Of a DNA stretch of 47,480 nt, positions 1 to 47,480 are shown piece after piece. Each line of letters begins with the position of its first letter. The first letter of the stretch is position 1. Location of the stretch: contig JAKABX010000005.1 in the NCBI GenBank assembly GCA_021796545.1, forward strand, positions 1 to 47,480, written 5' to 3'. The notes under the pieces were generated by a model. It was not told the DNA's origin. It saw only the letters and a program-made list of their open reading frames with translations, and searched no databases. Position numbers and translations under genes: made by a program. The DNA is from Actinomycetes bacterium. Lineage in GTDB: Bacteria > Actinomycetota > Acidimicrobiia > Acidimicrobiales > Bog-793.

Positions 1-52
1 GCTGCGGGACGCCGGGCCATGCCCGAGGCTACCCCAACCGCGCGGCTATTTC

Positions 53-66
53 AGTGTCAGTACACT
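53..66. promoter_or_regulatory. Inverted repeat AGTGT-CAGT-ACACT
   Basis: A perfect 5-bp inverted repeat with a 4-bp centre lies about 170 bp upstream of the nucleotidyltransferase start. Its right half (TACACT) also resembles a -10 element for rightward transcription, but no good -35 lies at the right distance. It could be an operator or core promoter for the two-gene unit that follows. Short palindromes occur by chance, so this is weak. Confidence 0.25.
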
Positions 67-233
67 AGCGACGGAACGGCGCGCCCCCCCGTGACGGCGC
101 CGGTCGCTGGGGCCCGGGGCCGGCGAGGGCGGGCTCCTAGACTCCCGCGAGGGAGGTCCATGGTGCGGTTCTCGAGGGAGGGTCGACGCGCGCTTCTGGC
201 CCCGGGTCCTCGGGCGTGCGAGCGGACGCGGCG

Positions 234-800
234 ATGAGGGTCGTCGGGGTCCTGCTCGCGGGCGGCGCCGGGCGTCGCTTCGGCCCGGGTGCCGAGAAGC
301 TGCGCGCGCCCCTCGGTGGCCGTCCTCTCCTCGGCTGGGCGGTCGACGCGATGCGCGCGGGCTGCGGCGAGGGCGTCGTAGTCCAGGGCGCGGCCGACCT
401 CGCGGGACTCTGCCCGCCCGGCATCGCTCTTGTCACCAACGAGCTCTGGGAGCAGGGCCTGGCCACCTCGCTGCGCCGCGGCCTCGCGTGGGCGGCCGAG
501 GTCGGCGCGGACGCGGCCGTGGTCGGTCTTGGGGACGCGCCGGGGGTCCCGGCCGAGGCCTGGCGCCGGCTCGCGGCGTGCGACGCGCCACTTGCCGTCG
601 CGTCCTTCACCGGGCGGCGCCACCCGCCGGTCCGCCTCGCCGCCTCGCTGTGGGACGAGGTTCCCGAGTCCGGGGAAAAGGGTGCCCGGGTGTTGTTCGA
701 CCGCCCCGACGCGCTCACGGTCGCCTGCCCGGGCGACCCCCGCGACGTGGACACCCCGACCGACCTCGCTCACTGGCGCTTCGCGGAGCTCCCCGCCTGA
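234..800 (+). CDS. MobA/MocA-like nucleotidyltransferase
   Basis: This 188-residue protein is a GT-A-fold NTP transferase of the MobA/MocA type, which adds CMP or GMP to molybdopterin to make the dinucleotide cofactor. The N-terminus shows the nucleotide-binding loop LLAGGAGRRFG, followed by an EKLRAPLGGRPLL segment that matches the conserved lysine region. The metal-binding aspartate is in GLGDAPGVP, and RRHPPV matches the substrate-loop xGHPV motif of MocA proteins. I chose ATG 234; a GTG at 216 would add six residues. The stop overlaps the next start (TGATG), so it is translationally coupled to the XdhC-like gene. That pairing is typical of xanthine or CO dehydrogenase maturation clusters, whose structural genes are presumably left of the window. 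Whether it transfers CMP or GMP cannot be told from sequence alone. Confidence 0.85.
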   Translation: MRVVGVLLAGGAGRRFGPGAEKLRAPLGGRPLLGWAVDAMRAGCGEGVVVQGAADLAGLCPPGIALVTNELWEQGLATSLRRGLAWAAEVGADAAVVGLGDAPGVPAEAWRRLAACDAPLAVASFTGRRHPPVRLAASLWDEVPESGEKGARVLFDRPDALTVACPGDPRDVDTPTDLAHWRFAELPA

Positions 801-1921
801 TGCGTGCCGTGCTCGCGGCGCTGCGCGCCTGGGACGCCGCCGGCCTCCCGGGCGCGCTGGCGCGCGTGGTGGCGACCGAAGGATCGAGCCCACGCGACCC
901 CGGCGCCGCGATGGCCGTCAGCGCCGACGGCGGCGTCGTCGGCTCGCTGTCGGGAGGCTGCGTCGAAGCCGCGGTCGTCGAGGACGCTCTCGACGTCCTC
1001 GAACGGCGCGTCCCGCGTCGGCGCCGGTTCGGCTACAGCGACGCCGACGCGCTCGGGATCGGTCTCACCTGCGGCGGGGAGCTCGACGTGTACATCGAGC
1101 CGTACCGGTGGCCGGCGGCCGGCGCCGACGCACTCCTCGGCGCGCTCGGGGGCTCATCCCCGAGCGGCGTGGCGACCCTGCTCGAGGCGGCGCGCGGCCC
1201 GGCCGGGGCCGGTGCGGCCCTGATCCTCGCGGGGGACACGACCTTCGGCTCGCTCGGCGACGCCGAGCTCGACCGGGTCGTCGGGCGCGATCTCGTCGCG
1301 GTCGCCGACACCGCGAGCGCCAGCGCCGTCCGCCGCTACGGGTGCCGCGGTGAGGCGCTGCAGGAGGACGTGACAATCTTCCTCCAGGGGTTCGCGCCGG
1401 CGCGCCGTCTCGTCGTCGTCGGCGCGACGGACTTCGCCGCGGCGCTGTGCGCACAGGCGAAGCTCCTCGGCTACCACGTCACCGTCTGCGACGCGCGCGC
1501 CGCGTTCGCGACCGCCGCCCGGCTGCCCGCCGCCGACGAGGTCGTGGTCGACTGGCCGGACCGGCACCTGTCCGCCCTTGAGCCGGCGCTCGGTCCGCGA
1601 GACGCCGTCTGCGTCCTCAGCCACGACCCGAAGTTCGACGTCCCGGCGCTGCGCGCCGCACTCGCGCAAGGCGCGGGCTACATCGGGGCCATGGGGTCGC
1701 GCCGCACCGTCGCGGACCGTCGGGCGCGCCTTGCGGCAGCGGGAGTGGACGCGGCCGCCCTCGCGCGAATCCGCATGCCGATCGGCCTCGACCTCGGCGC
1801 GCGCACGCCGGCGGAGACGGCGGTGTCGATCTGCGCGGAGATGATCCTCACCGGGCGCGGGGGCGTAGGTGGTCTGCCGCTCTCGGCCGGCGCGGGCCCG
1901 ATCCACCCGGCGGGCGCCTGA
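800..1921 (+). CDS. XdhC/CoxI family molybdenum-enzyme maturation protein
   Basis: This 373-residue protein belongs to the XdhC/CoxI family. Members bind molybdenum cofactor and help insert its sulfurated form into xanthine or CO dehydrogenase. The N-terminal domain has the family motifs GSSPRDPGAAMAV and GSLSGGCVEAAV. The C-terminal Rossmann-like half begins at RRLVVVGATDFAAAL and contains VVVDWPDRHL, CVLSHDPKFD and YIGAMGSRRTVADRRARL. The usual GAGH glycine motif reads GATD here, so nucleotide binding by this half may differ. The start ATG overlaps the stop of the nucleotidyltransferase gene. The gene ends only 10 bp from the convergent end of dnaE2. No molybdenum hydroxylase subunit is present in the window. 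Confidence 0.88.
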   Translation: MRAVLAALRAWDAAGLPGALARVVATEGSSPRDPGAAMAVSADGGVVGSLSGGCVEAAVVEDALDVLERRVPRRRRFGYSDADALGIGLTCGGELDVYIEPYRWPAAGADALLGALGGSSPSGVATLLEAARGPAGAGAALILAGDTTFGSLGDAELDRVVGRDLVAVADTASASAVRRYGCRGEALQEDVTIFLQGFAPARRLVVVGATDFAAALCAQAKLLGYHVTVCDARAAFATAARLPAADEVVVDWPDRHLSALEPALGPRDAVCVLSHDPKFDVPALRAALAQGAGYIGAMGSRRTVADRRARLAAAGVDAAALARIRMPIGLDLGARTPAETAVSICAEMILTGRGGVGGLPLSAGAGPIHPAGA

Positions 1922-1931
1922 GCGGCGCCCT

Positions 1932-4900
1932 TTAGCGGAAGTCGCGTGAGCGGCCGACCGCGAGAGGCAGCTCGAGCACCTCGAGGCGTTCGGCGAGGAC
2001 CGCGACGACACCGGGAACCCGCTCGATTCGCCCGCGCACGACGAGCGCCGGGGCGGTCGCGACGATGCGACGGTGACGGGCCCAGCAGCCTGCAGAGCAG
2101 ATGACGTTCAGTACGCCCGTCTCGTCTTCGAGGTTGAGGAACACCGTCCCCGCAGCCGTCGCCGGCCGCTGGCGGTGGGTGACGAGACCCGCGCAGCGCA
2201 CCCGTGCACCGTCCGGCGGGCCCGCAGGCGGGTCCGCGAGCAGCCCGGCGACGCTGTGGATCCCCCGCTCGGCGAGCGCCGGGCGCAGGTGGGCGAAGGG
2301 GTGGACGTCGGGGCTGACACCCGTGGCCCAGAGGTCGGCCGCCGTCTCCTCGAGAGGGTCCATCGGCGAAAGCGCCGGCGCGTCGGCGCCGATCACGGTG
2401 CCGGGAAGGTGCTCCGGCCCCGCCCCGGCAAAAGCACCCGCTGCCCACAACGCGGCGCGCCGGTCCGCCCGACCCTCCCGACGCGTCGCCCCGGGCAGTT
2501 CGTCGAGGGCGCCGGCGGTGGCGAGCGCCTCGAGCGCGCCACGACCGAGACGGACGCGCCGCGCGAGGTCCTCGAGGCCGGCGTAGGGGGCACCGGCGGC
2601 GATCTCGCCGGCGAGCGCCGTCCCGATCCCCCGCACGGCATCGAGGCCGAGACGCACACCGACACCCCCGGCGCTGTGCGGATCGGCGACGAGGTGGGCG
2701 CCGGGATGGCGGGCCTGCGCCGTCGGACGTCCGACGACCACGCCGTGGCGCCGAGCGTCGGCAACCAGGCTCTGCGGCGACCAGAACCCCATCGGCTGGG
2801 AATTGAGCAGCCCGGCGAGGAACGCGGCCGGGTGCCGGTGCTTGAACCACGCCGAGGCGTAGACGAGGTAAGCAAAGGAGATCGAGTGCGACTCGGGAAA
2901 GCCGAAGTTCGCGAACGCCGAGAGCTGCTCGTAGATCGCCGCCGCGCTCTCCGGGGGAATCCCCCGCTTCGCCATCCCGGCCTCGAGACGGCCCCGCAGG
3001 CGCGCCATGCGCTCCTGGGAGCGCTTGGCACCCATCGCCTGGCGGAGCTGGTCGGCCTCGGCGCCGCTGAGGCCGGCCGCGTCGATCGCGATGCGCATCA
3101 GCTGCTCTTGGAACAGCGGGACGCCGAGCGTCTTGCGCAGCGCCGGCTCGAGGAGAGGGTGGAGGTAGGTGACGGGCTCCTCACCGTTGCGGCGCCGCAG
3201 GTAGGGGTGGACCGAGCCTCCCTGGATCGGCCCGGGGCGGATGAGCGCGACCTCGACGACGAGATCCTCAAAGCAGCGCGGGCGAAGGCGCGGGAGCGTC
3301 GCCATCTGGGCGCGACTCTCGACCTGGAAGACCCCCATCGAGTCCGCCCGGCCGAGCATCTCGTAGACGGCGTCCTCCTGGGGAAGCGTGGCGAGATCGA
3401 TCTCTTCGCCGGAGAATGCGGCGACCAGGTCGACCATCCGGTGGAGCGCTTCGAGCATCCCGAGTCCGAGCAGGTCGAACTTCACCAGGCCGACCGCCGC
3501 ACAGTCGTCCTTATCCCACTGGAGCACCGAGCGCCCGGTGCGGCGCGCCCACTCGACCGGACAGACCTCGACGATCGGCCGGTCGCAGATGACAACCCCG
3601 CCGGGGTGGATCCCGAGATGGCGAGGCGCGTCCTCGAGGGCCGCGGCGAGCGCGAGCACGTCGGCCGGCACGTCGCCTCCGGTGAGGCGGTCGACCGACG
3701 GACCCTGGCGTGGCATCCGGGGGTCGGGATCGGGGAGCGCGGCGAAGGCACCGATCCGGCGCGACCAGGCATCGAGTGCCCCGGGCGGGTAGCCGAGGGC
3801 GCGCCCCGCGTCGCGCACCGCTGAGCGCGGGCGGTAGGTGACGACGTTGGCCACCTGGGCGGCGTGATCGCGGCCATAGCGGTCGTAGACATACGCGATC
3901 ACCTCGTCGCGGCGAGCGGACTCGATATCGAGGTCGATATCAGGTGGGCCGTCGCGCGCGGGGGAAAGGAAGCGGTCGAACAGGAGGTTGAAGCGCACCG
4001 CGTCGACCTTGGTGATCCCAAGCACGTAGCAGACCGCCGAATTCGCCGCAGACCCACGCCCCTGGCAGTAGATGCCGGCGCGGTTGCAGAACTCGACGAT
4101 GTCCCAGACGACGAGGAAGTACCCCGCGAAGCCCAACTGCTCGATGACCCCGAGCTCCCGGTCGATCACCGCCCAGGCCCCTGGAACCGTCTCGGCACCG
4201 CGCGCGCCGTAACGCAGGACCCCACGCTCCTCGACGAGGCGGCGGATGAAGGCGGCCTCGTCGAGGCCCGCGGGAACGGGGAACGGCGGAAGACCGGGAG
4301 CCACGAGGGCGAGGTCGAAGCTGAGCGCGCGCCCGAGCGCGGCAGCGTGCTCGACCGCTCCGGGATAGCGGGCGAAGCGCCGCGCCTGCTCCGCTCCCGA
4401 GCGCAGGTGCGCACCGCCCCAGGCAGGCAACCAGCCCTGCACCTGCTCGAGGCTCGCACGCGCGCGGATCGCGGCGAGCGCGTTCGCGAGCGCGTGCCGT
4501 CGTGGCGTCGCGTAGTGGACGTTGGCCGTCGCGACAAGCGCGACATCCGCGCGCGCGGCGAGCGCGGCGAGCGCGTCATTGCGCGCCGCGTCGAGTGGGT
4601 CGCCGTGGTCGAACAGCTCGACCGCGACGGCGTCCCGACCGAACGTATCGATCAGCTCCCCCAGAGCACGCGCCGCGGCGGCGGGTCCGTCGCGCTCGAG
4701 GGCAGCGGGGACCGCGCCGCGCCGACAGCCGGTGAGCACCTGCCAGTGGGCACCATGCGCACCGCCAAGGCTTTCGAGCGTGAACGCCGGACGCCCCTTC
4801 TCCCCGCCGTCGAGCAGGGCCCGGCTGATCGCCCGGGCGAGGCGTGCGTACCCCTCCGGGTCGCGGGCGAGCACGACGAGATGGGTCGCGTCCGGGTCGA

Positions 4901-5177
4901 TCGACCCGGCGCGTGCCGCCGCGCGACGCGCCCCGGGTGCGGGCAGGCTGAGCTCGGCACCGAACACGGTCGCAAGCCCGACCTCCCGCGCCGCTTCGGC
5001 GAAGCGGACGATGCCATAGAAACCGTTGTGGTCGGTGAGAGCGAGCGCCTCGAGACCGATCCGGGCAGCCTCGGCAACGAGCTCCTCGGGTGACGACGCC
5101 CCGTCGAGGAAGCTGAAATTCGAGTGGGCGTGCAGCTCGGCGTAGGGAGTCGACGCCCCGGAAGGCACCCTGGGCAC
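1932..5177 (-). CDS. dnaE2: Error-prone DNA polymerase III alpha, DnaE2
   Basis: This 1081-residue C-family DNA polymerase is the catalytic member of the damage-inducible ImuA'-ImuB-DnaE2 mutasome. The PHP domain starts at residue 12 (YAELHAHSNFSFLDG, LALTDHNGFYG). The palm carries the catalytic aspartates in GPPDIDLDIES and VKFDLLGLGML, so the polymerase looks active. A helix-hairpin-helix/tau-binding region and an OB-fold end the protein (RVRCAGLVTHRQRPATAAGTVF). The length is typical for DnaE2 and shorter than a replicative DnaE1. The start is GTG 5177, only 13 bp from an SOS box at 5191-5204, so the transcript is probably leaderless or has a very short leader. imuA'-imuB is not adjacent but lies 13.5 kb away on the same strand under a nearly identical operator. 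Confidence 0.95.
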   Translation of the reverse strand: MPRVPSGASTPYAELHAHSNFSFLDGASSPEELVAEAARIGLEALALTDHNGFYGIVRFAEAAREVGLATVFGAELSLPAPGARRAAARAGSIDPDATHLVVLARDPEGYARLARAISRALLDGGEKGRPAFTLESLGGAHGAHWQVLTGCRRGAVPAALERDGPAAAARALGELIDTFGRDAVAVELFDHGDPLDAARNDALAALAARADVALVATANVHYATPRRHALANALAAIRARASLEQVQGWLPAWGGAHLRSGAEQARRFARYPGAVEHAAALGRALSFDLALVAPGLPPFPVPAGLDEAAFIRRLVEERGVLRYGARGAETVPGAWAVIDRELGVIEQLGFAGYFLVVWDIVEFCNRAGIYCQGRGSAANSAVCYVLGITKVDAVRFNLLFDRFLSPARDGPPDIDLDIESARRDEVIAYVYDRYGRDHAAQVANVVTYRPRSAVRDAGRALGYPPGALDAWSRRIGAFAALPDPDPRMPRQGPSVDRLTGGDVPADVLALAAALEDAPRHLGIHPGGVVICDRPIVEVCPVEWARRTGRSVLQWDKDDCAAVGLVKFDLLGLGMLEALHRMVDLVAAFSGEEIDLATLPQEDAVYEMLGRADSMGVFQVESRAQMATLPRLRPRCFEDLVVEVALIRPGPIQGGSVHPYLRRRNGEEPVTYLHPLLEPALRKTLGVPLFQEQLMRIAIDAAGLSGAEADQLRQAMGAKRSQERMARLRGRLEAGMAKRGIPPESAAAIYEQLSAFANFGFPESHSISFAYLVYASAWFKHRHPAAFLAGLLNSQPMGFWSPQSLVADARRHGVVVGRPTAQARHPGAHLVADPHSAGGVGVRLGLDAVRGIGTALAGEIAAGAPYAGLEDLARRVRLGRGALEALATAGALDELPGATRREGRADRRAALWAAGAFAGAGPEHLPGTVIGADAPALSPMDPLEETAADLWATGVSPDVHPFAHLRPALAERGIHSVAGLLADPPAGPPDGARVRCAGLVTHRQRPATAAGTVFLNLEDETGVLNVICSAGCWARHRRIVATAPALVVRGRIERVPGVVAVLAERLEVLELPLAVGRSRDFR

Positions 5178-5189
5178 AGTCCCACGCTA

Positions 5190-5204
5190 TCGAACATATG
5201 TTCC
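5190..5204 (-). promoter_or_regulatory. LexA-type SOS box upstream of dnaE2
   Basis: The sequence TCGAACATATGTTCC matches the actinobacterial LexA operator (TCGAAC-N4-GTTCGA) except at the last position. A 15-base core, ATCGAACATATGTTC, is identical to the site before imuA' at 21118-21132. It lies 13 bp upstream of the dnaE2 start codon, so bound LexA would block the promoter or the transcription start. It predicts induction of dnaE2 by DNA damage. Confidence 0.88.
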
Positions 5205-5434
5205 CCGTCGCCTCGCGTGGATGTCGGCTATCGCATCGCTCCCCCAACGTAGGACAACGCGCTGAGCCTGTTGCGCGAACGGCAACTGGAGGCCGTGACG
5301 AGGCCCGGCGTCGGCCGCGCTCGCCGACCGGGCGGCCCCATCGCGTTGCCCACCGGAGGACACCGGCGGCAGGGGCTTCCCGTTCGTCCGATCACCAGTT
5401 CGCTGCGGTTGCCATCTACTGCAGGGGGCCGCCG

Positions 5435-5560
5435 AGGCGTCGCCGAGCGCGCGCCGGTAGAGCTTCAAGAGGTTGTGGGTCCCGCAGATGAGCTTTTACT
5501 CGGAGGCGGAGCGTCCTTGGCTCTTCGCATGAAGCGGCGGATGTGGCGCCCGTCCTTCAC
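5435..5560 (-). pseudogene. Remnant of an IS1182-like transposase C-terminus
   Basis: On the minus strand one frame reads a piece resembling GRHIRRFMRRAKDA, and another reads SE-stop-KLICGTHNLLKLYRRALG. Together they resemble the conserved C-terminal end of IS1182/IS5-group transposases, where SEWKL-CATHNLLKL is typical. The expected tryptophan codon is a stop (TAA), and the two pieces are in different frames, so the copy is dead. No terminal inverted repeats or target duplication could be recognised. The family assignment rests on remembered motif similarity and needs a database search. Confidence 0.5.
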
Positions 5561-5674
5561 CATCGCGCCTGGTCAGGTGGTGGATCTCACGCGCGCGCTA
5601 CCAGGGACTTCGCAGATCGGTCGGGGGTTCGTGCAACAGCCTCGGATCTCCGGCAATAGCGCCCCGCGCCGAGT

Positions 5675-6640
5675 TCAAGATGCTGCGGCGATCTCGTAGG
5701 TGATCGGGCGCCGGTCGCCGGTCATGCGGGGCGGGTTGGCGTTCAGCTGGTCGCACAGCAGCGCGAGGGCGCGGGTGACACGGGGGGCATCGGGCGGCCG
5801 CAGCGTGACGGTGATGCTGTGCTTCGCGTAGGTGACCGCGCCGGGCTGATGGAGCAGGTTGCGGGTGATCGCCCGTGTACTCGTCCTCGTCGTCGAGATA
5901 GGCGTTGAGGCTGCGGGCGAGGTCGAGCTCGGCGTTGTCGGCGAGCAGGCGACAGACCATCTGCAGCGCCCGACGGTGAAGCCGCGGGGAGGCGACCTGG
6001 GCCGAGGGTCGATCTCGTTCCTTCGCACCTTCGCTGGGACCGGGCGGAGCGCCTCCTTTGCTGCGTCGCGCTCGTTTCGTGCGGTGACGAGCTCGTCCTG
6101 GAGGCGGCGGAGCCCTCGGTTCGTCTCGGCGATGTCGTCCCCGGGGATCGTCGCGGTCGTGCCGATCACCCGCTCGAGGGTGGCGACGGCAGCCTCCTTC
6201 TCCTTCAGCTCGGCACGTGCTGCTGAGCGCCTCGGGACAGCGACGACGGTCGTGTCGGCGCGGAGATCCATCTCGTAGTCACACAGCCAGTGGATGGAGT
6301 GGTGGTCCTCCAGGTACTTGAAGGTGTTCTCGATGCGCCAGCGGTTCACGAGGCGCCGGGCGAGGAAGGCGGCCGAGCTCTCCTTGTCCGAGGTGAGGAT
6401 CTGGAGGGCCAGCTTTTCGTCCTCATAGACGCTGATCTGGCGCACCTCACCGACGCCTCCCATAGCGACCGTCTCGTCCGCGACGCCCAGGTAGCGGCGT
6501 GTGCCGTCGACGAGCGTCCAGCCGCGCGAGGGCGCGACGCCCGGGGTCCTCAAGGGGGCGCGCCGGTAGGTGACGAAGTGGTCGTCGACTTCGACTCCGG
6601 TGCACTTCGGGCGCACCGGAACCCCCCGCTGGACGCGAAA
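5675..6640 (-). pseudogene. Frameshifted DDE transposase (C-terminal half)
   Basis: The minus strand encodes the C-terminal half of a large DDE-type transposase. Recognisable parts in order are DDHFVTYRRAP, RYLGVADETVAMG, LQILTSDKESSAAFLARRLVNRWRIENTFKYLEDHH (given here as the LTSDKE...RWRIENTFKYLEDHH block), a coiled coil of Glu/Arg-rich residues, and PPDAPRVTRALALLCDQLNA near the end. The frame is broken twice: around 5970 the matching sequence moves to another frame (MVCRLLADNAELDLARSLNA), and around 5860 it moves back (AVTYAKHSITVTL). The N-terminal catalytic part cannot be recognised further upstream. This is therefore a decayed insertion-sequence remnant next to a second transposase fragment, filling the space between dnaE2 and the CDF-like gene. 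Confidence 0.7.
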
Positions 6641-7175
6641 GGGGCGGAGACCGAGTGCGTCGGTAGCGTGATCTGCTCCTCGGGCAAGAGCCGGCACCGG
6701 CGGGACCCGATGTGATGGGGAGCCCGCCCGCGTCCCAAACGGGCGTGGCACCGTCACGGCGTCGGCCGCCTCGTCACCCCGCGGGGTCGATCGGCTCCTC
6801 GCCTCGGGTGAGCACGAGATGCCCGAGCACCGGCGCCCGGGAGTGAGCACTCGATCGACCGCAGGCGACTCCGTCGGCCCTCGCCGTCTCGCCAGAGCGC
6901 GCCTCTCGCCCATCGCCAAGATGACTTCGACCTCGACCGACACAGCACCGATCGACGGCCGCCAGGGCCCGACGAAGATGTGGACAGCCTGTCCGCGCGA
7001 GTCTGACCACCGTTGCCCACGTCAACGCAGCACGGGAGCAGACGGGAGTCCGCGGCCGCGTTGGGTGCCGACGCGAACTGTTTGCAGGGCGCTCTCCGGC
7101 AGCGGGACGAGGGGAAAGACCCGCGGTCCTACGATGCCCTGACGTGCCCCGAGCTCTCCCACGAGCACCCAGGCG
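6641..7175. other. Intergenic stretch without a supportable gene
   Basis: This stretch lies between the transposase remnant and the CDF-like gene. All three minus-strand frames are open for long distances but read Arg/Pro-rich shadow sequence with no recognisable motif. It may contain the eroded N-terminal part of the transposase. Nothing else is seen. Confidence 0.4.
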
Positions 7176-7793
7176 ATGACGCGTGCGGCGAGACTGTGGA
7201 CCGTCCTCGTCGCCAATCTCGCTCTGGTGGGAGCGTTGATCGGTGTCGGGGTGACGGCTCACTCGCTGGGGGTGTTGGCGGAGGGAGCCGACTACCTGGC
7301 CGATGCCGCCGCCATCGGCGTCGCGCTCTTGGCGATGCGCCTGGAGGCTCCCAGCGCGCGCCGCCCCGACGGCTCACCCAAAGCGACGCTCTATGCCGCC
7401 CTGGTCAACGCGGGCTGGCTTCTCCTGCTCACCGCCGGGGTCACCGCTGGAGCCCTCGACCGCCTCATCGCCGGCGTCCACCAGGTGCAGGGCCTCCCCG
7501 TGCTCGCCGTGAGCGCCGCGGCGGCGATGACCATGCTCGTCGGAGCGGTCCTGCTCGGCGCGGACCTTGACGCGGACGACGACTCGGGCGGCGGACTCAG
7601 CGTGCGGGCGGTCCTGCTCGACACCGCGGGCGATGCCGCGGCAGCCGCAGGCGTTGCTGGCGCCGGCGCCGTCATCTTCGCGACGGGAGGAAACTACTGG
7701 CTCGATCCGGCGGTCGCGCTGACGATCAGCGCCGTCGTCGGATTGCACGCTTTGCGCCTCATGGGCCGGGTCCGGGCGGCACTTCGCGCCTGA
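7176..7793 (+). CDS. Short cation diffusion facilitator-like membrane protein
   Basis: This 205-residue protein has about six hydrophobic segments and resembles the transmembrane domain of the cation diffusion facilitator (CDF) family of metal/proton antiporters. The second segment has the CDF-type DxxxD metal site (AEGADYLADAA) after SLGVL. A second acidic pair, LLDTAGDAAAAAG, sits where helix 5 supplies the other half of the site. The cytoplasmic C-terminal domain of typical CDF proteins (about 290 residues) is absent, so this is a short form. A hydrophilic DADDDSGGG loop falls where the His-rich loop of other members lies. The start ATG 7176 has no strong ribosome binding site. The substrate is unknown. 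It stands alone, with a GC-rich hairpin just downstream. Confidence 0.75.
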   Translation: MTRAARLWTVLVANLALVGALIGVGVTAHSLGVLAEGADYLADAAAIGVALLAMRLEAPSARRPDGSPKATLYAALVNAGWLLLLTAGVTAGALDRLIAGVHQVQGLPVLAVSAAAAMTMLVGAVLLGADLDADDDSGGGLSVRAVLLDTAGDAAAAAGVAGAGAVIFATGGNYWLDPAVALTISAVVGLHALRLMGRVRAALRA

Positions 7794-7823
7794 GCCGCCG
7801 ACACAGCGGAAGGGCCCCTCAGA

Positions 7824-7842
7824 GCCGCGGTCGCGCCGCGGC
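7824..7842 (+). terminator. GC hairpin downstream of the CDF-like gene
   Basis: A perfect 7-bp stem (GCCGCGG / CCGCGGC) with a 5-base loop lies 30 bp after the CDF-like stop codon. There is no T-tract, as is common for terminators in very GC-rich actinobacteria. It is a plausible transcription stop, but GC-rich palindromes are frequent in this genome. Confidence 0.3.
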
Positions 7843-8224
7843 GCCCGAGAGCCAGCGCCGCGGCACCCGCGACACCGCCTTTCTTATCCACCTGGACGAA
7901 GAAGGGTCATTCGCACTCGCAACACGCAAGGTGCGCGCGCCTCGCCACCGGGGTGCGCGACACCGGGCACGCCCGACCGTGCGGTCTTTGAAGCGAGAGC
8001 CGGTCTCTTCGCAGGCACCGAGGCACCGCGTCCTCCGTCCCAGACGGAGCGCCCACGCAGCACAACGGGCCGGCAGTGCGGCGTCCGCAGTGGACTCACC
8101 TCCGCTGACTTGCCCGGGTTGGACCCGAGTGCACGAGTTCGGACCCCTTGCCCTCGTGCGGGCCAGGACCAAGCGGGGGCCTGTCCGAGCGGACGGCCCG
8201 AGTTTCTCGGGCGGCGGAAGCGCC
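7843..8224. other. Long kdp upstream region with several perfect hairpins
   Basis: No gene is supportable here; the long minus-strand open frame is a shadow. The stretch holds perfect inverted repeats at 8033-8049 (CTCCGTC arms, CCA loop), 8183-8194 (GTCCG arms, AG centre) and 8196-8212 (GCCCGAG arms, TTT loop). These could be a structured leader RNA or chance GC-rich palindromes. I could not match it to the c-di-AMP (ydaO) riboswitch that controls kdp in some bacteria. Confidence 0.35.
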
Positions 8225-8271
8225 GTTGACGGGGTATTAACGCGCAGGAGCGGCGGTTGATGTCGCGTTGA
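8225..8271 (+). promoter_or_regulatory. Candidate kdp promoter and KdpE binding repeats
   Basis: The only AT-rich island before the kdp genes is GTTGACGGGGTATTAAC (8225-8241), which contains a -35-like TTGACG and a -10-like TATTAA. The pentamer GTTGA occurs at 8225, 8256 and 8267. The last two form a direct repeat with an 11-bp period (GTTGATGTCGCGTTGAGG), the spacing used by OmpR/PhoB-family regulators such as KdpE. The first copy is 31 bp upstream, about three helical turns. This is inference from spacing; no KdpE consensus for this lineage is known to me. Confidence 0.4.
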
Positions 8272-8295
8272 GGCCGCGGCCGCGACTGTGGGTCC

Positions 8296-8379
8296 ATGGC
8301 CGATGTGCTCGCCGTCCTCGGCATCGCCGCCTTCCTCCTCGCGATGCTCGGGCTGATCCGAGCGCTGGAGCGCGTATGA
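8296..8379 (+). CDS. 27-residue single-span membrane microprotein ahead of kdpF
   Basis: An ATG at 8296 opens a 27-codon frame with one hydrophobic helix (LAVLGIAAFLLAMLGLI) and a charged C-terminus (RALERV). Its stop overlaps the kdpF start (GTATGA), which indicates translational coupling and supports it being expressed. It is not KdpF itself: the canonical KdpF-like sequence with its EWF end is the next frame. Similar tiny single-helix frames ahead of kdpF are, as far as I recall, seen in other actinobacterial kdp operons but have no assigned function. A role as an additional KdpFABC-stabilising peptide is a guess. Confidence 0.65.
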   Translation: MADVLAVLGIAAFLLAMLGLIRALERV

Positions 8380-8465
8380 ACGCCACGGACGCGGTCCTGC
8401 TCGCGCTCTCGGCCGCGCTCTTCGTCTACCTCGGTGTCGCGCTGTTCAAGGCGGAGTGGTTCTAG
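8376..8465 (+). CDS. kdpF: KdpF, small subunit of the Kdp potassium ATPase
   Basis: This 29-residue single-helix peptide (MNATDAVLLALSAALFVYL, ending FKAEWF) matches the size and pattern of KdpF, which stabilises the KdpABC complex in the membrane and ends in an aromatic motif such as ERF or EWF. It overlaps the preceding microprotein by four bases, and its TAG stop directly abuts the GTG start of kdpA. It sits at the expected first position of the kdpFABC operon. Confidence 0.85.
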   Translation: MNATDAVLLALSAALFVYLGVALFKAEWF

Positions 8466-10160
8466 GTGCCCTACGCGCTCTTCCTGCTCGCGATGCTCGT
8501 CGTGCTTGCTTTGTGCTGGCGCTTTCTCGGCGCCTACATGGCCGCCGTCTACGAGGGCCGGACCGCCTGGCTCGCCTTCCTCGAGCGTCCCGTCTACCGC
8601 CTGTTGCGCCTCGACCCCGAGGTCGAGCAGTCCTGGCAGCGTTACGCGGGCGCGCTCGTCGCCTACTCGGCCGTCGCCATCGCCGTCGTCTACGGCATGC
8701 AGCGCCTCCAGGGCCATCTCTTCCTCGACCCCCAGCACCTCGGCGCGGTCTCGCCCGCGCTCGCATTCAACACCGCCGTCTCTTTCGTCACCAACACGAA
8801 CTGGCAGAACTACGCCGGCGAGACGACGATGTCTTACCTCACCCAGATGGGTGCGCTCGCCGTGCAGAACTTCGCGAGCGCGTCCGTGGGCATCGCGGTC
8901 GCCGTCGCGCTCATCCGCGGCTTCGCACGGCGCAGCTCGCCGACGATCGGCAACTTCTGGGTGGACCTCGTCCGAGGAGTCCTCTACATCCTGCTCCCCA
9001 TCTCGCTCGTCGCGGCGGTGGTCTTCGTCGGACAGGGCGCGCTGCAGACCTTCGCCGGCCCGGTGAGCGTCCACGACGCGCTGAACGGCGTCACCCAGGT
9101 CATCCCCCGCGGTCCCGTCGCCTCGCAAGAGGTGATCAAGCAGCTCGGCACCAACGGCGGTGGCTTCTTCAACGCAAACGGCGCGGACCCCTTCGAGAAT
9201 CCCACCGGGCTCACCAACTTCCTGTCGGCAGCGCTCATCCTCTCGATTCCGGTCTCGCTCACCTACACCTTCGGCAAGATGGTCGGCAACCTCCGCGAGG
9301 GCGTCGCGATCCTCGCGGTGATGGCGGTCCTGTTCGGCGGCTGGCTGGCCATCGCCAACACCGCGGAGCTCGGCGGCAACCCCGCGGTCGCGGCCGCCGG
9401 GATCGCGCACCAGGGCGGGGGGAACATGGAAGGCAAGGAGGTCCGCTTCGGTGTCGCGCAGTCGACCTTCTACGACGTCGCCTCCACCCAGACCTCCACC
9501 GGCAGCGTCGACGGCGCAAACGACTCCTACACGCCGATGGGCGGCTTCGCCCTCCTCACCGGGATGATGCTCGGCGAGGTCAGCCCCGGTGGCGTTGGCA
9601 GCGGTCTCTACACGATCCTGCTCTTCGCGATCGTCGCAGTGTTCATCGGCGGCCTCATGGTCGGGCGAACACCGGAGTACCTCGGTAAGAAGATCCAGGC
9701 GCGCGAGGTGAAGCTCGCCGCACTCGGCGTCCTCGTGATGCCGATCACCGTGCTCGTGCTCAGCGCGATCGCGGTCTCGCTCCCCGCCGGTCGCAGCGCC
9801 GCGCTCAACGGCGGACCGCACGGCTTCAGCGAGATCCTCTACGCGTTTACCTCGCAGGCCAACAACAACGGCTCGGCCTTCGCCGGGCTCTCGGGGAACA
9901 CCCCCTTCTACAACATCCTCGGCGGCCTCGCGATGCTCCTCGGTCGCTTCGCGATCATCGTCCCGACGCTCGCGCTCGCAGGCACCTTGGCTGCAAAGCC
10001 CGCGGTCGCCGCCTCGAGCGGCACGTTCCGCACGGACACGCCGCTTTACGCCGGCCTTCTGCTCGGCGTCATCCTCATCGTCGGCGCACTCACGTTCTTC
10101 CCGGCCGTCTCGCTCGGCCCAATCGTCGAGCAGCTCTCCCACGGGAGGTTCTTCTCGTGA
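8466..10160 (+). CDS. kdpA: Potassium-transporting ATPase subunit KdpA
   Basis: This 564-residue membrane protein is the K+-selective channel-like subunit of the KdpFABC ATPase, which takes up potassium at high affinity under limitation. It contains the four pore-loop repeats of the superfamily: [47 protein letters not shown] and [20 protein letters not shown]. About ten hydrophobic helices are present and the length is typical. The start is GTG 8466 directly after the kdpF stop. The last four bases (GTGA) overlap the kdpB start, so subunit synthesis is coupled. No truncation or loss of filter residues is seen. Confidence 0.97.
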
Positions 10161-12235
10161 GCCACCACGCCGTCCTCACCCCCGCCGCCGAGGCCGCCCC
10201 CACGCCCCGCGGCACACGGGGCGTCGTCAGCCGTCGGGGCCTGTTCGACCGTGAGATCGTCGTCCCCGCGCTCGGCGCCGCGGTGCGCAAGCTCGATCCC
10301 CGCATCCAGTTCCGCAACCCCGTGATGTTCGTCGTGCTCTGCGGCACGGTCGTGACCTTCGTCGAGTCGGTCGCACACCCGGGGCTGTTCGACTGGAGCG
10401 TCACGCTCTGGTTGCTGCTCACCGTCCTGTTCGCCAATTTCGCCGAGGCGGTCGCCGAGGGGCGGGGAAAGGCCCAGGCCGACGCCTTGCGCCAGATGCG
10501 CGCCGACACCACGGCGCGGCGTCTGTGCGAGGACGGCACCGAGGAGCGGGTCGCCTCGGCCGACCTGCGCCGGGGGGACCGCGTCGTCTGCGAGGCCGGC
10601 GATGTCATCCCCTCCGACGGTGAGATCGAACAGGGCGTCGCCTCCGTCGACGAGTCGGCGATCACCGGCGAGTCGGCGCCGGTGATCCGCGAGTCCGGGG
10701 GCGACCGCTCGGCAGTGACGGGCGGGACCCGCGTCCTCTCGGACCGGATCGTCGTCCGCATCACCGCCGAGCGCGGGCAGACCTTCCTCGACCGAATGAT
10801 CGGGCTCGTCGAGGGGGCGACGCGCCAGAAGACCCCGAACGAGATCGCGCTCTCGATCCTGCTCGCCGCGCTCACGATCGTCTTCCTGCCCGTCGTCGTG
10901 GCGCTCGAGCCCTTCGCCCGCGACGCGGGCACGACGGTGTCGATCGTGGTCCTGGTCTCGCTGCTCGTCTGTCTCATCCCGACGACGATCGGTGCGCTGC
11001 TCTCGGCGATCGGGATCGCGGGCATGGACCGCCTCGTCCAGCGCAACGTGCTCGCCATGTCCGGACGCGCGGTCGAGGCGGCGGGGGACGTCCAGACCCT
11101 TCTGCTCGACAAGACGGGGACGGTCACCCTCGGCAACCGGATGGCGTCGGCGTTCTGGCCGGTGGGCGGCCATGACGAACGCACGCTCGCGGACGGTGCG
11201 CAGCTCGCCTCGCTCGCGGACGAGACCCCCGAAGGGCGATCGATCGTCGTCCTCGCCAAGGAGCGCTTCAACCTGCGCGAGCGCGAGCTCGGTGCCGGCC
11301 ACGTCTTTGTCCCCTTCTCCGCCCAGACCCGCATGTCGGGCCTCGACGACGGTGCGCGCCGGATCCGCAAGGGCGCCGCCGACGCCGTCAAACAGTTCGT
11401 GCGCGCACAGCGCGGCGAGATCCCCACCGAGCTCGACCCGCTCGTCGAGCGGATCGCCCGGGCAGGCGCGACCCCCCTCGTCGTCGCCGACGGTGCGCGG
11501 GTCCTCGGTGTCATCGAGCTGAAAGACGTCGTGAAGACCGGGATCCGCGAGCGCTTCGACGAGATGCGCCGGATGGGCATCCGCACGGTGATGATCACGG
11601 GCGACAACCCGCTCACCGCGGCCGCCATCGCCGAGGAGGCCGGCGTGGACGACTTCCTCGCCGAGGCGACGCCCGAGGCGAAGATGGCACTGATCCGCAC
11701 CGAGCAGGAGGGCGGGAAGCTCGTCGCGATGACCGGCGACGGCACGAACGACGCCCCCGCTCTCGCGCAAGCCGACGTCGGTGTGGCGATGAACACCGGA
11801 ACGACCGCAGCCAAGGAAGCCGGCAACATGGTCGACCTCGACTCCAACCCCACCAAGCTCATCGACGTCGTCGAGATCGGCAAGCAGCTGCTCATCACGC
11901 GCGGTGCGCTCACGACCTTCTCCATCGCGAACGACGTCGCGAAGTACTTCGCGATCATTCCCGCGCTCTTTGTGACCGCCTATCCGCAGTTGCGCACCTT
12001 GAACATCATGGGTCTGCACAGCCCCACGTCTGCCGTGCTCTCCGCGGTCATCTTCAATGCGCTGATCATCGTTGCCCTGATCCCCCTGGCGTTGCGCGGC
12101 GTGCGCTTCCGCCCGATGAGCGCGGGCGCGATCCTGCGGAGGAACCTCCTCATCTTCGGCGTCGGGGGCATCATCCTGCCCTTCCTCGCCATCAAGCTCA
12201 TCGACCTCTTCCTCACCGCCGTCGGGTGGTACTGA
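10157..12235 (+). CDS. kdpB: Potassium-transporting ATPase ATP-binding subunit KdpB
   Basis: This 692-residue P-type ATPase is the energising subunit of KdpFABC. The phosphorylated aspartate is in [13 protein letters not shown] at about residue 318. The actuator-domain motif reads [19 protein letters not shown], and the TGES sequence carries the serine whose phosphorylation inhibits KdpB in E. coli. The hinge motif [18 protein letters not shown] and the membrane [13 protein letters not shown] segment are intact. The GTG start overlaps the kdpA stop, and the end overlaps the kdpC start (TGATG). All catalytic motifs look functional. Confidence 0.97.
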
Positions 12236-12783
12236 TGCTGACGCACCTGCGCCGCGCTGTGGTCGTCTCAATCGTGCTGTTCGTGCTCTGCGGCCTCGCC
12301 TACCCCGCGTTCGAGACCGGCGTCGCCCAGCTCCTCTTCCCCCACCAGGCGAACGGCTCGCTGACGAGGAACGGCTCGACACTCGCCGGCCAGGCCTTTT
12401 CGGCACCACGCTGGTTCACGGGCCGCCCCGAGCCGGTGGGTGCGAGTCCGGACGCCAGCGGCGCGGCCAACCTCGGCCCCCGCTCGTCGCTTCTCCTGAA
12501 GGACGTCCGGCGGACAGCCGCGCAGCTGCGCCGGGCCGGGATCACCCCGACCAACGACCTCGTGACGACGTCGGGGAGCGGCTTTGACCCCGACATCTCC
12601 CCGACGGACGCCGCGGCCGAGGCGCCCGCCGTCGCGCGCGCGAACCACCTGAGTCTGGCGGCCGTCCGCCGGATCATCGCGCAGAACACCACCGGGCGCG
12701 AGCTCGGCTTCCTCGGGTCGCCCCGCGTTAACGTCCTCCGGCTCAACGAGGCGCTCGCGCGCCTCGAACACCGGCCGCGATGA
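12235..12783 (+). CDS. kdpC: Potassium-transporting ATPase subunit KdpC
   Basis: This 182-residue protein has one N-terminal membrane helix (VVVSIVLFVLCGLAYPAF) and a periplasmic/exoplasmic domain. Family motifs include ANGSLT, GQAFSAPRWFTGRP, SGSGFDPDISP and LGFLGSPRVNVLRLN. KdpC is required for assembly and catalysis of KdpFABC. I chose ATG 12235, which overlaps the kdpB stop; a GTG nine bases upstream is less likely. The last four bases (ATGA) overlap the following OB-fold gene, so that gene appears to be part of the operon. Confidence 0.95.
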   Translation: MLTHLRRAVVVSIVLFVLCGLAYPAFETGVAQLLFPHQANGSLTRNGSTLAGQAFSAPRWFTGRPEPVGASPDASGAANLGPRSSLLLKDVRRTAAQLRRAGITPTNDLVTTSGSGFDPDISPTDAAAEAPAVARANHLSLAAVRRIIAQNTTGRELGFLGSPRVNVLRLNEALARLEHRPR

Positions 12784-13172
12784 CCACGCGCCGCGAGGGC
12801 TCTCGAGATGGCGGGCCCGACGCGCCTCGGCCGGAGCGAGCTCCCTTTGCGGACCCGCCGGCGTTCTTCTGGCCGACGCCCGTTGCGCTGCGCGAGGCCC
12901 GGGCGCGCCGGCGCGCCGCGTTCCGCGGTTCGGTATCTGAGACTGTCGTCCTGGACGGTCCGGGGCCGTGCTTTCGCGCCGTGCTCAACGACGGAACGGG
13001 CGAGCTCGCCCTCGTCTTCCTCGGGCGCGAGGCGGTGCCGGGCATCGTCGAGGGCGCGCAGCTCGAGGTCGAGGGGATGGTCGGGCGGTTCCGCGCGGAG
13101 CCGGCGATCCTCAACCCCCGCTACCGCTTCACCGGCGCGCCGCGGCGGACTCAGCCCGACACGAGCTGGTAG
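12780..13172 (+). CDS. OB-fold nucleic-acid-binding-like protein in the kdp operon
   Basis: This 130-residue protein has a single OB-fold-like domain in its second half (FRGSVSETVVLDGPG, LNDGTGELALVFLGR, AVPGIVEGAQLEVEGMVGRF, ILNPRYRF). It matches the small actinobacterial OB-fold proteins often found near potassium-transport genes. The N-terminal 35 residues are charged and Pro-rich and probably disordered. Its start overlaps the kdpC stop (ATGA), which implies co-translation with the potassium pump. Its 3' end overlaps the convergent kdpE gene by 22 bp. A nucleic-acid or nucleotide ligand is possible, but the function is unknown. Confidence 0.8.
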   Translation: MTTRREGSRDGGPDAPRPERAPFADPPAFFWPTPVALREARARRRAAFRGSVSETVVLDGPGPCFRAVLNDGTGELALVFLGREAVPGIVEGAQLEVEGMVGRFRAEPAILNPRYRFTGAPRRTQPDTSW

Positions 13173-13846
13173 CCGATGCCCGGGTGCGTGCGCAGGATCC
13201 GGCCGTCCTCGTCACCGAGCTTGCGGCGCAGTCGGTGGGAGTAGACGCGCAGGTAGTGCGTCTCCTGCTGGTACTGGGGCCCCCAGACCTCCCGCAGGAT
13301 CATGTGGTGGGTGCAGACCTTTCCCGCGTGGCGTGCGAGGAAGGAGAGCAGGTCGAACTCGCGCGCCGTCAAGTCGAGTACCTGCCCGGCACGCGTCGCC
13401 TGGTGGTGAACGAGGTCGACCGACAGGTCGCCGACCGTGATCTCGGTCGGTGCCTCGGGGACGTGGCGTCGAGCGTGGCGCAGGGCGACGCGAAGGCGCG
13501 CCTCGAGCTCGGGCATCGAGAAGGGCTTGGTCACGTAGTCGTCGGCGCCGCCGTCGAGCGCGGCGACCTTGGCCGTGTCGTCGCCGGCTGCCGAGAGCAC
13601 CAGGATCGGCACGTCGGAGAAACCGCGGATGCGCCGGCAGACCTCGATGCCGTCGAGGTCCGGGAGACCGAGGTCCAACACGACCACGTCGGGCCGGGCG
13701 AGCGCCGCCTGGACGACGCCCTCCTCGCCGGTGCGCGCGAGGCTCAGCGCGTAGCCGCGCGCCTCGAGGCCGATCGACAGCGCACGGCGCAGCGCGGGAT
13801 CGTCGTCGACGACGAGCACACGCGCCCCGTCGGTGCCAGGGCTCAC
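13151..13846 (-). CDS. kdpE: KdpE response regulator
   Basis: This 231-residue OmpR-family regulator has a receiver domain with the acidic pocket in VLVVDDDPALR, the phospho-acceptor aspartate in VVVLDLGLPDLDG, and the lysine in YVTKPFS. The C-terminal winged-helix domain (LTAREFDLLSFLARHAGK, THYLRVYSHRLRRKLGDE) matches KdpE closely, including the KVCTHHMILREVWG block. KdpE activates kdpFABC transcription in response to potassium limitation. The GTG start lies directly after the stop codon of the sensor kinase gene (TAG then GTG), so the kinase and regulator form one operon. It converges on the kdp structural operon. Confidence 0.95.
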   Translation of the reverse strand: MSPGTDGARVLVVDDDPALRRALSIGLEARGYALSLARTGEEGVVQAALARPDVVVLDLGLPDLDGIEVCRRIRGFSDVPILVLSAAGDDTAKVAALDGGADDYVTKPFSMPELEARLRVALRHARRHVPEAPTEITVGDLSVDLVHHQATRAGQVLDLTAREFDLLSFLARHAGKVCTHHMILREVWGPQYQQETHYLRVYSHRLRRKLGDEDGRILRTHPGIGYQLVSG

Positions 13847-15475
13847 CTACGCCTCCCCGGGTTGGCCCGCGAGGTCGTCACGGCGCGACGCACCCTCATC
13901 GGGCGGCAGGGTCCTGACGCGCGCGACCGGCAGGGCGAAGGAGAACGTCGCCCCCCCGCCCGGCGCGTCGGCGACGCGCACCGCCTCGCCGTGCGCTTCG
14001 AGGAACGCCTTGACGATCGCAAGACCGAGCCCCGCCCGACCCCCGCCGCCCACGCGGTTGAACATGAGGAAGATCCTCTCGCGCTCCTCAGGCGCGATCC
14101 CCGGACCGTGGTCGGTCACCGAGATCTCGACGCGGTCCGCGTCGCGGCGCGCGCCGATCTCGACGGTCCCGGCGTCGGGGGCATGGAGCATCGCGTTCTC
14201 GACGAGGTTCGCAAGCGCCTCGGCGAGGAGCGCGTGGTCCCCGTCCACGGGGGGCAGCTCGGGGTCGAGCCGCCGCAGCACCCGCCCCTCGATCCCGCTT
14301 CCGGTCAGCATGGCGAGCGCTTCGTCGACGAGCTCGTCGACGCTCAGCACGCCACGGCGCGCCACCAGGGCGCCGCTTTGGATCCGCGTCATGTCGAGCA
14401 GGTTCGTCACGAGCCGCGCGAGGCGGTCCGACTGCATCTCGACGAGCGCGAGGAGCTCGTCGCGGTTCGCGTCGCTGAGCGGGACGTCGGAGCGGCGCAG
14501 GTCCGACACCGCGGCCTTCACGCTGGCGAGCGGCGTGCGCAGATCGTGGGAGACCGCGCCGACGAGGGCGGAGCGCCAGCGGTCGGCCTGCTCGAGCAGC
14601 TCGGTGCGCAGCGCCTGCTCGTGCAGCGCGGCGCGCTCGACCGCGAGAGCAGCCTGAGTGGCATAGACGTGCAGAAATTCGCGCCCCTCGGGATCCAGAC
14701 GGTGGCCGCGGGCGACGAGCGCACCGAGCGGGCGTCCCGTCGCGACGAGCGGGACGGTGAGCAGCCAGTCCTCGGCGGCGCCGCCGGGCCGGGCGGGAGC
14801 GCTCACGAGGCTCGAAACCGCGCCCCCGCTCGGCATTGCCGCGGCGAGCTCGGCCGGCGTCAACGTCTCCCCCGCGGCCGCGGCTGGGCTGTCGGCACGG
14901 CCCTCGCCTCCCGCACCGACGAGCAGCAGCGCGACCGCCGAGAAGCCGAACGCGGCCTGGACCGTCGCGACGATGCTCGAAAGGAGCTCCCCTTGGGGTT
15001 TGTCCGCGATGAGCAGGTCCGAGAGCGCGAGCAGCCGTCGTGTCGCGGCCGCCCGCGCCGTGATCTCCCGCCGGGCGGCGTGGAGACGCTCGACGACCTG
15101 GGTGACCACGAGCATCACGGCCGCGTAGACGCCGAGGGCGACCCAGTTCTGTGTGGCGCCCACGTTCAGGGTCCCATAGGGCGGGATGAAGAAGAAGTCG
15201 TAGGCCAGGAAGCCGAGCGCGACGGCGACGACGCCCGCGGAGATGCCGCCAGCGACGACGGCGAGAACCACCGGCACGACGAGCACGAGCGCGCTCGTGG
15301 CCACAGCGAGGCTGGCACGCAGCGGCACCATCACGGCGGTCAGGACCGCGATCGTGGCGACGGCGACAAGGACCCCCGCCAACGCCCGGCGCAGGCCGGC
15401 GCGGCGGGCGCTGGGGACGGGAGCGGCAAGCAACGGTGCGATCCTAGGGACGTTTCCCGCGAGGGGAGGTGACAA
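13847..15475 (-). CDS. KdpD C-terminal half: membrane sensor histidine kinase
   Basis: The protein matches only the second half of KdpD. From the N-terminus it has four short helices of the DUF4118/KdpD transmembrane domain (LGFLAYDFFFIPPYGTLNV is the signature), a GAF-like domain, a HisKA domain with the phospho-accepting histidine in VGAVSHDLRTPLASVKAAV, and a HATPase domain (NLVENAMLHAP, DHGPGIAP, GLGLAIVKAFLEAHG). The first half of KdpD (KdpD and USP domains) is missing here but is encoded by the divergent gene that starts two bases away. The reading frame extends to a TTG at 15475, but a second TTG at 15433 leaves room for a promoter and is a better start. It is co-transcribed with kdpE. 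Confidence 0.92.
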   Translation of the reverse strand: MSPPLAGNVPRIAPLLAAPVPSARRAGLRRALAGVLVAVATIAVLTAVMVPLRASLAVATSALVLVVPVVLAVVAGGISAGVVAVALGFLAYDFFFIPPYGTLNVGATQNWVALGVYAAVMLVVTQVVERLHAARREITARAAATRRLLALSDLLIADKPQGELLSSIVATVQAAFGFSAVALLLVGAGGEGRADSPAAAAGETLTPAELAAAMPSGGAVSSLVSAPARPGGAAEDWLLTVPLVATGRPLGALVARGHRLDPEGREFLHVYATQAALAVERAALHEQALRTELLEQADRWRSALVGAVSHDLRTPLASVKAAVSDLRRSDVPLSDANRDELLALVEMQSDRLARLVTNLLDMTRIQSGALVARRGVLSVDELVDEALAMLTGSGIEGRVLRRLDPELPPVDGDHALLAEALANLVENAMLHAPDAGTVEIGARRDADRVEISVTDHGPGIAPEERERIFLMFNRVGGGGRAGLGLAIVKAFLEAHGEAVRVADAPGGGATFSFALPVARVRTLPPDEGASRRDDLAGQPGEA

Positions 15476-15476
15476 G

Positions 15477-16637
15477 ATGACCAGAGCGGGTGAGGCTGAC
15501 GACAGGGACCCCCGCGCCGGGATCGCCGAGGCTGTCGCGCCCGCCGGCCGCTTCCGCCTCTACCTCGGCGCCGCGGCGGGCGTCGGCAAGACGGTTGCCA
15601 TGCTCGACGAGGGGCGCCGGCGCGCCGTGCGCGGGAGCGACGTCGTCGTCGGCTTCGTCGAGACCCACGGCCGGCCCCACACCGCCGAAGCCCTCGACGG
15701 GCTCGAGGTCGTCGCGCGCAAGGTCGTCAGCTATCGAGGCGCGCTCTTTGAGGAGATGGACGCCGACGCGGTGCTCGCGCGCCGACCCGAGGTCGTGCTC
15801 GTCGACGAGCTCGCGCACACCAACGTCCCCGGGTCGGGCCGGCACCCCAAGCGCTACGAGGACGTCCTGGACTTCCTCGCGGCGGGGATCTCGGTAATTT
15901 CAACCTGTAACGTGCAACATCTAGAGAGTATCGCGGACGCCGTCGAGGAGATCACGGGCGTCGCCGTGCGCGAGCGCGTCCCCGATTGGGTGGTGCGGGC
16001 GGCGGATCAGATCGAGCTGGTCGACTCCTCACCCGAGCAGCTGCGCCGCCGAATGCTGCACGGCAACATCTACCCGCCGGCAAAGGTGCCCGACGCGCTC
16101 GCCGGGTTCTTCCGCCAGGAGAACCTCACCGCGTTGCGCGAGCTCGCGCTGCGCTTCGTCGCCGACGAGACCGAGGAGGAGCTGCTCGCCTTCCTCAGCG
16201 CGCACCGGGTGGCGCACGTCTGGGAGACGACCGAGCGCCTCATGGTGGCCGTCACGGGCGCGCCCGACAGCGGAGGCGTGGTGCGCCGCGCCGCGCGCAT
16301 GGCGGCGCGGACAAAGGCGGAGCTGCATGCGGTCCACGTGAGCTCCGACGAGGCAAGGACCGACCCGGCGGCACTGGCGCAGGCGCGCCAGGTCTCAGAG
16401 GACGTCGGCGCGTCGTGGCACGAGATCACGGCCGACGATCCCGCACGGGGCCTCGTCCGCTTCGCCGCCGAACACCAGGTGACTCAGATCGTCCTCGGCT
16501 CGTCGCGCCGCAGCCGCATCCAGGAGCTCGCTCGCGGCTCGGTCGTCGCGCGCGTGCTGCGCTACGCGGCAGCCGAAGGGGTCGACGTCCACGTCATCGC
16601 GCGCCGCCACCAGCCACCACGCGCCGAGGAGCGCTAA
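15477..16637 (+). CDS. kdpD: KdpD N-terminal half: KdpD sensor domain plus USP domain
   Basis: This 386-residue soluble protein equals the cytoplasmic N-terminal half of KdpD. The KdpD domain has the Walker-type sequence YLGAAAGVGKTVAMLDEG, GFVETHGRP, VDELAHTNVPGS and ISTCNVQHLESI. A universal-stress-protein domain follows (LMVAVTGAPDSGGVVRRAAR, IVLGSSRRSRI). In whole KdpD this half binds c-di-AMP or nucleotide and tunes the kinase. It ends with RAEER and a stop; no membrane or kinase part follows. The ATG at 15477 has a strong GAGGGGAGG ribosome binding site. The kinase half lies head-to-head on the opposite strand, so the two halves must be made separately and presumably associate. Confidence 0.93.
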   Translation: MTRAGEADDRDPRAGIAEAVAPAGRFRLYLGAAAGVGKTVAMLDEGRRRAVRGSDVVVGFVETHGRPHTAEALDGLEVVARKVVSYRGALFEEMDADAVLARRPEVVLVDELAHTNVPGSGRHPKRYEDVLDFLAAGISVISTCNVQHLESIADAVEEITGVAVRERVPDWVVRAADQIELVDSSPEQLRRRMLHGNIYPPAKVPDALAGFFRQENLTALRELALRFVADETEEELLAFLSAHRVAHVWETTERLMVAVTGAPDSGGVVRRAARMAARTKAELHAVHVSSDEARTDPAALAQARQVSEDVGASWHEITADDPARGLVRFAAEHQVTQIVLGSSRRSRIQELARGSVVARVLRYAAAEGVDVHVIARRHQPPRAEER

Positions 16638-16702
16638 GCGTGGCCCTCTGGTACCCGGGCAGCCGGCAGAGCAGAGTACGCCGAGAGAGAGAAAGAGGGG
16701 GG

Positions 16703-17647
16703 ATGAGCCCGTCGGGACGGACCCGCGCCGCGCTGCCCATCGTCGCCGTGCACGGCGGTGCCGGTGCGAGCTTCGCCCGCCGCGACGATCCCGTGGCACT
16801 CGGCGGGGTCGCCGCGCTGGGGGAGGCCCTCCGGCGCGCAGCCGGAATCCTCGGCGCGGGGAAGAGCGCGCTCGACGCCGTGGTCGAGGCGGTTCGCGTC
16901 CTCGAGGACGCCGAGGAGTTGAACGCCGGGCGCGGCGCGGCGCTCACCGAGGACGGAACGGCCGAGTGCAGCGCCGCGGTCGCCGACGGCGCCCGGCGCG
17001 GCCACGGTGCCGTGGCGCTCACCACGACGGTGCGCAACCCCGTCGAACTCGCGTACCGCATTCTCGCGGAGGGTCGCCACGTCCTGATGGCGGGGCCAGC
17101 CGCCGACGCGCTCGCCGAGTCCTTCGGGCTGGCGAGGGTCGCGCCGGAGTACTTCCTCACCCCCCGGCGCCTCGCCGCGCTGGGCCGGGGTGGCAGCGGG
17201 AACCATGAGCCCCGGGGGACCGTGGGTGCGGTCGCCCGCGACAGCGCGGGCCACCTCGCGGCGGCGACCTCCACCGGCGGCATCACCGCACAGCGCGCGG
17301 GGCGCGTGGGCGACTCACCGATCCCCGGTGCAGGGACCTTCGCCGACGACACGACCTGCGCCGTGTCGGCCACCGGGGACGGCGAGGCCTTCCTGCGCGC
17401 CGGTTTCGCACACGAGGTGCACGCGCGCCTCGCCTACACGGGCGCAACGCTGGCCGAAGCCTGCGCCGCCGCGCTGGCGAGCGTCGCGGCTCTTGGGGGA
17501 AGCGGCGGATGCGCGGCCCTCGACGCCGAGGGCCGGGTGGTCCTGGCCTTCACGACGCCGGCGATGTTTCGCGGCTGGTGCGTGCCCGGCGGCGAGCCCG
17601 TCGCCGGCGTCTTCCCTGGCGAGGTGCCCGATCCGCCGCCGGCCTGA
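16703..17647 (+). CDS. Isoaspartyl peptidase / type 2 L-asparaginase
   Basis: This 314-residue protein is an N-terminal nucleophile (Ntn) hydrolase of the isoaspartyl peptidase/plant-type asparaginase family. These enzymes cut themselves before a threonine and then hydrolyse beta-aspartyl dipeptides or asparagine. The N-terminal VAVHGGAGA and ELNAGRGAALTEDGTAECSA are family signatures. The autocleavage site is in HEPRGTVGAVARD, with threonine as the new N-terminus. GRVGDSPIPGAGTFAD and SATGDGEAFLR supply the substrate-binding loops. I chose ATG 16703, which follows a purine-rich AAAGAGGGGG ribosome binding site. It follows the KdpD N-half by 65 bp but has no obvious functional link to it. Confidence 0.9.
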   Translation: MSPSGRTRAALPIVAVHGGAGASFARRDDPVALGGVAALGEALRRAAGILGAGKSALDAVVEAVRVLEDAEELNAGRGAALTEDGTAECSAAVADGARRGHGAVALTTTVRNPVELAYRILAEGRHVLMAGPAADALAESFGLARVAPEYFLTPRRLAALGRGGSGNHEPRGTVGAVARDSAGHLAAATSTGGITAQRAGRVGDSPIPGAGTFADDTTCAVSATGDGEAFLRAGFAHEVHARLAYTGATLAEACAAALASVAALGGSGGCAALDAEGRVVLAFTTPAMFRGWCVPGGEPVAGVFPGEVPDPPPA

Positions 17648-17720
17648 GCGATCGCCGCGCGCCCCGCGGCGGCCCGGCACGCGCCGGTAGGGTCGCGAAG
17701 GAGGCGAGAAGGGGACGGCC

Positions 17721-18305
17721 GTGGTGCACTGGCTGCTCTGTGACTACGGCGGCGTCCTCTCGCTGCCCCAGGACCCCACGGCGCTCGCGCGTGTCGCGGC
17801 TCTTGTGGAACGTCCCGTGGACGACCTGACCGCCGCCTACTGGCGCCACCGCCTCCCCTACGACCGGGGGGAGGTGACCGCAGCGCAGTACTGGGCCGCG
17901 GTCGTCGGCGCGACCCAACGGGCAGAAGTCGTCTCCCGGTTGGTCGCGCTCGACGTCGCCTCGTGGACGCGGCCGAACCGCCCCGTGCTCGCGGCGGCGC
18001 GGGCCGCGCGCCGCGCGGGGATCTCGGTCGCCGTGCTCTCGAACGCGCCCGCGGAGATCGCGCGTGCGCTGGACCGTCTGCGGTGGATGGCCGGGTTCTC
18101 CCCGCGCCTTTTCAGCTGCGACCTCCGGCTCGCGAAGCCCGACGCGGCGATCTTCGCCACGGCCCTCACGGCGCTCGGCGCCACGCCCGCGGAGGTCGTC
18201 TTCGTCGACGACCGCGAGGAGAACGTCACCGCCGCCCGCGCGGTAGGCCTCGACGCGCGCCGCTTCTGCGGCCCGGAGGACCTCGGCGCGCTCGCGCTCT
18301 CCTGA
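17721..18305 (+). CDS. HAD-superfamily hydrolase (subfamily IA)
   Basis: This 194-residue protein is a haloacid-dehalogenase-like phosphatase. Motif I is CDYGGVLS near the N-terminus, with glycine where the second aspartate usually sits, so catalysis may be altered or the protein may not be a phosphatase. Motif II is SVAVLSNAPA, motif III the lysine in LRLAKPDAAIF, and motif IV VVFVDDREENVTAA. An alpha-helical cap lies between motifs I and II. It starts at GTG 17721, the first of two consecutive valine codons. It lies 73 bp after the asparaginase gene and may be co-transcribed. The substrate cannot be predicted. Confidence 0.85.
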   Translation: MVHWLLCDYGGVLSLPQDPTALARVAALVERPVDDLTAAYWRHRLPYDRGEVTAAQYWAAVVGATQRAEVVSRLVALDVASWTRPNRPVLAAARAARRAGISVAVLSNAPAEIARALDRLRWMAGFSPRLFSCDLRLAKPDAAIFATALTALGATPAEVVFVDDREENVTAARAVGLDARRFCGPEDLGALALS

Positions 18306-18400
18306 GTTCCCGCCGACGCGCGGTGATGCGTACTTGTACTCAACAACCGCTAGGCTCGCGGGTGATCCGACCAAAGGGGGGAGAGAGACCGGGAGACGAC

Positions 18401-18652
18401 ATGGACGCGATGGTGGTCTTGGCCGTGGCGGCGGCGCTGTTCGCCGCCATCGAGCTGGCGGCGATGACCGGGCTGTTCGCCGCGGCGGCCGGTGAGCGGG
18501 TGGAGCGCTGCGCTCGCTGTCACCACATGGGGGTGACAAGCGGCGGGGTCGTCCACCGGGAGGGGTGTCCGCACCGTCTCGGTCTGCACCTGTCCGGGAG
18601 CCACGGAGGTCTCCACCCCGGCGGAACGGCCGGCCTCGGTCATCAGTCGTAA
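18401..18652 (+). CDS. Small membrane protein with a Cys/His-rich tail
   Basis: This 83-residue frame begins with one hydrophobic helix (VVLAVAAALFAAIELAAM), followed by ERCARCHHMGVTS and REGCPHRLGLHLSG. The CxxC-HH-C-H arrangement could bind zinc or another metal. A GGGGGAGAGAG purine stretch precedes the ATG at 18401. It ends 10 bp inside the convergent end of imuB. I do not recognise a family. The hydrophobic start, clustered Cys/His residues and good ribosome binding site argue that it is real. Confidence 0.6.
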   Translation: MDAMVVLAVAAALFAAIELAAMTGLFAAAAGERVERCARCHHMGVTSGGVVHREGCPHRLGLHLSGSHGGLHPGGTAGLGHQS

Positions 18653-20256
18653 CGACCCTCAACGACCCAGCGGCCGCGCTCGAAGCTGAGGAGATAGCCC
18701 TCGCCGCCGGCCGCGAGCACCTGGAGCCGGACCCGTCGCCGGTGACGGTGCCGGTCCCACCACCGCTCGTCGAGCGGGAAGGGACCGTTCCAGGCCACGA
18801 CGGTTCTGTGCCGGCCCGAGACGGCGAGCGTCGCCGGTGCCCCGCTGAGCTCGCCGCGACCGCTCACCGCGACGGGTCGGCCGTCGGTGTCGCTGAGCAG
18901 GGCGAGCGGTGGCTCGGTCGGCACGATCGCCGGAGAAGGGGCGGGCAGGCGTCCCGGCCAGGGTGCCGACGCGTCGGTGTCCGATTTGGGGAGCGGGTCG
19001 CCGACCGGGACGAGACGGACCTGCTCGGCGGGTGAGCGTCCCCCCGCCGCCACCGGCCGGAGGACGGCAGCGGCGCCGAGCATCCCCTGAACCCGGGCGA
19101 GGACGCGTTCGGTCCGCTCCTTTCTGTGGGCCGTACCGGCGACCCGCGCCCACAAGTCGAGCTGGCGACCACCGGCCGGAACCGCCTCGAGGGGGACGAG
19201 ACGAACGACTGCGATCTCCCGGCCGCCGCGCGCATCCTCCTCCGGTGCCCTGGCGGCGAGCCAGGCGTCGAGCTGCCAGCGCAGCCGCTCGGCGAGCAGC
19301 CCAGCGCCGGCGCTGCGCTCGTCGCTCCAACAACGTGCGAGCCGCTCGCCGTCGACGGTCTCCGCCTCGACGCGGGTGAGCGTCGCGCTGAGGCCGCGGC
19401 GTGCGAGACCAGCGGCGAGCTCCTCGGCGAGGGCGCGGGCAACCAGAACCACCTCCTCGAGACGCCCGGCCGGCGGATCGAGGACGCGCGCGACCGCGAG
19501 CTCGGGCGGCGGCCGGCGCGACGGGAACGCCGCGGTCTCCCGACCCTGCGCGAGCCGATGGGCCCTCCCGCCGGCCGCACCGAAACGGGCGAGGACCGCA
19601 CCCTCGTCCAGCGCCGCGAGGTCGCCGAGGCGCCCGATCCCGAGGCGGCGCAGCAGGTCGGCGAGCTCGGGATCCCCGAGAAGCTCGACCGGGAGCGGGG
19701 CGAGGAACGCCGCTGCTTCTCCGGGAGGCACGATGATCCCGCGGCGCGCAGCGGCCGTTGCCGTAAACGGGCCGTCCGCCACCCCGAGCCGCCAGCCGAT
19801 CCCTGCCCCGGCGCACCCCTGTCCGGCCTGTTCGAGGAGGTTCGCCACGGCGGCGACGAGGCCTTCCTCACCGCCGTGGCGCCGTGCGGGGCCCCGCGTC
19901 GGTATCGACGCCCACCCCGGACGGCGCACGGTGACCGGCACGCCGAGCAGCTCGAGGGAGCGCACCGCCGGCTCGAAGACCCGCACCTCCGCGCCGAGAT
20001 CGCGACCGAGGACGACGAGCGCGGGACAGTGCGCCTCGGCCTCGCGCCGGCGCTGGCCCGGACGCACGCCCGCTGCTCGGGCCGCCGGGAGCGCGGCGAC
20101 GACCCGTTGCCGTTCGACGACGGCGACCGGTGGCGCGTCTCCCTGGTCGCCGAGGAAGCCCGCGACGCTGGCTGCCGCGACCGCCGCCCAGTCGGGGCAC
20201 AAGGCGACGAGGGTCCGAGGCGGCCGGGTCGCGGGCGCCCCGGCGACCCGGGTCAT
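18643..20256 (-). CDS. imuB: ImuB, catalytically dead Y-family polymerase of the mutasome
   Basis: This 537-residue protein belongs to the ImuB branch of Y-family DNA polymerases. ImuB acts as a hub that recruits DnaE2 to the beta clamp for damage-induced mutagenesis. The N-terminus RTLVALCPDWAAVAAASVAG follows the ImuB pattern and lacks the acidic catalytic residues of active Y-family enzymes. GIGWRLGVADGPFTATAAARR and LGIGRLGDLAALDEGAVLARFG match the palm-fingers and helix-hairpin regions. The C-terminal third is the ImuB-specific region. Its ATG overlaps the imuA' stop (ATGA), so the two are co-translated from the SOS-box promoter. The ImuB identity rests on motif pattern and context. Confidence 0.9.
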   Translation of the reverse strand: MTRVAGAPATRPPRTLVALCPDWAAVAAASVAGFLGDQGDAPPVAVVERQRVVAALPAARAAGVRPGQRRREAEAHCPALVVLGRDLGAEVRVFEPAVRSLELLGVPVTVRRPGWASIPTRGPARRHGGEEGLVAAVANLLEQAGQGCAGAGIGWRLGVADGPFTATAAARRGIIVPPGEAAAFLAPLPVELLGDPELADLLRRLGIGRLGDLAALDEGAVLARFGAAGGRAHRLAQGRETAAFPSRRPPPELAVARVLDPPAGRLEEVVLVARALAEELAAGLARRGLSATLTRVEAETVDGERLARCWSDERSAGAGLLAERLRWQLDAWLAARAPEEDARGGREIAVVRLVPLEAVPAGGRQLDLWARVAGTAHRKERTERVLARVQGMLGAAAVLRPVAAGGRSPAEQVRLVPVGDPLPKSDTDASAPWPGRLPAPSPAIVPTEPPLALLSDTDGRPVAVSGRGELSGAPATLAVSGRHRTVVAWNGPFPLDERWWDRHRHRRRVRLQVLAAGGEGYLLSFERGRWVVEGRYD

Positions 20257-21095
20257 CGCGCCTCCCGACGCTCCGGGTGGCGCGATGCGGCCGCGGCGGC
20301 CTCCGGCGCGACGAGCCCGAGACGGAGACGCCCGGACACCGCCGAGAACGCGAGCGTACGGGAGACGTCCTCGGGAACGGCGCGGCGTCGGTGCGCGCGC
20401 ACCTCGAGACGGCGGCTTGCGAACAGGGCGCCCGCCGCGTCCGTGGGATCCCACGCCGTCGCAAGAACCGAGAACCGGACGTCGGGGGGTTCGGGCCAGG
20501 AGAGATCCGGTCCCGAGCCGACCGGCTCTCCCACCCCACGCCCGGCGAGCACGAGGACCGAGCGATGCTCACGGGCACGCGCCGTGAGGCGCCGGGCGGT
20601 TGCGGCGGACAGGTGGCCCGGGAGGCGGGCGAGGACGAGGTCGACCCCCTCGAGCAGGGCGCCGACGACAGCTGCGTCCCGGGGGCCCGCTGAGGGCACG
20701 ACGACGAGACGTTCGAGCGCGACGCCGAGCTCCCTGGCCGCGGCGAGCCCGAGATCGGGCAGCCCGACCACGGCGCAGAAAGCGCCCGCCGCGCTCGGCT
20801 CGGCGAGGAGGCCGAGAGCAAGAGAGGTCGCCCCCGGCACGACGTCTTGCCGGCGAGGTGAGAGTCCGGCCGCGGCCTCGACCAGCAGCGTCGAACCTCG
20901 CCGCAGACCGGGGGTTCCGAGCAGCTCGGCGAGAGGGGCGGGGGCCGGGAGGATCTCCTCCCCCGCGAGATAGGTCGGTCGGACGCGCTCGGCGAGCACT
21001 CCGAGGGCACCCGTCGCAGCCCGCAGCGCGGCGCGACGCCCGCTGGTCGGGGCGGAGCGGGAAACCCCGGGACCTTCGAGCGGCGCAGCGGGCAT
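20253..21095 (-). CDS. imuA': ImuA', RecA-like mutasome accessory protein
   Basis: This roughly 280-residue protein matches the actinobacterial ImuA', a small RecA-like accessory factor. RGSTLLVEAAAGLS sits where RecA has its P-loop, but the GKT sequence is absent, so ATP binding is doubtful, as is usual in this family. The segment ARELGVALERLVVVPSAGPR is typical. It precedes imuB with an ATGA overlap. The start is uncertain: ATG 21095 is 25 bp from the SOS box, while an in-frame ATG at 21119 would touch the box and need leaderless translation. With DnaE2 and ImuB it should form the SOS mutasome. Confidence 0.85.
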   Translation of the reverse strand: MPAAPLEGPGVSRSAPTSGRRAALRAATGALGVLAERVRPTYLAGEEILPAPAPLAELLGTPGLRRGSTLLVEAAAGLSPRRQDVVPGATSLALGLLAEPSAAGAFCAVVGLPDLGLAAARELGVALERLVVVPSAGPRDAAVVGALLEGVDLVLARLPGHLSAATARRLTARAREHRSVLVLAGRGVGEPVGSGPDLSWPEPPDVRFSVLATAWDPTDAAGALFASRRLEVRAHRRRAVPEDVSRTLAFSAVSGRLRLGLVAPEAAAAASRHPERREAR

Positions 21096-21118
21096 GGGAC
21101 CGCCACGATAGCGGCTCA

Positions 21119-21133
21119 TCGAACATATGTTCG
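21119..21133 (-). promoter_or_regulatory. LexA-type SOS box upstream of imuA'-imuB
   Basis: The sequence TCGAACATATGTTCG is a near-perfect actinobacterial LexA operator, with the 14-base palindrome CGAACATATGTTCG. It shares the core ATCGAACATATGTTC with the site before dnaE2, which ties the two separate loci into one damage-induced unit. It lies 25 bp upstream of the preferred imuA' start. Confidence 0.88.
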
Positions 21134-21196
21134 CCCTCCTCGCGCGGATGTCGCCGAGAGGAGCGTCGCGCTCTGAGGGCCGCTCGTCTCTGTGCC

Positions 21197-21231
21197 CGGC
21201 GGCCGGCGCTTGCGGGGCTGTTCGGCCGCCG
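21197..21231 (-). terminator. GC hairpin downstream of the fur-like gene
   Basis: A perfect 9-bp stem (CGGCGGCCG / CGGCCGCCG) with a 17-base loop lies just beyond the end of the Fur-family gene on the same strand, before the SOS box of imuA'. There is no T-tract. It could stop read-through from the regulator gene into imuA', but stem-forming GC-rich repeats are common here. Confidence 0.35.
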
Positions 21232-21252
21232 CTCGTGGCGGCACCGGCGCGC

Positions 21253-21705
21253 TCAGGGCGCGGGGATTCCCCCGCCCGCGGCGGCACACGCCGCGCACAT
21301 TCCCGAGATCGCGAAGTGCCGGGTGTCCACGACGAAGCCGTGGCGCGTGCGCGCGGCGCGCACGAGCGTGCCGAAGATCTCTTCGCCGACCTCGATCGTC
21401 CCGCCGCAGCGCTCGCAGACGAGGTGCCCGTGAGCCTCGGCGGCGAGGTGGTAGGACGCCGGGCCGTGGCCGAGGTGCGAGTGAACGAGGACGCCGAGAC
21501 GTTCGAGCTCGTCGAGGTTGCGGTAGATCGTCGAGAGGTGGACGTCAGGGGCCCGGACTTGGACTGCGGCCGCGAGTTCCTCGGCGGTCTTGTGGTCGCC
21601 GCCGGCGAACAGCGCCTCGACGAGCAGCCGGCGGGAGGTCGTCAGGCGCCCCCCGTGCTCTCTGAGCAGCCGGAGCACCCCTTCGGCCGTGCGCAGATCC
21701 GTCAT
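21253..21705 (-). CDS. Fur-family metalloregulator, likely nickel-responsive (Nur-like)
   Basis: This 150-residue protein is a ferric-uptake-regulator family repressor. It has a winged-helix domain (LTTSRRLLVEALFAGGDHKTAEELA, HLSTIYRNLDELERLGVL), then the metal-sensing half (GPASYHLAAEAHGHLVCERCGG) and a second cysteine pair (ISGMCAAC) for the structural zinc. The gene is divergent from a nickel/cobalt permease gene with 97 bp between the starts. That arrangement suggests it represses the permease when nickel is sufficient, like Nur in Streptomyces. Iron, zinc or peroxide sensing cannot be excluded from sequence. ATG 21705 gives the family's normal length. Confidence 0.88.
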   Translation of the reverse strand: MTDLRTAEGVLRLLREHGGRLTTSRRLLVEALFAGGDHKTAEELAAAVQVRAPDVHLSTIYRNLDELERLGVLVHSHLGHGPASYHLAAEAHGHLVCERCGGTIEVGEEIFGTLVRAARTRHGFVVDTRHFAISGMCAACAAAGGGIPAP

Positions 21706-21743
21706 CGCCACCGCTGCAGCGTACCGGTGCCCGCTGCACCTAC

Positions 21744-21768
21744 AATGCTGCTGCAGTCTGGTCGCATT
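21744..21768. promoter_or_regulatory. Inverted repeat in the fur-like / permease divergent promoter
   Basis: Between the divergent Fur-family and permease genes, AATGC (21744-21748) and GCATT (21764-21768) form an inverted repeat around a 15-base centre that includes CTGCAG. The TACAAT at 21741-21746 is a good -10 element for the permease. This placement suits a metal-dependent operator. The arms are short, and I do not see the published Streptomyces Nur box exactly. Confidence 0.35.
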
Positions 21769-21802
21769 AGCGTATTCGACGCGACAACGTCGGAGGAGGG
21801 TG

Positions 21803-22960
21803 ATGGCGGACTTCCGGGAAGACGCGTCGGGCAGGGGATCACGCCTGACGCTCGGCACGCTGCGTGCCGCGCTGACGCCCAAGGAGTGGTCCCGCCTCGC
21901 CCTCATGGGCGCGGTCGTGGCTGCCCTGTTCGCGTCGGGCTTCGTGCTCCTCGGCGCCGCGGCGCCCCACCACTACCGCCTCAGCAAGACCGAGGTGTTC
22001 GGTCTCGGCACCGGCGTCCTCGCCCTCACGCTCGGCATGCGCCACGCGTTCGACGCCGACCACATCTCGGCGATCGACAACACGACCCGCAAGCTGATGG
22101 CCGAAGGGCGCCGGCCACTCAGCGTGGGGTTCTTCTTCTCCCTGGGACACTCGAGCGTCGTCTTCGTGCTCTCGCTGCTGTTGAACTTCGGCATCCGTGC
22201 GCTCGACTCCCAGGTCTCGAGCGCGCACTCGAGCCTGCACCGGGTGACCTCGCTCGTCGGGACGTCGGTCTCGGGGTTCTTCCTCTACCTGATCGCCGTC
22301 TTGAACGTCGTGATCCTCGTCTCGATCGTGCGCATCTTCCTCGAGATGCGCGACGGCCGCTACGACGAGGACGAGCTCGAGGAGCAGCTCAACAAGCGTG
22401 GGCTGATGAACCGGTTCCTCGGTCCGCTCGCCCGGCGCATCGACACGCCCTGGAAGATGTACCCGATCGGCGTGCTGTTCGGTCTCGGCTTCGACACCGC
22501 GACTGAGGTCGCCCTGCTCGTGCTCTCGGGATCGGCGGTCGCGAACGGCCTGCCCTTCTACGCCGTGCTCTCGCTGCCCCTGCTGTTCGCCGCGGGCATG
22601 AGCCTGTTCGACCTCCTCGACGGCTGCTTCATGAACTTCGCCTACGGCTGGGCCTTCTTCCGCCCGACACGCAAGATCTACTACAACATCGTGATCACGG
22701 CGCTGTCGGTCGCGGTCGCCTTCGTCATCGGCACGATCGAGCTTCTCGGCTTGCTGCCCTCCGAGCTCGGCTGGAGCGGCGCCGGTTGGCGCTTCTTCGA
22801 GCGCTTCAACATCAACACGGCCGGCTTCATCGTCGTCGGCCTGTTCGCCGTCGCGTGGGCGGTGGCCCTGCTCGTGTGGCGCTTCGGACGAATCGAGGCG
22901 CGCTGGGAGAAGGCCGCTCAGGCCGCGCGCGCACGCACTGCCGAGCCCGCGGCTTCCTAG
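21803..22960 (+). CDS. NiCoT-family nickel/cobalt permease
   Basis: This 385-residue protein with about eight membrane helices belongs to the HoxN/NixA nickel-cobalt transporter family. The signature RHAFDADHISAIDNTTRK contains the HxxxxDH metal motif of helix 2. GFFFSLGHSSVV, GLGFDTATEVALL and LFAAGMSLFDLLDG are the other family signatures. It imports Ni2+ or Co2+ at high affinity. ATG 21803 follows the ribosome binding site GGAGGAGGG. The divergent Fur-family gene is its probable regulator. Likely users in the window are the nickel-dependent LarA-type enzyme and, if cobalt is carried, the cobalamin-dependent MetH; both links are inferences. Confidence 0.93.
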   Translation: MADFREDASGRGSRLTLGTLRAALTPKEWSRLALMGAVVAALFASGFVLLGAAAPHHYRLSKTEVFGLGTGVLALTLGMRHAFDADHISAIDNTTRKLMAEGRRPLSVGFFFSLGHSSVVFVLSLLLNFGIRALDSQVSSAHSSLHRVTSLVGTSVSGFFLYLIAVLNVVILVSIVRIFLEMRDGRYDEDELEEQLNKRGLMNRFLGPLARRIDTPWKMYPIGVLFGLGFDTATEVALLVLSGSAVANGLPFYAVLSLPLLFAAGMSLFDLLDGCFMNFAYGWAFFRPTRKIYYNIVITALSVAVAFVIGTIELLGLLPSELGWSGAGWRFFERFNINTAGFIVVGLFAVAWAVALLVWRFGRIEARWEKAAQAARARTAEPAAS

Positions 22961-25368
22961 GCGCCCAGCAGCCTGCGCAGCCGGCGCAGGACGCGCCGGA
23001 CCAGGAACGGGGCGAGCAGGCGCGCCGTTGCCGGAACCGCCGCGGCGATGAGGTGTTCGTCACGCAGGTGTGCGATGCATCCAACGACGCGCTCGCGGTC
23101 GCCGAGACGGGCGAAGGCGACCGCGAAACGCAGATGGTGCCACGCCCGCAGCTCGGCCGCCCGACCGCCGCGGGAAGACCCCAGCTCGCGCCGGACGATC
23201 TCGCGCACGGCGTCGTGGTGCCGGCGCAGGTCCTTGGAGTAGCCCGCAGGCCGATCACGGTAGGTGACGAGCGGGGCGTCGATCTTCACAACCCGCCCGA
23301 GGCGCGCGAGGCGGATCCAGAGGTCCCAGTCCTCCGCGCCATCGAGGGGTGAGGAGAAGCCGCCGGTTCGTGCGAAGGCGTGACGGCGGACGAGCACGGT
23401 GGAGGTCTGGAAGCGATTGATCACGAGCAGATCGTCGAGGCCGATCTCGCTGAGGGGGGCCTCGGCGCTGTCCACAGGCGCCTCACCGCGCACCCAGTCG
23501 GCCGCACACAGGACCGCCCCGGTCTCGGCCAGCGCGTCGACCTGACGGGCCAGCTTGTCCGAACGCCAGGCGTCGTCCGCGTCGAGGAAGGCGATGAGCG
23601 GGCTCGTCGTCGCGGCGACGCCCGCGTTGCGCGCGGCGGCAGGACCAAGTCCCGGCAGCTCGATAACCCGAACGGCCGGCCCGTAGCGTCGGGCGAGGTC
23701 CCCGCTCCCGTCGCTCGAGCCGTCATCGACGACGATGATCTCGGCCGCCGGCAGGCTCTGCGCGAGCACCGAGTCGAGCGCGTCGGCGAGGGTCGCCTCG
23801 TCGTCGTGCACGGGGATGACCACGGCAACCGCCCGCGGATCGCCCGGTGACTCCGCACGCTCCGGACGCGACGCGAGCGCGAGGCGCGTCACCACGCGGT
23901 CGTCGAGGGGGACGAGCTGGGCGCCGAAGCGCTGCGTCGTCTCGTGCCCGCGCCCGGTGACGAGAAGCACGTCGCCGCTCTCGAGTGCGGCCACTGCGCT
24001 GCGGATCGCCTCGGCGCGGTCGAGCGCGATGCGCACCACGCCCCGCCGGTCGTCCGGGACTCCGGCGAGCATCTCCTTCACGATCTGCGCGGGGTCCTCG
24101 TGCCCAGGGCTGTCGGTGGTGAGGACGACCGCGTCGGCCGCCGCGGCGACGCGGGCCATCTCGGGCCGCTTCGCCGAGTACCGCTCGCCACGTGCGCCGA
24201 GGACCAGGTGGACGCGACCCGTCGCGATCTCCCCGGCCGCGTCGATGAGCGCCGCGAGGGCGTCGGGCGTGTGCGCATAGTCGACGACCGCGAGAAAGTC
24301 CTCGTCTTTGGTGAGCACGTCGAAACGCCCCGGCGGCGCCGGACAGGCGGCGATGGCCGCGGCGGCTGTCTCGGGGGGGACGCCGGCCGCGCACGCGGCG
24401 AGATAGGCCGCGGCGACGTTTGCCGCGTTCACCGGACCGACGAGCCGGGAGGTGAGCTCGACGCTGGCGTCCGCGTCGCGCAGCTCGACCACGATGCCCG
24501 CCAGGCCCGCACTGCGACACGAGATCCGGACGTCGGCGCTGCCGTGGCGGGCGAAGGTCCGCACCGGGATGGGGCACTCGGCTGCGAGACGGCGCCCCCA
24601 CTCCTCGTCCACGCAGACGATCGCCTCCGCGCAGCGCCCAGGAAGAAAGAGCCGGCGCTTGGCGGCGAAGTAGTTCTCCATCGTGCCGTGGTAGTCGAGG
24701 TGCTCGGGCGAGAGGTTGAGGAACACCCCGACCCGGAAGAAGGTGCCGTCGACGCGGTGGCGGTCCAGGCCATGCGAGGTGACCTCCATCGCTGCGCCCC
24801 CCGCCCCCGCCTGGACCATCTCGAGGAGGTGGTGCTGGAGCTCGGGTGCCTCCGGCGTCGAGAGCGACGAGGTCGCGAGCAGGCGCTCGCCGAGGTAGGT
24901 CCCCGTCGTCCCGATCTGGCCGGCGAGCCCCGCGTGGGCGGCGAAGCAGGCGTGCAGCAACTGGCACGTCGTCGTCTTGCCGTTGGTTCCGGTGACGCCG
25001 ACGACGGGGAGCTGGAGGGACGGCTCGTGGTAGACGAGGGCCGCGAGCGGCCCCGCGGCGGCGACGACGGAGGCGACCCTGAGCTGGGGAACCGCGAGGT
25101 CGACGAAGTGCTCGACGACGAGCGCCGCAGCCCCGCGCCGCAGGGCTTCCGCGGCGTAGGCGTGCCCGTCGGCGTGCAGTCCCGGCACGGCGAGGAAGCA
25201 GTCGCCCGGCCGCACCCGGCGGCTGTCGACCGTGGCACCGGTGACGCTCGTGTCACCGCGCACCTCGCCTCCGAGGGCCCGCGCGAGATCGGAGAGAAGG
25301 ACGCGGGGCCGCCCGGTGCCCGGACCCGCCGGGCGCGGCACTGCGGCCCGGACAGAGGCCTCGGTCAT
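22957..25368 (-). CDS. Fusion of a MurE-like Mur ligase with a family 2 glycosyltransferase
   Basis: The 803-residue protein joins two enzymes. Residues 1-500 are a Mur ligase of the MurE type: ATP loop GVTGTNGKTTT (about 124-134), the region ending ENYFAAKRRLF with the carbamylated lysine near 237, HxDYHGT-type block LSPEHLDYHGTMENYF, and DYAHTPDAL. Where meso-diaminopimelate ligases have DNPRxEDP, this has DSPGHEDP at 419-426, so the arginine that contacts diaminopimelate is glycine. Residues 512 to about 760 are a GT-A glycosyltransferase (VVIPVHDDEATLADALDSVL, EIIVVDDGSSDGS, FLDADDAW, GAEDWDLWIRL). The gene is outside any mur/fts cluster and 40 bp after the ferredoxin gene. It is therefore probably a MurE paralogue that ligates another amino acid. 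There is no stop between the halves. Confidence 0.88.
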   Translation of the reverse strand: MTEASVRAAVPRPAGPGTGRPRVLLSDLARALGGEVRGDTSVTGATVDSRRVRPGDCFLAVPGLHADGHAYAAEALRRGAAALVVEHFVDLAVPQLRVASVVAAAGPLAALVYHEPSLQLPVVGVTGTNGKTTTCQLLHACFAAHAGLAGQIGTTGTYLGERLLATSSLSTPEAPELQHHLLEMVQAGAGGAAMEVTSHGLDRHRVDGTFFRVGVFLNLSPEHLDYHGTMENYFAAKRRLFLPGRCAEAIVCVDEEWGRRLAAECPIPVRTFARHGSADVRISCRSAGLAGIVVELRDADASVELTSRLVGPVNAANVAAAYLAACAAGVPPETAAAAIAACPAPPGRFDVLTKDEDFLAVVDYAHTPDALAALIDAAGEIATGRVHLVLGARGERYSAKRPEMARVAAAADAVVLTTDSPGHEDPAQIVKEMLAGVPDDRRGVVRIALDRAEAIRSAVAALESGDVLLVTGRGHETTQRFGAQLVPLDDRVVTRLALASRPERAESPGDPRAVAVVIPVHDDEATLADALDSVLAQSLPAAEIIVVDDGSSDGSGDLARRYGPAVRVIELPGLGPAAARNAGVAATTSPLIAFLDADDAWRSDKLARQVDALAETGAVLCAADWVRGEAPVDSAEAPLSEIGLDDLLVINRFQTSTVLVRRHAFARTGGFSSPLDGAEDWDLWIRLARLGRVVKIDAPLVTYRDRPAGYSKDLRRHHDAVREIVRRELGSSRGGRAAELRAWHHLRFAVAFARLGDRERVVGCIAHLRDEHLIAAAVPATARLLAPFLVRRVLRRLRRLLGA

Positions 25369-25408
25369 CGTGGCCCATTCTCGCGCCCGCGAGGCGGCAC
25401 CGCGGTGT

Positions 25409-25654
25409 TCATCGCGCACGGGTGGTCGGGCCCGAGAGCGGCTCGTCGGCCGGCACGAGGACGATTGCGTTGCGCGGACACGACACCACGCACCGGCGGG
25501 CCGCATCGAGGAGTCCCGGGGGAAGCACTCCCGGCGCGAGAAGGGGAAAGCCCCATTCGTCGCGCCCGATGCGCTCGGGAAGCAGCTCGGCGCAGTAGCC
25601 GAAGCCGTCGCAGGCGATCGGGTCGACGCGCAGCTGCAACAGGGTCCGCCTCAT
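25409..25654 (-). CDS. Small 3Fe-4S/4Fe-4S-type ferredoxin
   Basis: This 81-residue protein resembles single-cluster ferredoxins of the cytochrome P450 partner type. It has CDGFGYCAELLPE (two cysteines with the usual glycine/aromatic spacing) and ARRCVVSCPRNAI, with the CP ending. No cytochrome P450 or ferredoxin reductase gene is in the window. The ATG at 25654 overlaps the stop of the upstream hypothetical gene (TGATG), so it is coupled to that gene and to the ApbE/ferric-reductase operon. It likely passes electrons to or from the membrane flavin/heme module, which is an inference from gene order. Confidence 0.85.
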   Translation of the reverse strand: MRRTLLQLRVDPIACDGFGYCAELLPERIGRDEWGFPLLAPGVLPPGLLDAARRCVVSCPRNAIVLVPADEPLSGPTTRAR

Positions 25655-26298
25655 CAGTAACCCGCGAACCCCACCGCAAGCACGCAGGAAGCCGACGCGT
25701 CGGATGCGTCGGTCCCGTGCCAAAGGCAACAAGAAACGCCCGGTCGCTCGTCACCTCTGCACGGCCGCCGCTTGACGGGACCCATCGCATCGGCGATCAA
25801 CACGTCGACGGCGCTCGTCACAAGACGCGGCGCGCTATCGGAGTCCCCGCAGGCGTTGCGCCCCGCGTCGAGCAGCCCGCGCGCCCGGTGCAGGCCGTCC
25901 GCGGCGGACGCGGGGAGCCCGAAGGCACCCCTGCCCCGACCGGCGCTCTCGCCCGCGAGAAGAGCCAGGAGGCGCAGGAGAGCACCAGGCACGGAGAGGT
26001 CCTCGTCGGCCACGTCCGGCACCTCCACCCCGGGCACTGCGCGCCACGCGCGCTGCAAAGGAGCGCCGACGCCGAGACGCCGTTGCCCGGGGGAGGTCCC
26101 CGGGCCACCGTCGCCACCGAGAGGCGCCGTCGCCGGTGCGCCCGCGCTCTCTCCTGGCGTGTTCGCTGCGGCGCGCACGACGCGGGCCGGAGTCTCCACG
26201 TCGCGGACGCCCGAGACCGCGTGCGGGCGGGGGACCGGCTCGGACGTGCGGGGCCGGCGAACAGGCGGGGCGGCGCCGGTCAGCTGCTCAACTGCCAC
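25654..26298 (-). CDS. Hypothetical protein between ferric-reductase-like gene and ferredoxin
   Basis: The 214-residue frame has good G/C-third-position bias through its central part (VPDVADEDLSVPGALLRLLA, RGAFGLPASAADGLHRARGL), less so in the last 40 residues. The N-terminal third is Pro/Ala-rich and probably disordered. GTG 26298 would overlap the upstream stop by 11 bp; GTG 26316 is also possible. Its stop overlaps the ferredoxin start. There is no recognised domain or signal peptide. Cysteines near the end (SCCLWHG) might bind a cofactor. The operon position argues it is real. Confidence 0.5.
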   Translation of the reverse strand: MAVEQLTGAAPPVRRPRTSEPVPRPHAVSGVRDVETPARVVRAAANTPGESAGAPATAPLGGDGGPGTSPGQRRLGVGAPLQRAWRAVPGVEVPDVADEDLSVPGALLRLLALLAGESAGRGRGAFGLPASAADGLHRARGLLDAGRNACGDSDSAPRLVTSAVDVLIADAMGPVKRRPCRGDERPGVSCCLWHGTDASDASASCVLAVGFAGY

Positions 26299-27427
26299 CG
26301 TCGCCCCCGTCGGCACCTTCCCGCTCGCCGCCGCTCGCCGGCGGGCTCAGGGCCGCCGCGGCACCGCTTTCGGCGCGCAGCGTCCCGGAGACCGACGATC
26401 CCGAGAGGTTCAAGGCGAGGACGACACTCAGGCGGGCGCCCGCGGCGTCGGCGAGCGCGAGGGTGACGCGCGAACCCTCGACGGCGACCGCCGAGCCCGT
26501 GTAGAGCGTCGGCGACCCGCTCGGACCGTAGGTCGCGCTCGTCCGCTCCACGGAGACACCGCCGCCGGCCGCCGGTGTGCCCACGAGCGTCAAAGCCACG
26601 CTCGCCGCGATCGACCCCGAGGTCGCGAGCTCGATCACGATCCGCTCCGCACCGCCGGCGAGCGCCGTCGTCGTGAGGCGTCCCGCGACCGCCGCCTCGT
26701 AGGGCGGGTTGGGCAGCGTGCCAACGGCCGCGCCGGCCGCACGGTGCGCGGACGCGCCCAGCTGAGCGACCGGCGTGCCCGAGCGCGCCGCCCAGTTCGG
26801 CCGCAGCGGGCCGAGAGCGGCGAAAGCACCCACGCCAGCGAGGAGGACCAGCGCCGCGCCGCCGCCGGCGAGACGCGCCGCAACGTTGGTTGCAAAGCTG
26901 TAGCCGAGACGCGCGACGAGCGCGACCACCACGGCGAAGATGCAGAGCGCGACAAGGGCCAGGAACCACCCCTCGCGCACGTCGCTTCCGGTCCCGAGCG
27001 TGTGGAACACCGCCACCGGCCAGCTCAGATAGGCGAGCCAGTGAACGGCGCGCCACAGCCGCTCGCTCAGGTGGCGCCGCACGAGGCTCGTCGCGAGGAT
27101 CGCCACGAACAGGTCGACAGAGAGCGTTCCGAACCCGAGCCAGATCGGGCGGTACGCCGAGACGAAGGGGACGACGGCGCTCAGCCAGCCGATCGGCGCA
27201 AACGGGTCCGTGACCGCCGTCAGAACATGGAGGGCGAGGAAGACCACGGAGGTGAGTGCGAGGCGGCGGTGGAGCTCCCCGACCGCGAAGCGCGGCCAAC
27301 GCTCGCTTTCGGCGCGCCGCGCCGTCGACAGTCCGACAACGACGGTCGCGCTCAGCATGAGCAGCGTGACGAGCCCGCTCCCCCGCGTCAGGTACCACAG
27401 CGCCTGGGTCGAGACGAGCCCCCTCAT
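26288..27427 (-). CDS. Ferric reductase-like heme b membrane protein
   Basis: This 379-residue protein has six or seven hydrophobic helices in its first 210 residues. They carry the histidines expected to hold b-type heme in ferric reductase-like domains (GELHRRLAL, LALHVLTAV, AVHWLAYLSWPVAVFHTLG). The remaining 170 residues are a beta-rich extracytoplasmic domain rich in Gly, Ser and Thr (SATYGPSGSPTLYTGSAVAV, GTLRAESG), seen in actinobacterial homologues. The start overlaps the apbE stop (ATGA). It probably carries electrons across the membrane together with a flavin-bearing partner. No standard FMN-binding domain is fused to it, so the direct flavin site is not obvious. Confidence 0.82.
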   Translation of the reverse strand: MRGLVSTQALWYLTRGSGLVTLLMLSATVVVGLSTARRAESERWPRFAVGELHRRLALTSVVFLALHVLTAVTDPFAPIGWLSAVVPFVSAYRPIWLGFGTLSVDLFVAILATSLVRRHLSERLWRAVHWLAYLSWPVAVFHTLGTGSDVREGWFLALVALCIFAVVVALVARLGYSFATNVAARLAGGGAALVLLAGVGAFAALGPLRPNWAARSGTPVAQLGASAHRAAGAAVGTLPNPPYEAAVAGRLTTTALAGGAERIVIELATSGSIAASVALTLVGTPAAGGGVSVERTSATYGPSGSPTLYTGSAVAVEGSRVTLALADAAGARLSVVLALNLSGSSVSGTLRAESGAAAALSPPASGGEREGADGGDGGS

Positions 27428-28392
27428 CGTCCGAGCGCCCTGCGGTTCGCTTCAACCCCACGCTCCCCCGCAAACGGCCAGCCGCCCACCCGCACGACCG
27501 CCCCGTCGCGTCGCTCGAGGCGCGCCGCGACCCCGAGCCCGGCGAGACGGTCCGGCGCCTCGGCGCCCCACACGATCGCCGCCGTGCTCGCAGCGTTGGC
27601 CTCGAGGCAGCTCGGGGCGGCGACCGAGACGAGGCGCCAGTGCTCGCCCGCCGGCTCCCCGGTAAGGGGATCGACGATGTGGTGCAGACGCTGCCCGGCG
27701 CGCCGCCACGAGCGCGCGAGGGGGCTCGAGCTCGCAAGCCCGCCAGCGGTGACCGCGACGCACTGGTGCAACGCCTCGCCGGTCTGCCCCGATCCGAGGG
27801 CGATCCCGACCGCCCAGCCGCCAGCGGGTGCCGGACCACCGAGCGCCACGTCGCCGCCGAGGGAGACCAGGACACCGGTCCCGAGTTCGACGTGGCAGCG
27901 CGTCGCCGCACGGTCAGCGGCGAACGCCTTTCCCGTCGCGCCGAGATCGACGATGACTCCAGGTGGAACCCGGACGGTCCGCGTTGTCGGATCGCACGAG
28001 ATGCTCCACCAACCGAGGGCCGGTGAGGGCCGCGGCGCGGCGCCGCCGTCATCATCGGCGATCTGGGCGAAGTCCCGGTCGTAGCCGAGGGCGACGAGCG
28101 CGTTGCCGACGGTGGGGTCCACCGCGCCCGCGCTCTGCTCTGCGACGCGCAGCGCCGCGGAGAGCGCCTCGGCGAGGAGCGCGGAGACCACCACGGGCGC
28201 GCCGAACGCTGCTTCGAGCGCCCAGATCTCCGAGTCGCGCCGGAACCGGCTGCACGCGCGGTCGACGGCCGCGACCTCCTCGTCGACCAGCGCGCGGGCG
28301 GCATCGAGGGCGCCGGCGTCCGTGGTGGCGACGACGAGGTCGGTGCCGAGCGCGCGTCCCCGGCTCACGGCGACGTCGGCCGTGACCGTCAC
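27424..28392 (-). CDS. apbE: ApbE-family FAD:protein FMN transferase
   Basis: This 322-residue protein matches ApbE, which attaches FMN covalently to a threonine in target proteins. Family features in order are RGRALGTDLVVA near the start, ACSRFRRDSEIWALE, GAVDPTVGNALVALGYDRDF, PGVIVDLGATGKAFAADRA, LVSLGGDVALGG, VTAGGLASSS, HHIVDPLTGEPA and VAAPSCLEANAASTAAIVWG. The GTG start at 28392 has a GGGAGG ribosome binding site and overlaps the stop of the preceding small gene (GTGA). No predicted target (DxxSGAT-type flavinylation motif in an FMN-binding domain) is visible in the window, so its substrate may be elsewhere. No lipoprotein signal is clear. Confidence 0.9.
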   Translation of the reverse strand: MTVTADVAVSRGRALGTDLVVATTDAGALDAARALVDEEVAAVDRACSRFRRDSEIWALEAAFGAPVVVSALLAEALSAALRVAEQSAGAVDPTVGNALVALGYDRDFAQIADDDGGAAPRPSPALGWWSISCDPTTRTVRVPPGVIVDLGATGKAFAADRAATRCHVELGTGVLVSLGGDVALGGPAPAGGWAVGIALGSGQTGEALHQCVAVTAGGLASSSPLARSWRRAGQRLHHIVDPLTGEPAGEHWRLVSVAAPSCLEANAASTAAIVWGAEAPDRLAGLGVAARLERRDGAVVRVGGWPFAGERGVEANRRALGR

Positions 28393-28724
28393 GGCAGGGA
28401 GCCTCCCGAGGTCGCCACCGGCTGTTGGACCGTCGGAGCCGGCGCGCTCGGCGCAACGGACCCCGTGGCGCCCGAGACCTCCGACGCCCCCGAGACGCCT
28501 GCACTCGTCCCGGCGCCAGCGCGCGCTGGGGTCGTCGTCGGCGACACCGCACTCGTCGATGGGCTCGTCGTCGCCGAACGTCCCGGAAAGGCGCGCGCGG
28601 CGAGCGCCGCGAAGGTCGCAGTCGCGACCGCCCCTGCGGCGATTGCCCAACGCGTGGCCGACCGCAGGCGCACGATGGCGGAATCGCGGCGGTGGACGGC
28701 CGATGAAGCGGGGGTCGGCTTCAT
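28389..28724 (-). CDS. Small single-span membrane protein at the head of the apbE operon
   Basis: This 111-residue protein has a short basic N-terminus, one hydrophobic helix (RWAIAAGAVATATFAALAARAF) and a Ser/Thr/Pro/Gly-rich tail, probably outside the membrane. Its stop overlaps the apbE start, which supports it as a real, coupled gene. ATG 28724 was chosen; the ribosome binding site is weak. I do not recognise a family. It may be a small anchor or partner of the ApbE/heme redox module. Confidence 0.6.
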   Translation of the reverse strand: MKPTPASSAVHRRDSAIVRLRSATRWAIAAGAVATATFAALAARAFPGRSATTSPSTSAVSPTTTPARAGAGTSAGVSGASEVSGATGSVAPSAPAPTVQQPVATSGGSLP

Positions 28725-29559
28725 GAACGCCACTTTGGGGCGCGAACCTGAACGATGACTGTGCGCCCGAAGGACGGCCGTTGAGAAGCGCCACCGCGTA
28801 CGCCGCTTGGGCGCAATCCACGTCGCCGCGACTGCGCGGCGTCGCCCCGTGGCCCGGGCAGGCCGGCGGACCGCCTCGAGCCGGGTGACGGCGGTGCGGG
28901 GCAGGTCTGTTTGCTGGTTGCGACGGCGGACGCGCCAGGTCGGGCGTGCCGGTCGCCGAGACCGACCCACCCGGGTGCGTGGCGGTTCCGAGCGCCCGGC
29001 GCACGCCGACCCTGTGGGCGGGGTGGAGGGTGGGGACTCGGGGAGCGGGCTGGCGGCGGTGGTGCGTGCCGCGGACCGTCTCACTGCGCTGACGCCGCGC
29101 ACTACCGCCCCTCTTGGCGCGTGGGCCGCTCGCTCCAGGCTGAGGCCGGCCCCGACCCGGCGTCGCCACGCCCGACGGCGCGCAGCCGGCCCCGCGCCAC
29201 GGGGGCGACGGCAGGTTCGCCGCGGAGGTTCGGGCGACGGCGCCACGACCGGGGCGACGGCGCGCCGGCGCCCCTGCCCGGGCTCTCGCATCCCGGGCAG
29301 GGATCCGGGAAGGGCAGCGCCGCGTCGACCCCTGTGGCTCCCGCCGTTCCCCCCAGGGCCGTGGTTGCCACCCGCGGCCCTGGCCGCGCGCCCTGTGGAG
29401 GGTAGAGGCGTGAGAATCGCGGCTCCAGCACCCGTCCACCTCGAGGAGATGGCAGGAGTCTGGACCGCAACCCTGACGCGCAAGTGAACTTGCTCACGAC
29501 CAGCACCCGCGAAGCCAGCTTGTCGGATCTCCCGCCGCGAGGCGGCGGGTGGCGCGCGC
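28725..29559. other. 835-bp gene-free stretch
   Basis: This region lies between the divergent ends of the apbE operon start and the larA end. Both strands show long open frames, but they are Arg/Pro/Gly-rich with no recognisable domain. No RNA gene, transposase fragment or clear operator is seen. The promoter of the apbE operon must lie at its left end. Confidence 0.5.
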
Positions 29560-30900
29560 TCAGCTTCTGTCTGCGCCGCCTGCGGGGAACACGGGCGCGA
29601 CATAGGGGATCGTCGCTGGTCCTTCGGGGAGCACGGCGCAGCGCGCACCGGGACCGAGCTCGGCGAGTTCCTGCGCGACACGCGCGCCGATGTCGCGCAC
29701 GGGCTCGAGGTGGGCCGCGCGCACCTCGTCGTCGCTCAGGCCCTCACAGCGCAGGGCGACCCGCGCCCGACGGAGAACGCGCGCGAGCACCTGGACCTGC
29801 CACTGATCCGGTCGCGTTTCGCCCTGGTCGATCGTCGCGACCAACTCGTCGACCGACGCGGCCCCAAGGACGAGCGTCCGGAACTCCCCGAAGTCCGGGA
29901 AGCCGTCCCGACACTGCGCCGCTGCGACGATGAGACCTCCCGGCCGGACGATCTGGGCTGCGGCCGACATGCCCTTCACGGCCTGGTAGAGGTTGCGGTC
30001 GAGCGGGTAGCCCGCGTTCGTGGTGACGACCACGTCGAATAGTGCAGGCACGGCCGTCGTCGCCACACTCCGCGCGAACTCGACGGCAGACGCATGCATC
30101 GCGAAGAGCTCGCCGGCGAAGCCCCGCACGATGCGCTGGCGCCTGTCGAGGACGACATCGAACGCGAAATCGACCCCGATCGCCGCCGCGATCGCACGCA
30201 CGTCGTCGTGCACCGGGTTGCCCACCACGTTCCCCCAGCTCGCCTCCGGTGACCCGATCCGTGCCGCGTCGTGGAGAACGAGCACGCTCGCCATGCCGAG
30301 CAAGCCCGGCGCCACGAGCTTCGGACCACCCGAGAAACCCGCGAAGAAGTGGGGCTCCACGAAGCCAGTCGTGATCTTGAGGTCCGCAGCGAGGAATTCG
30401 CGGTTGCAGAAGACTGGGACGCCTGCACCCTGAACCCCGCAGTCGGCAAGGTCATCGGGACGCCGGGCGTCATGGCCGACCACGTGCAGGCGGCGGGCGA
30501 GCGGCGCCCCGACGAGATCGACGACCTCGGCATGGCTCGGCGGGGCGTGAGTGCCCGTCGCCACGATCACGGTGATGTCGCCGTCATCGACGACGCCCTC
30601 GAGCTCGTCGAGCAAAGCCGTGAGCATCGCTTCGCGGGGCTGCGGCCGCGTGCCGTCGCAGATCGCCACGGCCAGGCGCTGGCCCGGGCGCACCCTGTCA
30701 CGCAGGCGCGGGCTGCCGAGTGGGTGCGAAAGTGCCCGTCGGAGTTCTGCGGGAGCGTCCGGCGCCGCAACGGGATGCCGGGGGGCCACGACCGTCGTGG
30801 TCTCGGGCAGCATGACGCTCAACCCGGCGTCACCGTAGGCGAGCTCGACGCGCAACTTCGAGTGCCCACCAAGAGGAGGGGGCACGCGGCGCTCGGTCAT
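29560..30900 (-). CDS. larA: LarA-family nickel-dependent racemase/epimerase
   Basis: This 446-residue protein is a LarA-family enzyme. LarA racemises lactate using a nickel-pincer nucleotide cofactor bound through a lysine. The family motifs are IVATGTHAPPSHAE (the catalytic histidine region), HFFAGFSGGPKLVAPGLLGM (the lysine that holds the cofactor), VLHDAARIG (the nickel-binding histidine region) and VVVTTNAGYPLDRNLYQAVKGM. LarA homologues also act on other 2-hydroxy acids, so lactate is only one candidate. ATG 30900 follows a GGGAG ribosome binding site. The cofactor genes larB, larC and larE are not in the window. An SDR dehydrogenase gene lies upstream on the same strand, after a 400-bp gap. 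Confidence 0.88.
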   Translation of the reverse strand: MTERRVPPPLGGHSKLRVELAYGDAGLSVMLPETTTVVAPRHPVAAPDAPAELRRALSHPLGSPRLRDRVRPGQRLAVAICDGTRPQPREAMLTALLDELEGVVDDGDITVIVATGTHAPPSHAEVVDLVGAPLARRLHVVGHDARRPDDLADCGVQGAGVPVFCNREFLAADLKITTGFVEPHFFAGFSGGPKLVAPGLLGMASVLVLHDAARIGSPEASWGNVVGNPVHDDVRAIAAAIGVDFAFDVVLDRRQRIVRGFAGELFAMHASAVEFARSVATTAVPALFDVVVTTNAGYPLDRNLYQAVKGMSAAAQIVRPGGLIVAAAQCRDGFPDFGEFRTLVLGAASVDELVATIDQGETRPDQWQVQVLARVLRRARVALRCEGLSDDEVRAAHLEPVRDIGARVAQELAELGPGARCAVLPEGPATIPYVAPVFPAGGADRS

Positions 30901-31303
30901 CACCGGGAGCTCCCACCGAGGTGGGCGCCCGCCGGCAGGGACCGGCCGCGGCACGCGCCCACGACCACTCTCTCGTGCCCGAGAGACGACATCGCGACCT
31001 CGCTTGTCCGACGCCACGGTCGCGCCGTGTCGTGCGACGAGCCCGCGTGGTGACCGGCAGTGCCCATGCTCGGCACCCCGGCGGAGCGCGACCTGAAGCC
31101 GACGACCGACGCGCGCACGTCAATTCCGCGGGGGGCAGCAAGGGCGAACAGCCCGGCGCACCTCGGGGAAGCTTCGGCCCGAGGAGGGCGCGCCCTGCCG
31201 GGCAGGCGGCAGCGTCCGACGCCAAAGCTGCGACCGTCCGATCGAGCGGCACGAAGGCGCCGGCAGTGCCCGCCCGGCCACGGGGCACCACTCCGGCGCT
31301 CGA
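30901..31303 (-). promoter_or_regulatory. 400-bp larA upstream region with an inverted repeat
   Basis: No gene is supportable here. At 30969-30986 there is a perfect inverted repeat TCTCTCG-TGCC-CGAGAGA, about 70 bp upstream of the larA start. It could be a regulator site for larA or a hairpin that ends the SDR transcript. The rest is featureless GC-rich sequence. Confidence 0.3.
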
Positions 31304-32065
31304 TCACCGCCGGGCGGGCAGGCGCAGGTGGGTGAGGCCCCCGTCGACGTCGAGACCGACACCCGTCGTCGACCCGGCCCCTGGCCCCGCGAGGTAGACG
31401 ATCGCGGCGGCGACCTCCTCTGCGCTCACAAGCCGCCCGTGCGGCTGGCGAGCGACGAGCGCGGCGCGCTCGGCAGCCGGGTCCTCGGCACGGGCGAGCA
31501 GTCGCTGGACCCAGGGCGTGTCGGCAGTTCCCGGATTGACACAGTTGACGCGGATGCCGTCGGCGAGGCAGTCCGCTGCCATGGCACGCGTCAGTGCCAG
31601 CACCGCGCCCTTCGACGCGCTGTAGAGAGCACGCTGGGGAAGGCCGACCGTTGCCGCAACCGAGCAGGTGTTCACGACCGCACCGCGGCTCTGCCGCAAC
31701 GCCGGCAGTGCCGCCCGCGACACCCGCACGATCCCGAGCACGTTCACGTCGAGGACGCGCTGCCACTCCTCGTCGTCGTTGTCCTCGACGGTCCCGGCCG
31801 CGCCGATGCCCGCGTTGTTCACCAGAATGTCCAGGCCGCCGAGATGCTCGAGCGCTGCGACGACCGCCGAGCTCACGGACGCGCTGTCTGACACATCGGC
31901 GACGAAGGACCGCAGATCCCCATCGGGCGCTTCGACCAGATCGAGCACGGCGACTTGTGCCCCCTCGCGTCGCAGGGCACGAGCCGTCGCAAGACCGATC
32001 CCCGAGCTCCCGCCGGTCACGATCGCTCGGCGCCCTTCGAGCAGCGCGCCCTCCGGCGGGCTCAA
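31304..32065 (-). CDS. Short-chain dehydrogenase, candidate 2-keto-3-deoxy-L-fuconate dehydrogenase
   Basis: This 253-residue SDR enzyme has the nucleotide motif TGGSSGIG (residues 17-24), the structural NNAG (83-86) and the catalytic residues S135, Y148 and K152 (YSASK). Aspartate in AVLDL after strand 2 favours NAD+ over NADP+. The C-terminus LDVDGGLTHLRL fits the sugar-acid dehydrogenase subgroup. In L-fucose catabolism a close SDR relative oxidises 2-keto-3-deoxy-L-fuconate, but SDR specificity cannot be read from sequence. The start is TTG 32065, supported by a GGAGGG ribosome binding site. It is divergent from the FAH-family gene and upstream of larA. Confidence 0.85.
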   Translation of the reverse strand: MSPPEGALLEGRRAIVTGGSSGIGLATARALRREGAQVAVLDLVEAPDGDLRSFVADVSDSASVSSAVVAALEHLGGLDILVNNAGIGAAGTVEDNDDEEWQRVLDVNVLGIVRVSRAALPALRQSRGAVVNTCSVAATVGLPQRALYSASKGAVLALTRAMAADCLADGIRVNCVNPGTADTPWVQRLLARAEDPAAERAALVARQPHGRLVSAEEVAAAIVYLAGPGAGSTTGVGLDVDGGLTHLRLPARR

Positions 32066-32784
32066 CGCGGGCCCTCCGCCGCGACCACCCGCTGAGGCTG
32101 GGTTCCAAGACCTGATGCGCTGAGTTCCATGACGTCCCTCGGTCGGAGATAGTCGCTTTCACAGGCGAGCGCGACCCCGGCGGGAATCCCGGTGTCCATT
32201 ACGTCACCGCGTTCGAGCACCATCAATCAATGGGCTTGTGTACCACACCAGGTGCGCGATCGGGAAAATCACGTTCTCCGCGCTCGATTGCCTTGGCTCC
32301 CCACCATTGGCGCGTCGCCGACGCGACGGCCCGGGACCGTGGACCCCCTCGCGGGGCGCGGCACGGGACCGAGGTTACCCAGCGTCGCGCGTCATCTGGC
32401 CCTGTCCCAGCTCGCGCCGCGCTCGAGAGCTGCCGCCGAGACGCGCCCTGAATGGAGTGAGGGTTCTGGGGGGACACCGAGTTGCGCCTTGTTCTTGCCG
32501 TGGCGCGCCGAAGTGCCAGCGCGTCGACGCAAGACGGTGGGCTCCAGCGCTGTCTTCGTGCCCCGAGCGGCTCGCCCCGGCGAAGACGACCGTGGGTTCG
32601 CGTTCGCGCCCCTCGCGCAACACGGTCCGAGACAGCAGCGGCGGGTGCAGGGGTGTCGATAGCCTGGCCGGGCACGAGAGGGACGCGCACCGCGGCGTCT
32701 GTGGCTCTCAGAACCAGGCGGCGTACGAACAGGGGTCGGCAGCTGGCGAGCCTTCGACCTCAGGTCCCTCCAGGAGGTCGGGCG
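32066..32784. promoter_or_regulatory. 720-bp divergent region between the SDR and FAH genes
   Basis: No gene is supported; the open frames seen are shadow-like. The region should hold divergent promoters for two catabolic genes. A near-palindrome TGTG-TAC-CACA occurs at 32237-32247 (TTGTGTACCACAC in context), a shape seen in GntR-family FCD operators. The FAH gene has a strong ribosome binding site CAGGAGGTCGG at its right end. The palindrome arms are only four bases. Confidence 0.35.
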
Positions 32785-33720
32785 ATGCAAATTGTGAGAT
32801 ACCGCGATCCCCATGAAGGGCGCACCGCCGTCGGCCTGCGCGTCGCCGATCAGCTCTTGGCCGTTGCGGAACCGGCAACAATGAGCGAGCTCTTGGCTCT
32901 CGGTACCGAGAGCCTTCGCCGGGTCATCGAGGCGGCCCGCGCCGAGGGTCGCCCGGCACCCCCTGGCAGTTCGCTGCTCGCGCCCGTCGACGGGAGCACC
33001 GAGGTTTGGGCGTGCGGCGTCACCTACGAGATCTCACGCGCCGCGCGTGTCGAGGAGAGTGAACACTCGGCTGACGTCTACGTGCGCGTGTACAGCGCGG
33101 ATCGACCCGAACTGTTCTTCAAGTCGACGGCATGGAGGGTGGTCGGAGACGGCGGAACCATCGCCGTGCGCGCGGACTCCACCATGGACGTCCCCGAACC
33201 CGAGCTCGCCGTGGTCGTCGACCCCACCGGCGACATCATCGGCTACACGATCTGCGACGACGTCTCGTCCCGCTCGATCGAGGGCGAGAACCCCCTGTAT
33301 CTGCCCCAGGCCAAGATCTACCTCGGCGGCTGCGCTCTCGGCCCCGGCATCGTACCCGCCTGGGAGGTTCCAAACCCCTATGCCCTCGCGATCGAACTGC
33401 GCATCGAGCGCGACGGTGAGACCGCATGGTCCGGCGAAACCAACACGGCCCTCCTCCACCGCCGAGTGGACGAGCTCGTCTCCTACCTCATGCGCGCCGA
33501 TATCTTCCCTGGCGGAGCCGTGCTCTCAACCGGCACCTGCCTCGTTCCGCCGGCACCGTTCTCCCTCCAGCACGGCGACGTCGTCTCGATCTCGATCGAG
33601 GGCCTGGGCACCCTCACAACTCCGGTCGTGCGCGGCCTCGACGCCCTCCTCGCGGCGGCTCAACTGGAGCGCGCGAACCCGGGCGGTGGTGCCACGGGTG
33701 CTCAGACCACGGGCGGTTAG
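32785..33720 (+). CDS. Fumarylacetoacetate hydrolase-family enzyme of sugar-acid catabolism
   Basis: This 311-residue FAH-family protein has the metal site segments PEPELAVVVDPTG and DDVSSRSIEGENPLYLPQAK, then IYLGGCALGPGIVP and STGTCLVPPAPFSLQHGDVV. The ENPLYLPQAKIY block is like that of 2-keto-3-deoxy-D-arabinonate dehydratases and AraD1-type enzymes rather than the typical fumarylacetoacetase. FAH enzymes also act as 2,4-diketo-3-deoxy-L-fuconate hydrolase, releasing pyruvate and L-lactate. Which reaction it catalyses is open. ATG 32785 follows an AGGAGG ribosome binding site. The end converges on a small gene (overlap of 4 bp). Confidence 0.88.
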   Translation: MQIVRYRDPHEGRTAVGLRVADQLLAVAEPATMSELLALGTESLRRVIEAARAEGRPAPPGSSLLAPVDGSTEVWACGVTYEISRAARVEESEHSADVYVRVYSADRPELFFKSTAWRVVGDGGTIAVRADSTMDVPEPELAVVVDPTGDIIGYTICDDVSSRSIEGENPLYLPQAKIYLGGCALGPGIVPAWEVPNPYALAIELRIERDGETAWSGETNTALLHRRVDELVSYLMRADIFPGGAVLSTGTCLVPPAPFSLQHGDVVSISIEGLGTLTTPVVRGLDALLAAAQLERANPGGGATGAQTTGG

Positions 33721-33992
33721 CTTGCTCGGCGCTCGCTTTGCGGACGCAGTGCGGCCAAGTTGGCGCGGATCTCAGCGATGTGCCGAAGTGCCCGGCGCCG
33801 CTCGACCTCAGGGATGAGCCACCGCGAGCGGCCTCCGGCCGCCCGCCGACGGGGCCCAGAGCGCGCGACGCACTGGTCCGCCAGCGCGTCCCCGAGAGTT
33901 CCCTGCTCATAGCACATCGGGTTGTCCACGGGGATGACGCTACGCAGAGGGTGTGACTCTCGGCAGGTGGGACACCTGCCGATCAGATCCAC
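33717..33992 (-). CDS. Small zinc-ribbon-like protein
   Basis: This 91-residue frame starts at a GTG (MDLIGRCPTCRESHPLRSV). A CxxC pair (CPTC) is followed by a cysteine at MCYEQG and another at DQCVARSG, giving a possible zinc site. The last 30 residues form a basic helix (ERRRALRHIAEIRANLAAL). Its stop overlaps the end of the FAH gene tail-to-tail. No family recognised. The codons of the CPTC region form a perfect 8-bp palindrome, which is probably incidental. Confidence 0.5.
   Translation of the reverse strand: MDLIGRCPTCRESHPLRSVIPVDNPMCYEQGTLGDALADQCVARSGPRRRAAGGRSRWLIPEVERRRALRHIAEIRANLAALRPQSERRAS
33962..33980. repeat. Perfect 8-bp inverted repeat GGCAGGTG/CACCTGCC
   Basis: GGCAGGTG and CACCTGCC form a perfect stem with a 3-base loop (GGA), just inside the start of the small zinc-ribbon-like gene. 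Its position fits a hairpin in the 5' end of that message, or a binding site. The sequence also encodes GRCPTC, so coding constraint could explain it. Confidence 0.4.
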
Positions 33993-34073
33993 ACCCCGGC
34001 TGCCCTGCGGGCTTGGGCCGGGCCGGAGCGCGCCAAAGCGCGCGGAGCGCCGGGGCGCCGGGGCGCGGTGACC

Positions 34074-34439
34074 TCACGGTCCCCGCAGGCGGTCGAGCAC
34101 CCGGCGATCGCGCTTGGTCGGTCGCCCCGCGCCGCGCTCGCGCTCGAAGGGGGCGGGGGCCTCGCGGCTCGGGCGGACGGGGCTGCGATCGACGAAGGCC
34201 TGGACCGCGAGCGCGGCGGCGACGCGGTGCTCCAGCGGTTCGACGACCTCGAGGATCCGGTCTAAGCCCCCGGAGCGGATCGTGACGACGTCGCCGCGAC
34301 GCACCAGGCTCGCCGCTTTGGCGCTCACGCCGTTCACGCGCACGTGCCCAGCGCGACAGGCGTCGGTCGCCAGCGTGCGGGTCTTGTAGATGCGCACCGC
34401 CCACAGCCAGCGGTCGATGCGCACGCGGTCAACCTCCAC
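34074..34439 (-). CDS. S4-domain RNA-binding protein (Hsp15-like)
   Basis: This 121-residue protein has an N-terminal S4 RNA-binding domain: RIDRWLWAVRIYKTRTLATDACRAGHVRVNG, given here as its blocks RIDRWLWAVRIYKTRTLA and CRAGHVRVNG. It then reads KAASLVRRGDVVTIRSGG and a basic tail (ERERGAGRPTKRDRRVLDRL). This matches the Hsp15/HslR family, which binds 50S subunits with stalled nascent chains. GTG 34439 is the likely start; a GTG at 34424 (just before RIDRW) is an alternative. It is a single gene, with a 420-bp gap to the next. Confidence 0.85.
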   Translation of the reverse strand: MEVDRVRIDRWLWAVRIYKTRTLATDACRAGHVRVNGVSAKAASLVRRGDVVTIRSGGLDRILEVVEPLEHRVAAALAVQAFVDRSPVRPSREAPAPFERERGAGRPTKRDRRVLDRLRGP

Positions 34440-34863
34440 AACGACCCTCGCGGCGCGTCGCAACGGATTGGCCGCGCACGCACCAGAGCGTCCGCACATC
34501 GACACGGCGGTGAGTGGGCACTCCACGCAGGGTAGTGCTGAGGCGCGGCAGCGCCCTGGCACGGGCGGCACGGGAAAGGGGCTGGCCGATCTCCGGCGTC
34601 CCTCGGGCCCGCGGGTGGCGGCCCGGCAGGCGTGGCGGGACGAGCGGCCGGCCCGGACGGCCGCCCGCCGGGAGAGCCGGGCGTCTCCTTGCGCCGTTGC
34701 GGGAAGGGGACACGACAGAGCACGCCGCGCAGGTCGCGGCCCCGCGACGAGGCGAGCGTGCACTCGCATCAACGACACAGCGCGTGGCCACGAGCGCACA
34801 CCGCGGCACTCACGCTGCGCGCGCACGGTTGACAGACGGGCGCGGGAACGGTAGCCAGGGCGC
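34440..34863. other. Intergenic stretch without a supportable gene
   Basis: This 424-bp region separates the S4-domain gene (leftward) and the SRPBCC gene (rightward), so it should hold two divergent promoters. Open frames here are Arg/Ala-rich shadows with no domain. No clear -10/-35 pair or palindrome stands out. Confidence 0.4.
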
Positions 34864-35313
34864 ATGGGAACCCTCGAGGTCCACGAGTCGCGCCGGATCG
34901 ACGCGCCGGCGGCGACGGTGTACCGCTACCTCGCCGACATGCGCGAGCACCACCCGCGCTTCCTCCCGTCCGCCTTCGCGAACTTCAGCGTCGAGTCCGG
35001 CGGCATCGGCGCGGGAACGGTCATCGCCTACGCGCTCAACGCCGGCGGTCGCAGCCGGCACTACCGCATGCGTTTGGACGAGCCGGAGCCGGGACACATC
35101 CTCACCGAGAGCGACCTCAACTCGAGCCTCGTCACCCGTTTCACCGTGACGCCGGACGACGGTGGCTGCAGGGTCGCGATCGACACGACCTGGCAGAACG
35201 CGCCGGGCGTCGGTGGATTCTTCGAGAGAGTCTTCGCCCCGCGGGTAATGCAGCGACTCTACGCCGAGGAATTGGATCGCCTTGCCACCTACGTGGCTGG
35301 CGCGCTCGCCTGA
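34864..35313 (+). CDS. SRPBCC (polyketide cyclase/START-like) family protein
   Basis: This 149-residue protein has the helix-grip fold of the SRPBCC superfamily, which binds hydrophobic small molecules. Typical features are EVHESRRIDAPAATVYRYLADM at the start (the block EVHESRRIDAPAATVYRYLA), LPSAFANFSVESGGIGAGT, HILTESDLNSSLVTRFTVTP and the long C-terminal helix ending YAEELDRLATYVAGAL. Most such proteins in actinobacteria are uncharacterised. No partner gene points to a ligand. ATG 34864 is supported by the match of the N-terminus to the family. Confidence 0.82.
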   Translation: MGTLEVHESRRIDAPAATVYRYLADMREHHPRFLPSAFANFSVESGGIGAGTVIAYALNAGGRSRHYRMRLDEPEPGHILTESDLNSSLVTRFTVTPDDGGCRVAIDTTWQNAPGVGGFFERVFAPRVMQRLYAEELDRLATYVAGALA

Positions 35314-35393
35314 GGGACGCGACGTCCGCCGCGCGGCGCTCGCCGTTGCGCTGGCATCGTCCATCCTCGATCGAACAGACGCGACGCCAGAAC

Positions 35394-35409
35394 TCTAACC
35401 GCCGTTAGA
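35394..35409. promoter_or_regulatory. Perfect palindrome TCTAAC-CGCC-GTTAGA
   Basis: A perfect 6-bp inverted repeat with a 4-bp centre lies 58 bp upstream of the FTR1-motif membrane protein gene. It is AT-rich for this genome and sits where a promoter is expected. It looks like an operator for a dimeric regulator, such as a TetR- or MarR-type repressor; no such regulator gene is adjacent. Confidence 0.5.
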
Positions 35410-35466
35410 CTTCCCCTGTCGAAGGGTGCGCGCGATGGCGACGCAAGCGATTGCGAGGGCGACCAG

Positions 35467-36249
35467 GTGACCAGCAGTGAGGTGTTCCTCTTCATCGCCG
35501 CGTTCATGGCCTGTGCGGTTGAGGCCGTCGAAGCGACAACTGTCGTGGTCGCGCTCGGCGTGACGCGGGGCTGGCGTTCGGCGATGCGCGGAAGCGCCGC
35601 CGGCATCGCCGTCCTCGCCGTCCTCGTCGCGGCGCTCGGTCCGGCAATCGCTTCGATCCCGCTCGGTCCTCTGCGTCTCGTCGTGGGTGCGCTGTTGCTG
35701 ATCTTCGGCCTCGGCTGGTTGCGCAAAGCGATGCTGCGTGCCGCGGGATACAAGGCGCTGCGTGACGAGGAAGTGGCGTTCGCGAAGCAGCGCGCCGCTG
35801 CCGAGGTCGCCGGCGCGGCGCCCCGCGGACGCTTCGGGGGGGACCCCTATGCCTTCACGCTGGCATTCAAAGCCGTCGTTCTCGAGGGTCTCGAAGTCGC
35901 CTTCATCGTCGTGACCTTCGGAGCCAACGCACACGACATCCCGCTCGCAGCCCTCGCCGCGCTCGCGGCAATCGCCGTGGTCGTTGCGCTCGCTGCCAAG
36001 GTCCGCGGGCCCCTCGCCCGCGTCCCGGAGAACACGATCAAGTACGTCGTCGGGATCCTGCTCACGAGCTTTGGCACGTTCTGGGGCGCCGAGGGCGCGG
36101 GAGCGCGCTGGCCCGGCTCCGACGCGTCGCTGCTCGGCATCATCCCCGCGGTCGCGGTGCTCTCGCTCGGATTCGTCGGAGCGCTTGGCCGCTACCGCGT
36201 CGCCGGCGCGACGACGCGCGAGAGTGCGCCCGTCCGCGGCGCGCTGTGA
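35467..36249 (+). CDS. COG4280-like membrane protein with FTR1-type glutamate motifs
   Basis: This 260-residue protein has six or seven hydrophobic segments arranged as an inverted-repeat-like pair. Each half opens with a glutamate pair: AVEAVEATTVVVALGV near residue 20 and VVLEGLEVAFIVVTFG near 145. The LEGLE sequence resembles the REGLE iron-binding motif of FTR1 iron permeases. I recall similar proteins as uncharacterised COG4280-type membrane proteins; metal transport is a reasonable but unproven role. A charged loop (KALRDEEVAFAKQRAAAE) lies between the halves. The stop overlaps the following small gene. A perfect palindrome lies just upstream. Confidence 0.75.
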   Translation: MTSSEVFLFIAAFMACAVEAVEATTVVVALGVTRGWRSAMRGSAAGIAVLAVLVAALGPAIASIPLGPLRLVVGALLLIFGLGWLRKAMLRAAGYKALRDEEVAFAKQRAAAEVAGAAPRGRFGGDPYAFTLAFKAVVLEGLEVAFIVVTFGANAHDIPLAALAALAAIAVVVALAAKVRGPLARVPENTIKYVVGILLTSFGTFWGAEGAGARWPGSDASLLGIIPAVAVLSLGFVGALGRYRVAGATTRESAPVRGAL

Positions 36250-36461
36250 TGGGCGCCGTCGCCCGGGCACTGGCCGCCTTCGGCCGGTTCTGGTGGGATT
36301 TCGTCGTCGGCGACGACGTGACCATCGCCATCGGGGTGGTGTGCGGCCTCGGGACCGTTGCGGTCCTCCACGCGGCGAAGGTCCCCGCCTGGTGGATTCT
36401 CCCGATCATCTGGGCCGTCGCGCTGGCATGGTCGCTCGGGCGCGCCGCGCGCCGCGGCTGA
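36249..36461 (+). CDS. Small two-helix membrane protein coupled to the COG4280-like gene
   Basis: This 70-residue protein has two hydrophobic segments (DDVTIAIGVVCGLGTVAVLHA and WWILPIIWAVALAWSL) and a basic end (GRAARRG). Its ATG overlaps the stop of the upstream gene (TGATG); a GTG three bases earlier could also serve. The coupling suggests it is an accessory subunit of the same transporter. No family is recognised. Confidence 0.72.
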   Translation: MGAVARALAAFGRFWWDFVVGDDVTIAIGVVCGLGTVAVLHAAKVPAWWILPIIWAVALAWSLGRAARRG

Positions 36462-36806
36462 AGGCACCGCTCTCCGCGCCAACGCGCGGGTGAGGTGCCC
36501 GGACCGGTCGGCGCCCGTTCGTGCGCCCGACGCCGAGCGACCCCGCGCGGCTCGATGTCCTCGCCAGCACGGAGCCTGACCACCCTCGGGGCCCGATCTC
36601 CGAGCGAGCGTCGGTCCACCGCTTCGTCGGGGGCGTCCTGCCCGCGGGGCCGCCGACACCCCACGCGCCGCGGCGTCGGGGCACGTCCGACGGTCGACGC
36701 TCCCACGGTTACGGCCGCGCAGCACGGGTCAGCCAGCACGTCCAAATCCCTTGCAGCGCGCGATCAGGGGCGGATCGGTCGGGGCGTCAGCCAGTAGCCT
36801 CGCGCC
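36462..36806. other. metH upstream region, no gene
   Basis: The 345 bp before metH hold no supportable gene. I looked for a cobalamin, SAM-IV or SAH riboswitch and could not match any conserved core by eye. The sequence is GC-rich and may be a plain promoter region. Confidence 0.4.
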
Positions 36807-39800
36807 ATGAGGAACTACCGCGACGTGCTCGCCGAGCGCGTCGTCGTGTTTGACGGCGCGACGGGGACCAACCTTCAGCTCTTGCACCTCGGCGCGGACG
36901 ACTTCGGTGGGAGCGCGCTCGAGGGCTGCAACGAGATGCTCTGCCTCACGCGTCCCGACGTGGTCGAGAACCTGCACCGCTCCTTCCTCGACGTGGGCGT
37001 CGATGTCATCGAGACGAACTCGTTCGGTGCGCTTCCCACCGTGCTCGTCGAGTACGGCATCGCCGATAGAGCCGGCGAGATCGCCCGACGGGCCGCTCAG
37101 CTCGCTGTCGGCGTCGCGAGGGACTACTCGACATCGGACCGACCACGCTTTGTCGCCGGCTCGATGGGGCCAGGCACCCGCTTCCCGACACTCGGCCAGA
37201 TCAGCTTCGCCGAGCTGCGCGACGCCTACGGCGTGCTCGCTACCGGGCTGCTCGAGGGCGGGGTCGACCTCATCCTGGTCGAGACTGCCTTCGACCTGCT
37301 CGGGGCGAAAGCGGCGATCGTCGGCGCCCGCCAGGCGATGGCGCGACTCGGCCGCGACGTGCCGCTCCAGGTCCAGGTCACGATCGAGACAACGGGACGA
37401 ATGCTCCCGGGAACCGAGATCGCCGCGGCGCTCTGCGCGCTCGAGGCCATGCGGCCCGACGTCGTCGGATTGAACTGCGCGACGGGACCCGCCGAGATGT
37501 ACGAGCCCATCCGCTACCTGAGCGAGCACGCCGTGGTGCCGATCTCGGCGATCCCCAATGCCGGTCTCCCCTCGGTCGTGGACGGCGAGATGCACTACGA
37601 CCTCGACCCCGACAGCCTTGCCGCGCACCTCCACACCTTCGTCACCGAGCTCGGGGTCGAGGTCGTCGGCGGCTGCTGCGGGTCGACGCCCGAGCACATG
37701 GCTCGAGTCGTCGAGCGGGTCGGTGGACTCGTGGCACGCCGGCGCGCGCCGGTCCACGAGGCCGGGGCGACCTCGCTCTACAGCTTCGTCCCCTTCGCCC
37801 AAGACCGCTCGGTCCTGCTCGTCGGGGAGCGGACGAACGCCAACGGGTCCAAGCGCTTCCGCGAGGCGATGCTCGCGGGGGACTTCGACACCACGGTCGC
37901 GATGGCCCGCGAGCAGATCCGTGAGGGAGCGCACCTGATCGACGTCTGCGTCGACTACACGGGGGCGGACGGCGTGCGCGACATGGCACAGGTCGCGAGC
38001 CGCTTCGCCACCCAGTCGTCAGTGCCCCTCATGATCGACTCCACGGAGCCGGCCGTCGTGCGGACCGCGCTCGAGTGGCTCGGTGGACGGACGGTTCTCA
38101 ACTCGGTCAACCTCGAGGACGGCGATGGCCCCGGGACCCGCCTCGATGCGTTCTTGAGCCTCGCGGCAGAACACGGTGCGGCGGTCGTCTGCACCTGCAT
38201 CGACGAGGAGGGCCAAGCCCGCACCGCCGACTGGAAGGTGCGCGCCGCGCGGGCCATCCACGACCTCGCCGTGTCCCGGTATGGGCTCTCGCCCGAGGAC
38301 CTGTTCTTCGACCCGCTCGCGCTCCCGCTGTCGACCGGCATGGAGGAGAGCCGGCGCGACGGCCTCGAGACGATCGAGGCGATCCGGCGCATCAAGTCCG
38401 AACTCCCCGGCACCCACACCATCATCGGGCTCTCCAACGTCTCCTTCGGGCTCGCGCCCTCAGCGCGCCACGCGCTCAACTCGGTGTTCCTGCACGAGTG
38501 CGCCGAGGCAGGCCTCGACGCCGCCATCGTGCACGCCTCGAAGATCATGCCGCTGCACAAGATCGAAGAGCGGGTCCGCACGGTCTGCCTCGACCTGATC
38601 TATGACCGGCGGGGCCCCGACTACGACCCGCTCGCCGAACTCATCGCGCTCTTTGAAGGCGTGAGAACCAGCGGACGGCGCGCCGAGCGCGAGGAGTGGC
38701 GCTCCTGGCCGGTCGAGCGCCGCCTCGAGCGCCGGATCGTCGACGGGAACCGCGATGGCCTCGAGGACGACCTCGACGAGGCGCTCGGTGCAGGCGCGAC
38801 CGCGCTCGGGCTGGTCAACGACCACCTGCTCGCCGGCATGAAGGTCGTCGGCGACCTCTTCGGCAGCGGCGAGATGCAGCTCCCCTTCGTGCTTCAGTCT
38901 GCAGAGACGATGAAGGCGGCCGTCGCACACCTCGAGCCCCACCTGCAGCGTGAGCTCGCGGGATCGGGTGCCGACGCGGCTCGCCGCGGGCGCGTGGTGC
39001 TCGCGACCGTGAAGGGCGACGTCCACGACATCGGCAAGAACCTCGTCGACATCATCCTCTCGAACAACGGCTACGAGGTGCACAACCTCGGGATCAAGGT
39101 TCCCATCACCGAAATGCTCGACAAGGCGGCCGAGGTGGGCGCGGACGCCATCGGCATGAGCGGTCTTCTCGTGAAGTCGACGATGGTGATGCGGGAGAAT
39201 CTCGAGGAGATGAACCGCCGCCAGGTCACCGCGGTCCCCGTGCTGCTCGGCGGCGCGGCCCTCACGCGTCACTACGTCGAGCACGACCTCCGGCGGGTCT
39301 TCGACGGACGCGTCTTCTACGGCCGCGATGCCTTCGAGGGTCTACGCACCCTCGAGAGCCTGATGGCCGAGAAGACGGCCGGCGTGGCCGACCCGCACCT
39401 CGCCGCGCCGGCGCGCACCGACGAGCGACCGCCTCGGCGCAGCGAGCGGCTCGCACGCGTCGACCCTGCGAGCCTCCCGGCGCGCTCGCCCGACGTTGCC
39501 GCAGACAACCGCCTCTTCCCCGCACCCTTCCTCGGTACCCGGGTCGCCAAGGGCATCCCACTCGACGACATCCGGGCGTACTTGAATGAGACGGCCCTAT
39601 TCCGCAATCAGTGGGGCTACCGCCCGAACGCGGGCGAGTCGGACCCCGAATTCAAAGATCGCGTCCGTGCTGAGCTGCGCCAACGTCTCGACGAAGCCAA
39701 GGCGGCCGACGCGCTCGTCCCCCAGGTCGTCTGGGGCTACTTCCCCTGTGGCTCGGTCGGCGAGGAGCTCGTCGTCTTGGACCCCACCGGCGCACCGGGA

Positions 39801-40307
39801 GCCCGCGGTGAGCTCACGCGCTTCCACTTCCCTCGTCAGCGGGAAGCCCCCCACTTGTGCATTGCCGATTTCTTCCGCCCCCTCGACGGCCCCGAGGAGG
39901 ACGTCGTCGGTTTTGTGGTCGTGACGATGGGCCCCCGGGCGACGAGCTATGCGCACGAGTTGTTCGCCGCGGACCGCTACCTGGACTACGTCGCGCTGCA
40001 CGGGCTCTCGGTCGAGATGACCGAGGCGCTCATGGAGCTCTGGCACCGGCGCATGCGCGAGGAGTGGGGCTTTGCCGAGGAGGACGGGCCGACGCTGACC
40101 GGGCTCTTCCGCCAGAAGTACCGGGGGGGGCGCTACTCGTTCGGATACCCGGCCTGCCCGGACCTCGCCGACAACGCGCGGGTCGTCGATCTTCTTGACG
40201 CCGGGCGCATCGGTGTCATGGTCTCCGAAGGCGAGCAGCTCGAGCCCGAGCAGACGACGCTCGCGGTCGTCTGCCACCACCCCCAGGCGAAGTACTTCGT
40301 CGTCTGA
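36807..40307 (+). CDS. metH: Cobalamin-dependent methionine synthase MetH
   Basis: This 1166-residue protein makes methionine from homocysteine and 5-methyltetrahydrofolate with cobalamin. The homocysteine domain has VFDGATGTNLQLL and the zinc cysteines in GLNCATGP and GGCCGSTPEH. The folate domain starts at LLVGERTNANGSKRFREAML. The cap domain precedes the cobalamin domain with GDVHDIGKNLVDIILSNNGY (the DxHxxG motif carrying the cobalt ligand histidine). The activation domain (LFRNQWGYRP, RYSFGYPACPD) binds S-adenosylmethionine for reactivation. All four modules are in the usual order and length. The start ATG 36807 fits the family. No cobalamin riboswitch was seen upstream. Confidence 0.97.
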   Translation: MRNYRDVLAERVVVFDGATGTNLQLLHLGADDFGGSALEGCNEMLCLTRPDVVENLHRSFLDVGVDVIETNSFGALPTVLVEYGIADRAGEIARRAAQLAVGVARDYSTSDRPRFVAGSMGPGTRFPTLGQISFAELRDAYGVLATGLLEGGVDLILVETAFDLLGAKAAIVGARQAMARLGRDVPLQVQVTIETTGRMLPGTEIAAALCALEAMRPDVVGLNCATGPAEMYEPIRYLSEHAVVPISAIPNAGLPSVVDGEMHYDLDPDSLAAHLHTFVTELGVEVVGGCCGSTPEHMARVVERVGGLVARRRAPVHEAGATSLYSFVPFAQDRSVLLVGERTNANGSKRFREAMLAGDFDTTVAMAREQIREGAHLIDVCVDYTGADGVRDMAQVASRFATQSSVPLMIDSTEPAVVRTALEWLGGRTVLNSVNLEDGDGPGTRLDAFLSLAAEHGAAVVCTCIDEEGQARTADWKVRAARAIHDLAVSRYGLSPEDLFFDPLALPLSTGMEESRRDGLETIEAIRRIKSELPGTHTIIGLSNVSFGLAPSARHALNSVFLHECAEAGLDAAIVHASKIMPLHKIEERVRTVCLDLIYDRRGPDYDPLAELIALFEGVRTSGRRAEREEWRSWPVERRLERRIVDGNRDGLEDDLDEALGAGATALGLVNDHLLAGMKVVGDLFGSGEMQLPFVLQSAETMKAAVAHLEPHLQRELAGSGADAARRGRVVLATVKGDVHDIGKNLVDIILSNNGYEVHNLGIKVPITEMLDKAAEVGADAIGMSGLLVKSTMVMRENLEEMNRRQVTAVPVLLGGAALTRHYVEHDLRRVFDGRVFYGRDAFEGLRTLESLMAEKTAGVADPHLAAPARTDERPPRRSERLARVDPASLPARSPDVAADNRLFPAPFLGTRVAKGIPLDDIRAYLNETALFRNQWGYRPNAGESDPEFKDRVRAELRQRLDEAKAADALVPQVVWGYFPCGSVGEELVVLDPTGAPGARGELTRFHFPRQREAPHLCIADFFRPLDGPEEDVVGFVVVTMGPRATSYAHELFAADRYLDYVALHGLSVEMTEALMELWHRRMREEWGFAEEDGPTLTGLFRQKYRGGRYSFGYPACPDLADNARVVDLLDAGRIGVMVSEGEQLEPEQTTLAVVCHHPQAKYFVV

Positions 40308-41297
40308 GGCGGCGCGCGCTGGGCGGATTGGTCCCTCGACCGGCAGGGCCGCTCCGCCGATGCCCTCCCGGTGACGGACGCGAGGCGGCCCGCTTCCCGT
40401 CGTCGCTGCGCTGGGCGGACCCGGCCACGGCGAAGCCGGGCTCGACGCTGGGCACCGAGAGCCGGCGCGCGGGACCTCGGCGAGCGCCGGCACGGGGCAA
40501 TCGGCGAGCCAGACGGCGGCCGTCTCGATCGGGAAGAACGCGCAGCCCTGATGCAGCTCACCCCCGAGGCAGCCGTCCGAGCCGGTGACCGTGCCCCGAG
40601 CGATTGACGGTGCACAACGACCCGCCGGGATCACGGAACTTTCCCACGCTCTCGCGCAGTCGAAGCTCCACGGCCTGCGACGGTCCGGCCGTCGCCGTGT
40701 CGTCTGCGGGCTCTCCTGTGGAACCGTCACCGCCCACGCGAGCTCCCCTGCCGGACACAGCCTTACACGCGCCAGCGGACCTGTTGGCTTCAGGCATACC
40801 GCCCACAAGGCACGAACGTCTCCGCGCCACCTCCGCTGAGCCAAGGACCGGTCCGTCCCGACCGCCTCGCGAACAGCCCCGGAGCCAACATGGCAAGCGC
40901 GCCCGTTTTGTCCCACGTGTCCCGCGCCTGTTTGAGTTCCGCCGAGCGCGGCACGAGACGGTGGGCCGGACGCCCCCAACAAACGATGATCCACCGCTCG
41001 CAACACCGGCCTGTCGCGACTGCGAGTGCCGGTTGCGGAGGCGTCGCAGGCGCTCATGTGAAACCCTCGAGTGGACATTCGAGGTGATGCGCCGGACGCG
41101 CACCGACCTGCCGACAGCGAGGCCGCAGCGGTGCGCCGTGTGTGTCGGGATTCCTCGCACAGGAGTCCTGGCACCTATGCCGGCAGATGCCGAGCGCGCC
41201 CTTGAGCCGACAGCGCCCACAGACCGATCCACCGGGCGTGCGCGCCCGAGACGGGCGCGGGCGCATTCATCTCCGCTCGACCTGGTCTCTCTTCGTG
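40308..41297. other. Gene-poor stretch between metH and the Ig-repeat protein gene
   Basis: About 1 kb has no supportable gene on either strand; frames read Arg/Pro/Ser-rich shadow sequence. A small hairpin CCTCGA-N8-TCGAGG occurs at 41065-41084. The GC content seems slightly lower toward the right end. It could hold a decayed gene, but no motif is recognisable. Confidence 0.4.
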
Positions 41298-41356
41298 GAA
41301 TGTTATGATTTCTTGCACAAATCGCCGGTCAACGGCGGCACGCGGTATTATGCAAT
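41298..41356 (+). promoter_or_regulatory. AT-rich promoter island before the Ig-repeat secreted protein
   Basis: This short stretch is far more AT-rich than its surroundings. It contains -10-like TATGAT (41302-41307) and TATTAT (near 41346-41351) and a TTGCAC at about 41315, plus CGCCG-GTCAA-CGGCG (41325-41339 region). The second -10 lies within about 10 bp of the GTG start, which would make the transcript leaderless or nearly so. The elements are not ideally spaced. Confidence 0.45.
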
Positions 41357-41359
41357 CCC

Positions 41360-42823
41360 GTGCGTTCATTTCGTCTGTTCACGGCCCTTGCGTGCGCGAG
41401 TGCCTTCGCCGTCAGCGCGGTTCCCGCCCTCGCCGGCGCGTCGGTTGCACCGGTGCGCATCAAAAGCCTCACGATCGCCCGCCCCGTGCTCCCCGCGACG
41501 GGGGGCGCGACAGTCCTGCGCATGAGCGTCGCGAACGGAGCGACCTGCTGGATAACCGCGCCGCCCGCCGTCCGGGTCAATCGGGCCCACCGGGGCTGCG
41601 CACACGGGAGAATGGCCACCGTCGTCCGGCTGGCACCGATCGACTCGCTGCGCGCCGCGCACTTCCGGATCTTGGCTTGGGTGCACGGCCGCGACGGTCG
41701 GACGATCAGGCGAGCGGTGCTTCTTGCCGAACGCGGGCTCGCGCCCGTACAGGCTGGGTTCTCGCCGACCACACGACCGGTGCTCGGCAAGGCCTACTCC
41801 CAGCATCTGACCGCAACCGGCGGCCGCCGCCCCTACAGCTGGGCGCTCGCGGGCGGCACCCTTCCGCCGGGCCTCAGACTCTCCGCCAGCGGTGTGCTGA
41901 GCGGAACGCCGACGTCGACGGGCAACTATTCAGCAAACGTGAAGGTGACCGATGCTTCGGTGCCCCTGCACTTCACCAAGATCATCACCGTTGCGCTCTC
42001 GGTCGCACCACCGCCGCTGGCCGCAACGTCATCGCAACTCCCCCACGGCGCGGTTGGACAGCCCTACAGCGCGACCCTGGTCGCGAGTGGTGGAATCGCC
42101 CCTTACCGCTGGTCGGTGAGCTCCGGCGCCTTGCCGACGGGCGTCGCCCTTTCCGCGGACGGTCACCTGACCGGAACGCCGACGGCGGCTGGAACCTTCA
42201 CTGCGGTTGTGCAGGTGCTCGATTCGTCGCCGTCGGTGCAGCGGGCGACCGAGTCGATCGCGATCGTCATCTCCCCGCCGCCGCTCAGCGTGGCGCCCGT
42301 GCTCCCGACGGCCTACGTGGGCAAGGCGTACTCCGTCGCGCTCGGCACGGCCGGTGGCACGGCACCGTACAAGTGGTCCGTCACCTCAGGAGCGCTCCCC
42401 TCGGGCCTCACGCTCTCGGCAAACGGCGTGATCAGCGGCACCCCGACGGCAGCGGGGACGTTCAGGGCCTCCCTCCAGGTCACTGACTCGTCGAACCCTG
42501 CGGCCTCGGTGACCACAGACGTCACGCTCACGGTCGCGACGTCGCTCGTCATCACGACGACGAGCGTGCCCGCCACGGCGACGACCAACCCCCCCTACAC
42601 GTCCTTCACCTTCCAGGCGGCCGGGGGCGCCGCGCCTTACACATGGTCCTGGGCCGCAAGTGGGACGTCGGGACTCCCGCCGGGGATGAGCCTTTCGTCG
42701 ACGGGCGTACTGAGCGGCACGCCGACAAAGAGCGGCACGTACTCCTTCATCGTGGTCGTGACGGACTCCTCTTCCCCGCTCAAGCTGGTCGCCGAGAAGG
42801 GCTTCTCGCTGTCGGTCTCTTGA
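41360..42823 (+). CDS. Secreted protein with four putative Ig-like (He_PIG) repeats
   Basis: This 487-residue protein begins with a signal peptide (basic RSFR, hydrophobic core, cleavage near PALAGA). Residues 30-130 are a domain of unknown type with two cysteines. Four tandem repeats of about 88 residues follow, each with GxPYS, GGxxPYxWSxxSG, LPxGLxLSxxGxLxGTPTxxG and a DSSxP motif, the pattern of the He_PIG putative Ig family. The last repeat ends at the stop. Such repeats are usually surface adhesion or carbohydrate-binding scaffolds. No membrane anchor or sorting motif is seen, so it is probably secreted. GTG 41360 is the start that preserves the signal peptide. Confidence 0.85.
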   Translation: MRSFRLFTALACASAFAVSAVPALAGASVAPVRIKSLTIARPVLPATGGATVLRMSVANGATCWITAPPAVRVNRAHRGCAHGRMATVVRLAPIDSLRAAHFRILAWVHGRDGRTIRRAVLLAERGLAPVQAGFSPTTRPVLGKAYSQHLTATGGRRPYSWALAGGTLPPGLRLSASGVLSGTPTSTGNYSANVKVTDASVPLHFTKIITVALSVAPPPLAATSSQLPHGAVGQPYSATLVASGGIAPYRWSVSSGALPTGVALSADGHLTGTPTAAGTFTAVVQVLDSSPSVQRATESIAIVISPPPLSVAPVLPTAYVGKAYSVALGTAGGTAPYKWSVTSGALPSGLTLSANGVISGTPTAAGTFRASLQVTDSSNPAASVTTDVTLTVATSLVITTTSVPATATTNPPYTSFTFQAAGGAAPYTWSWAASGTSGLPPGMSLSSTGVLSGTPTKSGTYSFIVVVTDSSSPLKLVAEKGFSLSVS

Positions 42824-43858
42824 TCTCTTTTTCCCGCTGAGGCGTCCACGTCTGCGAGAGGGGCTTCGGTGTGCCGGCTGCGCAGCTCGGCGTCGACGAT
42901 GTCGGCCCCGGGTCGCGCAGCCGCACGAACGGCTGCGGCCGGAACAACCGATGTCCGAGATGACGCGCGTCGGCGTCGACCCCGATCGAGTGCCGGGCGA
43001 TTGTGCCTGCGCCCTTCGCCGAAGGCCGCCGCAACCTCGCCGGGAAGGCCGACAGCGCTTGTGCTCTGCGGGCCGATCCTCGGCGTCTCTCCGATCCTGA
43101 TGCCGGTGCAGGACCTCTCGCCCGCCGCGAGCCGTGCCGCGATTTCGTCGGCACTCGGGCATGAGGAGGACATCCGTCCTCCTGGGTTGCCGGCATGTCG
43201 AGGGCTATTGTCCAACGAAGGATCTCCTCCAGCGCCGACGCGACCAGGGTCGGCGCTGGCCAGGGGGAACGCTGCGCTTTGCGGCGAGCGGCGGGACGAG
43301 ACGGAGGGCTCATGATGAGACCGTTGGAGTGGGCGGGATGCGCAGCATCCGGCACAAGTGACCCGCACGGTGCCCGACGATCGAGCGCGCCTTGTGCGGC
43401 CGCCGTTTCCCGCGCGTGCGCGGCGGGCGGAGGCCCACCACGCAACGGACGCTCGCCCGCGTCGCGACCTTGGCCAAGTGCCGTTGCGACGCGATGGCTT
43501 GGTGAGCCCCGCCGCGGCAGCATCCGCCCCGGGGCGGGCACCAGCCAGGCGTACGGCAGAGTCGTCGCCCCGGTCTTCGGTGTTCCCTGCGAACCGGCCC
43601 AGCTCGTCCCCTCCGGCCACGCCACCCCGGGCACCCGGGCCGGCGGCGCCCATCGGGCCAGCCGACCGTCGCCGGACACCCCCGCTCTGCGGGCGGGTTC
43701 CGGCCACAGTCCACGCCGCCTCGCCAGCTGCGGTGGCGAGCACGCGGTCCACCTTTGGATGACCTGCCGCCCCGATTTGCCTGCCGCCGCCTCGGCGGCC
43801 CTGTCGCCGACCGATCCTGGCGGTGACCTCCTTCGCACCGTGCCGGGGTCGCGCACAG
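42824..43858. other. Gene-poor stretch between the Ig-repeat gene and the aldo/keto reductase
   Basis: About 1 kb without a supportable gene. The minus-strand frames are long but Arg/Pro-rich with no motif. A run near 43120-43160 reads MSSSCPSADEIAARLAAGE on the minus strand, which looks more protein-like but has no partner motif. It is likely non-coding or decayed sequence. Confidence 0.35.
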
Positions 43859-44845
43859 ATGGCTGAGGCAGCCGCGGCCGGCGATGGGGGGCTCGGTCGC
43901 GTTCGGCTCGGCAGATCCTCGGTCGAGATCACCCGGTTCGTCCTCGGGTGTGCCCCGTTGGCCGGCCTCTACCAACCTGTCTCCGAGGATCAAGCCGCGG
44001 CGACGCTCGAAGAGGCGTGGCAGCTTGGGGTCCGGGCATTCGACACGGCGCCCCACTACGGCGCGGGGACCTCCGAGCGGCGAGTCGGGCGTTTCCTCGC
44101 CGACAAGCCCGCAGGGTCCTATGTGCTTTCGACCAAGGTGGGCCGCCTGCTGGTCCATGACGCCGAGGGTGGCGCGCAGGCACCCGAGTTCGCGGGAGAG
44201 GAGCCCGTCGTCCGGGTGCGCGATTACAGCGCCGCGGGTGTTCGGCGTTCGCTCGAGGAGAGCCTCGAGCGTCTCGGCCTCGACCGCGTCGACGTCGCGC
44301 TCGTCCACGATCCCGAGGAGTATCTCGACGATGCTCTGGCCGGCGCCTTTCCGGCCCTGATCAGGCTGCGCGACGAAGGCGTCGTCGGTGCGGTCGGTGC
44401 CGGCATGAACATCCCCGAGCCCCTTGAGCGTATCGTCCGCGAGGCCGACGTCGACTGCATTCTCATCGCCGGCCGCTACAGCCTCCTCGACCAGTCCGCG
44501 GCTCACACGCTATTGCCCACCTGCGCCCAGCGCGGCGTCAGCGTGCTCGTCGCCGGCGTTTTCAATGGCGACGTGCTCGCGAATCCGCGACCCGGTGCGC
44601 ACTTCGAGTACCGACCGGCGAGCGAGGAGGTCATCGCTCGGGCTCGCGCAATCGGCCAGATCTGTGCGCGCCACGGTGTCGACCTGGCCGCTGCGGCGCT
44701 CAACTTCCCGTTGCGGCACGCCGCGGTCGATGCGATCGTTGTCGGCGCCCGGAGCGCCGCCGAGGTGGAGGCTGACGTCACCCACTTCGCGCGGTCGGTA
44801 CCCGATGACCTCTACGACGAGCTCGCCGCCGAGGGCCTTGTATAG
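43859..44845 (+). CDS. Aldo/keto reductase, candidate L-fucose / D-threo-aldose 1-dehydrogenase
   Basis: This 328-residue protein is an aldo/keto reductase with a TIM-barrel fold. The catalytic tetrad is visible as D62, Y67 (FDTAPHYGAG), K93 (LSTKVGR) and H150 (DVALVHDP). The overall pattern (LGCAPLAGLYQP, RDYSAAGVRRSLEESLERLG) matches the L-fucose/D-threo-aldose dehydrogenase and pyridoxal dehydrogenase branch, which oxidises L-fucose, L-galactose or D-arabinose to lactones with NAD(P)+. It lies near the L-fuconate dehydratase gene. ATG 43859 is preferred over GTG 43823. A strong bidirectional hairpin follows it. No fuconolactonase was seen. Confidence 0.85.
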   Translation: MAEAAAAGDGGLGRVRLGRSSVEITRFVLGCAPLAGLYQPVSEDQAAATLEEAWQLGVRAFDTAPHYGAGTSERRVGRFLADKPAGSYVLSTKVGRLLVHDAEGGAQAPEFAGEEPVVRVRDYSAAGVRRSLEESLERLGLDRVDVALVHDPEEYLDDALAGAFPALIRLRDEGVVGAVGAGMNIPEPLERIVREADVDCILIAGRYSLLDQSAAHTLLPTCAQRGVSVLVAGVFNGDVLANPRPGAHFEYRPASEEVIARARAIGQICARHGVDLAAAALNFPLRHAAVDAIVVGARSAAEVEADVTHFARSVPDDLYDELAAEGLV

Positions 44846-44990
44846 CCACAGGCCGGCGATCCCGGCCCACAGGGCCGCCTGGTACTCGTCGCCCGCGAGA
44901 AGGCGGCCGGAAGGACGGTGATTGCCGCGCACGTGGGCGCGGCGCAAGCTCGTCGAGGGAGGACCACTCCGCCGACGTGGCGGGGCTGAG
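44846..44990. other. Short spacer before the convergent hairpin
   Basis: This spacer, between the aldo/keto reductase end and the hairpin, holds no gene. The minus strand has an open frame (LLAGDEYQAALWAGIAGLWL) antisense to the reductase end that looks membrane-like but has no start context; it is probably a shadow. Confidence 0.3.
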
Positions 44991-45015
44991 CGGCGGCACC
45001 ATCGTGGTGCCGCCG
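44991..45015. terminator. Perfect 11-bp hairpin between convergent genes
   Basis: CGGCGGCACCA (44991-45001), loop TCG, and TGGTGCCGCCG (45005-45015) form a perfect stem. It lies between the convergent aldo/keto reductase and L-fuconate dehydratase genes, followed by a CCTTTC stretch rightward. This is the strongest hairpin of its kind in the right half of the window and fits a bidirectional terminator. Confidence 0.6.
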
Positions 45016-45266
45016 GCCTTTCGGCCCGCGGCAGGTCGCGGAGACTGCCTTGGATCCTCCACCGTCCTGACGCGAGCTGGCAAGGCGTTTCCTGCGGCCC
45101 AGTGACGACGCACAGCCTCCCCCAGCCCTGGGCGGAGCTTTCACCGTCACAACGTCCACCGGGTGCCGCGCGGCGCGCGCCTCGTCGTCGAGGTCAAGGC
45201 GCGCGTCACGGCTCTATCAGCTGGGGTGTGCAAGGCCGCCCGGTGATCCGTGCAGCCGAAGAAGCC
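45016..45266. other. Remaining convergent intergenic region
   Basis: No gene, repeat or RNA is recognised here. It separates the hairpin and the end of the L-fuconate dehydratase gene. Confidence 0.3.
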
Positions 45267-46586
45267 TCAGCGAGCCCGATCGGGGTCCCGCTCCGGGCGA
45301 GACCATACCGGTCCGTTCGGATATGCGTACTGCGCGAGGGAGTCCGGGTACATCTCCGTGGAGGCCCCCGGTTCTCTTGGTGCGAGGTAGCGGCCGTGGG
45401 CAACGACCGCTGGGCTCACGAAGTGCTCGTGGAGGTGGTCGATCCACTCAATGCTGCGCCCGTCCATGGATCCGGAGAGCGCCGCATAGTCGAAGAAGGA
45501 AAGGTGCTGGACGGCCTCGCACAGCCCGACGCCCCCGGCATGGGGACAGACGCGCACGCCAAACTTTGCCGCCAAGAGGAGGTTGACCAGGTTCTCGTTC
45601 ACACCAGCGACCCGGCACGCGTCGATCTGCATCACATCGATGGCGCGGGCCTGGAGCAGCTGCTTGAACACGACGCGATTGGCCACGTGCTCACCAGTGG
45701 CGATGGGAACAGGCGCAACGCCTTCACGGATGCGGGCGTGGCCGAGGATGTCGTCGGGGCTCGTCGGCTCCTCGACCCACGCGAGGTCGAACTCCGCCAG
45801 GCGGCCGATCCAGTCGATAGCCGACTCGACGTCCCAGACCTGGTTGGCATCGATGGCGAGGTCGACGCCGGTGCCGATCGCCCGGCGAGCCAGGGCACAG
45901 CGCCGGACATCGTCATCGAGGGACGCGCCCACCTTGAGTTTGACCTGGCCGAATCCCTCCCTCTTCGCGATCTCGCACAGGTCAACGAGCTTGTCGTCGG
46001 AGTATCCGAGCCATCCCGGCGCCGTGGTGTAGGCGGGGTAGCCGAGGCGCTCGAGTTCGGCGATGCGCTCCGCCTTGCCCTCGGCACCCCGCCGGAGCAG
46101 ATCAAGAGCTTCATCGGGGCCGAGGGCATCGGTGATGTAGCGGAAGTCGACGAGCCCAAGGAGCTCTTCAGGGCTCAGATCGGCGAGATAGCGCCAGAGC
46201 GGCTTGCCGGCGCGCTTGGCAGCGAGGTCGAAAAGGGCGTTGACGACTGCGCCGATCGCCATGTGCATGACGCCCTTCTCCGGGCCGAGCCAGCGAAAGT
46301 GGCTCTCGCCGACGAGCCGACGCCAGACGGCGCCGAGATCGCCAACGGCCTCGGCAACCTCGAGGCCGGTGAGGAAGGGCTCCAGTGCCGCGAGGGCGGC
46401 AAGCTCAACCTCGTTGCCGCGGCCGATCGTGAAGACAAACCCGTGACCCGAAGTGCCGTCGTCCACGCGCAGCGCCAGGTATGCGGCCGCATAGTCGGGA
46501 TCTGGGTTCATGGCGTCGGAACCGGCCAGAGTCGCCGAGGTGGGGAAGCGGACGTCGTAGGTGTCGAAGCCGGAGATCCTCGCCAT
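45267..46586 (-). CDS. L-fuconate dehydratase (enolase superfamily)
   Basis: This 439-residue enzyme is an enolase-superfamily dehydratase of the L-fuconate type, converting L-fuconate to 2-keto-3-deoxy-L-fuconate. The N-terminal cap has [18 protein letters not shown] and [17 protein letters not shown], hallmark of FucD/ENOSF1 proteins. The KxK acid/base motif is VKLKVG (K216, K218). The Mg2+ ligands are D246 (IDANQVW), E272 (VEEPTSPDD) and E299 (TGEHVANR), and the catalytic histidine is H349 ([11 protein letters not shown]). These positions are two lower than in the characterised Xanthomonas enzyme. D-arabinonate is a close structural analogue and may also be used. It is transcribed toward the aldo/keto reductase. 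Confidence 0.95.
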
Positions 46587-47319
46587 CGTCTCCCTCGCGT
46601 TTGCGCCTCGGGCCGCGCCGCCCGAGCCCTTCGCCCGCGGAGGCTAGGTCTTCGCCATCCGGGGTTCAACTTGCACTGCGCCGACGCGGACGCGGTCCCA
46701 ACACTGGCACGCCGCAAGGCAACCGTTCTCTTGAGACGACACGGACTCCTCACAGGGCGCCGGCGGACGCGCGCTCACGTGTGCGCGGCGAAGGTAGTAA
46801 TAGTCGTCCGAGCCGTCCATGCCTTTGTGCGCCCCGAAGCCCGGTGTCGATGGCGTCGCCTTGAGCACCCGGGGACACCCGGGTCGCCCCCAACCTGTCG
46901 GTCCCCGCCGTCGCGCGCCCGGCAGAGCCCGGCGCGCGACGCGTCGGCTCGCCTCAGGCTGGGAGCCTTCACGCGGCTGTGAGACCGGTGTTGTGTCGCG
47001 AAGCCCCCGAAGACCGCCGTCGTCGCCGTTCGCCGACCTGGGCGTGGCAGGGCGTAGCCGCCGGTGGCGAAGGGCCATCGACCCGTGTTGCACGGACTTG
47101 TTGTTCTCGCAAGCGAGGTGACTTCCGCTCACGCGGCGCCGGCCCGGCGCCGCGGTGCTCGGCCCGCGCCCAGGGCCACGGGTCGCCATCCCGGCCGGGG
47201 GCCTCGTGCCGCCAGGACTCAGCGAACAGTGCTCAGCGCGCCCGTTCTCGGGAGCGAGCGCCTGCGCCGCGACCCGGTCGGATCACCGACCAGGCACAAG
47301 GGGTCGGGCGCGGGTCGGC
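46587..47319. other. Intergenic region between fuconate dehydratase and the FCD regulator
   Basis: No gene is supported in about 730 bp. On the minus strand the fuconate dehydratase promoter should lie at its left end; the run TATTACTACC near 46795-46804 on that strand resembles a -10 region. The rest reads as shadow sequence. Confidence 0.4.
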
Positions 47320-47480
47320 TCACCCTGCTCCACCATGAGCGCGCTCTCCCGGCGCGGCCTCGGCGTGCAGCCGGAAGACGCGCCGGAGCCGACCGTGGGA
47401 GCGCTGGATGTGCTCGCGCATTGCCCGTGCCGCTTTGCCCGGGCTGTGTGCGGCCAGCGCCTCGACGATCGCCGCGTGCT
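47320..47480 (-). CDS. C-terminal end of a GntR/FCD-family regulator (partial)
   Basis: On the minus strand the last 160 bp of the window read HAAIVEALAAHSPGKAARAM, then REHIQRSHGRLRRVFRLH, to a TGA at 47320. This is the last helical part of an FCD ligand-binding domain, whose consensus is EHxAIVEAIxxGDxxAAxxAMxxHI. The rest of the gene lies right of the window. FCD/GntR repressors commonly control sugar-acid catabolism, so it is a good candidate regulator for the nearby L-fuconate dehydratase gene. The N-terminal DNA-binding domain cannot be seen. Confidence 0.75.
   Translation of the reverse strand, partial: HAAIVEALAAHSPGKAARAMREHIQRSHGRLRRVFRLHAEAAPGERAHGGAG

What the first reader, a model, noticed from the sequence alone, without database searches (positions are those of the whole stretch)
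13847..16637. KdpD split into two head-to-head genes
Normal KdpD is one chain: KdpD domain, USP domain, membrane domain, GAF, kinase. Here the KdpD+USP half (15477-16637, plus strand) and the membrane+kinase half (13847-about 15433/15475, minus strand) are separate genes that start back to back and run apart. The cut falls exactly between the USP and DUF4118 membrane domains. The kinase half is co-transcribed with kdpE, while the ligand-binding half has its own promoter and a strong ribosome binding site. This would allow the sensor half to be dosed independently of the kinase and perhaps to serve other partners.
Basis: partly seen in the sequence, partly recalled or inferred. Interest (0 to 1): 0.7.

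Follow-up and report, generated by a model that had tools for sequence, protein, structure and literature searches.

The report
Two-gene version of potassium sensor KdpD
In this uncultured actinobacterium the potassium regulator KdpD, usually one long protein, is made as two separate proteins from back-to-back genes, a layout shared by dozens of related genomes and of a type already described in other bacterial phyla.

Summary
The N half (KdpD domain + Usp, 15477-16637, +) and the C half (DUF4118 membrane domain + GAF + histidine kinase, 13847 to most likely 15433, -) start 43 bp apart and together cover residues 14-380 and 395-888 of the 895-position KdpD model. The window's genome, an incomplete Acidimicrobiales bin, holds one copy of each and no full-length KdpD. 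It is not an assembly fault: about 50 of 87 non-redundant relatives show the same head-to-head layout, including a cultured strain and a one-contig genome. Split N halves form one supported clade and split C halves another, each sister to actinobacterial full-length KdpD.

The kind is already known. Silberberg et al. 2024 showed that the N domain is a serine kinase that inhibits the pump subunit KdpB, and reported species with the two kinases on separate chains. The catalytic residues are intact here, and KdpB keeps its target TGES. Most likely the N half is a pump brake (Usp-gated, perhaps by c-di-AMP) and the C half is the transcriptional sensor paired with KdpE. New here are the lineage, the conserved divergent layout, and a conserved OB-fold gene after kdpC that is fused to the N half in five relatives.

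The parts
15477..16637 (+). KdpD N half: KdpD serine-kinase domain + Usp domain (386 aa), P0002
   Evidence: Pfam PF02702, PF00582; NCBIfam NF038185/NF007793 14-380; model matches PDB 2r8r and 7ji4
13847..15433 (-). KdpD C half: DUF4118 membrane domain + GAF + HisKA + HATPase_c (528 aa from TTG 15433; the longest frame begins at TTG 15475)
   Evidence: Pfam; NF007793 395-888; start by conserved -10-like box and spacing
15441..15446 (-). TAGGAT, -10-like box 7 nt upstream of the C-half start
   Evidence: TANNNT facing the C half in 55 of 57 gaps vs 24 expected; leaderless-type spacing in 27 of 57 vs 1.7 expected
15462..15469 (+). Shine-Dalgarno AGGGGAGG of the N half
   Evidence: direct reading
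13151..13846 (-). kdpE response regulator, abutting the C half
   Evidence: Response_reg + Trans_reg_C; best NCBIfam match is KdpE, below that model's cut-off
8466..10160 (+). kdpA
   Evidence: PF03814, TIGR00680 over cut-off
10157..12235 (+). kdpB, with the TGES serine that E. coli KdpD phosphorylates
   Evidence: TIGR01497 over cut-off; TGES in 103 of 103 KdpB
12226..12783 (+). kdpC
   Evidence: PF02669
12780..13172 (+). small OB-fold-like protein, start overlapping the kdpC stop; fused in frame to the N half in five relatives
   Evidence: weak PF01336; conserved after kdpC in split loci, fused in L053, L079, L082, L085, L093

Best explanation
This is a two-chain KdpD. The soluble N half is an atypical serine kinase that can phosphorylate the TGES serine of KdpB and shut the KdpABC pump off when potassium is plentiful, gated by its Usp domain (perhaps through c-di-AMP). 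The membrane C half is the potassium-responsive histidine kinase/phosphatase that acts on KdpE to control kdp transcription. Because the genes diverge, the pump brake and the transcriptional sensor are made from separate transcripts; the C half is made with KdpE, probably from a leaderless mRNA. Shown here: the two chains, their intact catalytic residues, one shared ancestry per half, co-occurrence with each other and the pump, and a promoter signature for the C half. Inferred from published homologues: serine-kinase action on KdpB, c-di-AMP gating, and the C half's signalling to KdpE.
For: Walker A GKT and Walker B Asp in 87/87 split N halves, Walker B Glu in 86/87, Arg190 in 87/87. KdpB TGES in 103/103 loci. 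Phosphoacceptor His in 72/72 split C halves. Split N halves form one clade (86 rows, 99*), split C halves one clade (72 rows, 100*), and acidimicrobial split-locus KdpBs one clade (100*, with one full-length locus inside). Of 36 genomes with only short KdpD, 35 have a DUF4118 protein (17 of 127 without KdpD do) and 35 have KdpA (3 of 127). Split published with the same domain sets; isolated N domain phosphorylates KdpB; a short Deinococcus form is stimulated by c-di-AMP (PMC11018627). Own genome has a diadenylate cyclase domain. N-half model matches KdpD N domain 2r8r and c-di-AMP-bound KdpD Usp 7ji4.
Against: No biochemistry for any acidimicrobial protein. The Trp39 position (adenine contact in E. 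coli) is Val here and Cys or Val in 58 of 87. 8 of 36 short-only genomes show no diadenylate cyclase, about the same fraction as full-length genomes, so c-di-AMP gating is not specially tied to the split. The N-half model is only of moderate confidence (mean pLDDT 71).
Confidence: 0.75

Rival explanations
1. The two halves bind each other and work as one reassembled KdpD, the N half tuning kinase/phosphatase balance of the C half, with the split only changing dosage. It is not exclusive of the serine-kinase role.
For: Two-chain complementation in E. coli KdpD is known by title (Heermann 2000, cited in PMC3610689; the paper itself was not read). The halves co-occur and their genes are often adjacent.
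Against: 20 of 87 N halves sit behind kdpC rather than beside the C-half gene and 9 have no kdp gene in the fetched stretch. L223 keeps a split C half with no standalone N half.
Confidence: 0.35
2. The N half is a general Usp-type signalling protein with partners outside Kdp.
For: A distant N-half paralogue occurs in G069, in which no KdpA was found, near FtsH and PPK2-like genes by inspection.
Against: 35 of 36 short-only genomes have KdpA; the window's N half belongs to the main clade, not to that paralogue.
Confidence: 0.1
3. Assembly inversion or a recently broken, decaying gene.
For: The own genome is an incomplete bin in many contigs.
Against: Same layout in about 50 non-redundant loci, a cultured strain and a one-contig genome; open frames and conserved catalytic residues.
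Confidence: 0.01

Closest known systems
Two-chain KdpD (KdpD/Usp serine kinase + TM/GAF/DHpCA histidine kinase), Silberberg et al. 2024, PMC11018627
   Same: Same two domain sets on two chains, same cut site, serine-kinase and histidine-kinase residues kept
   Different: The paper names Acidobacteriota and Chloroflexota as the commonest; its main text does not mention Actinomycetota by that name. For D. radiodurans, Anabaena and Alicyclobacillus it describes the serine-kinase chain downstream of the pump; here it is head to head with the histidine kinase gene
Deinococcus radiodurans kdpD-N with separate SK/RR operon, PMC5716572
   Same: Standalone KdpD-Usp chain; separate kinase/regulator genes on the opposite strand
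   Different: There the N chain is the last gene of the pump operon, and the separate kinase is annotated as a HAMP-domain kinase and gave no match to the DUF4118/GAF profiles used here
E. coli KdpD (full length)
   Same: All domains present between the two chains; homologous over 14-380 and 395-888 of the model
   Different: One chain in E. coli
NCBIfam NF038185 KdpD_non_kinase (KdpD-like non-kinase potassium sensor)
   Same: Best NCBIfam match of the N half, nearly the whole length
   Different: Score 364 vs cut-off 550

Membership tests
Two-chain (split) KdpD | KdpD + Usp domains on one chain without kinase core | tested here: met
Two-chain (split) KdpD | TM (DUF4118) + GAF + DHp/CA on a second chain | tested here: met
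   (GAF weak)
Two-chain (split) KdpD | Walker A (G-X5-GKT), Walker B DE and Arg190 of the serine kinase | tested here: met
   position 39 is Val, not aromatic
Two-chain (split) KdpD | Phosphoacceptor His (H673) in the histidine kinase chain | tested here: met
Two-chain (split) KdpD | KdpB TGES target serine in the genome | tested here: met
Two-chain (split) KdpD | Serine-kinase activity on KdpB | not testable with these tools
   needs biochemistry
c-di-AMP-gated short KdpD | Diadenylate cyclase in the genome | tested here: met
c-di-AMP-gated short KdpD | c-di-AMP binding by the Usp domain | tested here: inconclusive
   fold matches 7ji4; the S. aureus-type motif, recalled from memory, is not evident in the window or in D. 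radiodurans
Full-length KdpD | Single chain over the NCBIfam cut-off | tested here: not met
NF038185 KdpD_non_kinase | Score over the curated cut-off of 550 | tested here: not met
   363.6 bits

The most novel reading that the evidence does not exclude
In Acidimicrobiales the KdpD serine kinase has become a separate pump-regulating module that includes a small OB-fold protein encoded just after kdpC and fused to the N half in one subgroup, so that the pump brake has its own input, independent of the histidine kinase.
Probability: 0.2. Interest if true: 0.6.

Novelty: new member of a known kind. Interest (0 to 1): 0.35.

Why it matters
One order holds both full-length and split KdpD, so it suits a test of whether the tandem serine/histidine kinase arose by fusion, as Silberberg et al. 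propose, or was broken apart. Here the data reject a single clade of all full-length N domains (p 0.0002) but do not reject one for C domains, so the direction stays open. A natural split also lets the pump brake and the transcriptional sensor be deleted separately, which in E. coli needs point mutants or truncations.

Tried and rejected
Assembly inversion or decay: rejected by conservation. C-half start at 15475: less likely than 15433. Sigma-70 promoter and terminator scan of 12700-16800: nothing found. Rfam scan of 7000-18500: nothing found. TANNNT facing the N half: not enriched (23 vs 22.7 expected); a CACAAT-like box just before the N start occurs in some relatives (ACAAT in 16 of 57 gaps vs 2.6 expected) but not in the window. 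Diadenylate cyclase tied to the split: no difference from full-length genomes. Four paper searches for split or acidimicrobial KdpD found no report of this lineage's layout, in an open-licence library only. The careful N tree did not finish; the quick tree with the mixture model was used.

Full report
The observation. The frames and domains are as described. 15477-16637 (+) encodes a 386-aa protein with the KdpD domain (PF02702, E 2.7e-89) and a Usp domain; 13847-15475 (-) encodes DUF4118, a weak GAF, HisKA and HATPase_c. On the 895-position NCBI KdpD model the halves cover 14-380 and 395-888. The C half abuts kdpE (13151-13846). kdpA, kdpB and kdpC lie at 8466-12783 on the plus strand, with KdpA and KdpB over curated cut-offs. 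The own genome (68% complete, 120 contigs) has one PF02702 and one DUF4118 match, both in the window.

Start sites. Reading the gap, the N half begins at ATG 15477 with AGGGGAGG 7 nt upstream. For the C half the best start is TTG 15433: TAGGAT stands 7 nt before it, and the same box and spacing precede the GTG start in L034 and L035. Across 57 distinct head-to-head gaps, a TANNNT box facing the C half occurs in 55 (expected 24.2, sd 3.0), and one at 4-10 nt before an in-frame start in 27 (expected 1.7). This suggests a leaderless transcript for many C halves. No such enrichment exists for the N half, although a CACAAT-like box precedes the N start in a subset of relatives. The window's N-half promoter was not identified.

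Conservation. In 198 genomes of the order, 71 have a KdpD domain over cut-off: 36 only short, 28 only full length, 6 both, and one decayed copy (classes assigned). The named relatives found by sequence are Acidimicrobiaceae/Acidimicrobiales and unclassified Actinomycetes bins, plus the cultured Acidithrix ferrooxidans and Acidiferrimicrobium sp.. After removing near-copies, 87 split N loci remain: 49 are head to head with the C half within the distance used, plus L037 with a wider gap; 20 lie behind kdpC; 9 have no kdp gene in the stretch fetched. G032 is a one-contig genome with one N half and one DUF4118 protein, head to head (L150).

Ancestry. In the N tree 86 acidimicrobial split N halves form one clade (99*), next to actinobacterial full-length N domains. 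In the C tree 72 split C halves form one clade (100*), next to actinobacterial full-length C domains. KdpBs of acidimicrobial split loci form one clade (100*), with one full-length locus, L223, inside it. In the window's own family, genus g4 (G116, G147) has full-length KdpD that groups with other full-length forms in both trees, and its KdpB lies outside the split clade, so the whole system was probably exchanged there. The data reject one clade of all full-length N domains (p 0.0002) but not of all full-length C domains (p 0.65). Whether full-length arose by fusion or the split by fission is not settled here.

Residues. Numbering follows E. coli. Gly36-Lys37-Thr38, Asp109 and Arg190 are present in 87 of 87 split N halves and Glu110 in 86 of 87; full-length proteins vary more at Glu110 (31 of 37) and His113 (31 of 37). 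Position 39, Trp in E. coli, is Val in the window and Cys or Val in 58 of 87. The phosphoacceptor His is present in 72 of 72 split C halves, and KdpB carries TGES in 103 of 103 loci. The N-half model (mean pLDDT 71) matches the KdpD N domain 2r8r and the c-di-AMP-bound KdpD Usp domain 7ji4. The C-half model has mean pLDDT 79 and long helices through the DUF4118 region.

Co-occurrence. Of 36 short-only genomes 35 have a DUF4118 match (17 of 127 without KdpD), 35 have KdpA (3 of 127) and 28 have a diadenylate cyclase domain; the last fraction is about that of full-length genomes (22 of 28). The window's genome has a diadenylate cyclase domain.

What is known. Silberberg et al. 2024 (PMC11018627) showed that E. 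coli KdpD is a tandem serine and histidine kinase; that its N domain alone phosphorylates KdpB Ser162; that some species carry the two activities on separate chains, most often KdpD/Usp plus TM/GAF/DHpCA, commonest in Acidobacteriota and Chloroflexota; and that a short Deinococcus geothermalis form is stimulated by c-di-AMP. Dani et al. 2017 (PMC5716572) described a truncated kdpD-N in D. radiodurans with kinase and regulator in an opposite operon. NCBI curates a model for standalone N halves (NF038185). The finding is therefore a member of a known kind. What I did not find described is the acidimicrobial clade and its head-to-head layout, and the search for that was limited to open-licence papers.

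An additional part. The ORF 12780-13172, whose start overlaps the kdpC stop, encodes a small protein with a sub-threshold OB-fold match. Relatives of it follow kdpC in at least 28 of 84 split kdpC genes counted strictly and in 0 of 24 full-length ones; the looser scan adds several loci. In L053, L079, L082, L085 and L093 (the last a named Acidiferrimicrobium record) it is fused in frame ahead of the KdpD-Usp half. In one actinobacterial genome a relative follows full-length kdpD-kdpE and precedes a DUF3159 gene (L228). The fusion suggests a link to the serine-kinase half; its role is unknown.

Verdict. Real, conserved, functional-looking two-chain KdpD; known kind, new lineage and layout.

Noticed in passing
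12780-13172 (+): Small OB-fold-like gene overlapping the kdpC stop, conserved after kdpC in split loci and fused to the KdpD N half in five relatives (L053, L079, L082, L085, L093).
   Followed up: partly
L152:6275-7447; L126:103-1245; L120:8878-9948: A second, divergent N-half paralogue with intact Walker motifs; in G069 (97% complete) no KdpA was found, so it may have a target other than the Kdp pump.
   Followed up: partly
L223: Full-length KdpD-KdpE beside a split-type kdpABC and split C half; only one KdpD domain in that genome, so the full-length protein may have replaced the standalone N half.
   Followed up: partly
L245:4743-5822: Standalone N half that groups with full-length KdpD (sister L221) although its C half is of the split clade.
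   Followed up: no
L062, L074, L081, L127, L131, L135, L141: Full-length KdpD and KdpE followed by an extra standalone N half; no pump gene was detected in these stretches, and in G039 the pump is on another contig.
   Followed up: no
L238:5774-8462: KdpD domain and the rest of KdpD lie in two overlapping frames, as after a frameshift.
   Followed up: no
G082 (C49:91063-91636; C83): KdpD domain in pieces with stop codons and KdpA with stops: a decaying kdp system.
   Followed up: no
L255 (NZ_CP134663.1): A 4.9-Mb E. coli record labelled as a plasmid carries kdpABCDE; it looks like a mislabelled chromosome.
   Followed up: no
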